Below, one piece after another: positions 1-64,000 of a stretch of DNA of 64,000 bases (position 1 is the first letter of the stretch; each line of letters opens with the position of its first letter). This DNA comes from an uncultured Armatimonadota bacterium (GTDB taxonomy: Bacteria > Armatimonadota > Fimbriimonadia > Fimbriimonadales > Fimbriimonadaceae): the NCBI GenBank assembly GCA_903899015.1, contig CAIUHP010000045.1:112538-176537 (forward strand), read 5' to 3'. The position numbers were made by a program, and so were the translations under genes. The notes beneath the pieces were generated by a model. The model saw only the letters and a list, made by a program, of their open reading frames with translations. It was not told the DNA's origin and made no database searches.

Positions 1-16
1 TTCGTCAGCCTCGTAA

Positions 17-2512
17 TTAGACATTTAGGATTCGATTTAACTCAGCAGTAAGGCTACTAAATTCAATCGGCTTTGTTAGGTACGCCTGAGCACCTAATGC
101 CAATGCTGATCGAATGCTTACGTCCGTCGCATCTGCGCTAATGACAATGACGGGGATGCTATTTGTTTTCGGGTTGCTACGGATTTGTTCCAAAACACTC
201 AGTCCACCGATATCGGGCAAATGGAGGTCAAGGAAGATAAGGTTTGGATTGAGACTTTCGATAAGCCGCAGTCCATTTTCCGCTCGCAAGGCTTCGAAAA
301 GCTTAAACTTTTTCGATTGAGAGCAATACTGCTTCATCAAATCCAGGTTCGCTTGGCTATCGTCGATGTATACAACGGATAATTCACCGATGTCTTTGGC
401 CTTTTCGATACTTTCGCTCTGCGAATCTTCTTCCGCTTGACAATTACAAGGGGCATTATTGCCAACAAGATTTTGAACTCGAACCAGTTCAAGCTCGAAA
501 GTTGTTCCAGATGAAGAGGACTCTATAAGCCTAAGGTCACCGTCCATCAGGCGAGCTAAGTTGAGCGATAAAGCCAATCCCAGTCCTGTGCCTGGGGCGA
601 CTGGGTTCGGTCCCCTTTCAAACGGCTTGAAAAGCCATTCATTTGCCCCTGGACCCAAACCAGGGCCAGTATCCGATATGGTGATTCGACAAACAGAATC
701 TGTGCACCCACCGCATTTCATGACGATGCTGCCGTCATCTCGGTTGAATTTGATGGCGTTAGACAGCAAGTTAAGAAGAATTTGCATCAGCCTCTTGCGA
801 TCTGCCATGACGTTTCCTTCATGTATGCTGTGATCAACTGTGATACTTATTTGTCGATCTTCGGCGGTTGCCCGAATCAGTTCGACTGCATGCAGAACTG
901 TCTCAGAGACTGACAGTGGCTCGAGATAGCAGTCAAGATTCCCGCTTTCAATTCTTGAGATATCAAGTACCTCATTGATTAGGTCTAGTAAATGAGTTCC
1001 CGCTTTTAAAATGGAATTTGAACAATCGAGAATGCTTGGGTCCGAAAACCTCATTTCAAGTATTTGAGCGAACCCAAGAACTGAGTTTAATGGGGTGCGT
1101 AATTCGTGGCTCATCCGAGACAGAAATTCGCTTTTCGCTTTATTCGCTTTGTCTGCTTCGCTACGAGCCCATTCCAATTGGTCAGCACGGTCCTTGAGGT
1201 CCTTATTGAGGATTCGAATTTCATCTTCAGCCTGCCTCAATTCAGTCACGTCTCTGGCAGACCCATAAATTTTCGAATTGGAAGTGCGTACAGCTTTCCA
1301 TGATAGGATGCGCGTCGATCCATCCCGGTGAAGGCAGCGGTTTTCGAAACTTAAAGTGTTGTCGCCTTCAACTAACAACTTGGCCAAACACCTTTCTGTT
1401 TTTGAGCGATCTTCTTCGACGACAAAGTCTAGGAATGGTCGAGCTTTTAGCTCGTCTGCCGTCCAACCAAACGTCGACGTAAAGGAGTAGCTAACCTTTT
1501 CAAAGAATCCTTCGGCGTTGATGATGCAAAGCAGATCGAGCCAGTTCTCGAATAGGCTCTCAAATTCATCGTTGAGTTCCTTTCGAAACGATAGGTCGCG
1601 AAGTGAAGCGACGACTCCAACTACGTCTCCGTTCTCATCAATAATCGGACTACCAACTAGACTGACGTGAATAGGTGAACCGTTCTTGTGAATTCGCACG
1701 GTTTCAATTTCACTGATCCCCCCTCCGTTATGAAGCGTGCTGTGCCACTCGCTGAATTGGCTCTGCCTATCTTGTGGGACGAGGAAGTTTATGTGTCTCC
1801 CAATCGCTTCTTCCGGTCGGTAACCGAACATTTTTTCTGCTGCTGGGTTCCATGTTTCTATCGTTCCTTCAAGATTTCGGCTGACAATTGCATCTTTCGA
1901 AGATCTAACTAAAGCTCCATATCTGAGAAGTTCAGCCTCCGTTCTCTTTTTGGACGCTTCATTTTCAAAACGCTCGAGCGCGAAAGAAATATCTTCGGTT
2001 GCTTCAACCAGAAGTCCCACTTCTTCAGATTTAAAGTAGCCAGCAATACTCGAGTAAACGGCAAGCACTCCTATTGGTCTGGAAGCAAGCGAAATTGGAA
2101 GTATTGCTGCTGAACGAATGCCACATCTCTTGGCCCTGTCATGCCACAACAGCGTATTTGGATCGGATTGGTAGTCGTTGGCAATGTAAATTTGGTCAGT
2201 TCGAAACGCTATGCCTGCCGGACCCAAGCCTTCGGGGATCTCTCTGACAGAAAGCTGAATGGAATCGAGAAAACTATTTGGGTCTCCTGATTTAGCCACA
2301 AAATCAAGCAAACCGGTCGAAGGATCATGAATACCTACGAATGCAATTTCAAAGATCTCGCTATCCACCATCAAGCGACAGACGTTTTGAAACAGATCGT
2401 CCTTAGCTTTCGCATGTACAATCGACTGGGAAACTCGCCTTAAAGCATTGTAGAGGCGATTTAGGCGTTCAAGCTCGGTCGTAAGATGGCGCTCATGATC
2501 TGATAAGTTCAT
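17..2512 (-). CDS. Hybrid sensor histidine kinase (GAF-PAS-PAS-HisKA-HATPase-REC)
   Basis: Cytoplasmic sensor kinase of 831 residues with no clear membrane segment. In order: a GAF-like domain (about 20-185), two PAS domains (about 190-310 and 315-430), a coiled linker, HisKA with H-box MSHELRTPLNS near residue 470, HATPase with N-box NLLSNAIKF and G-boxes DTGPGLG and GTGLGLAL, and a C-terminal receiver (about 715-831) with YIDDSQ, phosphoacceptor region FLDLHLPD and conserved lysine in LTKPIE. All catalytic motifs look intact. The ATG at 2510-2512 is the first start. It is divergent from a second hybrid kinase at 2756, so both may answer related signals. The sensed ligand is unknown. Confidence 0.93.
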   Translation of the reverse strand: MNLSDHERHLTTELERLNRLYNALRRVSQSIVHAKAKDDLFQNVCRLMVDSEIFEIAFVGIHDPSTGLLDFVAKSGDPNSFLDSIQLSVREIPEGLGPAGIAFRTDQIYIANDYQSDPNTLLWHDRAKRCGIRSAAILPISLASRPIGVLAVYSSIAGYFKSEEVGLLVEATEDISFALERFENEASKKRTEAELLRYGALVRSSKDAIVSRNLEGTIETWNPAAEKMFGYRPEEAIGRHINFLVPQDRQSQFSEWHSTLHNGGGISEIETVRIHKNGSPIHVSLVGSPIIDENGDVVGVVASLRDLSFRKELNDEFESLFENWLDLLCIINAEGFFEKVSYSFTSTFGWTADELKARPFLDFVVEEDRSKTERCLAKLLVEGDNTLSFENRCLHRDGSTRILSWKAVRTSNSKIYGSARDVTELRQAEDEIRILNKDLKDRADQLEWARSEADKANKAKSEFLSRMSHELRTPLNSVLGFAQILEMRFSDPSILDCSNSILKAGTHLLDLINEVLDISRIESGNLDCYLEPLSVSETVLHAVELIRATAEDRQISITVDHSIHEGNVMADRKRLMQILLNLLSNAIKFNRDDGSIVMKCGGCTDSVCRITISDTGPGLGPGANEWLFKPFERGPNPVAPGTGLGLALSLNLARLMDGDLRLIESSSSGTTFELELVRVQNLVGNNAPCNCQAEEDSQSESIEKAKDIGELSVVYIDDSQANLDLMKQYCSQSKKFKLFEALRAENGLRLIESLNPNLIFLDLHLPDIGGLSVLEQIRSNPKTNSIPVIVISADATDVSIRSALALGAQAYLTKPIEFSSLTAELNRILNV

Positions 2513-2743
2513 TGGGTACCTAGTGCAATGGTTTCTAGCTAACTCTCTCGAACGTTCGGACGCAACCTACGTAACAATGTTTCCGCGTTACCTTCGCAGT
2601 AATCTTTTAAGAGCGATTTTGGATGACGTGCCAATCTCGTATGGCAGTGTTTTGGTCGATCACACTTTTTTTGCCATTATAGGACAAATCCATTCCAGGA
2701 ATGATTCAATATACAGTGAATAAGCAAATTAAGTCGCAACGCT

Positions 2744-2749
2744 TAATGT
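2744..2749 (+). promoter_or_regulatory. Candidate -10 box for leaderless start of the kinase at 2756
   Basis: TAATGT (TANNNT) lies exactly 6 nt before the ATG at 2756. The same spacing recurs at several other first genes in this window. No good -35 box is visible. Confidence 0.4.
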
Positions 2750-2755
2750 GAGGCA

Positions 2756-4405
2756 ATGGATAATCTTATTAGGCCAGATTCAAGGATCCTCGTCATCGAC
2801 GACGAAGCTGCCAATGTCAGTTTCCTTGAAGCTCTGCTCAATATTGCGGGATATAAACAGGTGCTCAGCACGACCGATTCTCGACGGTCGGTTGACCTTT
2901 TCACCGCGTTCAATCCAGATATTGTCCTGCTAGACATCACGATGCCGTACGTTGATGGGTTTGGGGTGATGAATGCATTGAGAAATTCATTTCCAGATCA
3001 CCATGTTCCGATCTTAGTGTTAACGGCAGATACGACAAAATCGACAAAGCACCAAGCCCTTTCTGGAGGAGCCACCGATTTTCTATATAAACCCCTTGAT
3101 GCTGATGAAGTGTTGCTTCGCATCCGGAATTTGCTGCGAGCTCATTACGACCGAAACCATCTTGACGAGCAAGTAAGAGAACAAACTGCCGCTCTCACAC
3201 TCGCAAACGACAAGGTAGTAGAGCTTCAATCGGCCGCTCTACTCGCTGAACAAGCCAAGCGAACATTCATTGGGAATATGAGCCACGAATTACGGACTCC
3301 GATGAATGGAATCCTTGGCGTAACTTCGCTGTTGACCCAACGCACGAATGACGACGAGACCCAACGCATGTTGAATGTAGTTTTCAACAGCTGTGAGAAG
3401 CTTCAAGTTATTCTCGACGAAATTCTTTACATCGCCAGCGTCGACGCTGGACGAGTCGAGTTGGAAACGTTGCCGATTGACATCAATTTACTCGTCGAAG
3501 AAGTCGTCGGGCTTTACGAAGCCGAGTCCTTTCGGAAAGGGATCACACTGACAATAACGCACCCGAAGGAACCCACCCCGATCCTTTCTGGTGACGCCAT
3601 TAGAATCCGTCAAACGCTCGGCAGTCTCATTGCAAATGCGGTGAAGTTCACTCGGGAGGGAGGCGTTAATCTGGAATGGAACTGGATGCTTTATGGCGAT
3701 TACGTCCAGCTTCGATTCGATATTTCGGACACAGGAATCGGAATTCAGGAATCTGACCAGAAGCGAATTTTCGAGCATTTCTCTCAGGTCGACGAGTCAA
3801 GTACTCGAGCGTTTGGCGGTGTCGGACTGGGTTTGGCGATTGCAAGAAACAACGTTTTCTTGATGGGTGGCAGTCTGTCCTTCCAAAGTGCAATCGATAA
3901 AGGTTCTACTTTTTCAGTCGAGATCCAGCTAGCACCAACCACTTTGCAACCTCGAACTGAATTGCCATCGGCATCAACGCTTCCATTGACTCGGCACGGT
4001 GTCCCAAAAGTTCTGATCGTTGACGATAACGAGGTGAATCTTATGGTTGCCAGCGAACTCTTTAAGACATGCGGTTGCGATATTGATTCAGCGGAAAATG
4101 GCATTCAAGCGATCGAAATGTCCGGAAGCGCGAACTACGACCTTATTATGATGGACATTCAGATGCCTATTTGCGACGGAATCGAAGCAACCCGAGTGAT
4201 TCGAAATAGGGAAGTTTTACAAGGCAACTCTCGAACGCCAATAATCGCACTCACTGCCAACACGCTTGAAAGCGATGTGAAGTCCTACTTTGAGGTTGGG
4301 ATGGACGATGTGTTGCCGAAGCCCATAACCTATACGACCGTCAAAGAGCACCTAACGAAGCACGGCTTATTGAATGAGCAGAAGAGAGGTCGACCTAACT
4401 CATAA
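2756..4405 (+). CDS. Hybrid histidine kinase (REC-HisKA-HATPase-REC)
   Basis: 549-residue kinase with receivers at both ends and no PAS or membrane sensor. The N-terminal receiver has VIDDEA, LLDITMP and LYKPLD. A short coiled segment leads to HisKA with H-box MSHELRTPMNG, then HATPase (SLIANAVKFT, SDTGIGI, GVGLGLAI). The C-terminal receiver has IVDDNEVN, MMDIQMP and LPKPIT. Its input is therefore probably phosphorylation of the first receiver by another kinase, which fits a relay partner of the divergent kinase next door (inference). The ATG is 6 nt after a TANNNT box; a weak GAGG also lies in that gap. Confidence 0.93.
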   Translation: MDNLIRPDSRILVIDDEAANVSFLEALLNIAGYKQVLSTTDSRRSVDLFTAFNPDIVLLDITMPYVDGFGVMNALRNSFPDHHVPILVLTADTTKSTKHQALSGGATDFLYKPLDADEVLLRIRNLLRAHYDRNHLDEQVREQTAALTLANDKVVELQSAALLAEQAKRTFIGNMSHELRTPMNGILGVTSLLTQRTNDDETQRMLNVVFNSCEKLQVILDEILYIASVDAGRVELETLPIDINLLVEEVVGLYEAESFRKGITLTITHPKEPTPILSGDAIRIRQTLGSLIANAVKFTREGGVNLEWNWMLYGDYVQLRFDISDTGIGIQESDQKRIFEHFSQVDESSTRAFGGVGLGLAIARNNVFLMGGSLSFQSAIDKGSTFSVEIQLAPTTLQPRTELPSASTLPLTRHGVPKVLIVDDNEVNLMVASELFKTCGCDIDSAENGIQAIEMSGSANYDLIMMDIQMPICDGIEATRVIRNREVLQGNSRTPIIALTANTLESDVKSYFEVGMDDVLPKPITYTTVKEHLTKHGLLNEQKRGRPNS

Positions 4406-4512
4406 GAGGTCTAATGCCTAAGATTCGAAAGTGTTTCTCGAAGTCACGCGTACGAAATTTGTTTGATATCTAGATTGTGGCCTTAGTGCGATTTCTAACT
4501 CGGTGGTCCTGA

Positions 4513-5826
<1,314 letters not shown>

Positions 5827-5835
5827 TCGGAAGAT

Positions 5836-5873
5836 ACCTGGCAAGGCAAGCAAATGGACTTGCCTTGCCGGGT
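5836..5873. terminator. Bidirectional hairpin terminator
   Basis: Inverted repeat with arms 5836-5850 and 5859-5873 (15 bp with one G-U) and an 8-nt loop, between the convergent ends of metY and the minus-strand gene 5876-7057. Confidence 0.8.
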
Positions 5874-5875
5874 AT

Positions 5876-7057
5876 TCAGTTTTCGAACCCTAAGTTAACT
5901 GGCTTTTTGGCAAGTCGACGAAGGTCACGATCAGAATACATATCCTCCACCGGAGCGCATGGCGTCAGTGGCATTCTTAAGTCAACGATCTTGAAGCTGC
6001 TTTCACCGAGCCAAACCTGACCTCCGCCAAACAACTCGACTCCAATCTGAATCGTCGTAGCCCAGGAAGGTACGTCGACGACGGCCGACACCGCCTGCCA
6101 GTCAGAACCAGAATTGTTTGGGTGTGGAATCTGAGCGGTTGCCCATTGGCCGCCTCCGGGAATGGCAACCATCGGCCCTCCCGCTACTCCTTGAGATGAC
6201 TTAATGTAGGTTGTATAAGCGACGCGATGTCCCTTGAACTGGTCGGCACGAATTTCTTGATAGAGCGAAATGGGGTGATATCCCGAATTTGTATTGTGAA
6301 GCGTGACCGTAGGCTTCCCCTTGTATGAGGTTGTTGTGTCTAGGTAGATTTCTTTCTTTCCAGCACCATCTCCGAAGCTCCATCCAGGGATATCTCCTTG
6401 GTTCTTTGAACCTCGTGATTCATCGAAGCCGAGATTGTTGGGAGTTAGAGGGTCCTTTTCACCTGAAGGCGCTTGCGCCCAACCTGTTGTTTGAACGATC
6501 GAAGGATCGACTGTCTCGATCGCGATATCATCGGTCCACGTTTGACCTTGGCCTACCATTACTGGGCCGTAGAAGATTGCGACCGCATCTTTGGGCACGT
6601 CGAGAACAACAGAGCATAACGTCCAATTGTTGGTTCCTTTCAACGTCCGATTGCTCATATTGTCGAACTCGAGAGTCCGATTTTTTGCATCGACTCGCAG
6701 CCATAGTCCGGCCATTGAAGCCACATCTTGGGTCTTCATGTACCCTGAGAGACGGATCCGCTGGCCCCGATATTTCTCTGCACGGATACCTTGTGTGAGA
6801 GCGCGCCACATGTTTTCTTCGGTCGCCACTGACTTTATCGTCGCACTGCAATGGCCGTTGTGAAAGACAGAATCGTCTTTGCCGACCGCATAGCCTTTTG
6901 CAGATTGCCCGGGCGGCGTACCCACTCCCGTCACATCAGTCGTCCAGCCACTTAGCTTGGTGTAATGAGGGGAATTTTCACCCGGACTAGACGTTCCGGT
7001 AGCCGTTGTAGCTGTGATCGCAATGACTCCAAATGTCCCGATGATATGGTATTTCAT
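5876..7057 (-). CDS. Secreted protein with two tandem beta-sandwich (CBM-like) repeats
   Basis: 393 residues with an N-terminal hydrophobic segment ending near the alanine/threonine-rich residues 15-22, so probably exported. The rest is two copies of a unit of about 170 residues. Each opens with GW and a glycine/serine-rich stretch, continues with a segment of the form QxIRAxxxKGxR, then a conserved tryptophan/VDVP strand, and closes with a short strand before an acidic linker. This resembles galactose-binding-like or CBM4/9-like domains by pattern only. It is divergent from a glycoside-hydrolase-like gene, which favours a glycan-binding role. No catalytic motif was seen. An AGAGG lies about 10 nt before the ATG. 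Confidence 0.7.
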   Translation of the reverse strand: MKYHIIGTFGVIAITATTATGTSSPGENSPHYTKLSGWTTDVTGVGTPPGQSAKGYAVGKDDSVFHNGHCSATIKSVATEENMWRALTQGIRAEKYRGQRIRLSGYMKTQDVASMAGLWLRVDAKNRTLEFDNMSNRTLKGTNNWTLCSVVLDVPKDAVAIFYGPVMVGQGQTWTDDIAIETVDPSIVQTTGWAQAPSGEKDPLTPNNLGFDESRGSKNQGDIPGWSFGDGAGKKEIYLDTTTSYKGKPTVTLHNTNSGYHPISLYQEIRADQFKGHRVAYTTYIKSSQGVAGGPMVAIPGGGQWATAQIPHPNNSGSDWQAVSAVVDVPSWATTIQIGVELFGGGQVWLGESSFKIVDLRMPLTPCAPVEDMYSDRDLRRLAKKPVNLGFEN

Positions 7058-7167
7058 GGCAGTTAAACCTCTAGAGGGGATTATAAGGTGACATTGCTGT
7101 TCCTGTTGCTTTGGATATCTTCAGGTGTTTTATCACGTGTTTTAGCGATTCACGGTAAGGTGGCAAC

Positions 7168-9492
7168 GTGATTGGTTTGGGACTCATCGTTGCTTCTCTC
7201 ATCGTGCCTCGGGAAATCGCTCGTCTGAAAGCGGGAGAGTTCGTAGCAAGTTTTAATTCAACTGGTTCTGTTGAATCTCTTCTTATCGGCGATCATTCCA
7301 ATCTCATTCCATCAGGTCGTCCCTCGCCTCTAATCTCACTTAAAGTAGACGGCAAGATTCTTCTTCCAAAAGCTGCTGAATACGACTCGAAATCGCAGAA
7401 CTTTCAGATTGACTTTGAAGGACATCGAGCCCAAGTTCGAACGAATGTTTTCTCTTCTCACCTTTCCTTCGAGCTAAAAGAGGTCCGCCCTTCGAAGGAT
7501 GTTGAGTTGGTCATTTGGGGACCATTTCCTTCGACCCTAAAAGAGTCGGTTGGCGAGACGATCGGTGTGGTCCAAGGTCAGGGGCTTGCTTTTGGGATAC
7601 AAGTTTTGAACGCAAAGACCCTTGGAGGATTCCCAAATACCGAAGATGATATTGAGCCTTCTTACGATATTTTTGAGACTGGCAACCTAGTCGATATGAA
7701 CGATAAGGACGCCGCGACCGAGAACTATCGTGGCGATACCGCAAGACCGACCGAATTCGGTTCCGTGGTCCAAGCCTATACCCGTAACCGTTCGAGGACT
7801 CGAGTGATTGAAAACTGGGGACACAAGCACTACACGGCTCCCGCCTATCGTGATGGAGGAGTGACCGGTAGCAAGATTGCCCTATTCGGGTGCCAAGCTT
7901 CCGAAGCCCTCGAAACAATTGGGCGAATCGAAATTCAGGAAGGTTTGCCTCACCCAATAATGGATGGGGTTTGGGGGAAGACAAGTCCGACTGCTCACGA
8001 ATCCTATCTTGTTATGGGATACGACTCGAAGAACCTTGATGAATGTCTTGCGATCACCAAGGCCGCGGGCTTGCGCTACTTGTATACCGATGGTGGTTTC
8101 GAGTCATGGGGGCACTTCAAACTCGACCCAAAGGGCTTCCCGAACAACTGGCAGAGCATGAAGGAATGCGTTGAACGAGCCAAGAAGCAGGGCATTCGAA
8201 TTGGAATCCACACTCTTTCGAACTTTATCACCACCAATGACGCATATGTCACTCCGGTGCCTGACCGCCGACTTGCTGAAGTCGGGGCCAGTAAGTTAGT
8301 CGGTGCGATCAACTCGACCCAAACTGAGATTGGCATTCAAGATCCAATGTTCTTCAATCAAATGTCGAACAACACACTACGAACCGTTCGGATTGACGAC
8401 GAGCTGATTCAATACGACTCCGTCTCTGAAAGTAGTCCTTGGACACTTCATAAGTGCACTCGGGGAGCGTTTGGAACAAAATCATCCGACCATCGCTCTG
8501 GCGTTAGGATTGCTAAGCTCATGGATCATGGCTACAAGACTTTCTTGACGAATGCGGATCTCACAAAGGAGGTCGCTCGCAATATCGCCCACCTCTTCAA
8601 CGCAACCGGGATGCGGCAGGTATCTATGGATGGACTGGAGGGTAACTGGTCAACTGGGATGGGCCAGTATGGGCGCGCCCTATTTGCTGAGACGCTCTTC
8701 GATAATCTGTCGCCTGAGTTAAGAGGAGAAGTGATTAACGATGCCAGTAATCCTGGAGCGTTCAACTGGCACTTCAACACCCGAATGAATTGGGGCGAGC
8801 CATGGTATGCAGGTTTTCGAAAGAGTCAAACACTTTACCGCCTCAAAAATCAGCATTACTTTAAGAGGAATCTGATGCCTGGAATGCTTGGCTGGTTCCA
8901 GTTGACCTCCGAGACTACTCTTGAAGACATCCAGTGGTTGCTTGCGAGGGCCGCTGGTTTCGACGCTGGTTTTTGTATTACTGCAAGTCTGGATTCTATT
9001 CACAAGAACCCGAACCTCAAGGAAATACTTGGAGCGGTCAAAGCTTGGGAATCTGCAAGACGAGCTCATGCGTTTCCTGCCCATCTTGCTAGCGGGTTGC
9101 AGGACATTAATCGTGAATTCGAATTAAGCCAAGAATTCGAAAAAACGTGGTCCATTACTGAGATTCGATCAACCAAGTTTGCCGTCGGAACGGGTGTTAA
9201 AGAATTGCCGTTCGAAATGGGCGAATGGCCCGCAGGAGCGAAGTTAATTCTCCAAGTCCAAAAGGGTGGTGAGCTTGCTGATGGCACCGTCGAAGTCGAT
9301 GGCACTCCCGTTTGGAATCATCAAGGAAGAGCGATCCATGGCTATCAACACTTAGTTGTGGACCTGTCCAAGCTAAAACCAGGTTCTCACCGCCTCAAAT
9401 TTACGGACAAGTTTACGGGTGAAAAGGGAGTTTCTATCGATGGCGAAGTCCGCGTTGCACTGGGTGAAGCTCAGCCACTTCATGCTCGGTGA
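7168..9492 (+). CDS. Secreted glycoside-hydrolase-like protein (TIM barrel, clan GH-D-like)
   Basis: 774 residues beginning at a GTG preceded by AAGGTGG, with a short hydrophobic leader. A beta-rich N-terminal domain (to about 280) precedes a barrel. LRYLYTDGGFESWG places Asp308 at the end of a strand, and RQVSMDGLEGNW places Asp488 similarly. Paired aspartates of this kind suggest the nucleophile and acid of alpha-galactosidase-like clan GH-D enzymes (inference by pattern). A C-terminal beta-sandwich follows from about 680. The sulfatase gene starts 40 bp downstream on the same strand, so the two probably act on one glycan. The exact family and substrate are unknown. Confidence 0.65.
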   Translation: MIGLGLIVASLIVPREIARLKAGEFVASFNSTGSVESLLIGDHSNLIPSGRPSPLISLKVDGKILLPKAAEYDSKSQNFQIDFEGHRAQVRTNVFSSHLSFELKEVRPSKDVELVIWGPFPSTLKESVGETIGVVQGQGLAFGIQVLNAKTLGGFPNTEDDIEPSYDIFETGNLVDMNDKDAATENYRGDTARPTEFGSVVQAYTRNRSRTRVIENWGHKHYTAPAYRDGGVTGSKIALFGCQASEALETIGRIEIQEGLPHPIMDGVWGKTSPTAHESYLVMGYDSKNLDECLAITKAAGLRYLYTDGGFESWGHFKLDPKGFPNNWQSMKECVERAKKQGIRIGIHTLSNFITTNDAYVTPVPDRRLAEVGASKLVGAINSTQTEIGIQDPMFFNQMSNNTLRTVRIDDELIQYDSVSESSPWTLHKCTRGAFGTKSSDHRSGVRIAKLMDHGYKTFLTNADLTKEVARNIAHLFNATGMRQVSMDGLEGNWSTGMGQYGRALFAETLFDNLSPELRGEVINDASNPGAFNWHFNTRMNWGEPWYAGFRKSQTLYRLKNQHYFKRNLMPGMLGWFQLTSETTLEDIQWLLARAAGFDAGFCITASLDSIHKNPNLKEILGAVKAWESARRAHAFPAHLASGLQDINREFELSQEFEKTWSITEIRSTKFAVGTGVKELPFEMGEWPAGAKLILQVQKGGELADGTVEVDGTPVWNHQGRAIHGYQHLVVDLSKLKPGSHRLKFTDKFTGEKGVSIDGEVRVALGEAQPLHAR

Positions 9493-9532
9493 GCATTGGA
9501 ATTAAAGCCTTTCTGGTAAACCCAAAATAACC

Positions 9533-11038
9533 ATGCGTATCATCTACATCGATATCGATTCTCTCCGGCCAGATCATCTTGGATGTTACGGATATCATCG
9601 GAACACGAGCCCGAATATCGATGCGATTGCTGGCAAAGGGGCGCTTATTAAAGGGCTATACGCATCCGATACCCCTTGCTTACCCAGCCGGACTGCATTC
9701 TTTGGCGGCAAGTTTGGCACTCATTCTGGGGTCGTCAATCACGGAGGCGTTTGTGCCGATATTCAGGTCCAAGGAAAGGGTCGCGACTTTCGCACCTGGG
9801 CGGCTGAGAACTCGCTGGCATCACTGCTCACCCGGTGCGGTTATTGGACAGCCAGTATCAGCCCGTTTCCGCGACGCCATAGCGCCTATCAAATGACCTA
9901 CGGATTTAACGAGACAATCGATACTGGACGCGGTGGGTTAGAGAATGCGGATGAGATCTTCGCACAAGCAGAACGATGGCTGAAGTACCGGGCCACCCAG
10001 GACAACTGGTTTCTGCATGTCAATATGTGGGACCCTCACACGCCGTATGACACACCCGCCTTGTTTGGCAATCCCTTTGAAAATGATCCGATTGACAAGT
10101 GGATAACCCAGGAGATTATCGACAAACAGAGGGCATCCTATGGACCTCACTCGGCTAGGGAAGTGCCCGACTACGATGACCAAATCAATCCTGCCAGGTG
10201 GCCGTGGGGGAGGGGTGAAATTAAGAATCTTGAGGACGCCAAGATTCACCTCGACGGCTACGACGCCGGAGTGAAATATGCCGACGAATATGTGGGCCGG
10301 ATCATGGCGATCCTTAAAGAGGCGGGAGTATTAGAAGACACGGCGATCATCGTCGCCGCCGATCACGGAGAGAATTTGGGTGAGCTCAATATCTGGGGAG
10401 ATCACCAAACTGCTGATGAGTTTACGAATCATATCCCAGGCGTGATTTACTGGCCCGGCGTCACCACTCCTGGTTCAATCATCGAAGGACTCCATTATCA
10501 CCTCGACTTGGCTGCGACCCTCGTTGATTTGGCAGATCCAAAGGGTGCTGAAGAGATTGCATCCGCAAATTGGGCGGGCACCTCGATGAAGGACGACTTA
10601 CTGGGAACGCAGAGTTCGGGGCAAGACAAGCTGTTCTTAAGCCAGGGCGCATGGAGCTTGCAGAGAAGTGTCCGATGGGAAAATTGGATACTGATCCGCA
10701 CGCTTCACACCGGCATTAAGGATTTCAGTGAATGGATGCTCTTCGACCTGGCAAAAGACCCGCACGAAACAACGAATCTAGCCAGCTCCTATCCCGAATT
10801 AGTTCACGAGATGGGGGCTGAGATGGAATCAGCATTTGCCGAGCTCTTTGAAAAGTGCCCGCTAGGAGATCCTTTCAAGGTCGTGGCCGCTGAAGGCGGT
10901 CCCCTGCATGCGAGGGTTAACGGCTATAACTGGGGGCCATACCTTGATCGACTTCGGCAAACGGGAAGAGTTCATCATGCTGAATGGTTGGAGAAGAATG
11001 GAAGTGCTCCGCGACCTCCCGACTTAGCTTCTTACTGA
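9533..11038 (+). CDS. Type I sulfatase (formylglycine-dependent)
   Basis: 501-residue sulfatase. The opening IDIDSLRPDHLGCYGY supplies metal-binding aspartates. Cys49 in CLPSR is the residue converted to formylglycine, so a maturase is required. WDPHTPYD and AADHGENLGE supply the remaining active-site and metal ligands. No signal peptide is visible, unlike many polysaccharide sulfatases, so it may act in the cytoplasm. It lies directly after the glycoside-hydrolase-like gene with 40 bp between. No anaerobic sulfatase maturase or FGE gene is in the window. It fits desulfation of a sulfated sugar released by the neighbouring hydrolase (inference). Confidence 0.92.
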   Translation: MRIIYIDIDSLRPDHLGCYGYHRNTSPNIDAIAGKGALIKGLYASDTPCLPSRTAFFGGKFGTHSGVVNHGGVCADIQVQGKGRDFRTWAAENSLASLLTRCGYWTASISPFPRRHSAYQMTYGFNETIDTGRGGLENADEIFAQAERWLKYRATQDNWFLHVNMWDPHTPYDTPALFGNPFENDPIDKWITQEIIDKQRASYGPHSAREVPDYDDQINPARWPWGRGEIKNLEDAKIHLDGYDAGVKYADEYVGRIMAILKEAGVLEDTAIIVAADHGENLGELNIWGDHQTADEFTNHIPGVIYWPGVTTPGSIIEGLHYHLDLAATLVDLADPKGAEEIASANWAGTSMKDDLLGTQSSGQDKLFLSQGAWSLQRSVRWENWILIRTLHTGIKDFSEWMLFDLAKDPHETTNLASSYPELVHEMGAEMESAFAELFEKCPLGDPFKVVAAEGGPLHARVNGYNWGPYLDRLRQTGRVHHAEWLEKNGSAPRPPDLASY

Positions 11039-11057
11039 GCGGACGTAAAACCAAAGA

Positions 11058-11083
11058 GCCCCCTGATCAACTAATCAAGGGGC
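11058..11083. terminator. Hairpin terminator between convergent genes
   Basis: Arms 11058-11067 and 11074-11083 form 10 bp with one mismatch, just after the sulfatase stop and before the end of the minus-strand gene. Confidence 0.6.
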
Positions 11084-11110
11084 CCCTATCGGGTCATCTA
11101 GTGAGGCAGT

Positions 11111-11542
11111 TTAGGATTCGAAGATTTCCTCGAAACCGTTATCGACATGCAAGAGCACGAAATCATCTGGTCGGCGGCGGATGACTGCAAAACCGCCATA
11201 TTGCCTGCCATCGTGCATAAACGTGACGAAGAATTGATATTGTCTCCATCCAAGGTTATTGGCTAATCCTTCTGAGACCTTGCCAAATAACTGGGTTTTT
11301 GATTCGATCTCTCTCCAGCTCTCCTCAACATCGTTCCGACCCTGAGTAATAGCCTGGATCCATTGGGCTGCATCCAATGTTCCAAGGAATGAAACACGGG
11401 CTTGATCCCATACGATGACCGAAAGGTTGCTTGCAACGGCTCGCCGTCCCGTGCGCTTAAATGCATATTCGAGCGCCGGAACCTGATATTCATCGGCTGC
11501 GTGGATGGAGTGGACGGTTTGGATGGGGAGATTTTGAACCAT
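11111..11542 (-). CDS. Hypothetical protein, 143 residues
   Basis: Family not recognised. It is a soluble protein without signal peptide or membrane segment. It has alternating strand-like and helical stretches, a tryptophan-containing helix near the middle and a C-terminal strand pair rich in Arg/Asp. The ATG is preceded by AAAGG at useful spacing. It lies 70 bp downstream of the S53 peptidase gene on the same strand, so it may be co-transcribed with it. No function can be assigned. Confidence 0.6.
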   Translation of the reverse strand: MVQNLPIQTVHSIHAADEYQVPALEYAFKRTGRRAVASNLSVIVWDQARVSFLGTLDAAQWIQAITQGRNDVEESWREIESKTQLFGKVSEGLANNLGWRQYQFFVTFMHDGRQYGGFAVIRRRPDDFVLLHVDNGFEEIFES

Positions 11543-11612
11543 TTCGTTGAATGCCTTTTTAGATGATTGATTGGCCTAGTGCATTGAATGTCGGTTCAAT
11601 GCACTCGATTCT

Positions 11613-14600
11613 TTAGGGAGTCACCGTCACATTTGCCGTCTTTGATGTCGTGCCAAGTGTGGCAGTAATTGTGATGGCGGTATTTGCGGTCGGTTTGGCC
11701 GGTTTGAAGCTGAATGTCGCGGTGATTGAACCAGCCGTTACCACTACGGAGGTTGGCACCGGAGCGATCGTTGCGTTTGAACTCTTAAGGCTAATGGTCG
11801 TTCCTGACGGTCCTGCCGGACCGGAGAGGGTTACTGTACCAGTTACGGAGTTAGATCCGTTGCCTTGAATCGTCGAAGCCGACAAGCTTAATCCGGAGAG
11901 GGTTGCCGTGGTAACGGTTAGGGAAGCAGTCTTAGAGACTCCACCCGTCACCGTGAGGGTGACGCTTGCATTCGCGTTGACTGCGTGACTCAGCACTGGA
12001 ACAGTTGTCGATGTGGAGCCTGCCGCCACGGTCACCGTTCCGGCACTGAAACTGGCCGCCGCCGAATTGCTGGAGGCCAATGTAACGACTGTACCGCTGG
12101 GTCCGGCCGGTGAAGTCAAAGTCACCGTTAGAGTCGAATTTGCGACTCCACCCAAAACTGATGTTGGTGAGAGTGCAACCGAACTTACAACCGCTGGGTT
12201 GATCGCCAGGGATGCCGTCGCTGATGAAGTTCCAAGGCTAGAAGTGATCGTCGCACTTGTCGTCGCGCTGACCGCTGCCGCCGTCAATGTAAACGTGCCG
12301 CTTGTCGTGCCGGCTGCAACTGTCACACTCTTCGCTGACAACGTAACGGCTGGGCTTGAACTCGAGATGGAGACAACTGAACCCGTTGCAGGAGCACTTC
12401 CGCTCAGGGTGACCGTTCCCGTGACAACTGTTCCGAGACCGCCGTAGAGGCTGGTCGAACTTAGCTTGAGGGAACTAATCGCTGGTGCGGAGATCGTTAA
12501 GCCAGCGGTTGTCGATCCATTTCCTGAAGTGGCTGTGATGGTAGCGCTGGTTGTAGCAGAGACCGCTGAGGTGGAAACCGTGAACGTGGCCGTTGTTGCC
12601 CCTGCGGCAACGGTGACCGTCGCTGGCACGGTTGCTGAAGTGCTCGAAGATGAGAGAGAAACAACCACTCCACCAGTTGGCGCCGCTTCCGCAATAGTGA
12701 GTGTCCCAGTAGTTGGCACACCACCGACGAGCGAGCTTGAAGCAAGCTTCAGCGAAGTAGGGTGAGGTGCCGTTAAGGAAAGTGATGCAACCGCTGAGCT
12801 TCCCGTCATCGCACCTGTAATGGTGACTGCAGTAGTAGAAGGAACCGCCTTCGTCGTCACTGTGAATGTTGCACTGGAAGAACCGGAAGCAACCGTGACT
12901 GAAGCTGGAACGACGACCGCCGCATTAGAAGAAGACAATGTAACAACCTGACCTGCCGAAGGGGCTGCAGAATTCAGCGTAACCGTTCCCGTCAGAATCG
13001 TTCCGTTGCCTCCTTCAATGCTTGTAGCTGAAACCGTGAGCGAGGAGACCTTCGTTGTGATTCCCAGAACCTGATTGACGAGTCCTTGGATATTCATGGC
13101 TCCCCATCCAGTTACGGTGTCCCAGCCAGCGGCTGCGGTTGATGTCGAACCACTGGGTAAGGTTCCGTTGCTTCCTGACGTGATGTCAAAGAAGATTGAG
13201 GAATTGCCGTTGTAGGAGTAGAGGAGGTCATTGATTCGGCCAAATCGTTGCTTACCTGCCGAATTAGCAGTCAATCCACCCTGGGAGATGATCTGTTGCT
13301 CAGCGAGTGCGAGAGAAGCAGCCATCGTTGGAGAAGCTGCACTCGTTCCGCCGAATCCGGCATGTACGCCTGCTGAACTGATCGTCGTCGTTCCGTAGGT
13401 TCCAGCCGCCAGATACATCGTATAACCGGTCGTCGGGTCGGCGTCTGCTGCAATATCAGGAACCAATCGGTAGTTGACGCCGGTCGGTCCAACTGAGCTC
13501 TGGTATGTCGGCTTGACGTTAAACGTGCTCGCTGTCGTTTGCCAACCTCCGCCACTACCTGTCCAACCTGTCTCGGTTGTTCTCGTTCCGGTAGTTCCTG
13601 TGGTTGCGGATGAACCTCCTACGACCAGAACATCGGGATCGAAGTCAGGATATCCATAGGTGGAGATTGACGTACCGCTGTCGCCGGAAGCGGCTAAATA
13701 GGTGATCCCTTGTGCACTCATCGAAAGGTGCAAGTTATGGGCGGCGGTGGCGGTTGATGCCGCCAAGCTCCATCCGTAGCTTTCGGTGATAATGTCCGCA
13801 GAATTATCGTTTGCTTCCTTCGTGAGGACGTTGATTAGGTCGCCGTTGTAACCATCATAAATCACGATGTTCGCGAGCGGAGCGATTGCTAGGGTGCATT
13901 GGATATCCATGTCCCCTTCAATGTTTTGGGCTCCTGTTCCGGTACCTCCGTCGATGGCCGTGACGGTAATGTTGGAGGTCGAACCAGTAGTCGGAACGGG
14001 TAGGCCGTAATAGCTTATGAAGCTTGCCGCATTCGAAATTCGGAATCCATCCCAGTTCGAAATACCAATTGTTCGACCTTTGCCAGTTGCGCCCCCGTTA
14101 TAGATGGAAGCAGCGCCATAGAGCGTCCTAGCTTGACTTGGATTGAGATATTGCTTTTTGGGTTGGGTGAAGTTTTCCATTCCGGCGATATCGACAATGG
14201 AACTTGCAAGTTCAGCCGGTACGGACGGAATGCCGGTGTACGAAAATCGGGATGGGTTTTGAGCGTCGGCCGGATCGAGCGACACGAACTGGTCAATATG
14301 GACGCCAAACGCCTTTTGAGCTTGAGCAACCGTTGCATCGGCCAAGATCGATAATCGATTCTTTCCGACCAAGGTGATATTCATTCCTTGGGACTGGAGG
14401 AAGTTAACCACCTTCTGTACCTGCGATGGGGACAATCCAAACTGTTGCCCGACTTGATCAGGGGAAAGAAACTGTCTGTAGTTAGGACTCGAGGGGTTCG
14501 AGACAGAATCCACATACTTTTGAATGGCGCTGGAATCTGAGAAGGGAAGGCTAATCGCGAGGTGGAGAAGTTGAGAAGTTGCCGCACTTCCAAGGTGCAC

Positions 14601-14726
14601 CGCCTGTTGAATGGCGGCCGGTGGTGCCATATCCAGCGTGATTTTCTTTTGAGGTGCTGCAAAGCTCATCATCGGAATGGCTGCCAAGGCAACCATAGCG
14701 CTTTGTTTCTTGATTGGGAAATTCAT
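11613..14726 (-). CDS. Secreted S53 (sedolisin/pro-kumamolisin) peptidase with five C-terminal Ig-like repeats
   Basis: The ATG at 14726 is preferred over a TTG 54 nt upstream because it places a clean signal peptide (lysines, hydrophobic core, AFAAP-like end) at the N-terminus. Next come a pro-domain (FLSPDQVGQQFGLS) and the catalytic domain: Glu and Asp in NIEGDMDIQ, the conserved Asp loop before YGWSL, Ser in GGTSAASPT, and a calcium site DITSG. The last half of the protein is five tandem repeats of about 95 residues. Each starts with a LxLSxxSxxGG motif and contains VTVAAG and TATFT strands, like bacterial Ig-like or invasin modules. It is probably a self-processing acidic protease acting outside the cell. 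The low-complexity repeats create long spurious frames on the other strand. Confidence 0.9.
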   Translation of the reverse strand: MNFPIKKQSAMVALAAIPMMSFAAPQKKITLDMAPPAAIQQAVHLGSAATSQLLHLAISLPFSDSSAIQKYVDSVSNPSSPNYRQFLSPDQVGQQFGLSPSQVQKVVNFLQSQGMNITLVGKNRLSILADATVAQAQKAFGVHIDQFVSLDPADAQNPSRFSYTGIPSVPAELASSIVDIAGMENFTQPKKQYLNPSQARTLYGAASIYNGGATGKGRTIGISNWDGFRISNAASFISYYGLPVPTTGSTSNITVTAIDGGTGTGAQNIEGDMDIQCTLAIAPLANIVIYDGYNGDLINVLTKEANDNSADIITESYGWSLAASTATAAHNLHLSMSAQGITYLAASGDSGTSISTYGYPDFDPDVLVVGGSSATTGTTGTRTTETGWTGSGGGWQTTASTFNVKPTYQSSVGPTGVNYRLVPDIAADADPTTGYTMYLAAGTYGTTTISSAGVHAGFGGTSAASPTMAASLALAEQQIISQGGLTANSAGKQRFGRINDLLYSYNGNSSIFFDITSGSNGTLPSGSTSTAAAGWDTVTGWGAMNIQGLVNQVLGITTKVSSLTVSATSIEGGNGTILTGTVTLNSAAPSAGQVVTLSSSNAAVVVPASVTVASGSSSATFTVTTKAVPSTTAVTITGAMTGSSAVASLSLTAPHPTSLKLASSSLVGGVPTTGTLTIAEAAPTGGVVVSLSSSSTSATVPATVTVAAGATTATFTVSTSAVSATTSATITATSGNGSTTAGLTISAPAISSLKLSSTSLYGGLGTVVTGTVTLSGSAPATGSVVSISSSSPAVTLSAKSVTVAAGTTSGTFTLTAAAVSATTSATITSSLGTSSATASLAINPAVVSSVALSPTSVLGGVANSTLTVTLTSPAGPSGTVVTLASSNSAAASFSAGTVTVAAGSTSTTVPVLSHAVNANASVTLTVTGGVSKTASLTVTTATLSGLSLSASTIQGNGSNSVTGTVTLSGPAGPSGTTISLKSSNATIAPVPTSVVVTAGSITATFSFKPAKPTANTAITITATLGTTSKTANVTVTP

Positions 14727-14780
14727 GGTCAGTAAATGTGAATGCTTGGAATGACTAGCCTTCTCCGTCTGAAACTCCAA

Positions 14781-15183
14781 TTAGCTTCTATAGAGTGAAT
14801 TCTCGGGGTGAGTTCATGCAGTCCCCTAATTCGGTGACCCAGATTGAGTGGCCCGTATTTACACTAGGTGTAATATCCTGCCTTGCGACCGCAATTTATG
14901 CGAATGAACGCAAAAGGCCAGGTTCAAAACAATTTAATTGTCGAAAACCGTAAAAGGTAAAAATTTGAAAAAACTCTCAAATACACGCGCAGGTAAAAAT
15001 GCGTGTTTTCGTGTTCTTTGAGCCACTTGGGCTCGTTGAGGGGGGATTTTTGAGCTGATTGCATCAAGACATTGAACGTTTTATTTCCGATGCCACACAA
15101 AGCATGGTGAACTGGCAACGGACGGCATGGCCTTGTGATATCATGCGCCGAAAGTTGTACTTATCAAAAACCGAGATTGCAAT
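14781..15183. other. Intergenic region between S53 peptidase and M48 peptidase genes
   Basis: About 400 bp of divergent promoter space. It holds a perfect palindrome (14859-14873) and a small hairpin (15020-15034). TGATAT with TGGCAA 17 bp upstream near 15115-15145 is a weak plus-strand promoter candidate. No gene is convincing here. Confidence 0.4.
14859..14873. promoter_or_regulatory. Candidate operator palindrome
   Basis: TTACAC-TAG-GTGTAA, a 15-bp inverted repeat with a 3-bp centre, about 135 bp before the S53 peptidase start. It looks like a binding site for a dimeric regulator. Confidence 0.4.
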
Positions 15184-15216
15184 GTGCCTTTATCGGTTTC
15201 TAATTTGGAGATTTTG

Positions 15217-16767
15217 TTGAACCTATTGAAGAGAGCATTCTTTTTCGTCCTTCCCTCGCTTGCGTTGTCGCCAGCAGCTTTTGCTTCGCGGGTCGAGTTC
15301 ACGCAGGCAGACCTTGAAAAAATGGTCGTCGAACTCGATAAAGTCATTCCCGAAAACACCAATTTCAAGTATCCGATCAAATGTACGCTCGTTGACAAAG
15401 ACGTTGTTAATGCCTACGCTCACGTGGAGAAGGAAGGGGACAACTACCGTGCGGCCATGGTCGTCTATACCGGCCTCATCAAGCACTCGGGTAATGACAT
15501 TCGCCTTGTGAGAGCAGTGGTCGCTCACGAGTTGTCCCACTTGTCTCGCGGTCATCTCACTGACACCGATCCCTCTGCACGTGACCTTAGGAATCTTTGG
15601 ACACGCCAGCAGGAATTTGAGGCCGACAAATACGGTGCAGAAGCACTCGTTAAGGCTGGCTATTCTAAGAAGGATATGGTCGACATGTTACTGTTCCTTG
15701 ATCGAGATCAAGGACGAGGCGGTCACTGGCTAGAAAACCTTACTGCCGACCATGCGGACCCTAAGGCTCGGGCCGCCGAGATCGCCGAAAATCCCAGCGC
15801 TCTAAAGGCGCTCATCACGTTTGACACAGCACTGGCTTACGAGGACGCTCGCAACCACTTATACGCCAAGAAGCTTTTTGACTTTGCTTACAGCCAATGG
15901 CCGGAATTGAAAGAAGCTACGATCAACTCGGGCAAGTGCTCGTTGCTTTTCTACTATGACAACCTTCCTAAAGCAGTCCGCGCCAGTTGGTGGCGACCCG
16001 ACTTCGGACCGCTGATCACGAATGTCCATGCGGCTGTTCCTCAGGCGACCGAAGTTACGGACGAAGATCGTGAAAGATGGAACGACGCTCTCGCGGCTAC
16101 AAAGAAGGCAGTCGAACTCAACCCTCAGAGCCAAGAGGCTCAAGAGCTAGCCGCACTCACGTTAGTCCTCGAGCCAGATGCCAAAAAAGAGCCTGTGAAA
16201 CTCGGCATTGACTGGTTTGAAGCGGCACAGAAATCTGCGGATAAAGTGGCCGCAATTCGATTTGCCAATAACGCCGGGGTTGGATATCAACGTACCGGTG
16301 ATCTGAATAAGGCTTACCAGACAATCATCAGCGCTCAAAAGGGATCTACAGTTTTCAATTCGGCTTTAGGCGAGAACCTGGGATTGGTGAAAGTTACCGG
16401 GAGAACAAAAGATGACGATACGCTCACAGCAAATGTTCTCTTTACTTGGCTGAGCAATACGCCTTCCGCAAGTCCACGCTGGGCGACCGTGAAGAAGACT
16501 TTTGATGAAATCTGCGCCACCGTTGGAGTAACGCCTAAGGAGATCAGTCAAAAACCTGCCGTGCTGTGCCAAGTCACAACCATGGTAAGTTCAGGTAAAG
16601 AGATCGGGATCTTGTTGCCGCTCGCGGGGATGTTCACCGTTATTGGCGCACCGGATAAGCAAGTCTCTTTTGCCGAGAAGTGGCCTGACCTTCTCGAAGT
16701 ACGATGGCACAACGAGTTGCTAACCGTTTGGTCTGAGCGCGAGAAAATCATGCGCATCACGAGCTAA
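15217..16767 (+). CDS. M48-family metallopeptidase, apparently truncated by an in-frame TAA
   Basis: A TTG start at 15217 is chosen because GGAG lies 6 nt before it and it gives a compact signal peptide ending AAFAS; an upstream GTG at 15184 is the alternative. The zinc motif HELSH (about residues 104-108) and the downstream EFEADKYG ligand region identify an M48 (BepA/LoiP/HtpX-like) protease, probably periplasmic. The C-terminal half has TPR-like helices and then a beta-rich region. The frame stops at TAA (16765-16767), but the same frame continues for 82 more sensible codons to TAG at 17016. The protein may therefore be truncated, be read through, or contain a sequence error. Confidence 0.85.
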   Translation: MNLLKRAFFFVLPSLALSPAAFASRVEFTQADLEKMVVELDKVIPENTNFKYPIKCTLVDKDVVNAYAHVEKEGDNYRAAMVVYTGLIKHSGNDIRLVRAVVAHELSHLSRGHLTDTDPSARDLRNLWTRQQEFEADKYGAEALVKAGYSKKDMVDMLLFLDRDQGRGGHWLENLTADHADPKARAAEIAENPSALKALITFDTALAYEDARNHLYAKKLFDFAYSQWPELKEATINSGKCSLLFYYDNLPKAVRASWWRPDFGPLITNVHAAVPQATEVTDEDRERWNDALAATKKAVELNPQSQEAQELAALTLVLEPDAKKEPVKLGIDWFEAAQKSADKVAAIRFANNAGVGYQRTGDLNKAYQTIISAQKGSTVFNSALGENLGLVKVTGRTKDDDTLTANVLFTWLSNTPSASPRWATVKKTFDEICATVGVTPKEISQKPAVLCQVTTMVSSGKEIGILLPLAGMFTVIGAPDKQVSFAEKWPDLLEVRWHNELLTVWSEREKIMRITS

Positions 16768-17016
16768 GAAGATGGTGCCTATCTCCTTCTCAAACCGCTA
16801 GACAAGACTTCTGATACCGTTCTTAAGATCTCGGTTGGCATGTCCAAGGCAGATCTGTTTGCAATGATCAGTGAAAGTGCTTCCGTGGTTAAGAACCTTG
16901 CCCGTGGAGGCAAAGTGGATGCCTGGAACTACTTTACGGACCTCAACATGGGTGTCCTCATTGAAAACGACAAGGTCAAAGCCATCACAGTGACTCCAGT
17001 TATTTACGAAGGCTAG
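16768..17016 (+). pseudogene. In-frame continuation of the M48 peptidase after the TAA
   Basis: Exactly 83 codons in the same frame as the M48 gene, ending at TAG. The translation looks like real protein: EDGAYLLLKPLDK, then VGMSKADLFAMI (similar to the SmpA/BamE-type GMS-K helix), then VLIENDKVKAITVTP, a closing beta strand. No start codon with a ribosome site precedes it. It is best read as the displaced C-terminus of the M48 protein. Confidence 0.65.
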
Positions 17017-17027
17017 TTGTCAGTCTT

Positions 17028-17053
17028 TCCTGGGGGCAAATATGTCCCCAGGA
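17028..17053. terminator. Hairpin terminator between convergent genes
   Basis: Arms TCCTGGGG (17028-17035) and CCCCAGGA (17046-17053). It lies 12 bp after the TAG that ends the extended M48 frame, which supports 17016 as the original gene end. Confidence 0.65.
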
Positions 17054-17058
17054 TGGCT

Positions 17059-20000
17059 TTATTGAGGGAGTTTCCCACTTGGATAGCCAAGTAGTGCCAA
17101 ACGGTAACCATCATCGTTGATCAATTCAAAATACTGAGGCAACGTTTTAAACTCAGGTGCTGATTTATAAAGTGCAAATGGCGCTAATTTCGCAGCGAGT
17201 CGATAGATTTTATCGAGCCATTTCGCTTTGCCTTTAACATTGCCAAGCTTGTCAATCGTCCCAACAAACGTGCACGGTGTTCCTTCATCGTCTTTGAAGT
17301 CACCGCTGACGATACCGCTAGGATCTACTTTGAAGGTGAGCGAGCCACTAAATGCGATGCCCTTATTCTTCTCATTCATGTTCTTTAGGTAAAGCTCGTC
17401 GTCCACTAAAAGACCTCGGAATTTGGCTTGCCCTGCAAACTGAGTTACATCCGGCTTCGTGGCGAAGGAGTAGAGGCTGAACATCGGATTACTGGGTTGT
17501 CTCTCCATAGCATCCATCGCGATGGATCTTGCTTTCTCCAGGTTGCCAACAGATCGATAGTGCTTGTAAAGCACTTGAACGGCGTGTTGCTGAAGGAACT
17601 GAAATGTCCAGATTCGGTCCGAACCCTGACGGGCGAGAAGAGGTTCAGAGTGGACCCAATCTCCTTTTGCAGCGAGAGCGAGTCCATAGAATGCCTGTAC
17701 GATAAGGTCCTTCGAGGCGGTGTTAGTGACTATTTTTGCGGAATAAGACTTTTGCGAGGAAGCGAGGATGAAAGCCTTCAAAGCGGATAGTCGAGCAACC
17801 CAAACGGAACTCGGATTCACTACTTTTTTTATCAGTGCTTGAGCCGATTCAAATTTCCCATGGATTGCGTCGTAACAGGCAAGGTAACCCACCGATTCAT
17901 CAACATCATCAGCGTCTAGGCTGGCCGATCGTAACGCTTCTACTCGCAAAGAGTCACCTTCATTCATTGCTAGAAGTAAGATCTGGAATCGTAGATTGAT
18001 CGGAATGTCCTTAGCTTCCTTCGGAATGTAGCGACGAATCACGGCTTCCACTTGGGAAGATCTCTCAGCGAAAAGGCCGTATTCCAAAAACTGTTTCCAG
18101 AGTTTCGTTTCAAATCCGAAGTTGCCGGCATATCGAATGAGTTGAAGAAAGTAGACATTTATCTGTTCTTCAAAAGCGGCTTGTTTGAGAGTCCCTAGTG
18201 CCAACTCTTCGGCCATAACGGACGAAAACATGTCGTAAAGCGAACTGTAAAAAGTTAGCTCGTCGTCAACATATCTTGAACCTCGCAAGTACTCTTCCAT
18301 GACGGTGGTGTCCCCTTTGAGCTGCTTCATCAGCATGGTCACGATATGTGCTTTCCAAGAATAGGGAGATTTCGCGGCAGCAGCCAAGAATTCGTCCTGG
18401 AGGGATCCAATGTAGGGCCCGGCTATCTTGACTGCCAAGAATAGATAGCTTTCTTTGATGCCTCCCTTGAGAGCAAGTTGAATGTATTGCAGGCTAACTT
18501 TGGAGTCACCTCTTTCTTTGGCAATTTTGGCTTTGAGCAAGTACGCAAGTGAGCTGATTTCTGCTTGGTCTGTGGCGGCATCGAGGAATCGGTTGAGAGA
18601 TTTCTGATCACCTAATTCATAGAGCGGCGTTAGGCAAGCAAGCATGAGATTCTCGTCGTTGGGATCATTGCCTTCGGAAGTGTGAGCAGCGTCCAGCAAT
18701 TTGAGAGCATCTTTCCATCGGCGTTCGGTGAGCGCAAGCTGAGCCTTGGCGTAAAACTTCCGCCTCTGGGAAACGTTTGGAAGGTCTGCAAAGATCTTTG
18801 ATGCTTTGAGTCGTTCCGCTTGGCTTCCCTGTAGGTCAATCACGAGCCAGGCTAGCCGGCTCAATTCCCAGTCAGTATGAGGTTGAAGGAGGTTTTGGGC
18901 GGCCTGAAGACGTAGCTTGGGTGGGAGTGCTCGGGAGAGCGAACTTGTCTGAGCAAGATCCTTCCAAAATCCTGACTTCATGTTGAAAAGCGGGTCGTAA
19001 ACCTTGTTGGCTTCTCCCGAGCGCCCGAGTTGATCGAGGGACGCTGCTAACAAATACCTGGATGCAGGTTCAAGCTCGCCTAGTTGTTCGACGACCTTTA
19101 GAATCTCGATCGCCTCAATGTTCCGATCCTTCTCCGCAAGCGCTTCGGCATAAGTTGTGAGTGACGCAACGTACTCTTGCCTGCTCAACCTTGAAGCTTT
19201 GTCCTTGAAGGAGTTGATGGAAGCCTCGGTGACGGAGGTGGACGGATAGGCAGCGAGGAGCACGTCTAGAGTGCTGTCATCCCCCCAAAGCATCGGAAGT
19301 TGAGCAAATTTGCCGTGATCAGGTTCGGTGAAGTCGAAGACTTTCTTCTGCACTTGTTGCCCAAGCTTGGAAGCCCAAAGGGCTCCAGATCCGTCTCTCA
19401 GGGTTGAATCTTGCAATGCTTCGAGTAGACAGTGAGTGAAGGCACCTTGCTTCAAATCGGGGTATTCATAAGAGCGTTTGCCGGGTGCACATCCCAGAAT
19501 GACGGCAAGGTTTGCTTGATGACAAAGGGAAGCAAGTTCGATTCCAAAATCGTTCTTGGTGCCGGCCCGGCAAGCGTCGGTGATGAACAAGACATTTTTG
19601 AGACCGGCCTTCGCGATTTTACTGATCACTTCTTTTACGGGGACGCCCATTTGCTCGATCTGGTCTTTCTTCGTGTCGGAAGGCAAAAGGAAGTCACCCT
19701 TGGGAGTGGCCACCCCGTGGCCCGAAAAGTAGAAGACAAAAAGGTTTCCCCTGTCTAGCTTAGGGTCGGCCAAAAGCGCATCAAGATTGGCTAGGATGTT
19801 TGTCGAGGAAGGAGCTTCCTTCTCAGTTCCTCCGTCTGCAAGCAACCTAACGTTGGCAGGATCAAACTCCAGTTTTCCGGTTAAGAGGTCGGCAAAATCC
19901 CGTGCTTCTTTTGCGGTGTATTTGAGCTGGCCAATGTCTTCGCCGTAATTCGAAACGCCGACCACCATCGCCCACCGTCCTTTTGGAACGAACGGCTTCT

Positions 20001-20109
20001 GCCCGATCCCTTTTAAGTCCGCGTTCGTTTGGGCAACGGCACGACTTGTGTATCCAAAGTTTAAAAGTGAGACTGCTAACGCAATCAGAAACAGTAAGCG
20101 CCTTTGCAC
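17059..20109 (-). CDS. Secreted caspase-like (C14) peptidase with TPR-type repeats
   Basis: 1016 residues. A signal peptide (basic MQRRLL, hydrophobic core, AVAQ end) is followed by a caspase-like domain (about 44-290) with the catalytic dyad His131 in FYFSGHG and Cys180 in ITDACRAG, both intact. The following 500-600 residues are helical TPR/Sel1-like repeats, and a short beta-rich domain closes the protein. Bacterial orthocaspases of this design usually cleave after Arg/Lys, but substrates are rarely known. The GTG start lies 6 nt after TAAAAT, suggesting a leaderless mRNA. It is convergent with the M48 gene. Confidence 0.9.
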   Translation of the reverse strand: MQRRLLFLIALAVSLLNFGYTSRAVAQTNADLKGIGQKPFVPKGRWAMVVGVSNYGEDIGQLKYTAKEARDFADLLTGKLEFDPANVRLLADGGTEKEAPSSTNILANLDALLADPKLDRGNLFVFYFSGHGVATPKGDFLLPSDTKKDQIEQMGVPVKEVISKIAKAGLKNVLFITDACRAGTKNDFGIELASLCHQANLAVILGCAPGKRSYEYPDLKQGAFTHCLLEALQDSTLRDGSGALWASKLGQQVQKKVFDFTEPDHGKFAQLPMLWGDDSTLDVLLAAYPSTSVTEASINSFKDKASRLSRQEYVASLTTYAEALAEKDRNIEAIEILKVVEQLGELEPASRYLLAASLDQLGRSGEANKVYDPLFNMKSGFWKDLAQTSSLSRALPPKLRLQAAQNLLQPHTDWELSRLAWLVIDLQGSQAERLKASKIFADLPNVSQRRKFYAKAQLALTERRWKDALKLLDAAHTSEGNDPNDENLMLACLTPLYELGDQKSLNRFLDAATDQAEISSLAYLLKAKIAKERGDSKVSLQYIQLALKGGIKESYLFLAVKIAGPYIGSLQDEFLAAAAKSPYSWKAHIVTMLMKQLKGDTTVMEEYLRGSRYVDDELTFYSSLYDMFSSVMAEELALGTLKQAAFEEQINVYFLQLIRYAGNFGFETKLWKQFLEYGLFAERSSQVEAVIRRYIPKEAKDIPINLRFQILLLAMNEGDSLRVEALRSASLDADDVDESVGYLACYDAIHGKFESAQALIKKVVNPSSVWVARLSALKAFILASSQKSYSAKIVTNTASKDLIVQAFYGLALAAKGDWVHSEPLLARQGSDRIWTFQFLQQHAVQVLYKHYRSVGNLEKARSIAMDAMERQPSNPMFSLYSFATKPDVTQFAGQAKFRGLLVDDELYLKNMNEKNKGIAFSGSLTFKVDPSGIVSGDFKDDEGTPCTFVGTIDKLGNVKGKAKWLDKIYRLAAKLAPFALYKSAPEFKTLPQYFELINDDGYRLALLGYPSGKLPQ

Positions 20110-20115
20110 TTGGCT

Positions 20116-20121
20116 ATTTTA
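20116..20121 (-). promoter_or_regulatory. Candidate -10 box for leaderless caspase gene
   Basis: TAAAAT on the minus strand, 6 nt before the GTG at 20109. There is no Shine-Dalgarno sequence. Confidence 0.4.
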
Positions 20122-20276
20122 AACTCTGCCCTGGAAAGAGTGAGGGGTCCGCAGGTTGGGTTTGAACCTTTAGACTGATTTTCTCTCTTTAAGCCTTAGG
20201 TTCGGGAAACAACTTATAGGCAATAAGATTGATGCACAATCTGGAAATGCCTTTGCCGGGAACCCGTAGAAGTGTT

Positions 20277-20969
20277 ATGACGATTCAAAGCTTAGAACTG
20301 GCTTCGGTCGACCCCAGGGCCATTAGCGAGTTTTACGCTCAATGTCTTGATCTTGTTGAAGAGCCTGTCGAGTCCAGCGATTCTAGTTTGCTCTGGGTTG
20401 GGCCTACGAACCTTACGTTTCGGAAAGTCGAAGAACGAAGCCCTCCCTATCATTTTGCAATAAATATCCATCCTGGTTCATTTAAAAAGTGGCTAGCTCG
20501 ATTGGAAAGCCTCAGGATCGATGTTTTGAAGGACTCAACCGGTGAATCCAGTTTTCGGTTTGAAAGCTGGCAGGCTTCGTCAGTCTATTTCCGAGATCCA
20601 GATGGCAACATCGCGGAGTTGATCGCGAGAGACAACATTCCTCATGATGCGTGGAACCATCTCGAAGAAGGGAACCTTTCCTCGACAATCTTAGGCGTTA
20701 GTGAAATTGGGCTCGTCGTGCCCAACGTGTCTGCCTTTACTCGTACACTTAACATTCCTCAATATCAGGAATCCAGCGAAGCCTTTGCCGCGCTTGGTGA
20801 TCCCAACGGCCTCCTGATCGTGGTGAAGCAGGGAAGGGAGTGGTATCCCAACACCGGGGTCATGGCAGATTCTGGAAGTTTGTCAGTTAAGTGGATAGAC
20901 CGTTCGATGCAAAGCTGGACGCTTGCCGGACCACCCTATGTGGCTACATCAACGCATATTAGCGAATGA
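20277..20969 (+). CDS. VOC-superfamily (glyoxalase/dioxygenase fold) protein
   Basis: From the ATG at 20277 the protein starts directly with a VOC strand (IQSLELASVDP); upstream TTG/ATG codons at 20229-20232 would add 16 unlike residues. The first VOC module runs to about residue 118 and contains FYAQCLDL and the classic YFRDPDGNIAELIA end. The second half is a degenerate module (SEIGLVVPNVSAF, GDPNGLLIVV). This is a two-module metal-dependent fold whose reaction cannot be named. It is convergent with the M15 peptidase gene, with an 11-bp overlap of stops. Confidence 0.8.
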   Translation: MTIQSLELASVDPRAISEFYAQCLDLVEEPVESSDSSLLWVGPTNLTFRKVEERSPPYHFAINIHPGSFKKWLARLESLRIDVLKDSTGESSFRFESWQASSVYFRDPDGNIAELIARDNIPHDAWNHLEEGNLSSTILGVSEIGLVVPNVSAFTRTLNIPQYQESSEAFAALGDPNGLLIVVKQGREWYPNTGVMADSGSLSVKWIDRSMQSWTLAGPPYVATSTHISE

Positions 20970-21585
20970 GGTTATCGAGTCTTTCGAAATGCTGATAGTC
21001 TTTGCCGCTTCGCCATTGACCACCCCATCTCCAATGATGCTTCAAGAAGATTTGAGTGACGCTCGACCGAAGCGTTAGAGTCCCAAGCTTCGAGGGATCG
21101 TAAGGGCGGGGAGTCGTACCGTCTTTTGCAACGAACGGATTAATTTTAGGGTTCAGGTCGATCGCTCGGCCATAAGAATGGTTGGATAGCTTGGTCGTTT
21201 GTTGCCCGGGACCCATCACGTGCCGATAGTTGAAAGCGGAAGTGTTGTTGTCAGCGATACTCCTATCGTCGTCCCAACCATATCTCACGATTGGAACCAC
21301 TTTAGTGATCGGATAGCCAGTAGCTTCGATCTCACGGAATATCTGCCTGACGTCTTCCGCAATAGCCTTATCGACCACGATCTGACCTTGATGCCGATGA
21401 TTGTCGAAGCCGCGATACGTTACCGTCAATAATTCCATCCGATCAAGAATCGTTGACGGAAAGTGATTGTTACCCAGGGCCTCCTTTCTAGACATTGCCG
21501 AATCTACAATGAGATCCGGTCTCGTTTTTGAGCTTGACGATCCAAGTATCAAGCCGATACCGATACAGGAGCTAAGCTTCTTCAT
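20959..21585 (-). CDS. M15-family peptidoglycan peptidase (D-Ala-D-Ala carboxypeptidase/endopeptidase-like)
   Basis: 208 residues with a short lipoprotein-like or signal N-terminus (MKKLSSCIGIGLILG). The metal site is SNHSYGRAIDLNP (His and Asp, spacing as in VanY/CwlK-type M15 enzymes), the third ligand is the His of DYQHFE, and an upstream Arg in FNYRHVMG contacts substrate. It should cut peptidoglycan peptides in the envelope. The start overlaps the end of the dehydrogenase gene by 14 bp, so it is last in the fucosidase operon, although its role there is not obvious. Confidence 0.85.
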   Translation of the reverse strand: MKKLSSCIGIGLILGSSSSKTRPDLIVDSAMSRKEALGNNHFPSTILDRMELLTVTYRGFDNHRHQGQIVVDKAIAEDVRQIFREIEATGYPITKVVPIVRYGWDDDRSIADNNTSAFNYRHVMGPGQQTTKLSNHSYGRAIDLNPKINPFVAKDGTTPRPYDPSKLGTLTLRSSVTQIFLKHHWRWGGQWRSGKDYQHFERLDNLIR

Positions 21586-22621
21586 CGAAGACGACAGCTA
21601 CCTTGCCGCATTGACCCTTCGCCATGAGTTCGTAAGCTTCAGAAACTCGGTCAAGGGAGAATCGATGAGTTACCAAGTCCGCGGGATGGATCTTCCATCG
21701 GTCGAGACGTTCGACTAACTCTTCCATCAGCCAGATGCTCGTGACCCATGATCCGTGGATTTTCTTCTGGTCATGAATGATGTCCGGAGATGGCTGGAAT
21801 GTGCAGGAATTCCCCTCACCCACAAATGCGATATCTCCCCATTGTCTTGTTGCCTGGATTGCGGTTAGGCGTCCGGCGGGACTCGCTGAGCAGTCAATTG
21901 CCTTTTCCACCCCGCGACCTCCGGTCAACTTCTTGATCACCGAAACCGTTTCTTCGTTTGCCTGAATCCCATGGTCGATTAACCCGAGATCCTTTGCAAG
22001 CCGAATGCGGTCCTCCGAGACATCGGACCCGAATAACCCTTGAGCGCCCAGTGATTTGGCAAGCATCAAAGTAGCAAGGCCAACCGGTCCAAGTCCGGTG
22101 ACAAGTACCGAGTCATTTCCGTTGATCCCAATTTTTTGGAGTGCCTCGTACACGGTTCCAAATCCGCAAGCCACCTGAGCGCCGTCAACATAGCTAAGAG
22201 AATCTGGCATGGCTACCAAGTCTTTTTCTTCCGCAAGCATGTACTCAGCCATCCCGCCATCTCGTTGCCAACCGTAGGCTCGGCGCCAAGGGCTTGTGCA
22301 GGAAATCATGTATCCACGTCGACAGTCGTAGCAGACGCCACATCCGGAAATGTGATAGACGATGACTCGGTCACCCTCTTTGAATCGTCGAAGACCCGGT
22401 CCGCAAGCAACGATTTGTCCCGCTGGCTCGTGGCCCGCAATCATTCCCGGTTGGTATCCTTCTGGTCCTTTGCCTAAGTGCTCGCGATAGATGCAACGGA
22501 TATCGCTGCCGCAAATCGTCGAGGCTTTAACCTTAATAAGGACTTCACCATGTCCGGGGACGGGAATTGGAAATTCACGGATTTCTGTGGTGCTGTTTCC
22601 GGGCAGCACGGCCCCCTTCAT
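21572..22621 (-). CDS. Zinc-dependent medium-chain alcohol/polyol dehydrogenase
   Basis: The ATG at 22621 overlaps the stop of the upstream gene as ATGA and gives the family N-terminus MKGAVLPG; an ATG at 22633 is possible. Catalytic zinc ligands are in ICGSD and GHE, structural-zinc cysteines in CGVCYDCRRGYMISC, and the Rossmann motif is VTGLGPVGLA. It resembles threonine/sorbitol/L-idonate-type dehydrogenases of about 345-350 residues. With a mutarotase-like gene and alpha-L-fucosidases in the same operon, oxidation of L-fucose or a catabolite is the likely job (inference). NAD versus NADP preference cannot be read with confidence. Confidence 0.88.
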   Translation of the reverse strand: MKGAVLPGNSTTEIREFPIPVPGHGEVLIKVKASTICGSDIRCIYREHLGKGPEGYQPGMIAGHEPAGQIVACGPGLRRFKEGDRVIVYHISGCGVCYDCRRGYMISCTSPWRRAYGWQRDGGMAEYMLAEEKDLVAMPDSLSYVDGAQVACGFGTVYEALQKIGINGNDSVLVTGLGPVGLATLMLAKSLGAQGLFGSDVSEDRIRLAKDLGLIDHGIQANEETVSVIKKLTGGRGVEKAIDCSASPAGRLTAIQATRQWGDIAFVGEGNSCTFQPSPDIIHDQKKIHGSWVTSIWLMEELVERLDRWKIHPADLVTHRFSLDRVSEAYELMAKGQCGKVAVVFDEEA

Positions 22622-23100
22622 TGTGTTTGACATTTTTCTAATTGCTCTCTCAGCCGGGCTTCTTGATCGGAATTCCAGTAACCGCATTCCAGTCGGAGAA
22701 ATACGGAAGTGTAGGGAATCGTACAGGGTGTTTTGATGACGAAAACTTTATAAGTTGTCGCAGCGGCCGCCATTTGGTTAAGTATTTCTTCGTGAAGCTG
22801 AACTTCAACGCTTAAAAAGGCGAGGGAACTCATGATTTCATCTCGAATCTGTTCCACCCCCGGTAGGTCGGTCTCCTCTAAAACGTTAAGTTCAAGGTCC
22901 AATAATGCAACTGCTCGGACATGAGGCGACGTCTCGACTAGTTGCAGAACTGCGCGGAGAGTTTCAACGAGACCCTCGTCAGTAACAACGGTTTCGATGC
23001 CAGGAGCACACTGCTCGGGATAGGCCGCGTCCGCAACCAATACCCAGTTGCGATGGCCCAAAGCGGGAAGTTTCGCTTGGAGGACCTCAAGTGCGGTCAA
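22618..23100 (-). CDS. RbsD/FucU-family sugar mutarotase-like protein
   Basis: 160 residues. The N-terminal LPALGHRNWVLVADAAYP closely follows the RbsD/FucU signature (GH...ADAxFP), with the catalytic-type His in GHR. The C-terminal PYTSVFLRLECGYW matches the PYxNxIL...G end of that fold. It lacks the usual family opening and is slightly longer than typical members. RbsD/FucU proteins interconvert pyranose and furanose forms or anomers of ribose or fucose. Both ends overlap neighbours by ATGA, between a GH29 fucosidase and a dehydrogenase, so fucose is the likely substrate (inference). Confidence 0.7.
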   Translation of the reverse strand: MTALEVLQAKLPALGHRNWVLVADAAYPEQCAPGIETVVTDEGLVETLRAVLQLVETSPHVRAVALLDLELNVLEETDLPGVEQIRDEIMSSLAFLSVEVQLHEEILNQMAAAATTYKVFVIKTPCTIPYTSVFLRLECGYWNSDQEARLREQLEKCQTQ

Positions 23101-24515
23101 GCGAACTCCACCTTTAGCGCGATGCCGTGATCACAAGGTAATTGTTTGGGCAACGTAACGACCAAGCAATCGGCCGTTCGCGTCCATTCTAGCGGGTCGC
23201 CACCAAGCAGCGAGACTGCTCGGACCTCCCGCGGCTCAAGACCCAGACTTGAGCCTAACGAGCGAATTCTAATCTCGCTCGCTTCCGTTGAAAGGACAAT
23301 TGCGTAGAGGTTTCCGCCCTTTTGAGTAAAGCGAATATCTTCGGACGTAAATGGCGCCCGGACGGTGTCGGTAAAGGACCCGCTGACTACTTTGGTCGGT
23401 CCCTCGCCAAATACTTTCCAAGGACGAGTTCCATAAATGCCTTCGCCGTTGACTTTGAGCCAGTCGCCAATGGAACGAAGAATCGCTTGATCCTCAGCCG
23501 GAATGGTCCCGTCAGACTTAGGGCCAATGTTGAGAAGTAAAGCGCCGTTTTTACTCACGATATCTACAAGATCATGGATCAGCGACTCAGGAGTCTTGTA
23601 GTCCATGCCGTTGACATAACTCCATGAATTCTTCGCGACGGCGGTGTCGGTTTGCCAGAACTTGGAGCGAATGTCGGCAAGCTGCCCGCGTTCAACATCA
23701 AACACTGCGGCCTTTTCCGGAAAGGCTTCATTCTTATAGTTGATAGCAACGCCTTGACCCCACGCGTACGCACGGTTGTAGTAGTAGCTTGCAAACCGTC
23801 TGAGGTACGGTGCCATGACCGGTTGCTCAATCCACCAATCGAACCAGAAAAGCTGAGGGCGATAGGCATCGACCAATTCAGCACATCGGGAGAGCCAGTC
23901 GTCCATGAAAGGCTCATCAGGTTGATTCTTTCCGAAATCGGAATTCCCAGGGGTGGCGGGGCCATAGAAGTCAGCAAACTCGGGGTCTTGCACATCAGAA
24001 GGAAATTCTCTTCCACCTTGTAGAAACCACCAGTGCTCAATTCGGTGGGAAGAAACTCCAAACACAAGGTTTCGGTCTCGAGTTGCTTTTGCGAGTTCTC
24101 CCACGACGTCGCGCTTGGGACCCATGTTTACCGAATGCCACTTATTGCTCTTGGTGGGATACATGGCAAATCCGTCATGGTGTTCCGCAACTGGAACAAC
24201 AAACTTGGCTCCTGCTTCAACAAAGAGATCGAGCCATTCGTCCGCGCTGAACTTCTCGGCTTTGAACTCAGGGATGAAGTCTTTGTATCCAAATTCCGTG
24301 TGTGGGCCATAGGTTGCAATATGGTGTTCATATTCCGCTGATCCTTTCAAATACATATTGCGCGGATACCATTCGCTGCCGAAGGCGGGCACGGAATAGA
24401 CGCCCCAGTGAATGAAGATTCCGAACTTTGCATCGAGGTACCACTCAGGGATCTGGTACTTCTCAAGCGAGTCCCAAGTTGGTTCGAATGGACCGGCTGG
24501 ATTGGAAATGATCAC
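23097..24515 (-). CDS. Alpha-L-fucosidase (GH29), cytoplasmic form
   Basis: 472 residues with no signal peptide. The GH29 opening WYLDAKFGIFIHWGVYSVPA, the segment VPVAEHHDGFAMY and the nucleophile aspartate in LFWFDWWIEQP are present, as is LLLNIGPKSDGTIP, a conserved substrate-loop motif. It hydrolyses terminal alpha-L-fucose by a retaining mechanism. The GTG at 24515 is the best in-frame start. The stop overlaps the mutarotase-like gene by 4 bp. A second, secreted GH29 lies upstream in the same direction, suggesting division between extracellular and intracellular steps. Confidence 0.93.
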   Translation of the reverse strand: MIISNPAGPFEPTWDSLEKYQIPEWYLDAKFGIFIHWGVYSVPAFGSEWYPRNMYLKGSAEYEHHIATYGPHTEFGYKDFIPEFKAEKFSADEWLDLFVEAGAKFVVPVAEHHDGFAMYPTKSNKWHSVNMGPKRDVVGELAKATRDRNLVFGVSSHRIEHWWFLQGGREFPSDVQDPEFADFYGPATPGNSDFGKNQPDEPFMDDWLSRCAELVDAYRPQLFWFDWWIEQPVMAPYLRRFASYYYNRAYAWGQGVAINYKNEAFPEKAAVFDVERGQLADIRSKFWQTDTAVAKNSWSYVNGMDYKTPESLIHDLVDIVSKNGALLLNIGPKSDGTIPAEDQAILRSIGDWLKVNGEGIYGTRPWKVFGEGPTKVVSGSFTDTVRAPFTSEDIRFTQKGGNLYAIVLSTEASEIRIRSLGSSLGLEPREVRAVSLLGGDPLEWTRTADCLVVTLPKQLPCDHGIALKVEFA

Positions 24516-24613
24516 ACGATCATGTTGAAGGTTGACGCCATTTTTTGCAAGGAAATTGGACCCCGATCCGCCTTATTTTATGGAACCGGTGTCCAGCTTT
24601 GCCTACAAAAGGT

Positions 24614-25921
24614 CTATTGAACGGATAGAGGCTTTCCGCCTGGCATTTCTGCCTCCGCCATGCCACTCAGGTGCACTTCGAGCACCGTGTCAACAGGGTC
24701 TTGATCCGACCCGGCCATGGAAAGGTGAATGCCAGCCGCATCCTGGCTCCAACGTGGTTTACCTTTGCCGAGCGACTTCACGGAAACAACCTTAGATACG
24801 AGTGGTGGCAAATTGAGATTCTCTCCATCCCACTTGAAAATATGTAGGAAGACCTTGTTCCCTCGGTAAGTGGAGCCTCCCCAATCGCCATTGCGGTAAG
24901 GGCCACCTCGGGTTTGGTAGATCGAGTCCTTATATCGAGCCATCCAACTTGCCATTTCGTGGAGTCGATTCGCTTGGTCGGTCGGAATAATGCCGGTGGC
25001 GTCGGGTCCAACATCGAGAAGCAGATTTCCATCACCACAGGCACAGGAAGCAAGTGATCGGATGCATTCGGACAAGGGGCGAACTTTGCCATCGGGGCGA
25101 TAGGACCAGCCACCTCCTTCTTGGGTCTTGACGATCGTCATACAGCTTTCCCAGGGCCGCGAATTTTGGAATTCCCCTAGTCGTTGCTCAGGGGTATCGA
25201 AATCACCTGCAAAGATCGGATTGTTGTCTCCGTAGTATCCGCCCCGATTGTTGATGACGATATTAGGTTGGAGCTTTCGGACGAGCGCAAGCATCTCATC
25301 GGCCTTCCAATACTTGATGGAGTCCTTATTGCCAAAGCTGTCAAACCACATGACGTCGATCTTGCCGTACTGCGTGAGGAGTTCGGTTAGCTGCCCCATG
25401 AGGTACGCGTGATACTTGCTTGGGTCTTCGGAGCCATAGTCAGGATGGTGCCAGTCGCGGGGTGAATAGTAGATTCCGACTTTGAGCCCCTGCCTGCGAA
25501 AAGCAGGTAGCAACTCACCGAGCACATCGCGCTTGAACGGCGTATTTCCAATGTTGTAGTCGGACAACTTGGTGTGAAACATGGAGAAGCCGCCATGATG
25601 CTTGGAAGTAAACACGACGTACTTCATTCCCGCGTCCTTAGCCACCCTTGCCCACTCGTCTGCATTGAACTTGGTCGGGTTGAATTTTTGATACAGATGA
25701 TCGTAAATCGGGTCCTCGACGTAACCTGCAGGGTCGCCGAAGATGTCTAGAGGCTTCGAGCCCTTGCGCGACCAGCTGATCTCTGTCCCCGCGATGCTTG
25801 ACATGTCCCAATGGATGAACATTCCGAACCTCGCGTCCTGCCACCAGGTCATCCGATGCGGCACTTTTACTGGCTGGGGCATCGAGCTAAGAGTCATGAG
25901 GGCGACCAGCGTCGAGAGCAT
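24614..25921 (-). CDS. Alpha-L-fucosidase (GH29), secreted form
   Basis: 435 residues with a short hydrophobic leader (MLSTLVALMTLSSM). GH29 hallmarks are WWQDARFGMFIHWDMSS, FTSKHHGGFSMF, the nucleophile Asp in IDVMWFDSFG, and LLLDVGPDATGIIP. It is paralogous to the neighbouring fucosidase but only moderately alike. It should release L-fucose outside the cytoplasm, feeding the nearby RbsABC-type importer (inference). The ATG lies 6 nt after a TANNNT box, so it is probably the first gene of the operon 25921-20959 and leaderless. Confidence 0.93.
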   Translation of the reverse strand: MLSTLVALMTLSSMPQPVKVPHRMTWWQDARFGMFIHWDMSSIAGTEISWSRKGSKPLDIFGDPAGYVEDPIYDHLYQKFNPTKFNADEWARVAKDAGMKYVVFTSKHHGGFSMFHTKLSDYNIGNTPFKRDVLGELLPAFRRQGLKVGIYYSPRDWHHPDYGSEDPSKYHAYLMGQLTELLTQYGKIDVMWFDSFGNKDSIKYWKADEMLALVRKLQPNIVINNRGGYYGDNNPIFAGDFDTPEQRLGEFQNSRPWESCMTIVKTQEGGGWSYRPDGKVRPLSECIRSLASCACGDGNLLLDVGPDATGIIPTDQANRLHEMASWMARYKDSIYQTRGGPYRNGDWGGSTYRGNKVFLHIFKWDGENLNLPPLVSKVVSVKSLGKGKPRWSQDAAGIHLSMAGSDQDPVDTVLEVHLSGMAEAEMPGGKPLSVQ

Positions 25922-25927
25922 GGTGTG

Positions 25928-25933
25928 ACGTTA
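25928..25933 (-). promoter_or_regulatory. Candidate -10 box of the fucosidase operon
   Basis: TAACGT on the minus strand, 6 nt before the ATG at 25921. No ribosome-binding site is present. Confidence 0.4.
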
Positions 25934-25956
25934 CCTGATGTGTAGGTTCCTACTGA

Positions 25957-26430
25957 TTACTCTTCGTCTGACTCGGAATTATGGAATCCTTCTCCAAGAC
26001 ATGACCAGTTGTAGAAAGTGACCAATCCCGCAAAATCAGTGACTTTCTCGACCAAAGCCTTCAGTTCCTCGCGCTCCGCGAATTGAGTGAGAATGTCGTC
26101 GTCACGTTCAAGAGCTTGGATGTAAGCTGCCCTCAACTCCTCAAAGGAATATTGGCGGACTCGAGTCCATTTAACGTCAACTTGTTGGCTTGGGTTGTAG
26201 AAGTTGGTAGCCATCCTACTCCAGAAACCCCGATTAAGTGCTGGTCGCTCTAGCCTTGAGTTCCAGACAAAACCATCGGAATCATAAAAGACGTACTGAT
26301 CGTCGTCATCCTTCAGCAAGACGCTCCTAGAGACGCTCGCTGTAGTCATAGCCTCTTCGACTTCCAGATCGAAGTAACCCGTCGGCGGATTCATACAAGA
26401 GAAATATGGTTTGGCTGGCAAGGAGGGCAT
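25957..26430 (-). CDS. Hypothetical acidic protein, 157 residues
   Basis: Family not recognised. It is a soluble, strongly acidic protein with no signal peptide or membrane segment. A beta-rich middle carries YVFYDSDGFVW and a helical C-terminal half ends in a glutamate-rich tail (NSESDEE). The ATG at 26430 is favoured because TAGAAT lies 7 nt upstream on the minus strand; an internal ATG at 26394 is the alternative. It stands between the fucosidase operon and a small secreted-protein gene. No function is inferred. Confidence 0.6.
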   Translation of the reverse strand: MPSLPAKPYFSCMNPPTGYFDLEVEEAMTTASVSRSVLLKDDDDQYVFYDSDGFVWNSRLERPALNRGFWSRMATNFYNPSQQVDVKWTRVRQYSFEELRAAYIQALERDDDILTQFAEREELKALVEKVTDFAGLVTFYNWSCLGEGFHNSESDEE

Positions 26431-26437
26431 GAATCAC

Positions 26438-26443
26438 ATTCTA
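26438..26443 (-). promoter_or_regulatory. Candidate -10 box for the gene at 26430
   Basis: TAGAAT on the minus strand, 7 nt before the ATG at 26430. It supports that start over the internal ATG. Confidence 0.35.
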
Positions 26444-26573
26444 GAAGGAATTGCTCGAGATTAGGAGTGAGTTCCTGAAGACCTTCACAGCTAATTCTAA
26501 GGCTCAATCGGGTGATTTGGTCGTCAAACTAAATATCAGATCTCGCAAAGATTGGATTTTTTAGGAGGAAACT

Positions 26574-26924
26574 ATGAAAGCATTCAACGTAAAAGGTTTG
26601 GCTCTTTCGACTCTAGGTTTGGCACTGGTAGCAATGACATCCGTGGCTTCCGCTGGGGATTGGCATCGAAGAACTTACGTGCGTGAGTACTACGCGCCGG
26701 TCCGAATTCACTATAGTTCTCCGACTTTCCACATCGGCATTGGAATTGGAGTGGATGCCTATCAGCCAGTCTATGCTCCAGTTTGTGATCCTTATCCGTA
26801 CTCCTACTGCGAGCCGACCTACTACGGTCCAAGCGTTGTGGTTGGTTTAGGCGGTCGCTATCATCACGGTTGGGATGAAGGACGCCACTACGGTCACGCG
26901 TACGGCCGATACCGCCACCGTTAG
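26574..26924 (+). CDS. Small secreted His/Tyr-rich protein
   Basis: 116 residues with a clear Sec signal peptide (MKAFNVKG, hydrophobic core, SVASAG cleavage). The mature part is dominated by Tyr, His, Pro and Gly, with a short Gly/Ile-rich strand (FHIGIGIGVDAY) and a His-rich tail. Two cysteines (CDPYPYSYC) could form a loop disulfide or bind metal. It resembles the small YXXH-rich exported proteins common in soil bacteria. It has the strongest Shine-Dalgarno sequence in the window (AGGAGGAAACT before ATG) and a strong terminator, so it is probably highly expressed. Function unknown. Confidence 0.75.
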   Translation: MKAFNVKGLALSTLGLALVAMTSVASAGDWHRRTYVREYYAPVRIHYSSPTFHIGIGIGVDAYQPVYAPVCDPYPYSYCEPTYYGPSVVVGLGGRYHHGWDEGRHYGHAYGRYRHR

Positions 26925-26957
26925 TCTTCGCAAACTTCCTTTAGACCAGACAAGAAA

Positions 26958-26990
26958 AACCGGGCTCACCTAGTAGAGGTGGGCCCGGTT
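26958..26990. terminator. Strong bidirectional terminator
   Basis: 14-bp stem (26958-26971 with 26977-26990, one G-U) and a 5-nt loop, followed by TTGTTCTT. It separates the small secreted protein gene from the convergent sugar permease. Confidence 0.85.
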
Positions 26991-26996
26991 TTGTTC

Positions 26997-27962
26997 TTAG
27001 GCCGTTCGCTTTCGCGGTGTTCGGTTACTTAGGAGTTGGTCCGCTAGCACTCCCAAGAGGATGACGGCTCCCATAACGGCGAAATTAAGAGAGCTTGGGA
27101 TCCCGAGGAGGTTGACTAGGTTTTGGAGTACCTGGAGAAGGATCGTTCCGAGAATGATTCCGATGATCGTTCCTTCGCCACCACGGAGGCTACATCCACC
27201 CAAGACTGCGGCTGCGATTCCGTAGAGTTCATAGAAGTTTCCGTGAGATGATGGGCTAATGGAGTTCGTGTAGAACGCAATCATGATTCCGGCTACGCCG
27301 GCGAGGAGGCCGGAAATGACATAGGCGCTTGCAATGACCCGTTTTGTATTGATTCCCGAGTAGCGAGCGGCTTCCTCGTTTCGCCCCACCGCGAATAGAT
27401 GGCGGCCGTAGACCGATCGGTGCAGAACAACCCACATCACCACGCTGAGCACAATCAGCATGACGAACGGCATTGGAACGCCAAGCACATTGCTCGTTGC
27501 GAACTTCTGGAGTCCTTCAAAACCAACTGCGTCTCCAAAGCCTTTCGTTTGGTCGTCCGCGACGAACCGCGCGATACCGCGATAGAACAACAAGCCACAA
27601 AGGGTGACGATAAATGGCTGAAGCTTGACCCGGGTGATCAAGAAACCATGGAAGGCGCCCAGGCCGGTGCCGAGTAAAACGATCGTTACAATCGCTGCAA
27701 TCGGGTTCCAATGTTTGTCGGTTAGCAAGATCGCGAGGATCACTCCAAGTAAGGCGAACATGGACCCAACCGATAATTCGATTCCGCCGGTGATAATGAC
27801 GAGTCCAGCTCCGATGCTGAAAATCCCGTACATTCCAATGAGGCGTGATGTGTTCTGGAGGTTTTCAACTCCTAAGAATTGGTGACTCTTTAGCGCAGTG
27901 GCGATGCACACAACGAGTAAGAGGATGAAAATTCCTGTCTCTTTACGAAGCAATCCTTTCAT
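26997..27962 (-). CDS. Sugar ABC transporter permease (RbsC type)
   Basis: 321 residues with about 8-9 hydrophobic segments and the BPD_transp_2 signatures GGIELSVGSMFAL and LYGIAAAVLGGCSLRGGEGT. It forms the membrane channel of a CUT2 sugar importer. The ATG overlaps the stop of the ATPase gene by 4 bp. It is third in the minus-strand operon binding protein - ATPase - permease. Confidence 0.93.
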   Translation of the reverse strand: MKGLLRKETGIFILLLVVCIATALKSHQFLGVENLQNTSRLIGMYGIFSIGAGLVIITGGIELSVGSMFALLGVILAILLTDKHWNPIAAIVTIVLLGTGLGAFHGFLITRVKLQPFIVTLCGLLFYRGIARFVADDQTKGFGDAVGFEGLQKFATSNVLGVPMPFVMLIVLSVVMWVVLHRSVYGRHLFAVGRNEEAARYSGINTKRVIASAYVISGLLAGVAGIMIAFYTNSISPSSHGNFYELYGIAAAVLGGCSLRGGEGTIIGIILGTILLQVLQNLVNLLGIPSSLNFAVMGAVILLGVLADQLLSNRTPRKRTA

Positions 27963-29455
27963 GCGTGGTTTTCCTTTCCGACCGCCAATCTCATAATCGC
28001 TTCCTCGCTGCAGTCTTTGCGAGGGAGCACACCCGAGATCGAGCCTTCGTGCATTACTGCGACACGATCACTCACTCCAAGCACTTCTTCCATATCACTG
28101 CTGACCATGAGGATCGCGACTCCTTGAGCCGTTAATCCGCGCATCAGTTGATAGATCTCTGCTTTGGCACCGACGTCCACGCCGCGCGTCGGTTCGTCCA
28201 GAATAAGCACCTTCGGGTTTTGAAGCATCCATTTTCCGACGACAACCTTTTGTTGGTTGCCACCGCTAAGGTTGGAAACCGCTGCATCCAAATTTGGCGT
28301 TTTCACGCCGAGTGATTTGGATTGAACGGAGGCCGCTTCGCTCTCCATTCCACGGTCAATCAGTCCTACCCGAGCAAACTTCTCAAGCCCGGGAAGGGTG
28401 ATGTTGTTCTTGACACTCCATTCTACGATAAGTCCAACATTTCGCCGGTCTTCTGGTACTAAACAGATGCCAGCCTCGATCGCATCGTGGGGATTGCCGG
28501 AACGGATTTTCTTACCGTCTAAGGCCACGGTTCCACCCTGAGAAGCGTCCGTTCCAAAGATTGTTTGTACAACTTCTGATCTTCCAGCTCCTACTAATCC
28601 AGAAAGGCAGAAGACTTCACCAGCCTTCACTTCGAACGATATCGGACATGCAGGATAGCGTTTGGTCCTAAGGTCACGAACGACCAGGCGGTCTTCCTTT
28701 GCCGTTGATTCAGTAACGACTGACGACCGGTCGAGGTCCCGCCCCACCATCATCTTAACCATTCGCTCGTGCGTGATTTCTTCCTTTGGAATCTCGCCCG
28801 CATTTTGCCCGTCTCGCATACCGACAACTCGGTCCGCGATTTCTTTTACCTCTCCAAGGCGATGGGAGATGTAGACAATTCCGACTCCACGCTTTCGCAG
28901 ATCCTCCACGATTTTGAGGAGCTGTTCCGTTTCCGTGAGGGTTAGACTCGATGTCGGTTCGTCCATGATGAGCACTTTTGCGTCTAGCGAAAGCGCTTTC
29001 GCAATCTCAACCATCTGCTTTTGAGCAAGGGAAAGTTTTTGAAGCGAAGTGTCGACCGAAATGGGCAGGCCAAGTCGATCTAAAAGTTCCTTTGCGTCGG
29101 CTCGCATTTTGGCTCGGTCAATAATGCCAAAGCGGGACGGCTCTCTTCCAAGAAACACATTGCCTGCAACGTCGATGTTGTCCAGGGTGTTGAGTTCCTG
29201 ATGGATGAGTGAAATGCCAAGGCTAGTGGCCACCGATACGGATGAGATTTGAACGGGCTTTCCGTCAATCAATATCTCGCCTTGGTCGGGGTGGACCAGC
29301 CCGCCAAGAATCTTCATCAGGGTCGATTTTCCAGCTCCATTCTCGCCAATGAGAGCCACGACCTCTCCCCCAAATACTTTGAGGGAGACGCCGCCGAGAG
29401 CCGTCACGCCGGGGTATCGCTTCACCGCACCCCGGACTTCGACGATTGGATTCAT
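27959..29455 (-). CDS. Sugar ABC transporter ATP-binding protein (RbsA type)
   Basis: 498 residues with two ABC domains. The first has Walker A GENGAGKST, signature LSLAQKQ and Walker B VLIMDEPTSSL. The second has the typical modified Walker A GLVGAGRSE, signature LSGGNQQK and Walker B VLILDEPTRGVD. It powers CUT2 import of ribose, galactose, xylose or fucose-type sugars. It starts 12 bp after the binding-protein stop and overlaps the permease start. Confidence 0.95.
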   Translation of the reverse strand: MNPIVEVRGAVKRYPGVTALGGVSLKVFGGEVVALIGENGAGKSTLMKILGGLVHPDQGEILIDGKPVQISSVSVATSLGISLIHQELNTLDNIDVAGNVFLGREPSRFGIIDRAKMRADAKELLDRLGLPISVDTSLQKLSLAQKQMVEIAKALSLDAKVLIMDEPTSSLTLTETEQLLKIVEDLRKRGVGIVYISHRLGEVKEIADRVVGMRDGQNAGEIPKEEITHERMVKMMVGRDLDRSSVVTESTAKEDRLVVRDLRTKRYPACPISFEVKAGEVFCLSGLVGAGRSEVVQTIFGTDASQGGTVALDGKKIRSGNPHDAIEAGICLVPEDRRNVGLIVEWSVKNNITLPGLEKFARVGLIDRGMESEAASVQSKSLGVKTPNLDAAVSNLSGGNQQKVVVGKWMLQNPKVLILDEPTRGVDVGAKAEIYQLMRGLTAQGVAILMVSSDMEEVLGVSDRVAVMHEGSISGVLPRKDCSEEAIMRLAVGKENHA

Positions 29456-29466
29456 CTAGGCTGGCC

Positions 29467-30492
29467 CTAACCCTTGCCCGTTTGCTTCTTCAAGTTGGAC
29501 CAGAATTCGTCAACGTTATCCTTCGTAATGAGCTTCGTAGGAACGATAACTTTCTTTTCTGCAGGAATAACGGACTTGTCGCCTCGCAGGGCTTTTGCCA
29601 TACGGGTGATTGCCTGGTAGCCAAACTCAAATGGTTGCTGAACGACGGTTGCGTCGATCGAACCATCTTTGACACCGGAAAGTGTTTCGTCTTCTTCGTC
29701 GAAGCAAACAATCTTAATCTTTCCAAGCTTGCCAGCGGCTTTGAGAGCGTTGTGAATGGCGGGACCGTTGTAGCTCCAAAGTCCAACTAGGCAGGCCAGA
29801 GAAGGGTCCTTGACGATCGCATCGGATACGTTGGTGATGGCCTTCGCTCGGTCGGTTTCGTCGGTTCGTGTGTCAACGATCGTGATGTTGGTGCCTTTGA
29901 GGACTTCTTCAATTCCAGCCGCTCGGTCATGAGCATTTTGGACGTCCTTCGAGCCAACGAAGAACATGATCTTTCCGCCGTTTGGTAGAGCTTTCTTGAT
30001 CGCTTCTCCAGCCATCTTGCCTGCTTCTTTGTTGTCAGTTCCGACGTAGCAGGTTCGATCACTATCGGGAGCATCGCTGTCTTGAGTGAAGATCATGGCC
30101 TTCTTCGCTGCATCATTCAGAAGCTGCTTCTGGTTAGCAGGGTCCTTAACGCTGATCGCGAAGCCTTGAACACCCTTTGCGAGCAGGTCGCTGATAATTT
30201 GTTGTTGCTCGGCAGCCGAACCGGTGGGCGGGATCTTAAAGTCGACTTTCAGGGTCGGATCTTCTTTCTCAGCCTTCTCGACACCCTTTTCAGCAATCTT
30301 CCAGAAATCGGAAGCATTGTTGGTAACGAATGCAAGTTGAAGGTCCTTTTTATCGGTAGAGGCAGTGCCGCCTGCGGCAGTTGCATCCTTCTTGTCAGCG
30401 GTTCCGCTGGCGTCGTTGCTGCTGCAGCCGATGGCTACCAGCGAAACGATGCCGACGGCGAATAATTGAAACGGTAGCTTCTGAATCATCAT
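29467..30492 (-). CDS. Sugar-binding lipoprotein of the ABC importer (RbsB type)
   Basis: 341 residues. The lipobox VAIGC (Cys near 23) gives a lipid-anchored binding protein with an acidic/serine linker. The periplasmic-binding fold of the RbsB family is recognised by LAFVTNNASDFW, GFAISVKDP, CYVGTDNKEAG and KIVCFDEEDETL. It is first in the importer operon. Placement next to fucosidases suggests a deoxyhexose ligand, but the binding pocket cannot be read from sequence alone. The first of two consecutive ATG codons is taken, with GAGG just upstream. Confidence 0.9.
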   Translation of the reverse strand: MMIQKLPFQLFAVGIVSLVAIGCSSNDASGTADKKDATAAGGTASTDKKDLQLAFVTNNASDFWKIAEKGVEKAEKEDPTLKVDFKIPPTGSAAEQQQIISDLLAKGVQGFAISVKDPANQKQLLNDAAKKAMIFTQDSDAPDSDRTCYVGTDNKEAGKMAGEAIKKALPNGGKIMFFVGSKDVQNAHDRAAGIEEVLKGTNITIVDTRTDETDRAKAITNVSDAIVKDPSLACLVGLWSYNGPAIHNALKAAGKLGKIKIVCFDEEDETLSGVKDGSIDATVVQQPFEFGYQAITRMAKALRGDKSVIPAEKKVIVPTKLITKDNVDEFWSNLKKQTGKG

Positions 30493-30765
30493 CCTCGACG
30501 GTCTCCTCGGCTCTCATTAGGCCGGGCTTGATTGTAACATAGGTGATTCGGAATATAGCGTCACCGTCATTTCAGCCATGAATATTCTCGCCGTTTAAAT
30601 TCTAAGAAAATACTTACGATTTACCATAGGATTCATCTTTTCCTGGCGTATGATGTAGGTAACGAGGTTCTCAAAAAAGGCATCGTCCGAAGTCAAAGAA
30701 GGGAACCAGTTGGTGAGTTTGTTCGCCTAAAGAAATGTCGAACAGATAAGGTCGGAGGCTCTGAA

Positions 30766-31332
30766 ATGGAAATTTCAAATCGCTCGGTTGGACTGCTTTG
30801 TGCTACTGCTGTTGTTGTCGCGATCATTGCTCGTTCTGGTGGAACGCAATCTGTTGCGGCCAAATCCCCTGAACCTGATAACAGTCCGACGGTGAGTCAG
30901 CCAAGCTATACGTCTCATCGGGCAGTGGACTCTGATTTCAGCCTGATCAATCAGCAGGTCGCTCCCACCGATGACGGCGTCCGATCCGCAAAGATTCCAC
31001 CCACCACAAATCTCAATCCCGAAGATGGTGCTCCGGTTCAGGACGACGCCAATGTCGAAACGGACCCTCTGGCCGATCTATACGGCAATTACGATGTTCC
31101 AGATACTCCTGCGGCAGGGATTCGCGAAAGAACTAATAACACGGCAGCTTGGGCAAACGATGAGCCGCTCGATCAAATCGGCGACCTTTCTGATCGTGAA
31201 CTTTACGATCGTTGGATCAGCATGATGGATGACGAACAACGAGCCCAATTCCGAGTCGTTTGGGTAGCAATGACTCCTGAAGAAAGACAGAAGTTCATTG
31301 ATGACATGCGTGGCAACTCCAGTCCGAATTAG
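30766..31332 (+). CDS. Hypothetical exported or membrane-anchored protein, 188 residues
   Basis: Not recognised as a family. An N-terminal hydrophobic segment (about 8-24) is followed by a long Pro/Ser/Asp-rich disordered stretch, then a compact helical end (LSDRELYDRW, FRVVWVAMTPEERQKFIDDM). CGGAGG lies 8 nt before the ATG. It is divergent from the sugar importer across a 273-bp intergenic region with no other gene. No function inferred. Confidence 0.65.
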   Translation: MEISNRSVGLLCATAVVVAIIARSGGTQSVAAKSPEPDNSPTVSQPSYTSHRAVDSDFSLINQQVAPTDDGVRSAKIPPTTNLNPEDGAPVQDDANVETDPLADLYGNYDVPDTPAAGIRERTNNTAAWANDEPLDQIGDLSDRELYDRWISMMDDEQRAQFRVVWVAMTPEERQKFIDDMRGNSSPN

Positions 31333-31418
31333 TCCCTCCTCCAATCGACCCTAGGTGCATTGACGGCTTGCTGGCAGTGCACCTTTGAATTTAAGAGCCT
31401 TGAAGAATTGAAAGAGTC

Positions 31419-31799
31419 ATGAAGATCATCAAGAGGCTAGGGCAACTCCTCGTTGCCGCCGTCGTCGCACTCCTGTTTTTTGAAGTTGGGCCGGGAACGC
31501 ACTTCAAATTTGGCCCCATTATTCGTGACCATACGGATTGGGTCCTGATCTCAGCCGGACTGTTGAGCCTATGCACTCCTTCGAAATTTAAGTGGATGAC
31601 CCTGGCGGGTTGGGCGTTTTACTTTGGATATTGGGCTCTGTACGAATTCTTCATCCTAAAAACAGGGGATATGAAGTTCGGGCCAATGCTTCTCCCGTAT
31701 GGAGTGGGAGCCCTTATTTTCGGCATTGCCGCTGGCGTTTCGGCCAGCGGCAAGGGCGAACGAGCATTGTTCGGCAAACGGAACCTAAAGCCGAGTTAG
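31419..31799 (+). CDS. Small membrane protein, 126 residues
   Basis: Predicted integral membrane protein with about four hydrophobic helices (near 8-22, 38-52, 57-75 and 86-108) and a basic C-terminus. Family not recognised. Its end overlaps the convergent BNR-repeat gene by 15 bp. It follows the 188-residue exported protein by 86 bp and could share its transcript. Confidence 0.6.
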   Translation: MKIIKRLGQLLVAAVVALLFFEVGPGTHFKFGPIIRDHTDWVLISAGLLSLCTPSKFKWMTLAGWAFYFGYWALYEFFILKTGDMKFGPMLLPYGVGALIFGIAAGVSASGKGERALFGKRNLKPS

Positions 31800-34754
31800 G
31801 ATCTGTTGCACCTGACTCCGAATTTGCTTAAACCGTTTGAAATGAGCCGAAATCGGAGCCGATGCGGCACCTGTGGCGGTGGCATTGATACTTCCGAGTA
31901 GGGCAGCTTGGTATCGCAGACTACCAATGTCCTTGGGGCTCTTACCCATCATCGTCAGAAGCCGGTTTCGACTTTTTGTGTTCAATGCCGGGTTCTTCAG
32001 CATTTTCTGAATCTTATCGACTCCCCCTTGGATGACTTGAATTTCGTCTGAGATTTGCAGCGCAAATGCGTATTGAGCTCTCAATTCAGCATCCGATGCC
32101 TTTACCCTCGGATCTTTCTGGACCGTGAGAGGCTGAGAATACGATTTGCCTCCTACGGACATCGTTATCGTATAGGTGCCTGGCGGAACGACCAAACCCG
32201 TTCGGGTGTGGAAATCCCAAACCAAGCGGTGAGCACCAAGAGTTGCCGATGGTGGTTGCTTCGGATGCACCCAATAAGCGGGAATATCGAGATGTTTGAG
32301 ATCGAATGAATCACCCTTATCTATGCTTGAGAACGCTCGCAAGAGTTGCCCCTTGGCATCGGAAATAGTGAAATGAACCGCCTTTCCGCCTGGGACTGCA
32401 TAGTCAATCTTCGCACCCCACTCAGGGTTTTGTCCTTGTGGCTCTTCGGGAGGGAACGGAGTTCCTTCGTCGAACATTCCAAAACCAAATGTTCCTGACC
32501 GCTGGAAAATCATTGCGGAAGCAGGCTTGAAAAGCTTCGTCACTGCATTCGTGAGCGGTTGCTTTAATTGCCGTAGCGGGGAAGCATCGTCGAGAACCCA
32601 AATGGCCCTTCCATGGGTTCCCACAACGACGTCGTCTGCTCCAAACACGATATCTCGCACGGAGGCTGCAGGCAAATTAAGCTGGAGCGAATTCCAAGTT
32701 TCGCCGTCGTTGAGCGACACGTAGACTCCCCGATCGGAGCCTGCATAGAGCAGTCCTTGCCGCTTAGGATCTTCTTTGACCACGTTCAGCCACTGGTCTT
32801 TTGGCAGGCCGTTCGTGATGAGCTTCCAGTGCTTACCGCCATCTCGAGTGCGATAGATGAAGGGGCGATTATCGTCCAATCGGTGACGATCAATTGCGGC
32901 ATAAGCGGCATTACTGTCGAAGTGAGATGCGTCAATGACGCCTACTTTGCTCCAGGGGGTCAGCGCAGCAGGAGTGACATTTGCCCAGTGTTTCCCCTCG
33001 TCGCGAGTAAGCCAGATGAGTCCATCATCGGTTCCTGCCCACAACGTTTTCGCTCGAACAGGGGAAGCGCTTAACCAGTAAACGACGCCTCTACGGGGCT
33101 TACCATCGGAATCAGCAACGGTCGCCGGGTCCAATGTCGGAGGCACATAGTTCGTCGGCCGACTCAAGTCGGGACTGATGATACGCCACGTTTTTCCGCT
33201 GTCTCCGGTGCGGAGAATTTGTTGGTGACTCGTGTAGAAAACGTGAGGGTCTTGGGGAGAGACCACTATGGGAAGCGTCCAAGTGCTTCGCCAATCCGTG
33301 TCGGGGAACATGCCGAGCGGATCGATGGCTTGCTCCCAGGCATCATCTAGCTCTTCCCGGACGCCGTTGTTTCCCAGGAGAGAACCGGGATGGAGCGGAT
33401 CGGGAGCAATCGTCCCGCTTTCCCCGCCGACATCGATCGGTCGGGTGTCCATCGCGCTAATCCCAGTGTGAATCGTGCGACTCGGAACCGCCATCGCGCC
33501 CGAATCCTGTTGAGAGCCATACACCCAGTAAGGGACTCGATTGTCCGTGACCACGTGATAGAACTGACCGGTTGGCTGGTTGTACCAAGAACTCCAAGAT
33601 TTGGCACCGTCAACGCTTACAACAACTCCCTGGTCGCTCCCGAGAATGATTCGGCTAGGGTCATTGGGATGGATCCACATGGTGTGATAGTCGTCGCCAC
33701 CAGGCGCACCTTTGATCGGTGTGAATGTTTTGCCGGCATCGGTGGACCTGTATGTCGACGTGTTCATAGCGTAAACAACGTCTGAGTTCTTGGGGTCGGC
33801 GGCAACTTCTGAGAAGTACCATCCTCGCCCCCATATCCGCCCTTCATTATCGGTGTGAGTCCAAGTCGCTCCGCCATCATCAGACCGGTAGGCGCCGCCG
33901 AGTTTGGCATCGCTATGGTCCACCATGGCGTAGATTCGATTGCTAACGGCGGGAGAAATTGTGATGCCGATGCGTCCAGGATGAGAAGGGAAACCGTGCC
34001 CAACGATGGGAGTCCAAGTGACGCCCGCGTCGGTGGATTTATAGAGGCCACTTCCCGGTCCATAGCTTGGCGGATAGACATTCCAAGTGGGGCGACGAGT
34101 TTGCCAAAGGCAAGCGAACAAAGTGTTTGGATCGTGCGGATCCATGGCTAGGTTGATTGCGCCTACGTCCTGATTCTTATAGAGAACCCGTGTCCACGAT
34201 TGCCCGCCATCGGTCGACTTGTAAACGCCTCGTTGAGTGTTCGGTCCGTACTGATGGCCCATGGCTGCAACGTAAACGATGTTCGGATCTTTAGGGTCAA
34301 CAATGATTCTTCCGATCTGGCGACTATCGGTTAATCCGATCGATTTCCATGTTTTGCCACTGTCCAGAGACTTAAACATTCCCGAACCTTGCTGTATGTC
34401 GGATCGCATGTCGGCCTCACCGGTACCCACATAGATGACGTTGGGATCGCTTTCGGAAACTGCAACCGCTCCTATAGAGGCAACTGGTACTTGGTCAAAA
34501 ATGGGCTTCCACGTTCGCCCGGCATTTTCTGTGACCCAAACGCCACCACCGACTCCGCCAAAATAAAACTTCTCAGGTTGGCTCGGTACTCCCGCAACTG
34601 CGATAGCTCGACCGCCTCGAAATGGACCAATTAACCTCCAGTGGAGGTCTCCAAAGGGAGATTGGTCAAAGGCGTGCGCACCGATGGGAGCGAGGGTAGC
34701 TATTGCAATCAGAGAAGAAACGCCAAAGCGAGATAAGCGGTGTCCAGTTAACAC
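31785..34754 (-). CDS. Secreted BNR/Asp-box (sortilin/VPS10-like) beta-propeller protein
   Basis: 989 residues with a signal peptide (GVSSLIAIATLAPIGAHA). Many Asp-box motifs of the form S-T/D-D-G-G-x-T-W recur (for example STDGGQSW, STDAGVTW, SDDGGATW, TRDGGKHW), spaced about 50 residues apart. They build one or two large beta-propellers over residues 35-730. A C-terminal beta domain and helical tail follow (FHTRTGLVVPPGTYTI onward). Homologues are abundant in Acidobacteria-like soil bacteria and are annotated as glycosyl hydrolase or sortilin-like; no sialidase active-site set was seen, so an enzyme role is doubtful. The GTG start lies 6 nt after TAGACT. Confidence 0.85.
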   Translation of the reverse strand: MLTGHRLSRFGVSSLIAIATLAPIGAHAFDQSPFGDLHWRLIGPFRGGRAIAVAGVPSQPEKFYFGGVGGGVWVTENAGRTWKPIFDQVPVASIGAVAVSESDPNVIYVGTGEADMRSDIQQGSGMFKSLDSGKTWKSIGLTDSRQIGRIIVDPKDPNIVYVAAMGHQYGPNTQRGVYKSTDGGQSWTRVLYKNQDVGAINLAMDPHDPNTLFACLWQTRRPTWNVYPPSYGPGSGLYKSTDAGVTWTPIVGHGFPSHPGRIGITISPAVSNRIYAMVDHSDAKLGGAYRSDDGGATWTHTDNEGRIWGRGWYFSEVAADPKNSDVVYAMNTSTYRSTDAGKTFTPIKGAPGGDDYHTMWIHPNDPSRIILGSDQGVVVSVDGAKSWSSWYNQPTGQFYHVVTDNRVPYWVYGSQQDSGAMAVPSRTIHTGISAMDTRPIDVGGESGTIAPDPLHPGSLLGNNGVREELDDAWEQAIDPLGMFPDTDWRSTWTLPIVVSPQDPHVFYTSHQQILRTGDSGKTWRIISPDLSRPTNYVPPTLDPATVADSDGKPRRGVVYWLSASPVRAKTLWAGTDDGLIWLTRDEGKHWANVTPAALTPWSKVGVIDASHFDSNAAYAAIDRHRLDDNRPFIYRTRDGGKHWKLITNGLPKDQWLNVVKEDPKRQGLLYAGSDRGVYVSLNDGETWNSLQLNLPAASVRDIVFGADDVVVGTHGRAIWVLDDASPLRQLKQPLTNAVTKLFKPASAMIFQRSGTFGFGMFDEGTPFPPEEPQGQNPEWGAKIDYAVPGGKAVHFTISDAKGQLLRAFSSIDKGDSFDLKHLDIPAYWVHPKQPPSATLGAHRLVWDFHTRTGLVVPPGTYTITMSVGGKSYSQPLTVQKDPRVKASDAELRAQYAFALQISDEIQVIQGGVDKIQKMLKNPALNTKSRNRLLTMMGKSPKDIGSLRYQAALLGSINATATGAASAPISAHFKRFKQIRSQVQQILTRL

Positions 34755-34760
34755 GCAAAG

Positions 34761-34766
34761 AGTCTA
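34761..34766 (-). promoter_or_regulatory. Candidate -10 box for leaderless BNR-protein gene
   Basis: TAGACT on the minus strand, 6 nt before the GTG at 34754. Confidence 0.4.
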
Positions 34767-34874
34767 ACGCAATAAGTAAAAATAGGAGAGCCTAAACGGG
34801 AAGTTGCGGTTCTACTCATCGAGAATCCGGTGTGTTTGAACGAACCTGTAATTGCATGCGTCAACAATAAAAAC

Positions 34875-35423
34875 ATGTCTCGCGAGATTGGAGCCTTTAA
34901 AGAAAAGACGGTGGGTTGCCTATTGGTGTCCGGCTTAGTGGTTACCGTAACCTCTCTTGGATTGTTGTGGATCTTTTCGGTCGCCGGTATTTACCGTGGG
35001 ACTTACACACGTAAGCCGATTACTAATGAGATTACTGATGCGGGCACTCTCAACTTAGCCCCACTCGCGATTCTCGGAATCGCCGTGGGAGTTGGACTCA
35101 TGTTTGGTGGGCTGGGGTACGCGTTCTACACGATGAGCCGCCAGCATAAGGGGCCTCGTCGAACTGTGTCGAATTTTCGAGTCTTAGCCCGGTACTGCTA
35201 CGACCGGACCATGCAGTTGATTACCGCAGAATGGGATATTGATGTTGCGGATCGGCCGAAGTTTTATGTTCGAGGAATGTTTGAGGACGGCGTCGTTGGA
35301 GAATTTGAAACCACGATTGAAGTCTATTATCAGGCTGGAGAAGGGATGACAGGCGAGGCTGAAATCCAAGGAAAATGGCTCGGACGCTTCGTTCCTTACA
35401 TTGGCTTGCCACCAAGTTCTTAA
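34875..35423 (+). CDS. Hypothetical membrane protein with a C-terminal soluble domain
   Basis: From the ATG at 34875 (preferred over GTG at 34830, which adds 15 poorly structured residues) the protein has two membrane helices (about 15-40 and 60-85 of the shorter form). A soluble domain of about 100 residues follows, with a basic segment and beta strands (FYVRGMFEDGVVGEFETTIEVYY). The layout recalls DUF3592-type proteins but the match is not firm. It precedes the DnaA-N-like gene by 44 bp. Confidence 0.6.
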   Translation: MSREIGAFKEKTVGCLLVSGLVVTVTSLGLLWIFSVAGIYRGTYTRKPITNEITDAGTLNLAPLAILGIAVGVGLMFGGLGYAFYTMSRQHKGPRRTVSNFRVLARYCYDRTMQLITAEWDIDVADRPKFYVRGMFEDGVVGEFETTIEVYYQAGEGMTGEAEIQGKWLGRFVPYIGLPPSS

Positions 35424-35452
35424 TATTGTGGTTTTAGGGGCATCCAACCTAC

Positions 35453-35458
35453 TATAAT
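35453..35458 (+). promoter_or_regulatory. Consensus -10 box close to the gene at 35468
   Basis: TATAAT ends 9 nt before the ATG, so transcription would begin at or next to the start codon. The -35 region is weak. Confidence 0.5.
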
Positions 35459-35467
35459 TGGTCACCC

Positions 35468-36076
35468 ATGCAAGCCGCCGCAGACATTTGGAAACAGGCG
35501 CTCCCCGCCATTATGAATGGTGTGAACGGTCGAGGTGTGTGGGCCGCTCTCAACGCCATCGCTCCTATCGCATTCGAGGAAGATGTACTTGTTGTGGGTA
35601 TCCCCCATAGCGATTCCGAGCTAGCGGGCCACCTTCGTTTACCGCAAACCAAGCGGATGATGGAGATTGCAGTCTCCAAAGTGCTTGGTAAAACGACGGC
35701 AGTTCGCCTAATTGACGGAACGACCGCAGAAGATTACGAGCTAGCCAAGCGAAGAGACGCAGAGCGTCGCCGGCTTCAAGAAGCCGAGATGACGAAGATG
35801 CGCGCCGAGTTGGTCGCAAAGTCGTCTTGGGAAACTGTTTACGAGCAACTCAGTCGCCGATTCGCCGCCGTTTCCAACAAATCACTCCCTCAGAACCGAG
35901 CGCGATTTTATGAAGAGGCGATCGCCATTATTGCGGAGGCTAGACAAAGTCAAACCGCGTTTGACGATTTGGGTGAAAGAAATTTTGCACGTTGCCTTGA
36001 GCGCTTGGCGCAGTATTCTGAAATTCCGAGCACGATGGTTGCGGCGGACGTCTTGAAGCGAGCCGGCGAGCTTTAA
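35468..36076 (+). CDS. Protein with a DnaA-N-like domain, no AAA+ module
   Basis: 202 residues. The first 80 or so (IWKQALPAIMNGVNGRGVW, then EEDVLVVGIPHSD, then LPQTKRMMEIAVSKVLG) follow the helix-strand pattern of the DnaA N-terminal domain: Trp opening, strand of type L-V-V-G-I-P, and a helix contacting the next strand. A charged coiled segment (about 85-120) and a helical C-terminus follow. No Walker motifs or DnaA DNA-binding helix-turn-helix are present. In DnaA this domain binds DnaB and DiaA-like partners; here it may act as a decoy or adaptor (inference). The MBL hydrolase gene begins 2 bp downstream. Confidence 0.6.
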   Translation: MQAAADIWKQALPAIMNGVNGRGVWAALNAIAPIAFEEDVLVVGIPHSDSELAGHLRLPQTKRMMEIAVSKVLGKTTAVRLIDGTTAEDYELAKRRDAERRRLQEAEMTKMRAELVAKSSWETVYEQLSRRFAAVSNKSLPQNRARFYEEAIAIIAEARQSQTAFDDLGERNFARCLERLAQYSEIPSTMVAADVLKRAGEL

Positions 36077-36077
36077 A

Positions 36078-36839
36078 TTGGCGGAAGCCATCATTCTAGG
36101 TTCGGGAACGAGTAACGGGGTGCCCACCATGGGGGTGGAGTATCCTGCTGCGTTTCTAGCGAATCCCAAGAATCATCGCACTCGATCTTCGCTGATGCTT
36201 TTGGGGCCAACCGGCAACCTATTGGTCGATTGCCCCCCCGAACTAAGACTTCAAGTAACGGGGCAAGGCATCACAAAAATTGATGCGGTCGTGATCACCC
36301 ACACCCATGCCGACCACATTATGGGAATGGACGACCTGAGGTCCATTTGCATGAGAACGAAAAAGCCGGTGACGGTTTATATGATTCCCGAGCAGATGGA
36401 CGACATCCGCCGCATCTATTCGTATGCCTTCATGGATTTCCCGCCGGAAATCATCGTGCCACGTTTTGACCTGACTCCCATTCCCGATGTCCTTAAAGTT
36501 GGCGGGTTGACCGTTCATACGTTTCTCGTTCAACACGGCAAGACAAAAGTGATTGGGCTAAGGGTGAATGACTTTGCGTACATTACTGACGTGAGTGAGA
36601 TTCCGCCCGCAGCTGAAGCCAAGCTCAAGAACCTGGAAGTCTTAGTACTAGACGCGGTTCGATACTCGCCTCACCCGAATCATTTCCACATGGCGAAAGC
36701 GATCGAAGTGGCCCAACGCATCGGCGCGAAGAAGACTTATTTCACTCATTTGAGTGACGATTACGATCACGATATCACGAATATGACCTTGCCAAAAACC
36801 ATGGAACTCGCGTACGACGGCTTGCGTATCGCGCTTTAG
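36078..36839 (+). CDS. MBL-fold metallo-hydrolase (PhnP-like)
   Basis: 253 residues from a TTG start 2 nt after the preceding stop. Metal motif THTHADHIMGMDDL (HxHxDH), with further ligands in FLVQHGK, AYITDVSEIP and HFHMAKAIE. The N-terminal GSGTSNGVPT loop is typical of PhnP/RNase Z-like phosphodiesterases. It probably hydrolyses a cyclic phosphodiester or related small molecule. A tail of HLSDDYDH resembles the end of this subgroup. It is translationally close to the DnaA-N-like gene. Confidence 0.88.
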   Translation: MAEAIILGSGTSNGVPTMGVEYPAAFLANPKNHRTRSSLMLLGPTGNLLVDCPPELRLQVTGQGITKIDAVVITHTHADHIMGMDDLRSICMRTKKPVTVYMIPEQMDDIRRIYSYAFMDFPPEIIVPRFDLTPIPDVLKVGGLTVHTFLVQHGKTKVIGLRVNDFAYITDVSEIPPAAEAKLKNLEVLVLDAVRYSPHPNHFHMAKAIEVAQRIGAKKTYFTHLSDDYDHDITNMTLPKTMELAYDGLRIAL

Positions 36840-37001
36840 GCACCTTACCAGGGCCTAGGACTGATGGTCATAAAGAGCCCTATAACCAGGGATTTCTCGG
36901 TTAAGTTTGTTAGAACGGTTGATAATCCCTATTGCGTGCTTTCCCGCATAAAGCAGGTAAGTGCTTAATATTTTGATCTCAGGTGTGTAAACTAAAGGAG
37001 C

Positions 37002-37277
37002 GTGCGTGTTGTGAAAAGGAAATTCGCTAACGCCAATATAATGCTGCTTTCTCCCGAAACTCTCAAATCAACGTGGGAAGACTTCTACGTCTATAAAAAG
37101 CCGCTTGCAAGGGCAGACTTAATCCAGCACTACTCCTACCTTGTCAGAGTGACGGCGGGGAGACTATTTGCAGTTCCACCGGTTGGAGCAGATCGCGAAG
37201 ATCTCGTGAGTGCAGGCGTCATCGGACTAATTAAGGCGGTCGATCATTGCGAACCCCACCCGCGACGTGAAATTTGA
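37002..37277 (+). CDS. FliA/WhiG-type sigma factor, N-terminal fragment (frameshifted)
   Basis: Carries sigma region 2: LIQHYSYLVRVTAGRL and DREDLVSAGVIGLIKAVDH match the core-binding and -10 reading segments of FliA/WhiG/SigD sigma factors. The frame then derails after GAA-CCC-CAC and ends at TGA 37277. Removing one C of the run at 37254-37257 restores E-P-T-R-D-V-K-F-E-T-Y-A, exactly the expected family sequence, which continues into the next frame. A GTG at 37011 is better spaced from AAAGGAG (36994-37000) than the GTG at 37002. Confidence 0.8.
   Translation: MRVVKRKFANANIMLLSPETLKSTWEDFYVYKKPLARADLIQHYSYLVRVTAGRLFAVPPVGADREDLVSAGVIGLIKAVDHCEPHPRREI
37254..37257 (+). other. CCCC run at the sigma-factor frame break
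   Basis: The sequence GAA-CCC-CAC-CCG contains one C more than the frame needs. CCC-C is also a known slippery quadruplet for +1 frameshifting by proline tRNA, so error, mutation and programmed shift are all possible. Confidence 0.7.
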
Positions 37278-37818
37278 AACGTACGCCATTTCTCTCATCC
37301 GTGGAGCGATTCTTGAGATGGTCCGCCAGGAAGACTGGGTTCCTCGATCAATCCGCGAGAAGATGAAGATTTTGGATCGGACGACGATCGCGATGGAATT
37401 GGAGTTGCGAAGGACCCCCACGGAAGCTGAAATTGCCGATCGGATGGGTATCCCGGTCAAAGAAGTTTCTGAGTTGATTGTCCGGACGACTCGAACAATT
37501 GTTCACAGCCTGGATGAAGTGATCGGATCGAATTCAGAAAACGGTCCCAAACTTGTTGATTTAGTCGTCGACGACTCTTCGGATACCGAGCGTGAAATTG
37601 AAAGCCGGGAGATGAGACGCATACTCGTCGAGTGTACTGACGCCCTACCCGAGCGAGAAAAGCTCGTAGTTTCGCTCTACTATCATCGCGGCTTAACGTT
37701 TCGAGAAATCGGATCGATTTTAGGGGTGAGCGAACCCCGCGCCTATCACCTTCACACTCAAGCGATGACTCGATTAAGAGCCGCGATGAAGGAACAAGGC
37801 ATCACCCAAGCTTGTTAA
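37267..37818 (+). CDS. FliA/WhiG-type sigma factor, C-terminal part
   Basis: Continues the sigma factor after the C run. KFETYAISLIRGAILE completes region 2, DWVPRSIREK and TPTEAEIADRMGI are region 3, and LPEREKLVVSLYYHRGLTF with IGSILGVSEPRAYHLHTQA is region 4 with its helix-turn-helix. The GTG at 37267 is merely the first start-like codon after the break and is probably not used. Joined to the upstream fragment the product would be about 268-271 residues, close to FliA length. No flagellar or sporulation genes are in the window, so the regulon is unknown. Confidence 0.85.
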   Translation: MKFETYAISLIRGAILEMVRQEDWVPRSIREKMKILDRTTIAMELELRRTPTEAEIADRMGIPVKEVSELIVRTTRTIVHSLDEVIGSNSENGPKLVDLVVDDSSDTEREIESREMRRILVECTDALPEREKLVVSLYYHRGLTFREIGSILGVSEPRAYHLHTQAMTRLRAAMKEQGITQAC

Positions 37819-37886
37819 TCCAAATGAAGAAGCGGATGTTGAGAGAACTCAGCATCCGTTTCTGTCGTCCTAGTCACCTGTATTCC

Positions 37887-38933
37887 ATGAACCCGTTTTC
37901 GCGAGTAGCACCTTTGAAAAAGTCTTTTCACTTATTGACCCTTACCGCGGTATTTGTTGCCCTTTATGGATGTAATTCGACTCCAAAACCAGTTGCTGCG
38001 GAAGCCGCTCCAGAGAAAGGAGTCGCAGCTACGGTGAACGGAGAGGCAATTGATCTTTCAGATTTTCACGAACACACGGATCTCAAGCAGACGGCGCAAG
38101 TAATCACGCCCCAGGGACCCACTCAGACACATGTGATTGGGAATTTTGGACTTCAATCGCTTCAAGAACTCGTCGACCAGAAAGTTCTCTTACAACTGGC
38201 AAAAGAGCAGGGCGTATTGCCAACCGACAGCGATATTGATAACGAGATCAAGCTTCAGACCGATCTGAGGCATGACTACATCACGATTTTGCAGGATCAA
38301 GGGCTTTCCCAAAAGGGAATTCGACACGAAATCGCAATCGGGTTGGCGAGACAGAACCTCATGATGAAGGGCGTCGATGTGAGCGCGGATGAGGTGAATG
38401 ATTTTGTCAAAAAGCATCCGGAACGATTTAGTGACCCTGCCCGAGCGACGATCTATTTCATCCAAGCGAGCACTCCGCAGAAGAAAGCTCAAGTGGATAA
38501 AGAACTTGCCGCACATAAGTTATTCACTGCGGTGGCTTCATCGTTAAGTGAAGAGCCCAATGCGAAGTCGACGGGTGGACTGTACGCAACTTCGATCGTT
38601 TCCATGATGCCTCCCAAGGTTCAGGAAATCGTGAACAAGACCGCGGTGAAGCAAGTCTCCAGTTGGATCCCCAACGCCGGCACGTTTGTCAAATTCTACG
38701 TGGAAAGCAAAATCCCCGCCAAACCGAAACCCGCATCAGATTCTCAGAAGGAAATGGTCCGCCGGTTGATAGGTATGCAGAAAGGGCAAGTTAAGAACAA
38801 CTTTACGAAGATGTTTTACGACAAGCTGAAAGCTTCGAAAGTGGAAGTCAGCGTGCCCCAGCTCCAAGATCAGTGGAAGAAGACATGGGATCAGATGTCT
38901 GACCCCAATAACGGAACACCTTCCGGGCGTTAG
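37887..38933 (+). CDS. SurA/PpiC-like periplasmic lipoprotein
   Basis: The ATG at 37887 gives a proper lipoprotein signal (basic start, LLTLTAVFVALYGC lipobox); the upstream frame from 37812 would overlap the sigma gene. After a short linker comes a SurA-N-like segment (VAATVNGEAIDLSDF, then LQSLQELVDQKVLLQLAKEQGV) and a parvulin-like region (SDPARATIYFIQAS to the C-terminal basic helices). It probably acts as a peptidyl-prolyl isomerase or chaperone for exported proteins. The catalytic parvulin residues are not clearly conserved, so chaperone activity may dominate. It follows the sigma factor and ends at a strong terminator. Confidence 0.8.
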   Translation: MNPFSRVAPLKKSFHLLTLTAVFVALYGCNSTPKPVAAEAAPEKGVAATVNGEAIDLSDFHEHTDLKQTAQVITPQGPTQTHVIGNFGLQSLQELVDQKVLLQLAKEQGVLPTDSDIDNEIKLQTDLRHDYITILQDQGLSQKGIRHEIAIGLARQNLMMKGVDVSADEVNDFVKKHPERFSDPARATIYFIQASTPQKKAQVDKELAAHKLFTAVASSLSEEPNAKSTGGLYATSIVSMMPPKVQEIVNKTAVKQVSSWIPNAGTFVKFYVESKIPAKPKPASDSQKEMVRRLIGMQKGQVKNNFTKMFYDKLKASKVEVSVPQLQDQWKKTWDQMSDPNNGTPSGR

Positions 38934-38982
38934 GTCAGGGGGCGATTCCCGGATCGAGCCTGAAGTGCACTTTAAAACCGGT

Positions 38983-39020
38983 AGAAGCGCCTTAGCATCC
39001 TTAAATGCTAGGGCGCTTCT
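38983..39020. terminator. Strong hairpin terminator
   Basis: 16-bp stem with one G-U (38983-38998 with 39005-39020), 6-nt loop, then TTTT on the plus strand. It ends the SurA-like gene and may also serve the convergent minus-strand gene. Confidence 0.85.
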
Positions 39021-39034
39021 TTTGGTGAGTTCAA

Positions 39035-39343
39035 TTAAGCGGCGACGGCTGATCGCTGTCGAAGTGCTTCGACGAGCATATTGCAGTGTTCTTGGGAGAA
39101 CTCGTCAGTCAGGACGAATTCCGTAAGGCGTTCGCAGATTCCCTCGAACTTGGGTTCGGACCAGGTTCCAAACGGCTCTTTTTCGCTATCGAGTTTGGTG
39201 AGGGTCAATCTCAGTCGATGGGTGCCATCTGACCAAGCCAAACCGTGATGGATGAGATCGGGGATTGACGTGTAAACGCCGACGACCCGAGAAGTACCCT
39301 TGGTGGTCACTTGTTCAGCAACCCAGTATAATTTTCTAAACAT
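39035..39343 (-). CDS. Hypothetical protein, 102 residues
   Basis: Family not recognised. It is a small soluble protein with a beta-rich first half (MFRKLYWVAEQV, RVVGVYTSIPDL, TLTKLDSEKEPFG) and helical second half. It lies downstream of speE on the same strand, with two adjacent hairpins (39358-39421) in the 110-nt gap. Possibly co-transcribed with speE. Function unknown. Confidence 0.6.
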   Translation of the reverse strand: MFRKLYWVAEQVTTKGTSRVVGVYTSIPDLIHHGLAWSDGTHRLRLTLTKLDSEKEPFGTWSEPKFEGICERLTEFVLTDEFSQEHCNMLVEALRQRSAVAA

Positions 39344-39357
39344 CTGTGTTTATCTGA

Positions 39358-39421
39358 TTTGGCTTAATTGCCAAAGCTCCTCTTTCAAGCTGTATCCATA
39401 AGATTACCAGGATAGAGGAGC
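39358..39421 (-). ncRNA. Two adjacent hairpins between speE and the gene at 39343
   Basis: Arms 39376-39383 with 39414-39421 (8 bp, enclosing an inner TATCC/GGATA pair) and arms 39358-39363 with 39370-39375 (6 bp) abut each other, 14 nt before the ATG at 39343. They could be a leader element, an attenuator or a processed intercistronic spacer. Confidence 0.35.
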
Positions 39422-39453
39422 CGATCCTAGTCCCTTCTTTCAGGGACGGGTCT

Positions 39454-40383
39454 TTAGGCGGTCCAAGCGAAAGGCTCGCTGTCGGTTAAGACGCGTGCGC
39501 TTCGATTGTAGGCTTCGATAAGATACTCAGGCAGTGTAAACACCGACTGGTGATATCGGGGGGTGTAATAGCGGTTCTTGACGCCGCGAGCGGCAAACCG
39601 CTTTTCGATCTCTTCGACCGCTAACGCGAGTGGATCGTACTTCTTGCTTGCGAGCACGAATCCCCAAGGCTGGAAGAAAGTGGATACGAGGCCGTAGTAG
39701 CCCGCGACGTATGGGAACGTGTCTTTCATGTTCTCAAGCGTCTTGATGCAAGAGACCATGCACTCAGGATAGTTCTCGTTGGCGCTGCCTGCCTGCATCG
39801 CGAAAACACCGTCTTCACTCATGACGTCGGCGCAGATCTGGAAATACTCTTCGGTGAAGAGGAATTGCGCAGGGCCATCCTCATGGGGGTTGGGCAAGTC
39901 GCTGAGAACGACGTCGAAATTCGCGCCCTTGTTCTCGACCATCCACTGGCGAGCGTCGGTATGAAGAAGGATCGTTCGAGGATCCTCAAATGCGCCCTGG
40001 TGCCACTCTTTCATGTGGTCCTTGACCATGTCGACAAGTTCCTCATCGATGTCAACCATTGTCGCAGACTCAACCGTGTTGTGCTTGAGCGCTTCTCGAA
40101 GGGTTGCACCTTCGCCGCCGCCACAAACCAAAACCTTCTTCGGATTTGGGTGGAGCGTCATCGCTGGCTGGCTCATGCACTCATGGAAGATGTACTCGTC
40201 CATAAGGGAGGTCTGGATGTTGTAATCCAAGAAAAGGGACTTGCCGAATCGAGGGACTTCACAGATTTGGTAGGTCTGATACTTCGTCTTACCTTCCAAG
40301 ATCATTTTCTCGACGCGATAGTGCCAAATGGCGGCCGAAGTATGAGTCTCGGCGATGAACATTCCGGTGGCTTCACTAGACAT
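39454..40383 (-). CDS. speE: Spermidine synthase (polyamine aminopropyltransferase)
   Basis: 309 residues. The SAM-type fold has the motif VLVCGGGEGATLRE (about 85-97), the DIDEELV acidic loop (111-117), and catalytic Asp162 in LSDLPNPHEDGPA. FLDYNIQTSLMDEYIFHE matches the N-terminal substrate strand. It transfers an aminopropyl group from decarboxylated SAM to putrescine or a related diamine. speD lies 1.4 kb upstream on the same strand, separated by two opposite-strand genes, so it has its own promoter. Agmatine as acceptor is possible, as in thermophiles, and cannot be decided here. Confidence 0.93.
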   Translation of the reverse strand: MSSEATGMFIAETHTSAAIWHYRVEKMILEGKTKYQTYQICEVPRFGKSLFLDYNIQTSLMDEYIFHECMSQPAMTLHPNPKKVLVCGGGEGATLREALKHNTVESATMVDIDEELVDMVKDHMKEWHQGAFEDPRTILLHTDARQWMVENKGANFDVVLSDLPNPHEDGPAQFLFTEEYFQICADVMSEDGVFAMQAGSANENYPECMVSCIKTLENMKDTFPYVAGYYGLVSTFFQPWGFVLASKKYDPLALAVEEIEKRFAARGVKNRYYTPRYHQSVFTLPEYLIEAYNRSARVLTDSEPFAWTA

Positions 40384-40624
40384 GTGGGCGTAATTATTCC
40401 TATAAGAGAGCGGTGGGGAATTTCCATTATGGCATATTTCGGGGGCGAGGGTTTCGGACTGGACTGTTGGAGTATTTGGTCCATAAGATGGAGCTTTATC
40501 GATGGTCTGCGTTGGTCGTTCGTGCCTCCATGGGGTTTTTCGCCTGGTTAAACCTCGTAAGGCAATACCGTCAACATTTACTTGCCGTTGTCGAAATCTT
40601 ATTGCTTTGAAAGGCGTTCTGACT
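40384..40624. other. Intergenic region upstream of speE
   Basis: About 250 bp of divergent promoter space between speE and the gene at 40636. No gene or clear structured element was found, apart from the -10-like box at 40625. Confidence 0.3.
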
Positions 40625-40630
40625 TACAAT
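40625..40630 (+). promoter_or_regulatory. Candidate -10 box for the gene at 40636
   Basis: TACAAT 5 nt before the GTG at 40636, with TTGCTT 17 bp upstream as a possible -35. Confidence 0.45.
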
Positions 40631-40635
40631 GAGGT

Positions 40636-41115
40636 GTGGACCAAATCCATCAGGTGGAGCAGCCGATTCTGGAGGTAGCTGGATTTAGCCTGCGAGATGT
40701 TGCTTCTCTGTCAGGAGTGTATTATTGGCTCGTCTTTGTCGTCTGTCTTCAATTAGAGGGGATGGAGCACCGTCTGATTTGGATGGGCGTGACATTTGCC
40801 TTCGCGGGAATTCTAGTGCTAACGACATGGGGCTGGGTTAAATCTATGCGAAACAGTCCTACTTGTATTCAGAAGCTTTACTCGGACCGACTAGAATTGA
40901 AGATCTACACTTCGGACCACTGCATCCCTCTGACGGAGATCGTCGCAATTGATCGTCCATCCTTATTTGGCAGATGCCTTGGGCCATTTCGATTGACTTA
41001 CCGAGGAAAGGTCATGAACCACGAAATGTGGTTGCCGTTTTCTAAGCGAGAAGGCGAATTTGTCAAGCAGGTTTTGGATCGAAGACAAGAACTGATCGAG
41101 GGGCGATCAGTTTGA
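40636..41115 (+). CDS. Two-helix membrane protein with PH-like cytoplasmic domain
   Basis: 159 residues. Two hydrophobic helices (about 28-44 and 49-67) precede a beta-rich domain (CIQKLYSDRLELKIY, CIPLTEIVAIDRP, FRLTYRGK, NHEMWLPF) resembling bacterial PH (DUF304-like) modules. It is a paralogue of the next gene, whose TTG start overlaps this stop (TTGA). The GTG is 5 nt after TACAAT. Function unknown; the pair may form a membrane complex (inference). Confidence 0.65.
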   Translation: MDQIHQVEQPILEVAGFSLRDVASLSGVYYWLVFVVCLQLEGMEHRLIWMGVTFAFAGILVLTTWGWVKSMRNSPTCIQKLYSDRLELKIYTSDHCIPLTEIVAIDRPSLFGRCLGPFRLTYRGKVMNHEMWLPFSKREGEFVKQVLDRRQELIEGRSV

Positions 41116-41555
41116 TTCCAGAAGTTCCGGACATGGTTGCGGAACTGCCACTTTCTAGTGGAGGCAGGATGAGCCCCAACTTCTACATCGGCTTAGCGGT
41201 GTTCAAACTTTTTCTTGCCTATTATCTTATTCATTCATGGCTTTTTATGATTCCAGCCCTGTTATGTCTCTTGTTGGCACGAGAGACTGTTCGTGATAGA
41301 AAGACGCCGCCGCGGTTACAGCTATTTCCAGACAGCCTGCAAGTTGTTAGGTCAGGAAAGTGTTTAAGGGTTCCTTTATCTCAAATCGATTTCGTAAACA
41401 TGCCAATGTTTGCCGGACTTCGCGTTCGCGGTTATCGCATGAAGTTCAAGGAAGGAAGGGCGATCTGGCTTCCAACGAGCCAGGATTCAGACCGATTCTT
41501 AGTCGAGTTAGATCGTCTGCGGACAGGCTCAAAAACAAACTCGTTGCCTGCTTAG
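41112..41555 (+). CDS. Two-helix membrane protein with PH-like domain, paralogue of the preceding gene
   Basis: 147 residues from a TTG overlapping the previous stop. Same architecture: two helices (about 25-58) and a soluble module with LQLFPDSLQVVRSGKCL, VPLSQIDFVNMP, YRMKFKEGRAIWLP. The shared order of strand motifs with the upstream protein points to tandem duplication and divergence. No named function. Confidence 0.65.
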   Translation: MIPEVPDMVAELPLSSGGRMSPNFYIGLAVFKLFLAYYLIHSWLFMIPALLCLLLARETVRDRKTPPRLQLFPDSLQVVRSGKCLRVPLSQIDFVNMPMFAGLRVRGYRMKFKEGRAIWLPTSQDSDRFLVELDRLRTGSKTNSLPA

Positions 41556-41669
41556 GTTCGTGAGCGCTTTGAATGCCGTGTTGTAACCGAGCAAGGTACT
41601 AGTCCTTTCCCTGACTGGGTGATTTGATATTTGCTTTTGGGTCTGGCGTGATTTGGGGACGCGGTGTTT

Positions 41670-41710
41670 CCGGAATAAATTCCGGGGGCCTTGTGCGGAA
41701 TGAATTCCGC
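41670..41710. repeat. Two tandem 16-bp palindromes, REP-like
   Basis: CCGGAAT-AA-ATTCCGG (41670-41685) and GCGGAAT-GA-ATTCCGC (41695-41710), 25 bp apart centre to centre. They are flanked by GGGGACGC (left) and GGGGACAC (right). This looks like a REP or mobile-repeat remnant in the 246-bp gap before speD's end. Confidence 0.5.
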
Positions 41711-41748
41711 GGACCTGGGGACACGAGACACTTACCCTTCACGAAAGA

Positions 41749-41780
41749 AGACTCCTAGTAGCTGAAGCTGCTAGGAGTCT
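41749..41780. terminator. Hairpin terminator downstream of speD
   Basis: 14-bp stem with one G-U (41749-41762 with 41767-41780) and a TGAA loop, 22 bp beyond the speD stop. On the minus strand it is followed by CTTTCG. Confidence 0.75.
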
Positions 41781-41801
41781 GGGGTTCCTTTAGACTCGAT
41801 T

Positions 41802-42410
41802 TTAGTCGACGTCGTTCTGAAGTCCACGGCGAACGACTAGGAATTTGATTCTTTCTGGCTCGAAGCGATCTCGAAGGAGGTCGACCGCTTTGTGCACGAG
41901 GACCGAACCGCCGCAGTAGAACAGGTCAATCGCAGCATAGCGATGCTCGGGCCAGGTGTGAATCGTGTAGTGCGATTCTTGGATGATAACGGCTCCGCTT
42001 ACTCCGTAAGGCTTGAACTCGTGGAACGATTGCGCAACGACGGTTGCCTTACTGGCATCCGCTGCATCTCGCATCGCCTTACCGACGAACTCTTCAGCTT
42101 CGAGCTTGCTGCCGTTGCAGCCATACATCTCGATGAGGAGATGTGAACCAAGAGAGGGGATCTCATCCGGGCGGAAGGGAAGTCCTTCTTCGTCGCGGCC
42201 GAGCCATTCGCTAAATGCTTCAGGATCAGCAGCGGGAATTAAAGTCCAACCTGCTTCATTTTCAATGCGCGGAGGAGCCGACACAGCTTTGGGGGCTCGA
42301 ACACGAATGCCGAAAAGTCGCTTGACCCAAGACAGCTTCACCTCCGTAGGAGAAGGAACTGCCAAGGCACCAAGGACGAGGGAGCTAACAAGGATATAAG
42401 GGTTTGCCAA
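41802..42410 (-). CDS. speD: S-adenosylmethionine decarboxylase proenzyme with N-terminal extension
   Basis: The last 115 residues are a complete bacterial SpeD: LGSHLLIEMYGC, VSGAVIIQESHYTIHTWPEH and DLFYCGG. The self-cleavage site is Glu145-Ser146, with His151 and Cys166 at the same spacings as in Bacillus-type enzymes. It makes decarboxylated SAM for SpeE. Unusually, about 85 residues precede the core, starting with a hydrophobic stretch (YILVSSLVLGALAV). The TTG start follows GAGGT at 8 nt and sits directly after an in-frame AUG-UGA. A shorter product from an internal start cannot be excluded. Transcription is probably from the promoter at 42674-42702 through a structured leader. Confidence 0.88.
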   Translation of the reverse strand: MANPYILVSSLVLGALAVPSPTEVKLSWVKRLFGIRVRAPKAVSAPPRIENEAGWTLIPAADPEAFSEWLGRDEEGLPFRPDEIPSLGSHLLIEMYGCNGSKLEAEEFVGKAMRDAADASKATVVAQSFHEFKPYGVSGAVIIQESHYTIHTWPEHRYAAIDLFYCGGSVLVHKAVDLLRDRFEPERIKFLVVRRGLQNDVD

Positions 42411-42667
42411 TCACATAGACCTCACGTAAGACGTGCGCAGACACAAGAAAGCTCTTGCGCGAGAAACCAATCGAAATTCTTGCCGAGCGGAATTGGTATA
42501 GGCAAAGGCACTCTGCGGCGCTACTGCGTCGAGAGGGGCCTTACCCGGGCGGTTCAGGCCGCACCCATCGAGATTCTCAATTCTTACCATCGTTTCCGCT
42601 ACAACTAAGAGGTTCTCTCCTAGGGCAGTTTCAGCTGCCATAGCCACACCACGGTAATCCGTGACGC
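42411..42667 (-). ncRNA. Long structured 5' leader of speD (candidate cis-regulatory RNA)
   Basis: About 255 nt from the predicted transcription start to the speD TTG. On the minus strand several stems can be drawn: CACGG/CCGUG, GGCAG/CUGCC, CUAGGAG/CUCUUAG, a long-range AGCGGAA/UUCCGCU extended by UGGUA/UACCA, UUGAGA/UCUCGA inside it, GCAGAG/CUUUGC, CGCAAGA/UCUUGUG, and CACGU/ACGUG next to the Shine-Dalgarno-like GAGGU. It does not match any riboswitch consensus I know. A 78-codon frame spans it but shows no recognisable protein. Confidence 0.5.
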
Positions 42668-42673
42668 GGAGGG

Positions 42674-42702
42674 ATAATACCAGACCCCTGACCTCATGTC
42701 AA
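42674..42702 (-). promoter_or_regulatory. Consensus sigma-70 promoter for speD
   Basis: TTGACA (42697-42702), 17-bp spacer, TATTAT (42674-42679) on the minus strand. It is the best vegetative promoter match seen in the window. It overlaps the 3' end of the ABC ATPase gene upstream. Confidence 0.8.
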
Positions 42703-43349
42703 TTCAAAATGTCTAATCTTCCGTCTGCTAACCTGACAATTTTATCTGCTTCTTCAAGCATGGTAGGGTCATGCGTTACCATTACCAGAGATCCGGTCCC
42801 TCTCATCGCATTTAAGAGCTGAACAACGCTCAACCCATTTGAGTGGTCAAGAGCCGCAGTTGGTTCATCCGCGAAGATAACTTTTGGCGATCCGAGCAGG
42901 GCTCGAGCCACGCAAACTCGTTGCCTTTCACCCCCACTCAATTCATGTGGATGTCGATGACTTTTGTGCGACAGCCCGAGCCGATCAAGAAGGTCGAGCG
43001 CTTCATCCACTCGGTTCTCGTTCGGTTTCGAAACCAAAACGTTCTCGAGCGAAGTTAGATACCCCAGAAGGTAAGGCTGCTGAAAAACGAACCCAAACTC
43101 TCGAATTCTTAGTCGACTTCTCTCCTCGTCACCTAATTTTGAAAGGCTTTGACCGTTATAGAGAACATCTCCGGACGTCGGAATCTTTAGGCCGCTTAGG
43201 AGATACAAAAGTGAGGATTTGCCCGAGCCGGACGGTCCTAGTATTCCGAGAAACTCATGTTTCCCGACCTCCATATCGATGTCTTGGCAGGCGTAAACGG
43301 TTCGTCCCTGATCTTGGTAAGCCAATGAAGCGGCAGTGGTTTGGATCAT
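42699..43349 (-). CDS. ABC transporter ATP-binding protein (LolD/MacB type)
   Basis: 216 residues, one ABC domain: Walker A GPSGSGKSS, Q-loop FVFQQPYLLG, signature LSGGERQR, Walker B VIFADEPTAALD, and switch His in VMVTHD. Its class works with FtsX-type permeases in lipoprotein release, peptide export or division. The start overlaps the permease stop by 4 bp. The last codons overlap the speD -35 box. Confidence 0.93.
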   Translation of the reverse strand: MIQTTAASLAYQDQGRTVYACQDIDMEVGKHEFLGILGPSGSGKSSLLYLLSGLKIPTSGDVLYNGQSLSKLGDEERSRLRIREFGFVFQQPYLLGYLTSLENVLVSKPNENRVDEALDLLDRLGLSHKSHRHPHELSGGERQRVCVARALLGSPKVIFADEPTAALDHSNGLSVVQLLNAMRGTGSLVMVTHDPTMLEEADKIVRLADGRLDILN

Positions 43350-44569
43350 ACTAACCTCCGCTCAACTACTCCGACTGGGTCGAATTTTCGGAAGCGAAGG
43401 ATGACCGTGAAGGACGCGACCACCAAAATGCAGAAGGGGATCGGAATCGTATAGGCGTAAGCTTGGCGATCAAATACGTCGATGAAGAACGCCTTGGGTT
43501 GCATAAGTACCACGTTCGCCACATTTAAAAGGCCGTACGTGCATATCAAACCAAGAACCCACCCTAAAGTGATGACAGCTGCCGATTCGGCCAATACTCG
43601 TTGGAGCAACTGCTTTTTCGTATATCCGATCGCTTGAAGTAGTCCGAACTCCACCAGACGTTGGGTCTGGTAAATATTCATCAGCATTCCCATCATGAAT
43701 GTGATCACAATCGCCAATGCTCCGATAACGACATTCAAGATCATGTAGAGCGTTGCGAACATCTCTCGCGTGCTCTTCTCAATCTGAAAATAAGCGAAGA
43801 TGACCGGTCGCTGGCCCTTGAATTTATCAACCACCCAATGGTCCAACTTATTCTGGTCGGTTGAGTTTTTAGCGAAGATTAAAGCGTCATCGATGCGCGG
43901 AAAGTAGTTGTCTCGCTGAAATTCAATCGAGTCGATCATGTACCAACGCTCCGTTTCAGCTATTCCGACAACTTTGACCGGTACGGGCGCGTAGTTTTCG
44001 ATGTCGTCCGGCTTTAAGATCGTGGACCCAATTTTAAGATTTAGGTTCTTTGCGACAGGGCGACTGATCAGTGCCTCGGGTGCGCCTGGATTGGGATACC
44101 GCCCCTCAATCTTCTTCGTCATCTGGCGGGCAGCGTAGTATCGCATGTCGTCTTGGGTCAGGCCAAGCATGATAAAGGGCCATTTCCCGACGATGCTCTT
44201 TACTAATGAACTGCTAGCCCGACAAATGATGATTTTGTCCAACGGCACCGGAGACTTCCGCTTGACGGTCTCGACCAAGCCAGGAAGCAGACTTGGGTCG
44301 CCTCTTGGTGTAATCCCGGTCTCCTCCTTTGCGTAACTGTATACATTTCGTATCGAGTACGGTATCGAGTCAATCATCGCGATGATTCCCGATACGAGCA
44401 TGACCGCCAAAACGATGACCGCGGTAAGCGGAATCGTTTTGCCTGCATTTCTTAGCAGGTATGTGGTTGGCGCGAGCGGACGCAGAATACGACGCTGTTT
44501 GGCTGCCTTTACCGAAGGTTTACTTGGCGATTTCAGATCGGTCCCTTCGGTATCGGATAAAGATTTCAT
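43346..44569 (-). CDS. ABC transporter permease (FtsX/MacB type)
   Basis: 407 residues with a basic cytoplasmic N-terminus, one helix (about 45-68), a large periplasmic domain, and three C-terminal helices (about 275-300, 325-350, 375-395), the FtsX/MacB layout. IYQTQRLVEFGLLQAIGYTKKQL is the conserved coupling-helix region. It pairs with the ATPase overlapping its stop. Its annotated ATG lies 50 nt inside the end of the preceding DsbA-RibD gene, so the three genes may be one transcript. Substrate unknown. Confidence 0.88.
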   Translation of the reverse strand: MKSLSDTEGTDLKSPSKPSVKAAKQRRILRPLAPTTYLLRNAGKTIPLTAVIVLAVMLVSGIIAMIDSIPYSIRNVYSYAKEETGITPRGDPSLLPGLVETVKRKSPVPLDKIIICRASSSLVKSIVGKWPFIMLGLTQDDMRYYAARQMTKKIEGRYPNPGAPEALISRPVAKNLNLKIGSTILKPDDIENYAPVPVKVVGIAETERWYMIDSIEFQRDNYFPRIDDALIFAKNSTDQNKLDHWVVDKFKGQRPVIFAYFQIEKSTREMFATLYMILNVVIGALAIVITFMMGMLMNIYQTQRLVEFGLLQAIGYTKKQLLQRVLAESAAVITLGWVLGLICTYGLLNVANVVLMQPKAFFIDVFDRQAYAYTIPIPFCILVVASFTVILRFRKFDPVGVVERRLV

Positions 44570-45800
44570 TGCTTATCGTATGGCTCTCAACGAGGTTGTA
44601 TTGTTGCAGACTTTCTCTCGCCAAGGCTTCGCCATCGGCGTATGTCGGCACATCTCGTCCCAATTTCACTCGCGGAGCGATCGTGATAAACAATTCGTCG
44701 ACCAAATTGGCCCGAATTAACTGAGCATTTAATTCACTGCCGCCCAATATTAAAAGCTTTTCAATCCCTAATTCGCTCCTCAAACGCTCAAACAACCGAG
44801 GGAAATCCACTTCATCGTCTCCACAGTGCATGACATGAACGCCATTTCCCGGTTGGATGTCAGAAGAGAAAGGAGCGACGACGTAGGAGTCGCCTCCTTG
44901 GAAAAATCCTGAATCGAAGGGAAGGTTTCCCGATTTTGAAACGACTAGCCGAATGGGAGCGGCTGGTTTCCATGTTCCGGGACATGCTCTAAGCGTCTGG
45001 GCACCGATGATAATTGCGTCGGCAGATTGCTCAAGGCGCTTCATCAACAAGTGATCGGTGCTTGAACCCAAATCCAGGACACTCTCGTCTCGACTTCCGC
45101 TAAGAATCTTGCCATCAATGGTGGTGACCATGTTGATGTAAGCGTATGGACGCTTTTCAGCAGGTGTAGGAAATTCGAGGTCGGTATAGACATCGAGGTT
45201 CGTTTTCTCCAGCTCGCCTTTGATGGCTGTTCTTAGAACGCTCAACGGCTGTTCTGCATAGCGTTCAGAGCCGATAAAGAAGGTTGGAACGTTGTAGACA
45301 CCCTTGGAATAGGCTTCGTCGTCGAATCCCACGACTTTATCTTTGAACTGCTTGGTCTCAACTGCGACTCGGAGAGCATTCAAGTCCGCGACGATCCCCT
45401 CAGCCAACTTGAGGATCGTGTCTATTTCGTTGATATTCTCGCCTCGAAGCCAGAGTGCTTTGTAGAACTCCTCTATGAGCTGATTTCCAACACCCACCGA
45501 CTTCGCGTATTCCGCCGCTTGGTGAGCGTTGTACGTCCTCATTTTCTTGGGGCGAGGAACCTTTGGCATCTCAATGCCATCTGCGTTCAACAGAAACTCA
45601 AATCTCGAAAGGGTTTGGGGCTTATTGGGCAAAACTGCCGACTTAGCGTAATCCGGCCATTCCAGTTCTTCTGGGAAAAGTTCGTAGCCAAGCCAATCGA
45701 ACACGATATCGAACTCAAGTTCGAGCCTCTTAGCCTGGAGGATGCCTACCCAACACCAAGGGCAAATGAAGTCGTGAGCGACAGGTATGGTTAGTTTCAT
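44520..45800 (-). CDS. Fusion of DsbA/FrnE-like thioredoxin-fold domain and RibD C-terminal reductase domain
   Basis: 426 residues. The first 205 form a FrnE/2-hydroxychromene-isomerase-like DsbA module: HDFICPWCWVG (Cys13, Cys16), an all-helical insert, and NVPTFFIG with the cis-proline. From about 215 a RibD-C/dihydrofolate-reductase-like module follows: PYAYINMVTTIDGKIL, DAIIIGAQTLRACPG, RLVVSKSG, EKLLILGGSELNAQLI and VDELFITIAP. The first half would handle thiols, the second NADPH-dependent reduction of a pterin- or flavin-like substrate. The fusion suggests the two activities are coupled (inference). The ATG is 6 nt after TAAATT. Confidence 0.85.
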   Translation of the reverse strand: MKLTIPVAHDFICPWCWVGILQAKRLELEFDIVFDWLGYELFPEELEWPDYAKSAVLPNKPQTLSRFEFLLNADGIEMPKVPRPKKMRTYNAHQAAEYAKSVGVGNQLIEEFYKALWLRGENINEIDTILKLAEGIVADLNALRVAVETKQFKDKVVGFDDEAYSKGVYNVPTFFIGSERYAEQPLSVLRTAIKGELEKTNLDVYTDLEFPTPAEKRPYAYINMVTTIDGKILSGSRDESVLDLGSSTDHLLMKRLEQSADAIIIGAQTLRACPGTWKPAAPIRLVVSKSGNLPFDSGFFQGGDSYVVAPFSSDIQPGNGVHVMHCGDDEVDFPRLFERLRSELGIEKLLILGGSELNAQLIRANLVDELFITIAPRVKLGRDVPTYADGEALARESLQQYNLVESHTISNEIFIRYRRDRSEIAK

Positions 45801-45806
45801 TGTTCA

Positions 45807-45812
45807 AATTTA
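45807..45812 (-). promoter_or_regulatory. Candidate -10 box for leaderless DsbA-RibD gene
   Basis: TAAATT on the minus strand, 6 nt before the ATG at 45800. Confidence 0.4.
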
Positions 45813-45956
45813 TTATCGATCGCGATGGCGATCCGTTGACTCGCGCACTTTGTTCGGGACTCTTGCAAGATTTCAGATTGGAATGAAGGAAGGATCTTAT
45901 TTACTTGAAGCGAACAATAGGGAGTCCACCTTGAATCTACTCGTCTCAACGGTAGG

Positions 45957-46553
45957 ATGTTGCTCAGGTTGTTAAGAATGGAACCACACCTTCCAGGTAT
46001 TCCGAACATTCAGGAGGCAATCAACTTCACGGTAAGCGTCCATGCGGGAAGTTTGAGAGAAGGGGCGGATCCGCTACCATACATCACGCATCCGTTTGAA
46101 GTTCTCAATAACCTTCGAACAATCGGAAAGGTCACGGACATGGATATGTGGTGCGCCGCGATCCTTCATGACACAGTGGAGTCAGAAGCTACGTCCGTAG
46201 CGCAAATTGATTCCCGATTCGGGCCGAGAGTCGCTTCTCTCGTGAGTGAATTGACTCGCCGGGAACCGGCTGCTGACCAGATTGCCGGTCTTGGCAAAAA
46301 GCAAATTTGGAAAATGCGCGCTCAAATGCTAATCGACGAGATTGCTCGGATGTCACCTGATGCCCAACAAATAAAGCTTGCAGATCGACTTGCAAATCTG
46401 TCTGAAGCGAAGCGCTCAAAAAAGGGAGACAAGCTTGAGCGCTACCTTTGGCAGACGAATGAAATTCTTAAAGTGGTGCCGAAGGATGTTAATCGAGACC
46501 TCTGGGATGCCATCGCAACCATGTCGAAGTCAAGCAAAAAAGAGGACGAATAG
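45957..46553 (+). CDS. HD-domain (p)ppGpp hydrolase-like protein (MESH1/SpoT type)
   Basis: 198 residues. The HD metal motifs are ordered as in MESH1/SpoT hydrolase domains: PYITHPFEVL, AAILHDTVES and KLADRLANL. The synthetase domain is absent, so it may be a small alarmone hydrolase removing the 3'-pyrophosphate of (p)ppGpp. Other nucleotide substrates are possible. Two starts are likely, ATG 45957 or ATG 45978; neither has good spacing to a ribosome site. The 3' end overlaps a hairpin that serves the convergent ankyrin gene. Confidence 0.82.
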   Translation: MLLRLLRMEPHLPGIPNIQEAINFTVSVHAGSLREGADPLPYITHPFEVLNNLRTIGKVTDMDMWCAAILHDTVESEATSVAQIDSRFGPRVASLVSELTRREPAADQIAGLGKKQIWKMRAQMLIDEIARMSPDAQQIKLADRLANLSEAKRSKKGDKLERYLWQTNEILKVVPKDVNRDLWDAIATMSKSSKKEDE

Positions 46554-46578
46554 GCCGTGAAGCCTGGCTTCGTCCTCT
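46541..46578. terminator. Terminator overlapping the end of the HD gene
   Basis: 10-bp stem (46541-46550 with 46569-46578) with an inner AGGC/GCCT pair. On the minus strand it is followed by a T run, so it fits a Rho-independent terminator for the ankyrin gene. Confidence 0.7.
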
Positions 46579-46597
46579 GGATTTCAGAACCGTTACA

Positions 46598-48079
46598 CTA
46601 GTTTCTGCCCTTGTCCACGAATCCATGGGCCTTCAGCACTACGAGAACTTCCGGACAAGCATTGTGCGAATTTGGAAGAGGACATCCCGCCTTGAGGAGC
46701 TCTTCAACGACGTAAACATACCCTTGTGGATGAGACGTGTCAGCTGAGACATGACTTGCAAACCCAAGGGGAGTTCCATGGTGGACGTAATCTTCTTGAG
46801 TGACATCCGCTCCATACTGAAGCAAAAGTCGGGCAACCTCAACAGACGGTGCTAGTGCCGCCTGATGCAGTCCAGTGAATCCATTGTGGTCGGCCACATT
46901 TGGATTGGCGCCTAGTTTAAGCAAGGTTTCCAACGCACCCAGATATCCTCGCTCCGACCACATGACAACCGCCGGTTCTGGTTCTTCGTCGAGGGCTTTG
47001 AGCAACTCCGGTGTGATTTCTTCAGGAGTTATGGATTCTCCCAAGAGCACTTTCTTGAGCAGCGTATCGACTTCCGAAAGGTCGGTTACGGCTCCCTTTG
47101 CTTTGAGCATCTCGATAACGTCTAATCGACCTAAGCGAACGGCCGCTTGGTACGGAGTCTTTCCACGAGAGTCAGGGCGAGAAAGGTCCATGCCTGATTC
47201 CGTTAAGATTCGGAAAGTCTCGGTGCTGCGCCCCCTGCGTAGGCCATGGGGGATACAAGGAGGAATTCTTGATCGATCGGGAGTGAGCGCCAAAACCAAC
47301 TCGACCCATTCCGGTTTCTCAAAGTCCAGCAAACGGTACATAGCGTCTTCGACGTTGCCTCCGTACTGCAACAACAACCCAAGACAATCGGGCTCGTCAA
47401 GTTCCGTCGAATGGTAGACCGATTCGCCGTCATTTGGATCCGCACCTGCCTGAAGGAGCAACTCCGTCAGATCTGCATTTCCGTTCAAGCCGGCTGCTCC
47501 GTAAAGTGCACTTAGCCGATATTGGTCTTCCCAAAAAACATTTGGGTTAGCGCCTGCTTCTAGAATCAACTTTGCCGTTTGAACGAGTCGATCACTAAAT
47601 TCGGCAACCTGAAGCAGCCGTGAGTTGCATACGTAGAGCAATGGCTCCCAATTATTCGGTCCAACCTTTGACTCCACAAGTGTCGGGTCGAGATCGAGAA
47701 AGTCGCTAACCGCTTGTCGAGATCCCGTCGCGCATGCACACGCGAGGCTGACGCCTAGAAGCGAAGGATCGGCGAGAGCGAGTGACTTTGCAACTGCAGG
47801 TGTTCCTTGAACCAGTTGCCTTGCGAGTTCATCGGCTTGCTGTTGGCGGGTGCCGCCTTGAGAAATGGACTCGATATGAGCCTTCAACTTCGGCCAACTA
47901 TCAAACCCGTATTCGCGGGCGATGACAAGTTGAGCCTCTACGAGAGTCAGGTAGTTTCGATTTGGGAAAGAAGCTTGAATGCGATCAAGTTCTTGGCCAT
48001 TTTTCACGGCAGTCAACAGATCTCGAGCTTGTGTTTTTAGATGTTCGAGATTAGGACGAGTGGGAAGAAGTTTTGACAT
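46598..48079 (-). CDS. Ankyrin-repeat protein
   Basis: The ATG at 48079 is chosen because GGAGGT lies 4 nt before it; the ATG at 48091 is unlikely. An N-terminal helical segment (LPTRPNLEHLKTQARDLL, then EAQLVIAREYGFDSWPKLK) is the module found before ankyrin arrays in many soil bacteria. It is followed by about eight ankyrin repeats (for example LLLQAGADPNDGES, TPYQAAVRLGRLDVIEML, TGLHQAALAPSVEVARLL). It is probably a cytoplasmic protein-binding scaffold. No enzymatic domain was seen. Confidence 0.88.
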   Translation of the reverse strand: MSKLLPTRPNLEHLKTQARDLLTAVKNGQELDRIQASFPNRNYLTLVEAQLVIAREYGFDSWPKLKAHIESISQGGTRQQQADELARQLVQGTPAVAKSLALADPSLLGVSLACACATGSRQAVSDFLDLDPTLVESKVGPNNWEPLLYVCNSRLLQVAEFSDRLVQTAKLILEAGANPNVFWEDQYRLSALYGAAGLNGNADLTELLLQAGADPNDGESVYHSTELDEPDCLGLLLQYGGNVEDAMYRLLDFEKPEWVELVLALTPDRSRIPPCIPHGLRRGRSTETFRILTESGMDLSRPDSRGKTPYQAAVRLGRLDVIEMLKAKGAVTDLSEVDTLLKKVLLGESITPEEITPELLKALDEEPEPAVVMWSERGYLGALETLLKLGANPNVADHNGFTGLHQAALAPSVEVARLLLQYGADVTQEDYVHHGTPLGFASHVSADTSHPQGYVYVVEELLKAGCPLPNSHNACPEVLVVLKAHGFVDKGRN

Positions 48080-48243
48080 CGATACCTCCATGCGTTGGCT
48101 TGCAGTCCGCGAACAAGCTGCATAAAGGTCAATGCAACGTTCGATTCAAAATTAGGAGGTGGGTTCAACCCTATCCGCGGACCCGGATGCGCCCTCGCAA
48201 CGCGCTTGTATTATAACCGAGGTGCGAACCATGTTCATGCCGG

Positions 48244-48249
48244 TATTCT
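48244..48249 (+). promoter_or_regulatory. Candidate -10 box for the FmdB-family gene
   Basis: TATTCT, 6 nt before the GTG at 48256. The intervening TGAAGA could also act as a weak ribosome site. Confidence 0.35.
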
Positions 48250-48255
48250 TGAAGA

Positions 48256-48594
48256 GTGCCTGTCTATGAGTATCGGTGTAACGATTGCAAGCGCAAATTT
48301 TCCGCGCTGATTGGCGTGGTGGCGGAGCCTGACGACGAGAAATGCCCGAACTGCGGTAGCGTCAGCACCTCCAAGTTGGTGAGCCGGTTTGCACGTTATC
48401 GATCGGAAGATGATCGCATTGACGCACTCGCTGACCGACTTGAAACGATGAATGAACCCGAGAGTCCAAGTGAGATGCGGCAGATGATGAGGGAAATGGG
48501 CAAAGCAATGGATGAAGATAATTCGGACGACATGGAAGAATTGTTTGAGGCCGAAATGTCCGGTGAAGGGCAAGACGAAGGTTCCTTCGAATGA
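48256..48594 (+). CDS. FmdB-family zinc-ribbon protein
   Basis: 112 residues from a GTG. MPVYEYRCNDCKRKF and EKCPNCGSVS form the paired CxxC zinc ribbon of FmdB/CxxC_CxxC_SSSS proteins, followed by an acidic, methionine-rich tail of about 65 residues. Members are small regulatory or nucleic-acid-associated proteins of uncertain role. The stop overlaps the tdk start as ATGA. Confidence 0.85.
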   Translation: MPVYEYRCNDCKRKFSALIGVVAEPDDEKCPNCGSVSTSKLVSRFARYRSEDDRIDALADRLETMNEPESPSEMRQMMREMGKAMDEDNSDDMEELFEAEMSGEGQDEGSFE

Positions 48595-49172
48595 AGCCGC
48601 TTGGAAAGCTCACGGTAGTCTGCGGAAGTATGTTCGCCGGCAAGAGCGAAGAACTGATCCGACTCGCTCGTCGTTCGCTGTATGCCAAGCGCAAGGTTCA
48701 AGTCTTTAAACCGTCAGTGGACAAACGGTACGACGAAACCAACGTGGTTAGCCACATGGGTGTTTCTCATGCCGCTGTTCCCGTGAACTCCGTTCAAGAA
48801 CTTAAAAGCAAATTGGCACCAGACACGGAAGTCATCTTGATCGAGGAGGTTCAATTCTTCGACGAATCAATCATAGACCTTGCGGTCGAACTTGCCGACC
48901 ATGGAAAAGAAGTGATTTGCGTCGGATTGGATCAAGACTTTCGGCGTCAGCCATTTGGCCCCATGCCCAAACTTTTAGCGGCAGCGGATGAAGTCGTGAA
49001 GCTTCGAGCGATTTGTATGAAATGCGGTGGCCCGGCCAGCCATACCTATCGCGTAATTGACGGTAGACCTGCTCACTGGGATGACCCAATCATCTTGATT
49101 GGAGCCACCGAGAGTTACGAAGCGCGTTGCCGTAACTGCTTTAAGCTATTAGGTTCAAAGCGCAAAGCTTAG
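48591..49172 (+). CDS. tdk: Thymidine kinase (type II)
   Basis: 193 residues. P-loop VVCGSMFAGKSEE, Walker B LIEEVQFF, the thymidine-binding lasso region near RAICMKCGG, and zinc cysteines CMKCG and CRNCF are all present. It phosphorylates thymidine or deoxyuridine in the salvage pathway. It starts within the FmdB stop and converges on the next gene with a 4-bp overlap. Confidence 0.95.
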   Translation: MKPLGKLTVVCGSMFAGKSEELIRLARRSLYAKRKVQVFKPSVDKRYDETNVVSHMGVSHAAVPVNSVQELKSKLAPDTEVILIEEVQFFDESIIDLAVELADHGKEVICVGLDQDFRRQPFGPMPKLLAAADEVVKLRAICMKCGGPASHTYRVIDGRPAHWDDPIILIGATESYEARCRNCFKLLGSKRKA

Positions 49173-49900
49173 TCTCGAATGACGCTTATCGTGGCATCTC
49201 CATTGGGGAAGTCCGGATCGGAGCTGAACTTGGCTCCTTTGAGCTTAGATTCGAATCTAACGAGTGAGAAATCCTGCTGATTCAAGAGGACGTAACCTTC
49301 TGCGGTTAGTGGCACATCTTTTTCGGTTTCAGAGTATTTGAACGATATCTTCAACGTTTGGTATGAACCTTGTTTTTCGGTGCCTACCAAAGCGTAAGTC
49401 ACTTTTCCAGCTTCGCGTTTGAGCTTCTTATTTGGCTGCAGAACGGCTGTCCAAGTTTCGCCTACCTTGACCGGGTTCTTTGGAGTGAGCTGATCTGTAA
49501 TGGAATCAAGCGAATTCAATCCGGGATTGGATTCCTCGGTTGGATCATCTTCTTCGCTTGAAGCAATTTTCTCGCCCTTTTTGTTGTAGGTATCAACAGT
49601 TGGCTTCGCATCGTCGGGAATGGTTTCGTCCTGAGAACCGTGCTTCATGTGAGCCCCAGTCGTTGCGCTCTCCACATCGTAGTCGCCGTTCGGCTTGATC
49701 TTGACGACCTTCGTTTTGAGGTTAGCAAGAAAGGTGAACCGGTCGGGAATTGACTCAATTTCCAGCTTGAGCTTATAAGTCAACGACGTATTGACTTGCG
49801 GATGATAAATTAGGTCAAACGTCGCTTCCTGATGAGCAGAAAAACCTGCCGAAAGCAGGCAACCCACTAGTAGGCCCAAATAGGCTCGATTGGGCTTCAA
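49169..49900 (-). CDS. Secreted hypothetical protein (paralogue A)
   Basis: 243 residues with a signal peptide (YLGLLVGCLLSAGFSA). The mature part is beta-rich: an N-terminal Y-x-L-K-L strand pair, VKVGETWTAVLQPN near the middle, and TAEGYVLLNQQDFSLVRFES near the end. The family is not named with certainty; it shares the layout of its upstream neighbour (GxTWTA motif, C-terminal EG/EW strand). The ATG begins 1 nt after that gene's stop, so the two are coupled. Confidence 0.65.
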   Translation of the reverse strand: MKPNRAYLGLLVGCLLSAGFSAHQEATFDLIYHPQVNTSLTYKLKLEIESIPDRFTFLANLKTKVVKIKPNGDYDVESATTGAHMKHGSQDETIPDDAKPTVDTYNKKGEKIASSEEDDPTEESNPGLNSLDSITDQLTPKNPVKVGETWTAVLQPNKKLKREAGKVTYALVGTEKQGSYQTLKISFKYSETEKDVPLTAEGYVLLNQQDFSLVRFESKLKGAKFSSDPDFPNGDATISVIRD

Positions 49901-49901
49901 T

Positions 49902-50624
49902 TTACTTGGCCAACCGATTCATCTTGATCGTTGCTGAAACCGGATACGAGACCCCTGGGAAAGGAGCGTTCGTCCATTTTTCTTCTAGCTGCACCATCGA
50001 TCCGTCCGCTTTACTTCGCCACTCTGTGAACTCATTGATCGCTGGTTTTTCGCCGTCTTGTTCACGAACGGTTGACTTGATTTTGATCGTATCGATCTCA
50101 TCAATCTTCTCTTCGCCGATGAGCTTGTATTCACCCTTGGCGTCCATTGAACCAACCGCTTTGTCCGCCTTGATGGAAGCCGTCCAGAGATCACCAATTT
50201 GAACAGATTTGCCGGGATCAACAATTGTGGCGAGGTTCTCCATACGGTAAGACATCGCATCGATGAGTTGGTTGGTGGCGGCACTGTTGCCGTCTTTGAT
50301 GCTGGTCACAAGGCCACTCGGCTTGTAGACAAGAATCACGGGCGGACGGGGCGGAACGTCAATTTTTTCGCCCGCGAATGTGCCGCTTGGGTTTGTCTGG
50401 GTTTGTTCAATGGTGTAGTTTCCATCTTTATCCACGTCGGTGACTTTCTCTGAAATCGTAGCCTCTAGGTGGCCGATGCTTCCACCCATTACGAAGTCAA
50501 CGACCATCGAGTATTTTGAAACCGTTCCTTGCTTCATGGATCGTTTGATCGGGAAGCCATCATCCAGTGCCGACGCACTAAAGCATGCGGCAAGGAGAAG
50601 TGCGGCGCAAGTTACGGTTCTCAT
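49902..50624 (-). CDS. Secreted hypothetical protein (paralogue B)
   Basis: The ATG at 50624 gives a clean signal peptide (MRTVTCAALLLAACFSASA); an ATG at 50672 would add 16 residues. The mature protein has the same plan as the next gene: a beta-rich N-terminus, SVQIGDLWTASIKAD (compare GETWTAVLQ), and YPVSATIKMNRL at the end. These look like a duplicated pair of exported proteins. Role unknown. Confidence 0.65.
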   Translation of the reverse strand: MRTVTCAALLLAACFSASALDDGFPIKRSMKQGTVSKYSMVVDFVMGGSIGHLEATISEKVTDVDKDGNYTIEQTQTNPSGTFAGEKIDVPPRPPVILVYKPSGLVTSIKDGNSAATNQLIDAMSYRMENLATIVDPGKSVQIGDLWTASIKADKAVGSMDAKGEYKLIGEEKIDEIDTIKIKSTVREQDGEKPAINEFTEWRSKADGSMVQLEEKWTNAPFPGVSYPVSATIKMNRLAK

Positions 50625-50723
50625 GGGTTTAGTGTTACCTCGGACAAACGAATTCGTGCCGATACATTTCATACTTGAATCGGAAAGGAACTGTTACAAG
50701 TTAGGACGGCAAGAAGGGACGAT

Positions 50724-50954
50724 TTGAGCGAGCAGTTCGGAAAAACACTAATTGGATTAGGTCTAGTCATCACAGGACTAGGCGCAATCATTCTTTTGTC
50801 GTCCAAATTGCCGTGGCTCCGGTTAGGGCGCTTGCCTGGAGATATCAATATACAGCGCGACGGGTTCTCCCTGTTCTTTCCCATCACCACTATGATTTTG
50901 CTGAGTGTCGTTTTGAGCCTCGTTATGATGATCGTTGGGAGAGTGCGACGTTGA
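50724..50954 (+). CDS. DUF2905-family small membrane protein
   Basis: 76 residues from a TTG with AAGGGA upstream. GRLPGDINIQRDGFSLFFP is the DUF2905 signature, between two helices (about 9-26 and 52-72). Function is unknown, but it is a conserved companion of queA/ruv-type genes. The HAD gene starts inside its stop as TTGA. Confidence 0.85.
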   Translation: MSEQFGKTLIGLGLVITGLGAIILLSSKLPWLRLGRLPGDINIQRDGFSLFFPITTMILLSVVLSLVMMIVGRVRR

Positions 50955-51661
50955 TTCCTCGACTTGTCACGTTCGACTGCGCCCAAACCCTTGTTGAGAT
51001 TCCGCCTGATTGGTCGCTAGGAAAATTAGTTGTGGACGCGGCGACGCAGATAGGATTGAAACCTCCAAGCGGAGCAGACAAGCTCTATATGAAGCTCTAC
51101 GCGGGACGACTGCCGGAGTTTTTTGAGATCAATCAGACCGGAGATATGGTCCGAGCAGAAACATTCTGGAGCGAACTTGGTTTAGCATGGCTCCATGCAA
51201 TTGGAGAATCCGATGCGTGCGCAGAAGCTTTGCGGGATGCGGCGGACGAACTTCTATTCGGCCCAAAATCGGAAGTATTCAAGCTATATGACGACGTTCT
51301 TCCGTGTTTGGATTACCTCGACTCAATGGGGATTCAGGCCGCCGTAATATCCAATTGGGATTATTCGCTGCATCGAGTTCTCAAGATGTTCGGGATTTAC
51401 GAGCGATTCTTGGTCGTTAAGGCATCGTTGGAGGAAGGAGTCGAGAAGCCTGATCCGCGTTTGTTTGAGATTGCACTTGAGGAAGCGGGACTCCATGCCT
51501 CAGAAACCTTCCATGTCGGTGATAGTCATGAAGATGACTTTGTAGGGGCCAAAGCAGCGTCCCTGCGGGTTGCACTCATCGATCGCATGGCTGAGGAATC
51601 AAATCCACCGGTTCTGAAATCATTGCTTGATCTGCCGGAGGCGTTTACTTGGATCGACTAA
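50951..51661 (+). CDS. HAD-superfamily hydrolase, REG-2/HDHD3-like
   Basis: The TTG at 50951 is preferred because it overlaps the previous stop and begins just before motif I; the longer frame from 50813 would run through the DUF2905 gene. 236 residues. Motif I is RLVTFDCAQTLVE: the nucleophile Asp is kept but the usual second Asp is Ala. Motif II is AVISNWD, and KPDPRLFEIAL with HVGDSHEDDFVGA are motifs III and IV. This variant resembles REG-2/HDHD3-like proteins, where phosphatase activity is uncertain. Confidence 0.82.
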   Translation: MIPRLVTFDCAQTLVEIPPDWSLGKLVVDAATQIGLKPPSGADKLYMKLYAGRLPEFFEINQTGDMVRAETFWSELGLAWLHAIGESDACAEALRDAADELLFGPKSEVFKLYDDVLPCLDYLDSMGIQAAVISNWDYSLHRVLKMFGIYERFLVVKASLEEGVEKPDPRLFEIALEEAGLHASETFHVGDSHEDDFVGAKAASLRVALIDRMAEESNPPVLKSLLDLPEAFTWID

Positions 51662-52659
51662 GTGATTACGACTACAACCTCCCCGATGAGCTGATTGCTC
51701 AGACACCGCTACTTCAAAGGGAAGAATCCCGACTACTTTGGCTTCAAAAGAGCGGGGAAGTACATCATCGACAATTTCGAGATGTTCTGGATTTGCTCCA
51801 TCCCGGAGATCTACTGGTGATGAACGACACTCGGGTGTCGGCAGTAAGACTCAACGGGTTCAAGGGAACGGGTGCTGCCATCGAAGCACTATTGCTCAGC
51901 GAAGTTTCCCCCCACTTGTTTGAGGCACTTGTGAAGCCCGGCAAGAGGATGAAGCCGGGTGCGGTCGCTGATTTTGGGAATGGCTTGGTAGCAACCGTCC
52001 GAGCGGATCTTGATGACGGTCTGAAATTACTGGAATTTGAACCGCTGGAGAATCTGAACGAAAAACTGCAAGAAGTCGGCCAAATTCCCTTGCCACCCTA
52101 CATTCACGCCGTGCTGAGCGACAGCGAGCGTTACCAAACCGTTTACGGTCGAGCAAATGGGAGTGCGGCAGCGCCAACGGCGGGGCTCCATTTCACTCCC
52201 GAAATCCTAGAGGCTCTAACATCGAAAGGAGTTGAGATAGGGAACGTCACTTTGCACGTTGGACTCGACACTTTTAGGCCTGTACAGTCTGAAAATCTGA
52301 ATGAGCATCGAATGCATGGCGAGACTTGCATTCTTCCTCCTGAGACCGAGGAGAAAATTCATCGAGCAACCGGACGAATCATTGCGGTGGGGACAACCAC
52401 CGTTCGAACTCTCGAGTCTTTCGCAATCGGAAGGCGACGAGTTCAATCCGGAAGTATGGAATCAAGGCTATTCATTCGACCTGGCTTTGAGTTTCGAGTG
52501 ATCGATGGAATGTTTACGAATTTTCACCTGCCCAAAACAACGATGCTCATGATGATCTCTGCGTTGGCAGGCAAGGATAATATTTTCTCCGCCTATAATC
52601 AAGCGGTAGAAAATCAATACCGATTCCTCAGTTTCGGGGATTCGATGCTGATTTTATGA
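51649..52659 (+). CDS. queA: S-adenosylmethionine:tRNA ribosyltransferase-isomerase
   Basis: 336 residues, normal QueA length. LSDYDYNLPDELIAQTPL is the family opening; LLVMNDTRVSAVRL, PLPPYIH, AAPTAGLHFTPE, VTLHVGLDTFRPV and MFTNFHLPKTTMLMM are conserved. It transfers and isomerises ribose from SAM onto preQ1 in tRNA to form epoxyqueuosine. The TTG start overlaps the HAD gene by 13 bp. No other queuosine genes are in the window. Confidence 0.95.
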   Translation: MDRLSDYDYNLPDELIAQTPLLQREESRLLWLQKSGEVHHRQFRDVLDLLHPGDLLVMNDTRVSAVRLNGFKGTGAAIEALLLSEVSPHLFEALVKPGKRMKPGAVADFGNGLVATVRADLDDGLKLLEFEPLENLNEKLQEVGQIPLPPYIHAVLSDSERYQTVYGRANGSAAAPTAGLHFTPEILEALTSKGVEIGNVTLHVGLDTFRPVQSENLNEHRMHGETCILPPETEEKIHRATGRIIAVGTTTVRTLESFAIGRRRVQSGSMESRLFIRPGFEFRVIDGMFTNFHLPKTTMLMMISALAGKDNIFSAYNQAVENQYRFLSFGDSMLIL

Positions 52660-52834
52660 TTCTTATATTTGGCTTGGCGACCGAATGTGACATGACTTGC
52701 ATGTTCGATCGGCGAATAAATACTTCATTGGATTCCGAAGTATCGAAGGGACAAATGAACTCGCTGGATGGCAACATCAGGAAGTGCGGGAAAAATGGAA
52801 GTTTTTTACCCTTCTCTTGGCTCAATCCATTAAG

Positions 52835-52840
52835 TACAAT
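52835..52840 (+). promoter_or_regulatory. Candidate -10 box for the gene at 52846
   Basis: TACAAT, 5 nt before the TTG at 52846. Confidence 0.35.
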
Positions 52841-52845
52841 GCCTT

Positions 52846-53451
52846 TTGCCACTGAGAGAGGACATGGGGTTGAGAACGACTAATTTTGATGCGCTTGCCT
52901 ATATCGAGAATGCGTTCCTCGACCAAAAACACGAAGACGCTAAGTCCGATAAAGATTTAGAGGGCGAGTTAGGCATCGATGTCCCATCCATCGGAGACTA
53001 CATTGGTGGTCGCTCGGGCGGATCCAGTGCGCCCGCCGGTCCGAAGACGAAGTTCAAAAAGACCGTGATGAGCGCTCCGCGCCCCCGACGAAGTGGAACT
53101 CAGCAGAAGCTTTTACCCAAGACGCAAATCGACCCTGAGTTGCAGAGCGTTTGGATGGCCCTACCCAAGAATGTCGAATTCCTGTGTAGCTTTTATGACG
53201 ACTCCGTGACCGCGAATTACTATCGGGGAGAGTTTAAGGAAACTCGTCAAGACCTCATCAAGCGGTTGCTCGATCCCGAACTCTCGCTCGAAGAGACGAG
53301 CCGATTGCTGGGTGTGTGTCCGGCAACTGTTCGAAGATATACGAATCGAGGTTGGCTGGCACATCATCGCACGGTCGGTGGACAACGCCGATTTAGTCTG
53401 AGCGATGTCGTTAAGTTCGTTGAAGAGCACGGACGTTTCCCAGAGGTTTGA
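52846..53451 (+). CDS. Protein with C-terminal MerR-like helix-turn-helix
   Basis: 201 residues. The N-terminal 90 residues are low complexity (acidic, then Gly/Ser/Pro/Lys-rich) and probably disordered. The middle is helical. The C-terminal 65 hold a MerR/excisionase-type motif: LSLEETSRLLGVCPATVRRY, then TVGGQRRFSLSDVVKFVEE. It probably binds DNA, but no dimerisation helix or effector domain is visible. The TTG at 52846 fits the nearby -10-like box; an ATG at 52864 after GAGAGG is an alternative. The next gene overlaps by TTGA. Confidence 0.75.
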   Translation: MPLREDMGLRTTNFDALAYIENAFLDQKHEDAKSDKDLEGELGIDVPSIGDYIGGRSGGSSAPAGPKTKFKKTVMSAPRPRRSGTQQKLLPKTQIDPELQSVWMALPKNVEFLCSFYDDSVTANYYRGEFKETRQDLIKRLLDPELSLEETSRLLGVCPATVRRYTNRGWLAHHRTVGGQRRFSLSDVVKFVEEHGRFPEV

Positions 53452-54644
53452 CATTGGGCAATGATCGCCTCAGGGTTGCGATCTTCTCCGATAGCGCCTT
53501 ACCCATCCTCAATGGGGTAAGCGTCAGCATTGACGGCTTGGTTGCTGAACTTCGAAACCAGGGGCATTCGGTCCACATCTTTACCGCACGCTATCCTGGC
53601 TACGCCGATCCTGATCCCAACACCTATCGCTTTCGAGCCATTGAAACGCCGATTTCACGTGGCTATCCCGTCTCCTATCCGCCTTTTTATCGCATGCTAC
53701 AAAAGTTTAGGAGGCATGAGTTTGACGTCATTCATACTCACACGCCTTTTATGCTTGGCATGGTCGGTTTTCGCTGGGGGGAGTCTCACGGCATTCCGGT
53801 AGTGTCCACCTATCACACTTTGTATGACCGCTACGCGCACTACTTTAAGCTCTTGCCGTATCGCTATATTCGGTTCAGGATCGCAAAACACACCAACTTC
53901 TATTACAACCGGATGGACCATGTAATCACGCCTTCTGAGGCATCTCTCAAGTGGCTCCGGAGACATTCGGTTCATTCTCCCGTTACGGTCATCCCAACTG
54001 GAATACCCAGCCCCCAAATGCTGTCTCGGAGTGAGGCGAGGCAATCGCTGAATATTGCTCCCGAGAACAAAATCATGCTTTATGTGGGACGGCTTGCTAT
54101 TGAGAAGAACCTTGGCGTTCTCCTTGAAATGGCCGCTGAAGCATTCGCCCAGGATCTTAATTTGAGGTTATGGCTCGTGGGTGACGGACCGGCTCGTGGC
54201 GAATGCCTGCGGATGGCCCGTTCGCTGGGAATCGGAGATCGAGTCAGATTTGTGGGTTTTGTCCCCCGTGCAGAGGTTGATCGCTATTACGCAGCCTCAG
54301 ATCTCTTTGTGTTCTCTTCCATTACCGAAACTCAGGGACTTGTGGTCCAAGAGGCAATGTCGTATGGTTTACCAGCGATTGCGGTAAGTGGTGGTGGTGC
54401 TAGCGCCGCGATTGTTGATGGGCTAAATGGATTTGTGGTGAAGAACGATCCTTCCGATTTTGCCCAAGTGACACTCAAGGTCCTATCGACGGATGGGCTC
54501 TATGCGCGATTGAGTGAGCAAGCAATTCATTCTGTTCGCAGTCAGGGTGTCTCGCAAATGTGCCAGGATGTTGTTTCGGTTTATCGACAGGTAATGCAAT
54601 CGAAGAAGGAGGAAGCAGACTATGGAAGCTACGCAAGGGTCTAA
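53448..54644 (+). CDS. GT4-family glycosyltransferase
   Basis: 398 residues. The N-terminal lobe is a Rossmann-like acceptor domain (RVAIFSDSALPILNGVS with the Gly loop, DVIHTHTPF). The C-terminal lobe binds the sugar nucleotide: MLYVGRLAIEKNL, VRFVGFVPRAEVD, and the EX7E pair in SSITETQGLVVQEAMSYGLP. It is close to alpha-glucosyl- or mannosyl-diacylglycerol and phosphatidyl-myo-inositol mannosyltransferases. It is the middle of three overlapping or adjacent genes, before the presenilin-like membrane protein. Confidence 0.92.
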   Translation: MTLGNDRLRVAIFSDSALPILNGVSVSIDGLVAELRNQGHSVHIFTARYPGYADPDPNTYRFRAIETPISRGYPVSYPPFYRMLQKFRRHEFDVIHTHTPFMLGMVGFRWGESHGIPVVSTYHTLYDRYAHYFKLLPYRYIRFRIAKHTNFYYNRMDHVITPSEASLKWLRRHSVHSPVTVIPTGIPSPQMLSRSEARQSLNIAPENKIMLYVGRLAIEKNLGVLLEMAAEAFAQDLNLRLWLVGDGPARGECLRMARSLGIGDRVRFVGFVPRAEVDRYYAASDLFVFSSITETQGLVVQEAMSYGLPAIAVSGGGASAAIVDGLNGFVVKNDPSDFAQVTLKVLSTDGLYARLSEQAIHSVRSQGVSQMCQDVVSVYRQVMQSKKEEADYGSYARV

Positions 54645-55545
54645 ACGCGGCATACCCATCTTCTTTATCTGCATCCTCTTTTTAGGCGTTTTACGCGTGT
54701 TCCTTCAGCGCCTTGAATTTCCTTTGGGTGTCGTGCCCATCGCGAATGTTCTCATGTGCGAGATTTTTTTGGGCATTCCTTTGTTGGCTCTGTGCTATGC
54801 CGCCAAGGATGAGTGGACACCAAAAACGGCCTTGATGTTTCTCGTCGGTGGAGTGTTCACCCAACTCATATGCGTTTATCTCACCAAACGTGTTTTGCAT
54901 GGACCCAACGTCACTGCTGACATTGTCAATGCGATTGGCCAAGTTGGCCTTCCGGTTTGGTGCGTTGGCCTTGGAGCGCTACTAGCGACCCTCATCAAAG
55001 ACAAAAATCTCGTTGTCCCCATCGCGATTTTTCTTGCCTGCTTTGATATGTTTCTGGTGTTTAGCCCGTACGGCGTGACTCAAATGGTCATCAAGCAGAT
55101 GCCCTCTGTGTTGCCTGCGATTGGTGCCGCGATTCCCGTTGCCTCGGCAACCAACCCGACCACCGGACGTGTAGCGGCTGGATCATTTGCAGGTCCCGCC
55201 GATTTTATGTTTCTCGCGATGTTTATGATCGCGCTCTTTCGGTTCAATCTGCAAGCAAGACGGACGGTTATGGTCGTCATTCCGACGCTGCTTTTTTACA
55301 TGCTCATCGTTGGCTTATTCCACTGGGCGCTTCCGGCGTTGTTGCCCATCGGAGCATGTGTTCTCATTGTCAATTGGAAGTCGTTCAACCTTTCCAAGGA
55401 CGAGAAGATTTCAACTGCTCTCGTTGCCGCTTTAGGGATTGGCCTTTTTACGTGGGGAATGTTCCAGAAGCCGAAAGTTGTGCCAGTTGACCCTTGGAAT
55501 ACGGGGAACGTCCGAAAAGCTTCAGAATCTCCAAACTCGCGGTAG
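54622..55545 (+). CDS. Presenilin/signal-peptide-peptidase-like intramembrane aspartyl protease (candidate)
   Basis: 307 residues with about nine hydrophobic segments. Three motifs occur in the order and spacing of family A22 proteases. A membrane helix ends FLACFDMFLVFSP (Asp142, compare YD of presenilin/SPP). A later helix starts GPADFMFLAMFMIALF (Asp194, compare GxGD). The helix after that holds WALPALLPIG (PAL, 238-240). The interval of 52 residues between aspartates is like that in SPP and archaeal homologues, and the length is near that of archaeal PSH. GxGD is GPAD here, so activity must be tested. GGAGG lies 9 nt before the ATG, within the end of the GT4 gene. Confidence 0.65.
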   Translation: MEATQGSKRGIPIFFICILFLGVLRVFLQRLEFPLGVVPIANVLMCEIFLGIPLLALCYAAKDEWTPKTALMFLVGGVFTQLICVYLTKRVLHGPNVTADIVNAIGQVGLPVWCVGLGALLATLIKDKNLVVPIAIFLACFDMFLVFSPYGVTQMVIKQMPSVLPAIGAAIPVASATNPTTGRVAAGSFAGPADFMFLAMFMIALFRFNLQARRTVMVVIPTLLFYMLIVGLFHWALPALLPIGACVLIVNWKSFNLSKDEKISTALVAALGIGLFTWGMFQKPKVVPVDPWNTGNVRKASESPNSR

Positions 55546-56359
55546 CAAGGCGGTCCAACGCGACTCCGTGGCGGAATCCCTCTCGATTGAGAAGGTAGAC
55601 AAGGTCTTCGGTAGCTAAGTTTCCAGTGGCTCCAGGAGCATAAGGACAACCACCAAGACCTCCCGCACTGGAATCAAAAGCTCGGATCCCAAGTTCCAAC
55701 GCTTTCGAGACGTTTGCAACCGCTGTTCCATGCGTGTCGTGAAAGTGATAAGCAAATTTCTCGATGGGAATAACTTCAAGAAGTGTGTTCGTGAGGGAAT
55801 GTACTTCGCTTGGGCCAGCGACCCCGATGGTGTCTCCGATGCTTATGTCATCCACGCCCATTTCGAGAAGCTTCATTGAGACTTCGCGAACCGCCGATGG
55901 AGCGACAAGCCCGGCAAACGGACATTCGAAGGCGGTGCTGACATATCCACGGACCCAACCACCTGGCACTTGCGCCCTGAATTCTTCGATGACGGCTCGA
56001 AATGCTTCTAAAGACTCTTCGACCGACATGTTAATGTTCTTGCGCGTAAATGCGTCACTAGCCGCCGTAAACACCGCAATCCGTTTGACACCGACCACAA
56101 TGGCTCGTTCAAGTCCCTTGGCGTTCGGTACGAGCGCGCTAAAGAGAGGCGAAGAAGGCAGGTGAGGCCAAAGCTCGGCCGCATCTCCAAGTTGAGGAAC
56201 CCATTTAGGTGAAACAAAGCTTGTTGCTTCAATTTCGTTGAGACCCGCATCCGCCAACGCTTGAATAAAGCGAAGTTTTACGTCCGTCGGAATCGGTAGT
56301 TTCTCATTTTGGAGGCCATCACGCGGGCCAACATCGATGATTCGTACCTGATCACTCAC
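55448..56359 (-). CDS. HMG-CoA lyase-like enzyme
   Basis: 303 residues. The opening VRIIDVGPRDGLQNEK is the HMG-CoA-lyase/DRE-TIM signature. ATSFVSPKWVPQ, VSTAFECPF, GDTIGVAGP, FHDTHGTAVAN (metal His) and GGLGGCPYAPGATGN with the flexible catalytic cysteine loop complete it. It should cleave HMG-CoA or a related acyl-CoA to acetyl-CoA plus a ketone, as in leucine breakdown. It is last in a four-gene minus-strand operon. Its 3' end overlaps the convergent presenilin-like gene by 98 bp. Confidence 0.92.
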   Translation of the reverse strand: MSDQVRIIDVGPRDGLQNEKLPIPTDVKLRFIQALADAGLNEIEATSFVSPKWVPQLGDAAELWPHLPSSPLFSALVPNAKGLERAIVVGVKRIAVFTAASDAFTRKNINMSVEESLEAFRAVIEEFRAQVPGGWVRGYVSTAFECPFAGLVAPSAVREVSMKLLEMGVDDISIGDTIGVAGPSEVHSLTNTLLEVIPIEKFAYHFHDTHGTAVANVSKALELGIRAFDSSAGGLGGCPYAPGATGNLATEDLVYLLNREGFRHGVALDRLATASLEILKLFGRSPYSKGQLAQLSASGTFPT

Positions 56360-56798
56360 CGAGGACTCCTGCGGCCGTCACGACGGCGAGAACCGAACCA
56401 TCCGTAACTTGATCGCCCTTCGAAACCGAAATTTGAGTCACCGTGCCATCGAAGGGAGCGTTGAACGGCTGTTGTGTCTTCATCGCTTCCAAGACGAGAA
56501 TGGTTTCCCCTTTCTTGATTGCATCGCCGACCTGACGACGAACATCCACAATAAGCCCAGGCATGGGAGCACGTAGCTCACCCGAACCAACATGTGATGA
56601 AACTCGGGCCCGGTTCTGACGTTCTTCGACCTGAAATTGTCGACCCTTGTAGGAGACATGGGTCACATCGCCGACTCGAACCGCAACTGCGGTAAACGTA
56701 CCTTCTGGAGTGCGAACGTAAAGACGATCTCCAAGTCGAGTGATCTCGGCTCCGTCGTCTTGAAGTTCGACCTCGTCTCCGTTGACGAAGCGTTTCAT
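56352..56798 (-). CDS. Biotin carboxyl carrier-type protein
   Basis: 148 residues. The C-terminal 75 form a biotinyl domain with Lys107 in LVLEAMKTQQ and APMPGLIVDVRRQVGD. The N-terminal half is a beta-rich segment typical of acyl-CoA carboxylase biotin-carrier subunits. It would carry biotin for a carboxylase of the 3-methylcrotonyl- or propionyl-CoA class, but no biotin carboxylase or carboxyltransferase gene is in the window. Its start overlaps the C26 gene stop by 4 bp and its end overlaps the HMG-lyase-like gene by 8 bp. Confidence 0.9.
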   Translation of the reverse strand: MKRFVNGDEVELQDDGAEITRLGDRLYVRTPEGTFTAVAVRVGDVTHVSYKGRQFQVEERQNRARVSSHVGSGELRAPMPGLIVDVRRQVGDAIKKGETILVLEAMKTQQPFNAPFDGTVTQISVSKGDQVTDGSVLAVVTAAGVLGE

Positions 56799-57514
56799 TT
56801 GTTGACCGTTTGTTTTCTCTCGGCGTACTCCGAGGCTGCTTTGATGAATTGAGCGAAGAGATTCTGAGTTGCCGCACTTTCGAGAGTGCGTTCAGGATGC
56901 CACTGAACTCCGATCATCCAAGGATGGTCGTTTGCTTCAATGGCCTCAACTGTTCCATCCTCTGAGTGCGAGACGATGGTTAATCCTTGACCCAAGTCTT
57001 TCACCGCCTGGTGGTGGTAACTCTTACCAACTACCTTTGACTCCCCAATTAACTGATGCAGATGAGATCCTTCGTCAATCTGATATTCCTGCATGGTTCC
57101 TCCGGTATGGGAGGAATGTCCAACAACGTCGGGTAAGTGCTGGATGAGTGTTCCACCCCGCGTTACGTTGATAAATTGGCATCCATAGCAAATCCCAAAT
57201 ACGGGAAGATCGGGATTTACCTCAGAGAGAAGTTGCTGCTCAGCAGCAAATCGAGCTGGATCTTGCAACGAAACTTTGGGGTGGTTCTCTTCGCCAAATT
57301 GAGCCGCATCGATATCGTCACCGCCGGGAATAAGCCATCCGTGAATCATCTCAGCTACCACAGACATATCTGCCGTCGGAGGGATCAGAATCGGCACGCC
57401 ACCCGCGTCTGAAATGCTTTGGGCGTAATTCCAATTGAGTTCCAGTTTCCCGCGCGTTCGCACATCTTCTGGATCGTGTTGACAATCGATGGTTATTCCA
57501 ATGATCGGTTTCAT
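56795..57514 (-). CDS. Gamma-glutamyl (GABA) hydrolase-like class I amidotransferase (C26)
   Basis: 239 residues. The nucleophile Cys109 is in FGICYGCQF and the catalytic His-Glu pair in IGVQWHPE. The start KPIIGITIDC and LIPGGDDID are as in PuuD/YvdE-like proteins. It may hydrolyse gamma-glutamyl-GABA or a related gamma-glutamyl amide; with speD/speE elsewhere in the window polyamine breakdown is one option (inference). It is second in the operon, 19 bp after the E2 stop. Confidence 0.9.
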   Translation of the reverse strand: MKPIIGITIDCQHDPEDVRTRGKLELNWNYAQSISDAGGVPILIPPTADMSVVAEMIHGWLIPGGDDIDAAQFGEENHPKVSLQDPARFAAEQQLLSEVNPDLPVFGICYGCQFINVTRGGTLIQHLPDVVGHSSHTGGTMQEYQIDEGSHLHQLIGESKVVGKSYHHQAVKDLGQGLTIVSHSEDGTVEAIEANDHPWMIGVQWHPERTLESAATQNLFAQFIKAASEYAERKQTVNK

Positions 57515-57533
57515 ATCGCAAAGGTTTCTGATT

Positions 57534-58709
57534 CTACGCGTTAATCAGGCTCATCATCGATTCGACCTTCTCTTTGACGGCGTTCAGGAATTCGGCTGCT
57601 CCAACTCCGTTGATCAAGCGATGGTCGAAGGTGAGCGCGACATTTGCCGTCATTTGAAGCTTGAGTTCAAGACTGTGAGAATCGAGCGCATTATGAACCG
57701 CGCCTAAGAAAAGGGTAGCCACGGCCGGCGATACCACGACCGGGATGGCATCGAGAATGCCAAAACTCTGCATGTTAGTTAAAGAAATGGATACTGATTC
57801 GTTGGCCTGATCTTTACCTTCTCGAGCCAACTTGATCTGCTCGCGGGCTTTATCGGCAAATTCGTGCCAAGTCAAAGTATCAGCATCAGGAACGACTGCA
57901 ATGACCAGTTCATCACCCGGATTGCTGACCGCGATGCCAAGTTGAACGTGATGGTAAGTTCGAACCGTATCGTCTCCCACCAGGGTCGAGCGGAACATTG
58001 GGAAGTCCTTCAGCGCTTGCGTCACGGCATAAGCAAACATGGTGAATGCACTCGGCTGGAAAGCATCACCAGAAGCTTTCATACGTGTTCGGCAATGGTC
58101 AATCGAACTCCAATTGACGGCGACACTCATCGTTCCGGGAACCACGAGTTGAGCGCCTCGTACTAACCTTGAAGCCAGCAATCTCTGCTTCGGTGCCTGA
58201 GGTGCCTCGGAATAAGGTTTTGCGACGCTCGGTGTCGATGCTCCTCCGGTAGCTAGAAAAGCATCAATATCAGCAGGCATGAGCTTAGCGGTTCCTGCGG
58301 CGAGTGTTGTTAACTGAGTGTCCGTGAGCCCTTTCTCTTTCGCGCACGCCCGAGTGCGTGGTGAAATGTTGAACCCTCGCGTTCCGTTAGAGTTGCCTTC
58401 TTCAACCTTGGGCTCCACAGAAGCGGCTTGCGTTGGAGCTCCGTGCACAACCATTTCTTGAACGTCTCCTTGAACTTCCATCTGCGCCACTTCGGCACCA
58501 ATGGCAAGGATTTCATCCGGCTGAGCAAGCCAAGAGACTAACACACCGTCGTATGGCGATTCCACATCCATGACCGCTTTATCGGTTTCCATCTGATAGA
58601 TGGGTTCGTCACGTTTGATGGTGTCGCCTGGTTGCTTGAGAACAGCGACGAGTCGGGCTTCTTGGAGCCCTTCTCCGATCTGGGGTATGCGTACAGAAAT
58701 AACTGGCAT
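57534..58709 (-). CDS. 2-oxo acid dehydrogenase E2 (dihydrolipoyl acyltransferase)
   Basis: 391 residues. An N-terminal lipoyl domain (Lys44 in METDKAVMD), a peripheral-subunit-binding domain (ISPRTRACAKEKGL) and a catalytic domain (about 175-391) are present. The catalytic motif reads TFDHRLINGVGAAEF: the His is kept but the usual Asp of HRxxDG is Asn. It could be the core of a pyruvate or branched-chain complex; the operon with an HMG-lyase-like enzyme favours branched-chain acids (inference). E1 and E3 are not in the window. The leader holds a hairpin at 58719-58738. Confidence 0.88.
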   Translation of the reverse strand: MPVISVRIPQIGEGLQEARLVAVLKQPGDTIKRDEPIYQMETDKAVMDVESPYDGVLVSWLAQPDEILAIGAEVAQMEVQGDVQEMVVHGAPTQAASVEPKVEEGNSNGTRGFNISPRTRACAKEKGLTDTQLTTLAAGTAKLMPADIDAFLATGGASTPSVAKPYSEAPQAPKQRLLASRLVRGAQLVVPGTMSVAVNWSSIDHCRTRMKASGDAFQPSAFTMFAYAVTQALKDFPMFRSTLVGDDTVRTYHHVQLGIAVSNPGDELVIAVVPDADTLTWHEFADKAREQIKLAREGKDQANESVSISLTNMQSFGILDAIPVVVSPAVATLFLGAVHNALDSHSLELKLQMTANVALTFDHRLINGVGAAEFLNAVKEKVESMMSLINA

Positions 58710-58718
58710 CTTCTAGTC

Positions 58719-58738
58719 AAAGCGCTCCTTTGCGCTTT
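58719..58738 (-). promoter_or_regulatory. Hairpin in the leader of the E2 operon
   Basis: Perfect 7-bp arms (58719-58725 and 58732-58738) with a 6-nt loop, 9 nt before the ATG at 58709. On the minus strand the loop holds AAAGGA. It may modulate translation or bind a regulator. Confidence 0.35.
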
Positions 58739-58800
58739 GTGAGTTTGACACACGCTGAGAAAGGTTTTTGGGGATTCTGGTGCGAGAATAGGTGTCTTAA

Positions 58801-61800
58801 CTAGGAGTCAATGAAGTGTTGGCATTCGGCGATCAGGTCATTGAAGAATTTTTCACACCGATCAACGTGCCTGTAAGGCTGATTTGACTCGGAAATCGAC
58901 TCAATCTCCTGACATATGTCGGCGAAGGAATTGGCTCCGATCGAGAGACTGCTGCCTTTAAGCGTATGGGATAGCCGATTCATGGCGCTGTAGGATTGTG
59001 TGTGGCAGGCTTCCAGTAATTGCTTCATGACATCGGGCATGGCAGAAACATAAATCCTAAGAATTTGCTTTATAACTTCTGAATCGCCGCCTGACATATC
59101 TTGCAGGTAGTTCCAATCCACCTTCGATGCCTGCTTTGATTCCGGCTTGAGCCACATCATCAGCTTGTCGACAAGTTCGCCAGAGTGGACTGGCTTACTA
59201 ATATAGTCGTCCATTCCCGCGTCGATACAACGCTCCCTATCTCCCTGCATTGCGTGAGCTGTCATCGCTAAGATCGTCGGTTGTTTTGGATGACGGTTAT
59301 TCGAGCGAATGAGCCCGGTGGCGGTCAAACCATCCATTTCTGGCATCTGGACGTCCATGAGAATGACGTCATAGAGGGTCTGGTCTGCCTTTTCTACTGC
59401 TTCTTTTCCGTTAGAAACGATGTCTACTTGGAACCCGATTCGCTCCAGTTGATGTTCCGCAACTTTCTGATTGACGACATTGTCCTCAGCAAGAAGCGCC
59501 CGCATTCCTGAGAATGATTCGGCAGTAGATTCGACGCCACTTGTTGAGTCTTTATTGCTCAGTAGAACGTATTCCAACGTCCTGCGGGTAACCGGAAGGT
59601 TGATGCACCCATCGAAACCGGGAGGGGGCGCGGTCACCGTTGACGAGAGTAAGACCAGCTTGGTCGAATCGCTCACCAACGATTGCAGGATGCTCCAAGT
59701 CAACTCAGGAATGGTGCTCTGGTCGACCAGTACTGTAACCGTATAGTCTTTCTGCAGGCTAGTCACTGAAACGTCTTGGGTGGTATTGACTGCAATATAG
59801 GCTGCGCCAAGCCCTTCAAACATGTGCCGCAGGCGGCCTACGGTCCCAAAGTTCTGCGAAACAAGAATGACCGCGTGTTGTTCGAGGATGCGAGTTGGTT
59901 GAGAAGCGCTCGAAGGTTCCAAAGGTAAGAACACGTCGAATCGACTTCCTTTACCGGGCTCGCTCTTGAGGGCCACACTCCCCTTCATCAAATCAACAAG
60001 CTGCCTGACGATTGCGAGTCCTAAACCAGTGCCACCGAACTGACGAGTTGTGGAGCCGTCGGCCTGTGTAAAGCTCTCGAAAATAGCTCGGTGCCTTTGC
60101 TCGGCAATTCCTAGTCCGGTGTCTTCAACCCAAAGTTGAATGCCTTCTTCGCTCGTTTTAAGGCCAATCGTGATTTGGCCCCGACTAGTGAATTTAACGG
60201 CGTTACTTGCGAGATTAGTTAATATTTGGCGAATGCGCGTGGAATCGCCTCGGTAGCTTGACGATACGGTGTATTCGGCATCAATGAGTAGGTCAAGCCG
60301 CTTTTCATGGGCAGCCAGTCCAACAATGGTCGCCACATCTTCGACGATCTCTAAGATGTCGACATCTTCTTCCTCTAAAGCCAGCTTTCCAGCTTCAATT
60401 TTTGAGAAATCTAGGATGTCATTTAGAATCGTCATCAAACCTTCCGCACTGGTTCGGATGGTAAATGCGCACTTCTGCTGTTCTTGGGTGAGATTTGATC
60501 CAAGAAGTATTTCAGCCATTCCGATAACTCCATTCATGGGAGTTCGGATTTCATGACTCAAATTGGCCAGGAATTCGGATTTGAGCCGCGAAGCTTCGAG
60601 GGCTTGTTCCCGTGCGTTTAGAATGGCATCCTCAGCAAGTTGCTGTTCAGTGACATCCTGGACGACTCCAACTACTTTTAACTGATTTCCTTCTGAGTCA
60701 AGAAGTATGCGCGCGGTGGTAACCACATGTCTCAACTCCCCGTTTGGGCGGAAGATTCTCCGTTTTACTCGGTACGGCGCACCCGTTAAAGTCGTGTGTT
60801 GGATGTTGCTACGGACCATCTCCTTATCGTCTGGATGGACCGTCTCAAGCAACTCGGGCATGGTGGGTGGAGGCGAACTCGGATCGATTCCGTAGATTCG
60901 GTAAGTTTGAGGGCTCCACCATATTTTGCCGGTTTGAAAGTCAAGTTCCCAGGTACCAAGATTGGCAATATCCTGAGCTTCAAGGAGTCGTGTTTCACTT
61001 TCGCGCAAGGCTAATTCATCGAGCTTTCTCTGGGTGATGTCCTTGTGAGATCCCGCGACCCGAATCGTTTGACCTTCCTCGTCAAAAATTGCTTTTCCGC
61101 GTGAGCTGATCCATCGCCATGATCCGTCGCGATGGCGCATACGGAATTCGACTTGATGAGGAACTTCAGGATTATGTTTGTAATTGTCTTGGTATTGCCG
61201 AACGCGCCCGAGGTCGTCAGGATGGATGCGAGTCCACCAGGTTTCACGGGTGTTTGGTAACTCATGATCTTCAAAACCGAGAATCTCTTTCCATCGAGGG
61301 GAATAGTAGCGTTCCCCGGTCCGTACATCGACATCCCAGACGCCATCTTGAGATCCCGCTACTGCTAATTCAAAGCGTGACTTACTTTTTTCAAGTGCCG
61401 CTTGGGCAATACGTTCCTCAGTGACGTCTACTCCAATCCCGATTATGTAATCGATCTCGCCATTAGGCAGAAGAACGGTTGAGAAGGAACCTTTCAAAAG
61501 ACACGTGGAGCCGTCTTTCTTGAGCCAGGGATTCTCGCAATGTACGGGCTCTTTTGATCGAACAATGTCTTCTAGTTTCTGCTGCGCCGCAGGAACGAGG
61601 TGCTCGGGAGTCATCGTGTCTATGTAACTTTTTCCAACCAGATCTTCTTCGGAAAAGCCGGTGATTAGGCTACAAGCGGGATTAATGTGACGAATGAATC
61701 CATGAGGGTCAACGATGATAATTGCACAGTCTGCTCGGTCAAAAATGACCTTGCCGAGTCCTTGAAGGGAGCCATAGACGTCAGCCAGCGCAAGCGGCGA

Positions 61801-61878
61801 GCCGTTAATTTTATGGGATTCTTCTGTCAGGTTTTGGCTCGAAGTGCTCATGAAATAGTTCGTGCGCGGCCCCCTCAT
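58801..61878 (-). CDS. Hybrid histidine kinase (PAS-PAS-PAS-HisKA-HATPase-REC-REC-HPt)
   Basis: 1025 residues, no membrane segment. In order: three PAS domains (about 35-155, 160-285, 290-415), HisKA with H-box LSHEIRTPMNGVIGM, HATPase (NLASNAVKFT, EDTGLGI, GTGLGLAI), a degenerate receiver (about 665-780), a complete receiver (LLAEDNVVNQ, LMDVQMPEMDG, ISKPVH) and a C-terminal HPt with the phospho-His in LSHTLKGSS. It supports an internal four-step relay. The first receiver lacks the paired acidic residues and the lysine. ATG 61878 is used; ATG 61851 is also possible. Divergent from proS. Confidence 0.93.
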   Translation of the reverse strand: MRGPRTNYFMSTSSQNLTEESHKINGSPLALADVYGSLQGLGKVIFDRADCAIIIVDPHGFIRHINPACSLITGFSEEDLVGKSYIDTMTPEHLVPAAQQKLEDIVRSKEPVHCENPWLKKDGSTCLLKGSFSTVLLPNGEIDYIIGIGVDVTEERIAQAALEKSKSRFELAVAGSQDGVWDVDVRTGERYYSPRWKEILGFEDHELPNTRETWWTRIHPDDLGRVRQYQDNYKHNPEVPHQVEFRMRHRDGSWRWISSRGKAIFDEEGQTIRVAGSHKDITQRKLDELALRESETRLLEAQDIANLGTWELDFQTGKIWWSPQTYRIYGIDPSSPPPTMPELLETVHPDDKEMVRSNIQHTTLTGAPYRVKRRIFRPNGELRHVVTTARILLDSEGNQLKVVGVVQDVTEQQLAEDAILNAREQALEASRLKSEFLANLSHEIRTPMNGVIGMAEILLGSNLTQEQQKCAFTIRTSAEGLMTILNDILDFSKIEAGKLALEEEDVDILEIVEDVATIVGLAAHEKRLDLLIDAEYTVSSSYRGDSTRIRQILTNLASNAVKFTSRGQITIGLKTSEEGIQLWVEDTGLGIAEQRHRAIFESFTQADGSTTRQFGGTGLGLAIVRQLVDLMKGSVALKSEPGKGSRFDVFLPLEPSSASQPTRILEQHAVILVSQNFGTVGRLRHMFEGLGAAYIAVNTTQDVSVTSLQKDYTVTVLVDQSTIPELTWSILQSLVSDSTKLVLLSSTVTAPPPGFDGCINLPVTRRTLEYVLLSNKDSTSGVESTAESFSGMRALLAEDNVVNQKVAEHQLERIGFQVDIVSNGKEAVEKADQTLYDVILMDVQMPEMDGLTATGLIRSNNRHPKQPTILAMTAHAMQGDRERCIDAGMDDYISKPVHSGELVDKLMMWLKPESKQASKVDWNYLQDMSGGDSEVIKQILRIYVSAMPDVMKQLLEACHTQSYSAMNRLSHTLKGSSLSIGANSFADICQEIESISESNQPYRHVDRCEKFFNDLIAECQHFIDS

Positions 61879-61966
61879 TATTGGACGAATTGTCCTGCTG
61901 ATAAGACCCTAAACTGATGAAGTTGATTCTTTGTGTGCCCTTACGCCTCGTCAGTTGATCTTCGGT

Positions 61967-63487
61967 ATGTCAAACTGCCTTGTTGTGAGTAGCAATCTGG
62001 GAATAACTTCCCGCGAATCTAATTATAGTGAATGGTACAACGAACTTGTACTGAGAGCCGATTTGGCTGATTATTCTGCAGTTCGCGGGTGCATGGTCAT
62101 TAAGCCGCACGGCTACGCCCTTTGGGAGCTGATGCAGCGAGCATTGGACGACATGTTCAAAGAAACAGGGCACGTCAACGCCTATTTCCCGTTACTCATC
62201 CCGCGTTCCTTCTTGGAGAAGGAGGCAGAGCATGTTGACGGTTTCGCTAAAGAATGCGCGGTCGTCACTCATCACCGCTTAAAGGCGAATCCAGCTGGTC
62301 CAGGTCTCATTCCAGATCCAGAAGCAAAGCTTGAAGAAGAACTCATTATTCGTCCGACGAGCGAGACCGTGATTTGGAATACCTACACCAAGTGGATTCA
62401 GAGCTATCGGGATCTTCCGTTGCTCATCAACCAATGGGCAAATGTTGTTCGCTGGGAAATGCGCACGCGATTGTTCTTGCGCACGGCTGAGTTCCTGTGG
62501 CAGGAAGGACATACCGCGCACGCTACCTATGAGGAAGCCGAAGCTGAAGCACTCACTATCTTAAACGAGTGCTACTTCAAATTCGCGGAAGAATGGATGG
62601 CCGTTCCTGTACTAAAGGGAATAAAGAGCAAGAACGAGACGTTCCCAGGCGCGGACCATACCTATTGTATCGAGGCGCTGACCCAAGATAAGCGCGTGAT
62701 TCAGGCTGGCACTTCTCACCACCTTGGTCAGAATTTCGCGAAAGCCTTCGGCACTCAGTTCGTCGATAAAGACAACACGCTGAAGTATGTTTACGCGACA
62801 TCCTGGGGTGTTTCGACTCGCTTGATTGGAACACTCATCATGGCCCACTCAGACGATAAGGGGTTAGTTTGCCCCCCCAAACTTGCACCGATCCAAGTTG
62901 TGATTGTGCCGATGGGACGGGATGAAGAAACGCGCGCTCGAACTTTTGGAGCAAGCGACGAGATTGCAGCCAAACTTAAAGCGCAAGGGATCCGAGTAAA
63001 AGTCGATAAGCGTGAGAAGGAAAGTCCAGGATTCAAATACAACTATTGGGAACTTCGCGGTGTGCCTGTGCGCGTCGAAGTGGGTCCTCGTGATTTGGAT
63101 TCGGGTGCTTTGCCGGTGTCTCGAAGAGACTCGGGCGAAAAGGTTTCGGTCGCGGTGGATGATGTTGTTTCGACTTGCGTTTCCTTGATGTCCGAAATTC
63201 AACAAGCCATTTACGATAAGGCCCTCGCATTTCGAAACGCGAATACGCGGCGGGTCGATACTTGGGCTGAGTTTGAAGAAGCCTTCTCCGGCGAAGGTGG
63301 GCCGGGCTTGATCGTCGCTCATTGGGACGGAACGGCAGAAACGGAGCAAATCATCGCCGATAAGACGAAGGCAACCATTCGCTGCATTCCGTTGGTCGCT
63401 CTAAATCCAAGTGACGAAGAGCCTGGGACCTGCATCCTCACCGGTAAACCGAGTGCCAAACGTGTCGTTTTCGCGAAAGCGTACTGA
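61967..63487 (+). CDS. proS: Prolyl-tRNA synthetase, archaeal/eukaryotic-type (ProS type 3)
   Basis: From the ATG at 61967 the protein is about 506 residues; a TTG at 61931 would add 12 atypical residues. It belongs to the short, archaeal-like class: [29 protein letters not shown], class II motif 2 with [38 protein letters not shown] and motif 3 [16 protein letters not shown], then an anticodon-binding domain and a C-terminal ProS domain. It lacks the bacterial editing insertion. It charges tRNA-Pro. Confidence 0.94.
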
Positions 63488-63492
63488 CCTGT

Positions 63493-63544
63493 AAACTTTG
63501 AGTGCCTCAAAATCGTGTCGACTATTTTGAGGCACTCAAGGTTT
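63493..63544. terminator. Long perfect hairpin after proS
   Basis: Arms 63493-63513 and 63524-63544 (21 bp, one G-U) with a 10-nt loop, just after the proS stop and before the end of the convergent minus-strand gene. No U run follows, so it may also be a processing or repeat element. Confidence 0.65.
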
Positions 63545-63589
63545 ATCAGATTGCTTCGGTGAACTGATCGGTTTTATGTGTTTTTAACC

Positions 63590-63859
63590 CTAGTTCATGA
63601 GCGGATTCTCAGCGCGCCGGAATCCGACAATTTTGGTGATCATGCCGTTGTCGATTGTGAGATGTTCGACTAGCGAATAGCTTGCGGCATGAAATTCGAT
63701 TTCAAGGATTGCTATTGGTTGGTTACAATCCACAAACAGATGAACCAATGAAATCTGGATGACTTTCTTCAAGTACTCCTCAAGTGCTTCAAGGTACGCT
63801 CCTGAATCCATGTATGTTCCAGTTGGAAATATCCCAAGCACATTGGGATCAAGCGGGAT
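63590..63859 (-). pseudogene. NTF2/SnoaL-like protein, 5' end lost to an IS insertion
   Basis: Reading toward its stop at 63590, the frame is open from the IS boundary at 63859 and codes for about 89 residues resembling the C-terminal part of NTF2/SnoaL-like proteins: IPLDPN, GTYMDSGAYLEALEEYL, AILEIEFHAASYS, HLTIDNGMITKIVGFR. The N-terminal helices expected before the first strand are missing. A GTG at 63841 could start an 83-residue product, but the frame appears to have been cut at 63860. Original function unknown. Confidence 0.6.
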
Positions 63860-64000
63860 GGCTCTCTCTCATTTCGTGTGGGTTAGGTTCAGCGTAGGTT
63901 TGGCATAGAAGTAGACACTTTTCGAGTTTTCATTCCATGATTTCTGTATGAGATCTGAAGAGCTGTTTGCGATGGGCCTTGGTCTTTCTCGTCCTTGGAT
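63860..64000 (+). mobile_element. Left end of an ISL3-like insertion sequence (runs off the window)
   Basis: The stretch starting GGCTCTCTCTCATTTCG at 63860 resembles the GGCTCTT-type terminal repeats of ISL3-family elements. A transposase-like reading frame begins at 63948. The right end is beyond the window, so the target duplication cannot be checked. Confidence 0.55.
63948..64000 (+). CDS. ISL3-family transposase, N-terminal fragment
   Basis: ATG at 63948 opens a frame reading MRSEELFAMGLGLSRPW, which then leaves the window. The LxxxLGLxxPW opening is characteristic of ISL3 (IS204/IS1001/IS1096/IS1165) transposases. Only 17 codons are visible, so the DDE domain cannot be checked. Confidence 0.55.
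   Translation, partial: MRSEELFAMGLGLSRPW

Follow-up and report, generated by a model that had tools for sequence, protein, structure and literature searches.

A predicted presenilin/SPP-like intramembrane aspartyl protease family in the bacterial phylum Armatimonadota

The window analyzed here, a stretch of 64,000 nucleotides from an uncultured Armatimonadota bacterium of the family Fimbriimonadaceae, carries a gene for a membrane protein of 307 residues directly behind, and overlapping with, a glycosyltransferase gene. The features at this locus are as follows:

52846..53451, + strand: MerR/BldC-like helix-turn-helix regulator, position -2 (PF12728, 7.6e-12; NF033787 below cut-off)
53448..54644, + strand: GT4 glycosyltransferase, the overlapping upstream neighbor (Pfam PF13439, PF00534)
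54606..54612, + strand: Shine-Dalgarno-like AAGGAGG, 9 bases 5' of the ATG and within the GT4 gene (by eye)
54622..55545, + strand: presenilin/SPP-like predicted intramembrane aspartyl protease gene, 307 aa (open frame, family alignment, AlphaFold)
55003..55062, + strand: helix 128-147 with the FD motif and predicted catalytic Asp142 (A1 alignment, AlphaFold)
55126..55191, + strand: predicted beta hairpin (strands 169-175 and 182-190) directly before the second Asp helix (AlphaFold)
55192..55242, + strand: GPAD motif and the helix (192-207) of predicted catalytic Asp194 (A1 alignment, AlphaFold)
55333..55371, + strand: PAL motif (238-240) and helix 240-250 starting there (conservation, AlphaFold)
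55448..56359, - strand: hydroxymethylglutaryl-CoA (HMG-CoA) lyase, convergent (PF00682; NF004283 above cut-off)

Re-reading of the sequence bore out the original prediction as regards the 307-residue frame and the positions of its FD, GPAD and PAL motifs: translation of 54622-55545 gives F141-D142, G191-P192-A193-D194 and P238-A239-L240. As had been proposed, the motifs lie in three membrane regions of the AlphaFold model: helix 128-147 holds Asp142, helix 192-207 holds Asp194, and PAL heads helix 240-250. The gene likewise stands behind the GT4 gene and overlaps it by 23 bases, the first of the protease ORF, because its ATG falls within the GT4 ORF (53448-54644). A search of the genome found the protease gene in single copy, and an Rfam search of 52500-58000 returned no match. 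Elsewhere in the window, 44520-45800 on the minus strand encodes a 426 aa protein in which, by eye, a DsbA/FrnE-type thioredoxin domain is fused to a RibD/DHFR-type reductase domain.

The window protein was found to belong to a large family. Protein searches, which scored just the 7,998-7,999 candidates sharing most words, gave at least 120 relatives for it (the listed ones of 136, E<=0.01, 7,999 candidates scored). Among the matches listed, three bear organism names (Fimbriimonas, Fimbriimonadaceae and Armatimonadetes), all annotated as hypothetical protein; one protein-search record bears the name Firmicutes. Three profiles were used to follow the family: A1, from an alignment of 71 sequences (the window protein and 70 of the 120 listed relatives); A2, from 40 members in other Armatimonadota families; and A4, the widest, from 61 wide members. 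By profile match (E<=1e-4), the family was present in 182 of 201 sampled Armatimonadota genomes; among the high-quality genomes it was matched in 130 of 141, and among genera in 116 of 121. It can therefore be regarded as a near-core gene of Armatimonadota. Two genomes of the window's own family (G184 and G188; 1.5 Mb) gave no gene match. In L101:4893-6773 (genome G065) two diverged copies, both GxGD, lie in tandem.

Contigs of 84,980 species were also scanned, with patterns drawn from GPAD-type members and biased to that motif, and 53 loci were found, of which 50 have Armatimonadota-type names, two are named "bacterium" and one (L007) has an archaeal label. The last, JADZEW010000001.1, is titled Methanoregulaceae archaeon; its member groups within Fimbriimonadaceae on our tree and has an HMG-CoA lyase neighbor. 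PF06550, the family of archaeal PSH, had no match in the three genomes reached via loci L007, L016 and L025, and L007 is probably a mislabelled or mixed bin rather than an archaeal transfer. Scans of viral contigs returned no relative of the Armatimonadota family and none of PSH; a plasmid scan returned one haloarchaeal PSH relative. A highly divergent relative of 264 aa (P0321, E 1.8e-12 to A2) carries GLGD and PAL, and may come from outside Armatimonadota.

The columns invariant in all 71 rows of A1 include both predicted catalytic residues, Asp142 and Asp194, and also Gly191, Pro238, Asn129 and Asn251. Conservation was also counted over a wider set of 123 loci, among them that of the window, which supplied 124 matching ORFs, some rows being copies. 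In this set all 122 rows that cover residue 142 had Asp there; Asp194 and Gly191 were each kept in 124 of 124, Pro238 in 122 and Leu240 in 118. Glu261, which lies past the PAL helix, was present in 124 of 124 rows and is thus as invariant as both aspartates. Residue 193 was Ala in 95 rows and Gly in 29. The picture was the same when the 110 distinct rows were counted (Asp142 in 108 of 108 covered, Asp194 in 110, Pro238 in 108, Ala193 in 81, Gly193 in 29). Among 41 ORFs from 40 loci of other Armatimonadota families, Gly was found at residue 193 in 29 and Ala in 12, so that canonical GxGD exists within the family. The motif match first claimed for the window protein, to the presenilin and SPP set, was sound in its order of Asp, Asp and PAL but not in the GxGD itself, as the window protein has GPAD. 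A regular expression for D...G-x-A/G-D...P-x-L/M in hydrophobic context, written with the family already known, matched 78 of 83 family ORFs versus 0 of 737 other ORFs in the same 94 loci (controls of >=200 aa, of which just 19 look multi-spanning, a small number for a comparison with membrane proteins).

Gly and Ala at residue 193 are separated by three changes on the tree, a quick build with several long branches (P0321 the longest) on which the changes may run in either direction and a single change is possible. Judged from the alignment and tree, the GPAD of the window protein represents one of the two states in a Gly/Ala variation structured by clade. The GxAD of the family is the equivalent of presenilin G384A, a mutation of presenilin-1 that belongs to those of familial Alzheimer's disease. 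The replacement, along with the invariance of Glu261 and the fact that the family is without a known substrate, could indicate a catalytically silent relative, in which the fold was kept for binding or assembly, the aspartates for ion or proton binding, and in which the change from Gly to Ala marks lost proteolysis in Fimbriimonadia; the 95 of 124 rows that carry GxAD rather than GxGD, clustered on the tree, would fit such a loss. We consider this unlikely, however, because both aspartates are invariant in the Ala clades as well. According to a passage in PMC2947513, moreover, the change from Gly to Ala in GxGD slows PSH without abolishing its activity, reduces Abeta40 production by presenilin and affects SPPL2b similarly. 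The archaeal prepilin-type PibD, as described in part of PMC4343526, was redefined as GxHyD by activity assays. Ala193 is likely to make the predicted window enzyme slower or differently specific, not dead.

Searches with the window protein alone (P0001) gave no Pfam match at E<=10, no NCBIfam match and, in the PDB, no A22 relative; a search of its genome with PF01080 did not pick it, and gave just 11 bits in another frame. Alignment with hhalign to 34 of the 120 PSH relatives listed (A3, a narrow set with Neff 2.5) was insignificant, with probabilities of 0.1% for A1, 0.4% for A2 and 0.3% for A4. In the A2 and A4 alignments Asp was paired with Asp and GxGD with GxGD, and at 0.4% and 0.3% these pairings were not counted as evidence of kinship. 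PF01080 (Presenilin) was the most often matched Pfam family in A1 among the matches listed (5 of 71, best E 5.9e-4), and matched 2 of 40 A2 members (best E 0.054), in both cases at E<=1 and below the curated cut-off; single A1 members matched unrelated families as strongly (DUF2157, 1.1e-4; NnrS, 2.5e-4). PDB searches with A1, A2 or the bridging member L127 alone found no A22 chain. Models of A24 were absent among the Pfam matches of the window protein, among the 25 of 31 families listed for the 71 members, and among those for the 40 members. A24 enzymes have their Asp residues at the cytoplasmic face; those of the window protein are predicted inside helices.

The missing Pfam, NCBIfam and PDB A22 matches of the window protein, the empty hhalign comparison and weak Foldseek E-values would suit some other transporter or enzyme, unrelated to presenilin, whose Asp pair and Pro-x-Leu arose by chance or convergence. 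This is highly improbable in light of its relatives. In the 201 Armatimonadota genomes, PF04258 (Peptidase_A22B) had one match at E<=0.01, at G159:C203:5489-5800 and over the cut-off. The match falls in the family member G159:C203:5138-6031, which scored 103.8 bits with the A1 profile and, by hmmscan with PF04258 (cut-off 23.3 bits), 24.5 bits at E 2.5e-5. When A4 was run against 177,635 PDB sequences, the only matches at E<=10 were SPPL2a (0.006) and presenilin-1 (0.083), and both alignments are in register, running from GxGD through PAL. In addition, two family structures predicted separately had presenilin, SPPL2a and PSH, all presenilin-type, as their best VIA-align rows; it is for these two models that the Foldseek E-values were weak. 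A profile match to A22 was thus obtained for the wider family and not for the window protein, and the presenilin/SPP reading is supported through relatives (PF04258, A4 against the PDB, VIA-align) instead of through that protein alone.

The AlphaFold model of the window protein (pLDDT 88.4, pTM 0.84) has nine helices. In presenilin, SPP and PSH, five helices precede the first Asp. In the two separately predicted models there are four before it, and one after the PAL helix, and the nine helices of the window protein are not one-to-one with the presenilin nine. The presenilin helix pattern that had been seen in the sequence held for the catalytic half, where the predicted models show a presenilin-type fold of the core, and fell for the remaining helices. 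As its motif is not GxGD and its helix layout differs, we leave the window protein outside A22; the prediction is that it works as A22 enzymes do. The predicted hairpin before its second Asp may be compared with the beta strands that, in a passage of PMC9282858, lie before GxGD in PSH and gamma-secretase.

The distribution of charged residues gave an indication of orientation. Lys and Arg were more numerous in loops 2, 4, 6 and 8 taken together with the N terminus than in loops 1, 3, 5 and 7 in 71 of 71 members (means 11.4 and 4.7). With the whole C-terminal tail, which is poorly predicted, added to the second side, the excess remained in 54 of the 71, and 5 had the same count on the two sides (means 11.4 and 9.1). 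From these counts it is likely that the N terminus lies inside and that the loop joining the Asp helices lies outside. An outside loop at this point is the SPP orientation by established topology, and such a layout would therefore give the active site the orientation of SPP. Part of PMC2947513 describes the topologies of SPP and presenilin as opposite, with type II and type I substrates, respectively. Type II segments are those with the N terminus inside.

Overall, our data supports that the window protein is, with good probability, an intramembrane aspartyl protease of the presenilin/SPP kind, with Asp142 and Asp194 as its predicted catalytic pair in the membrane. The genes around it vary. 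Of 94 loci, 36 had an ORF of the window's GT4 cluster at position -1, 37 had the convergent HMG-CoA lyase at +1 and 25 had the MerR/BldC-like regulator at -2, and loci with these neighbors are Fimbriimonadia-type. Elsewhere in Armatimonadota we found a divergent ANTAR response regulator at -1 (13 loci), a GAF histidine kinase at -2 (12), leucyl-tRNA synthetase (LeuS) at +1 (13) and an SLBB-HHH (ComEA-like) protein in 6 loci. These counts are approximate, because the GT4 ORF was taken as the target in L010, L036 and L051 and the LeuS ORF in L093, and because L052 and L112 share an identical member and neighbors. At L094, L105, L108 and L122 a small same-strand ORF (114-185 aa, cluster 30) lies directly 5' of the gene. 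Given these other neighbors, and a GT4 cluster at -1 in 0 of the 40 loci from other Armatimonadota families (L086-L125), the GT4 pairing is local, and the link to envelope lipid or glycan biology suggested originally is weak. That the protein is a lipid or glycan pathway component working with the GT4, its protease fold repurposed, as the 23-base overlap, the 36 of 94 loci and the best NCBIfam match of the GT4 (alpha-monoglucosyldiacylglycerol synthase, a glycolipid synthase, at 156 bits under a cut-off of 400) might suggest, is hardly credible against those 0 of 40 loci and the ANTAR regulator, GAF histidine kinase and LeuS that adjoin the gene elsewhere. HMG-CoA lyase is not thought to belong to the protease system. 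As there is no single conserved partner, the predicted enzyme likely acts alone.

What such a protease would act on is suggested by the other peptidases of the genome. SppA (S49) is the usual bacterial signal peptide peptidase, a serine enzyme of another fold. It was found in 95 of 201 Armatimonadota genomes but in 1 of 34 genomes of the window's family, in which the presenilin-like protein is present in 32 of 34. A search of the window's own genome did not find SppA (S49), while type I signal peptidase and M50 site-2-type proteases were matched; for this reason disposal of signal peptides and membrane stubs is the function we favor, tentatively and at somewhat less than an even chance. A membrane segment with its N terminus inside, most likely a signal peptide that signal peptidase has left behind or else some other small membrane protein, would slot in between the two Asp helices. 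Its unwound end may then pair with the hairpin that precedes the second Asp, Asp142 and Asp194 would activate water, and the cleaved pieces would exit the membrane. An association of Ala193 with SppA absence was considered and set aside: in 70 rows, 38 had Ala without S49, 27 had Gly with S49 and 5 were exceptions, and this amounts to at most three independent contrasts (one on starred branches; sign test p 1). A broader proposal, that the family is a phylum-wide, ancient presenilin/SPP-type signal peptide peptidase, which serves as the sole one, on GxAD, in the SppA-less Fimbriimonadaceae, is possible but on balance doubtful.

Presenilin is an enzyme studied in Alzheimer's disease, and archaeal roots are reportedly the subject, by title, of Raut et al. 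2021. A passage in PMC2947513 treats presenilin/SPP-type proteases as a eukaryotic and archaeal kind, and one in a review mentions "the bacterial presenilin homologue" with no organism given there (PMC8396450). Our search of the open literature found nothing on a presenilin-type protease in Armatimonadota. Going by sequence and model, we regard the family as a genuine bacterial branch of the GxGD-type intramembrane proteases that spans the phylum. Within the reach of these searches it is new, and it has a changed helix layout and a motif in which Gly and Ala vary. A near-universal Armatimonadota branch would shift the origin or spread of presenilin/SPP-type proteases. It would also offer compact bacterial models, likely without need of a partner, and a large natural set of proteins in which the residue equivalent to presenilin G384 is either Gly or Ala. 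If the broader proposal is true, the Fimbriimonadaceae enzyme would naturally run on the same change as the Alzheimer-causing human G384A. In the window's family, where SppA is absent beside the protease, a plain genetic test of signal peptide clearance becomes possible.

Several known systems can be compared with the window protein. SppA (S49) resembles it in the proposed job, the clearing of signal peptide remnants. Archaeal PSH (PF06550; Methanoculleus marisnigri, 4hyc, 4y6k) is among the closest known systems. Presenilin (PF01080, A22A), the catalytic subunit of gamma-secretase, is the best structural match for both models, is aligned by profile over the stretch from GxGD to PAL and shares the beta pair before the second Asp. 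It differs in that the Asp helices of the window protein are predicted in the opposite orientation and are not separated by a long loop, the family neighborhoods showed no partner subunit, and the helices beyond the matched range are without counterpart. SPP and SPP-like proteases (PF04258, MEROPS A22B; SPPL2a 9k92/9k93) differ from the window protein in its GPAD, in a layout with four helices ahead of the first Asp and a single helix beyond the PAL helix, in an N terminus predicted inside, and in that one member in 201 genomes reaches PF04258. They are alike in that two adjacent membrane helices each carry an Asp, distant family members have GxGD, PAL heads a later helix and the loop between the Asp helices is predicted outside, and one family member lies over the PF04258 cut-off.
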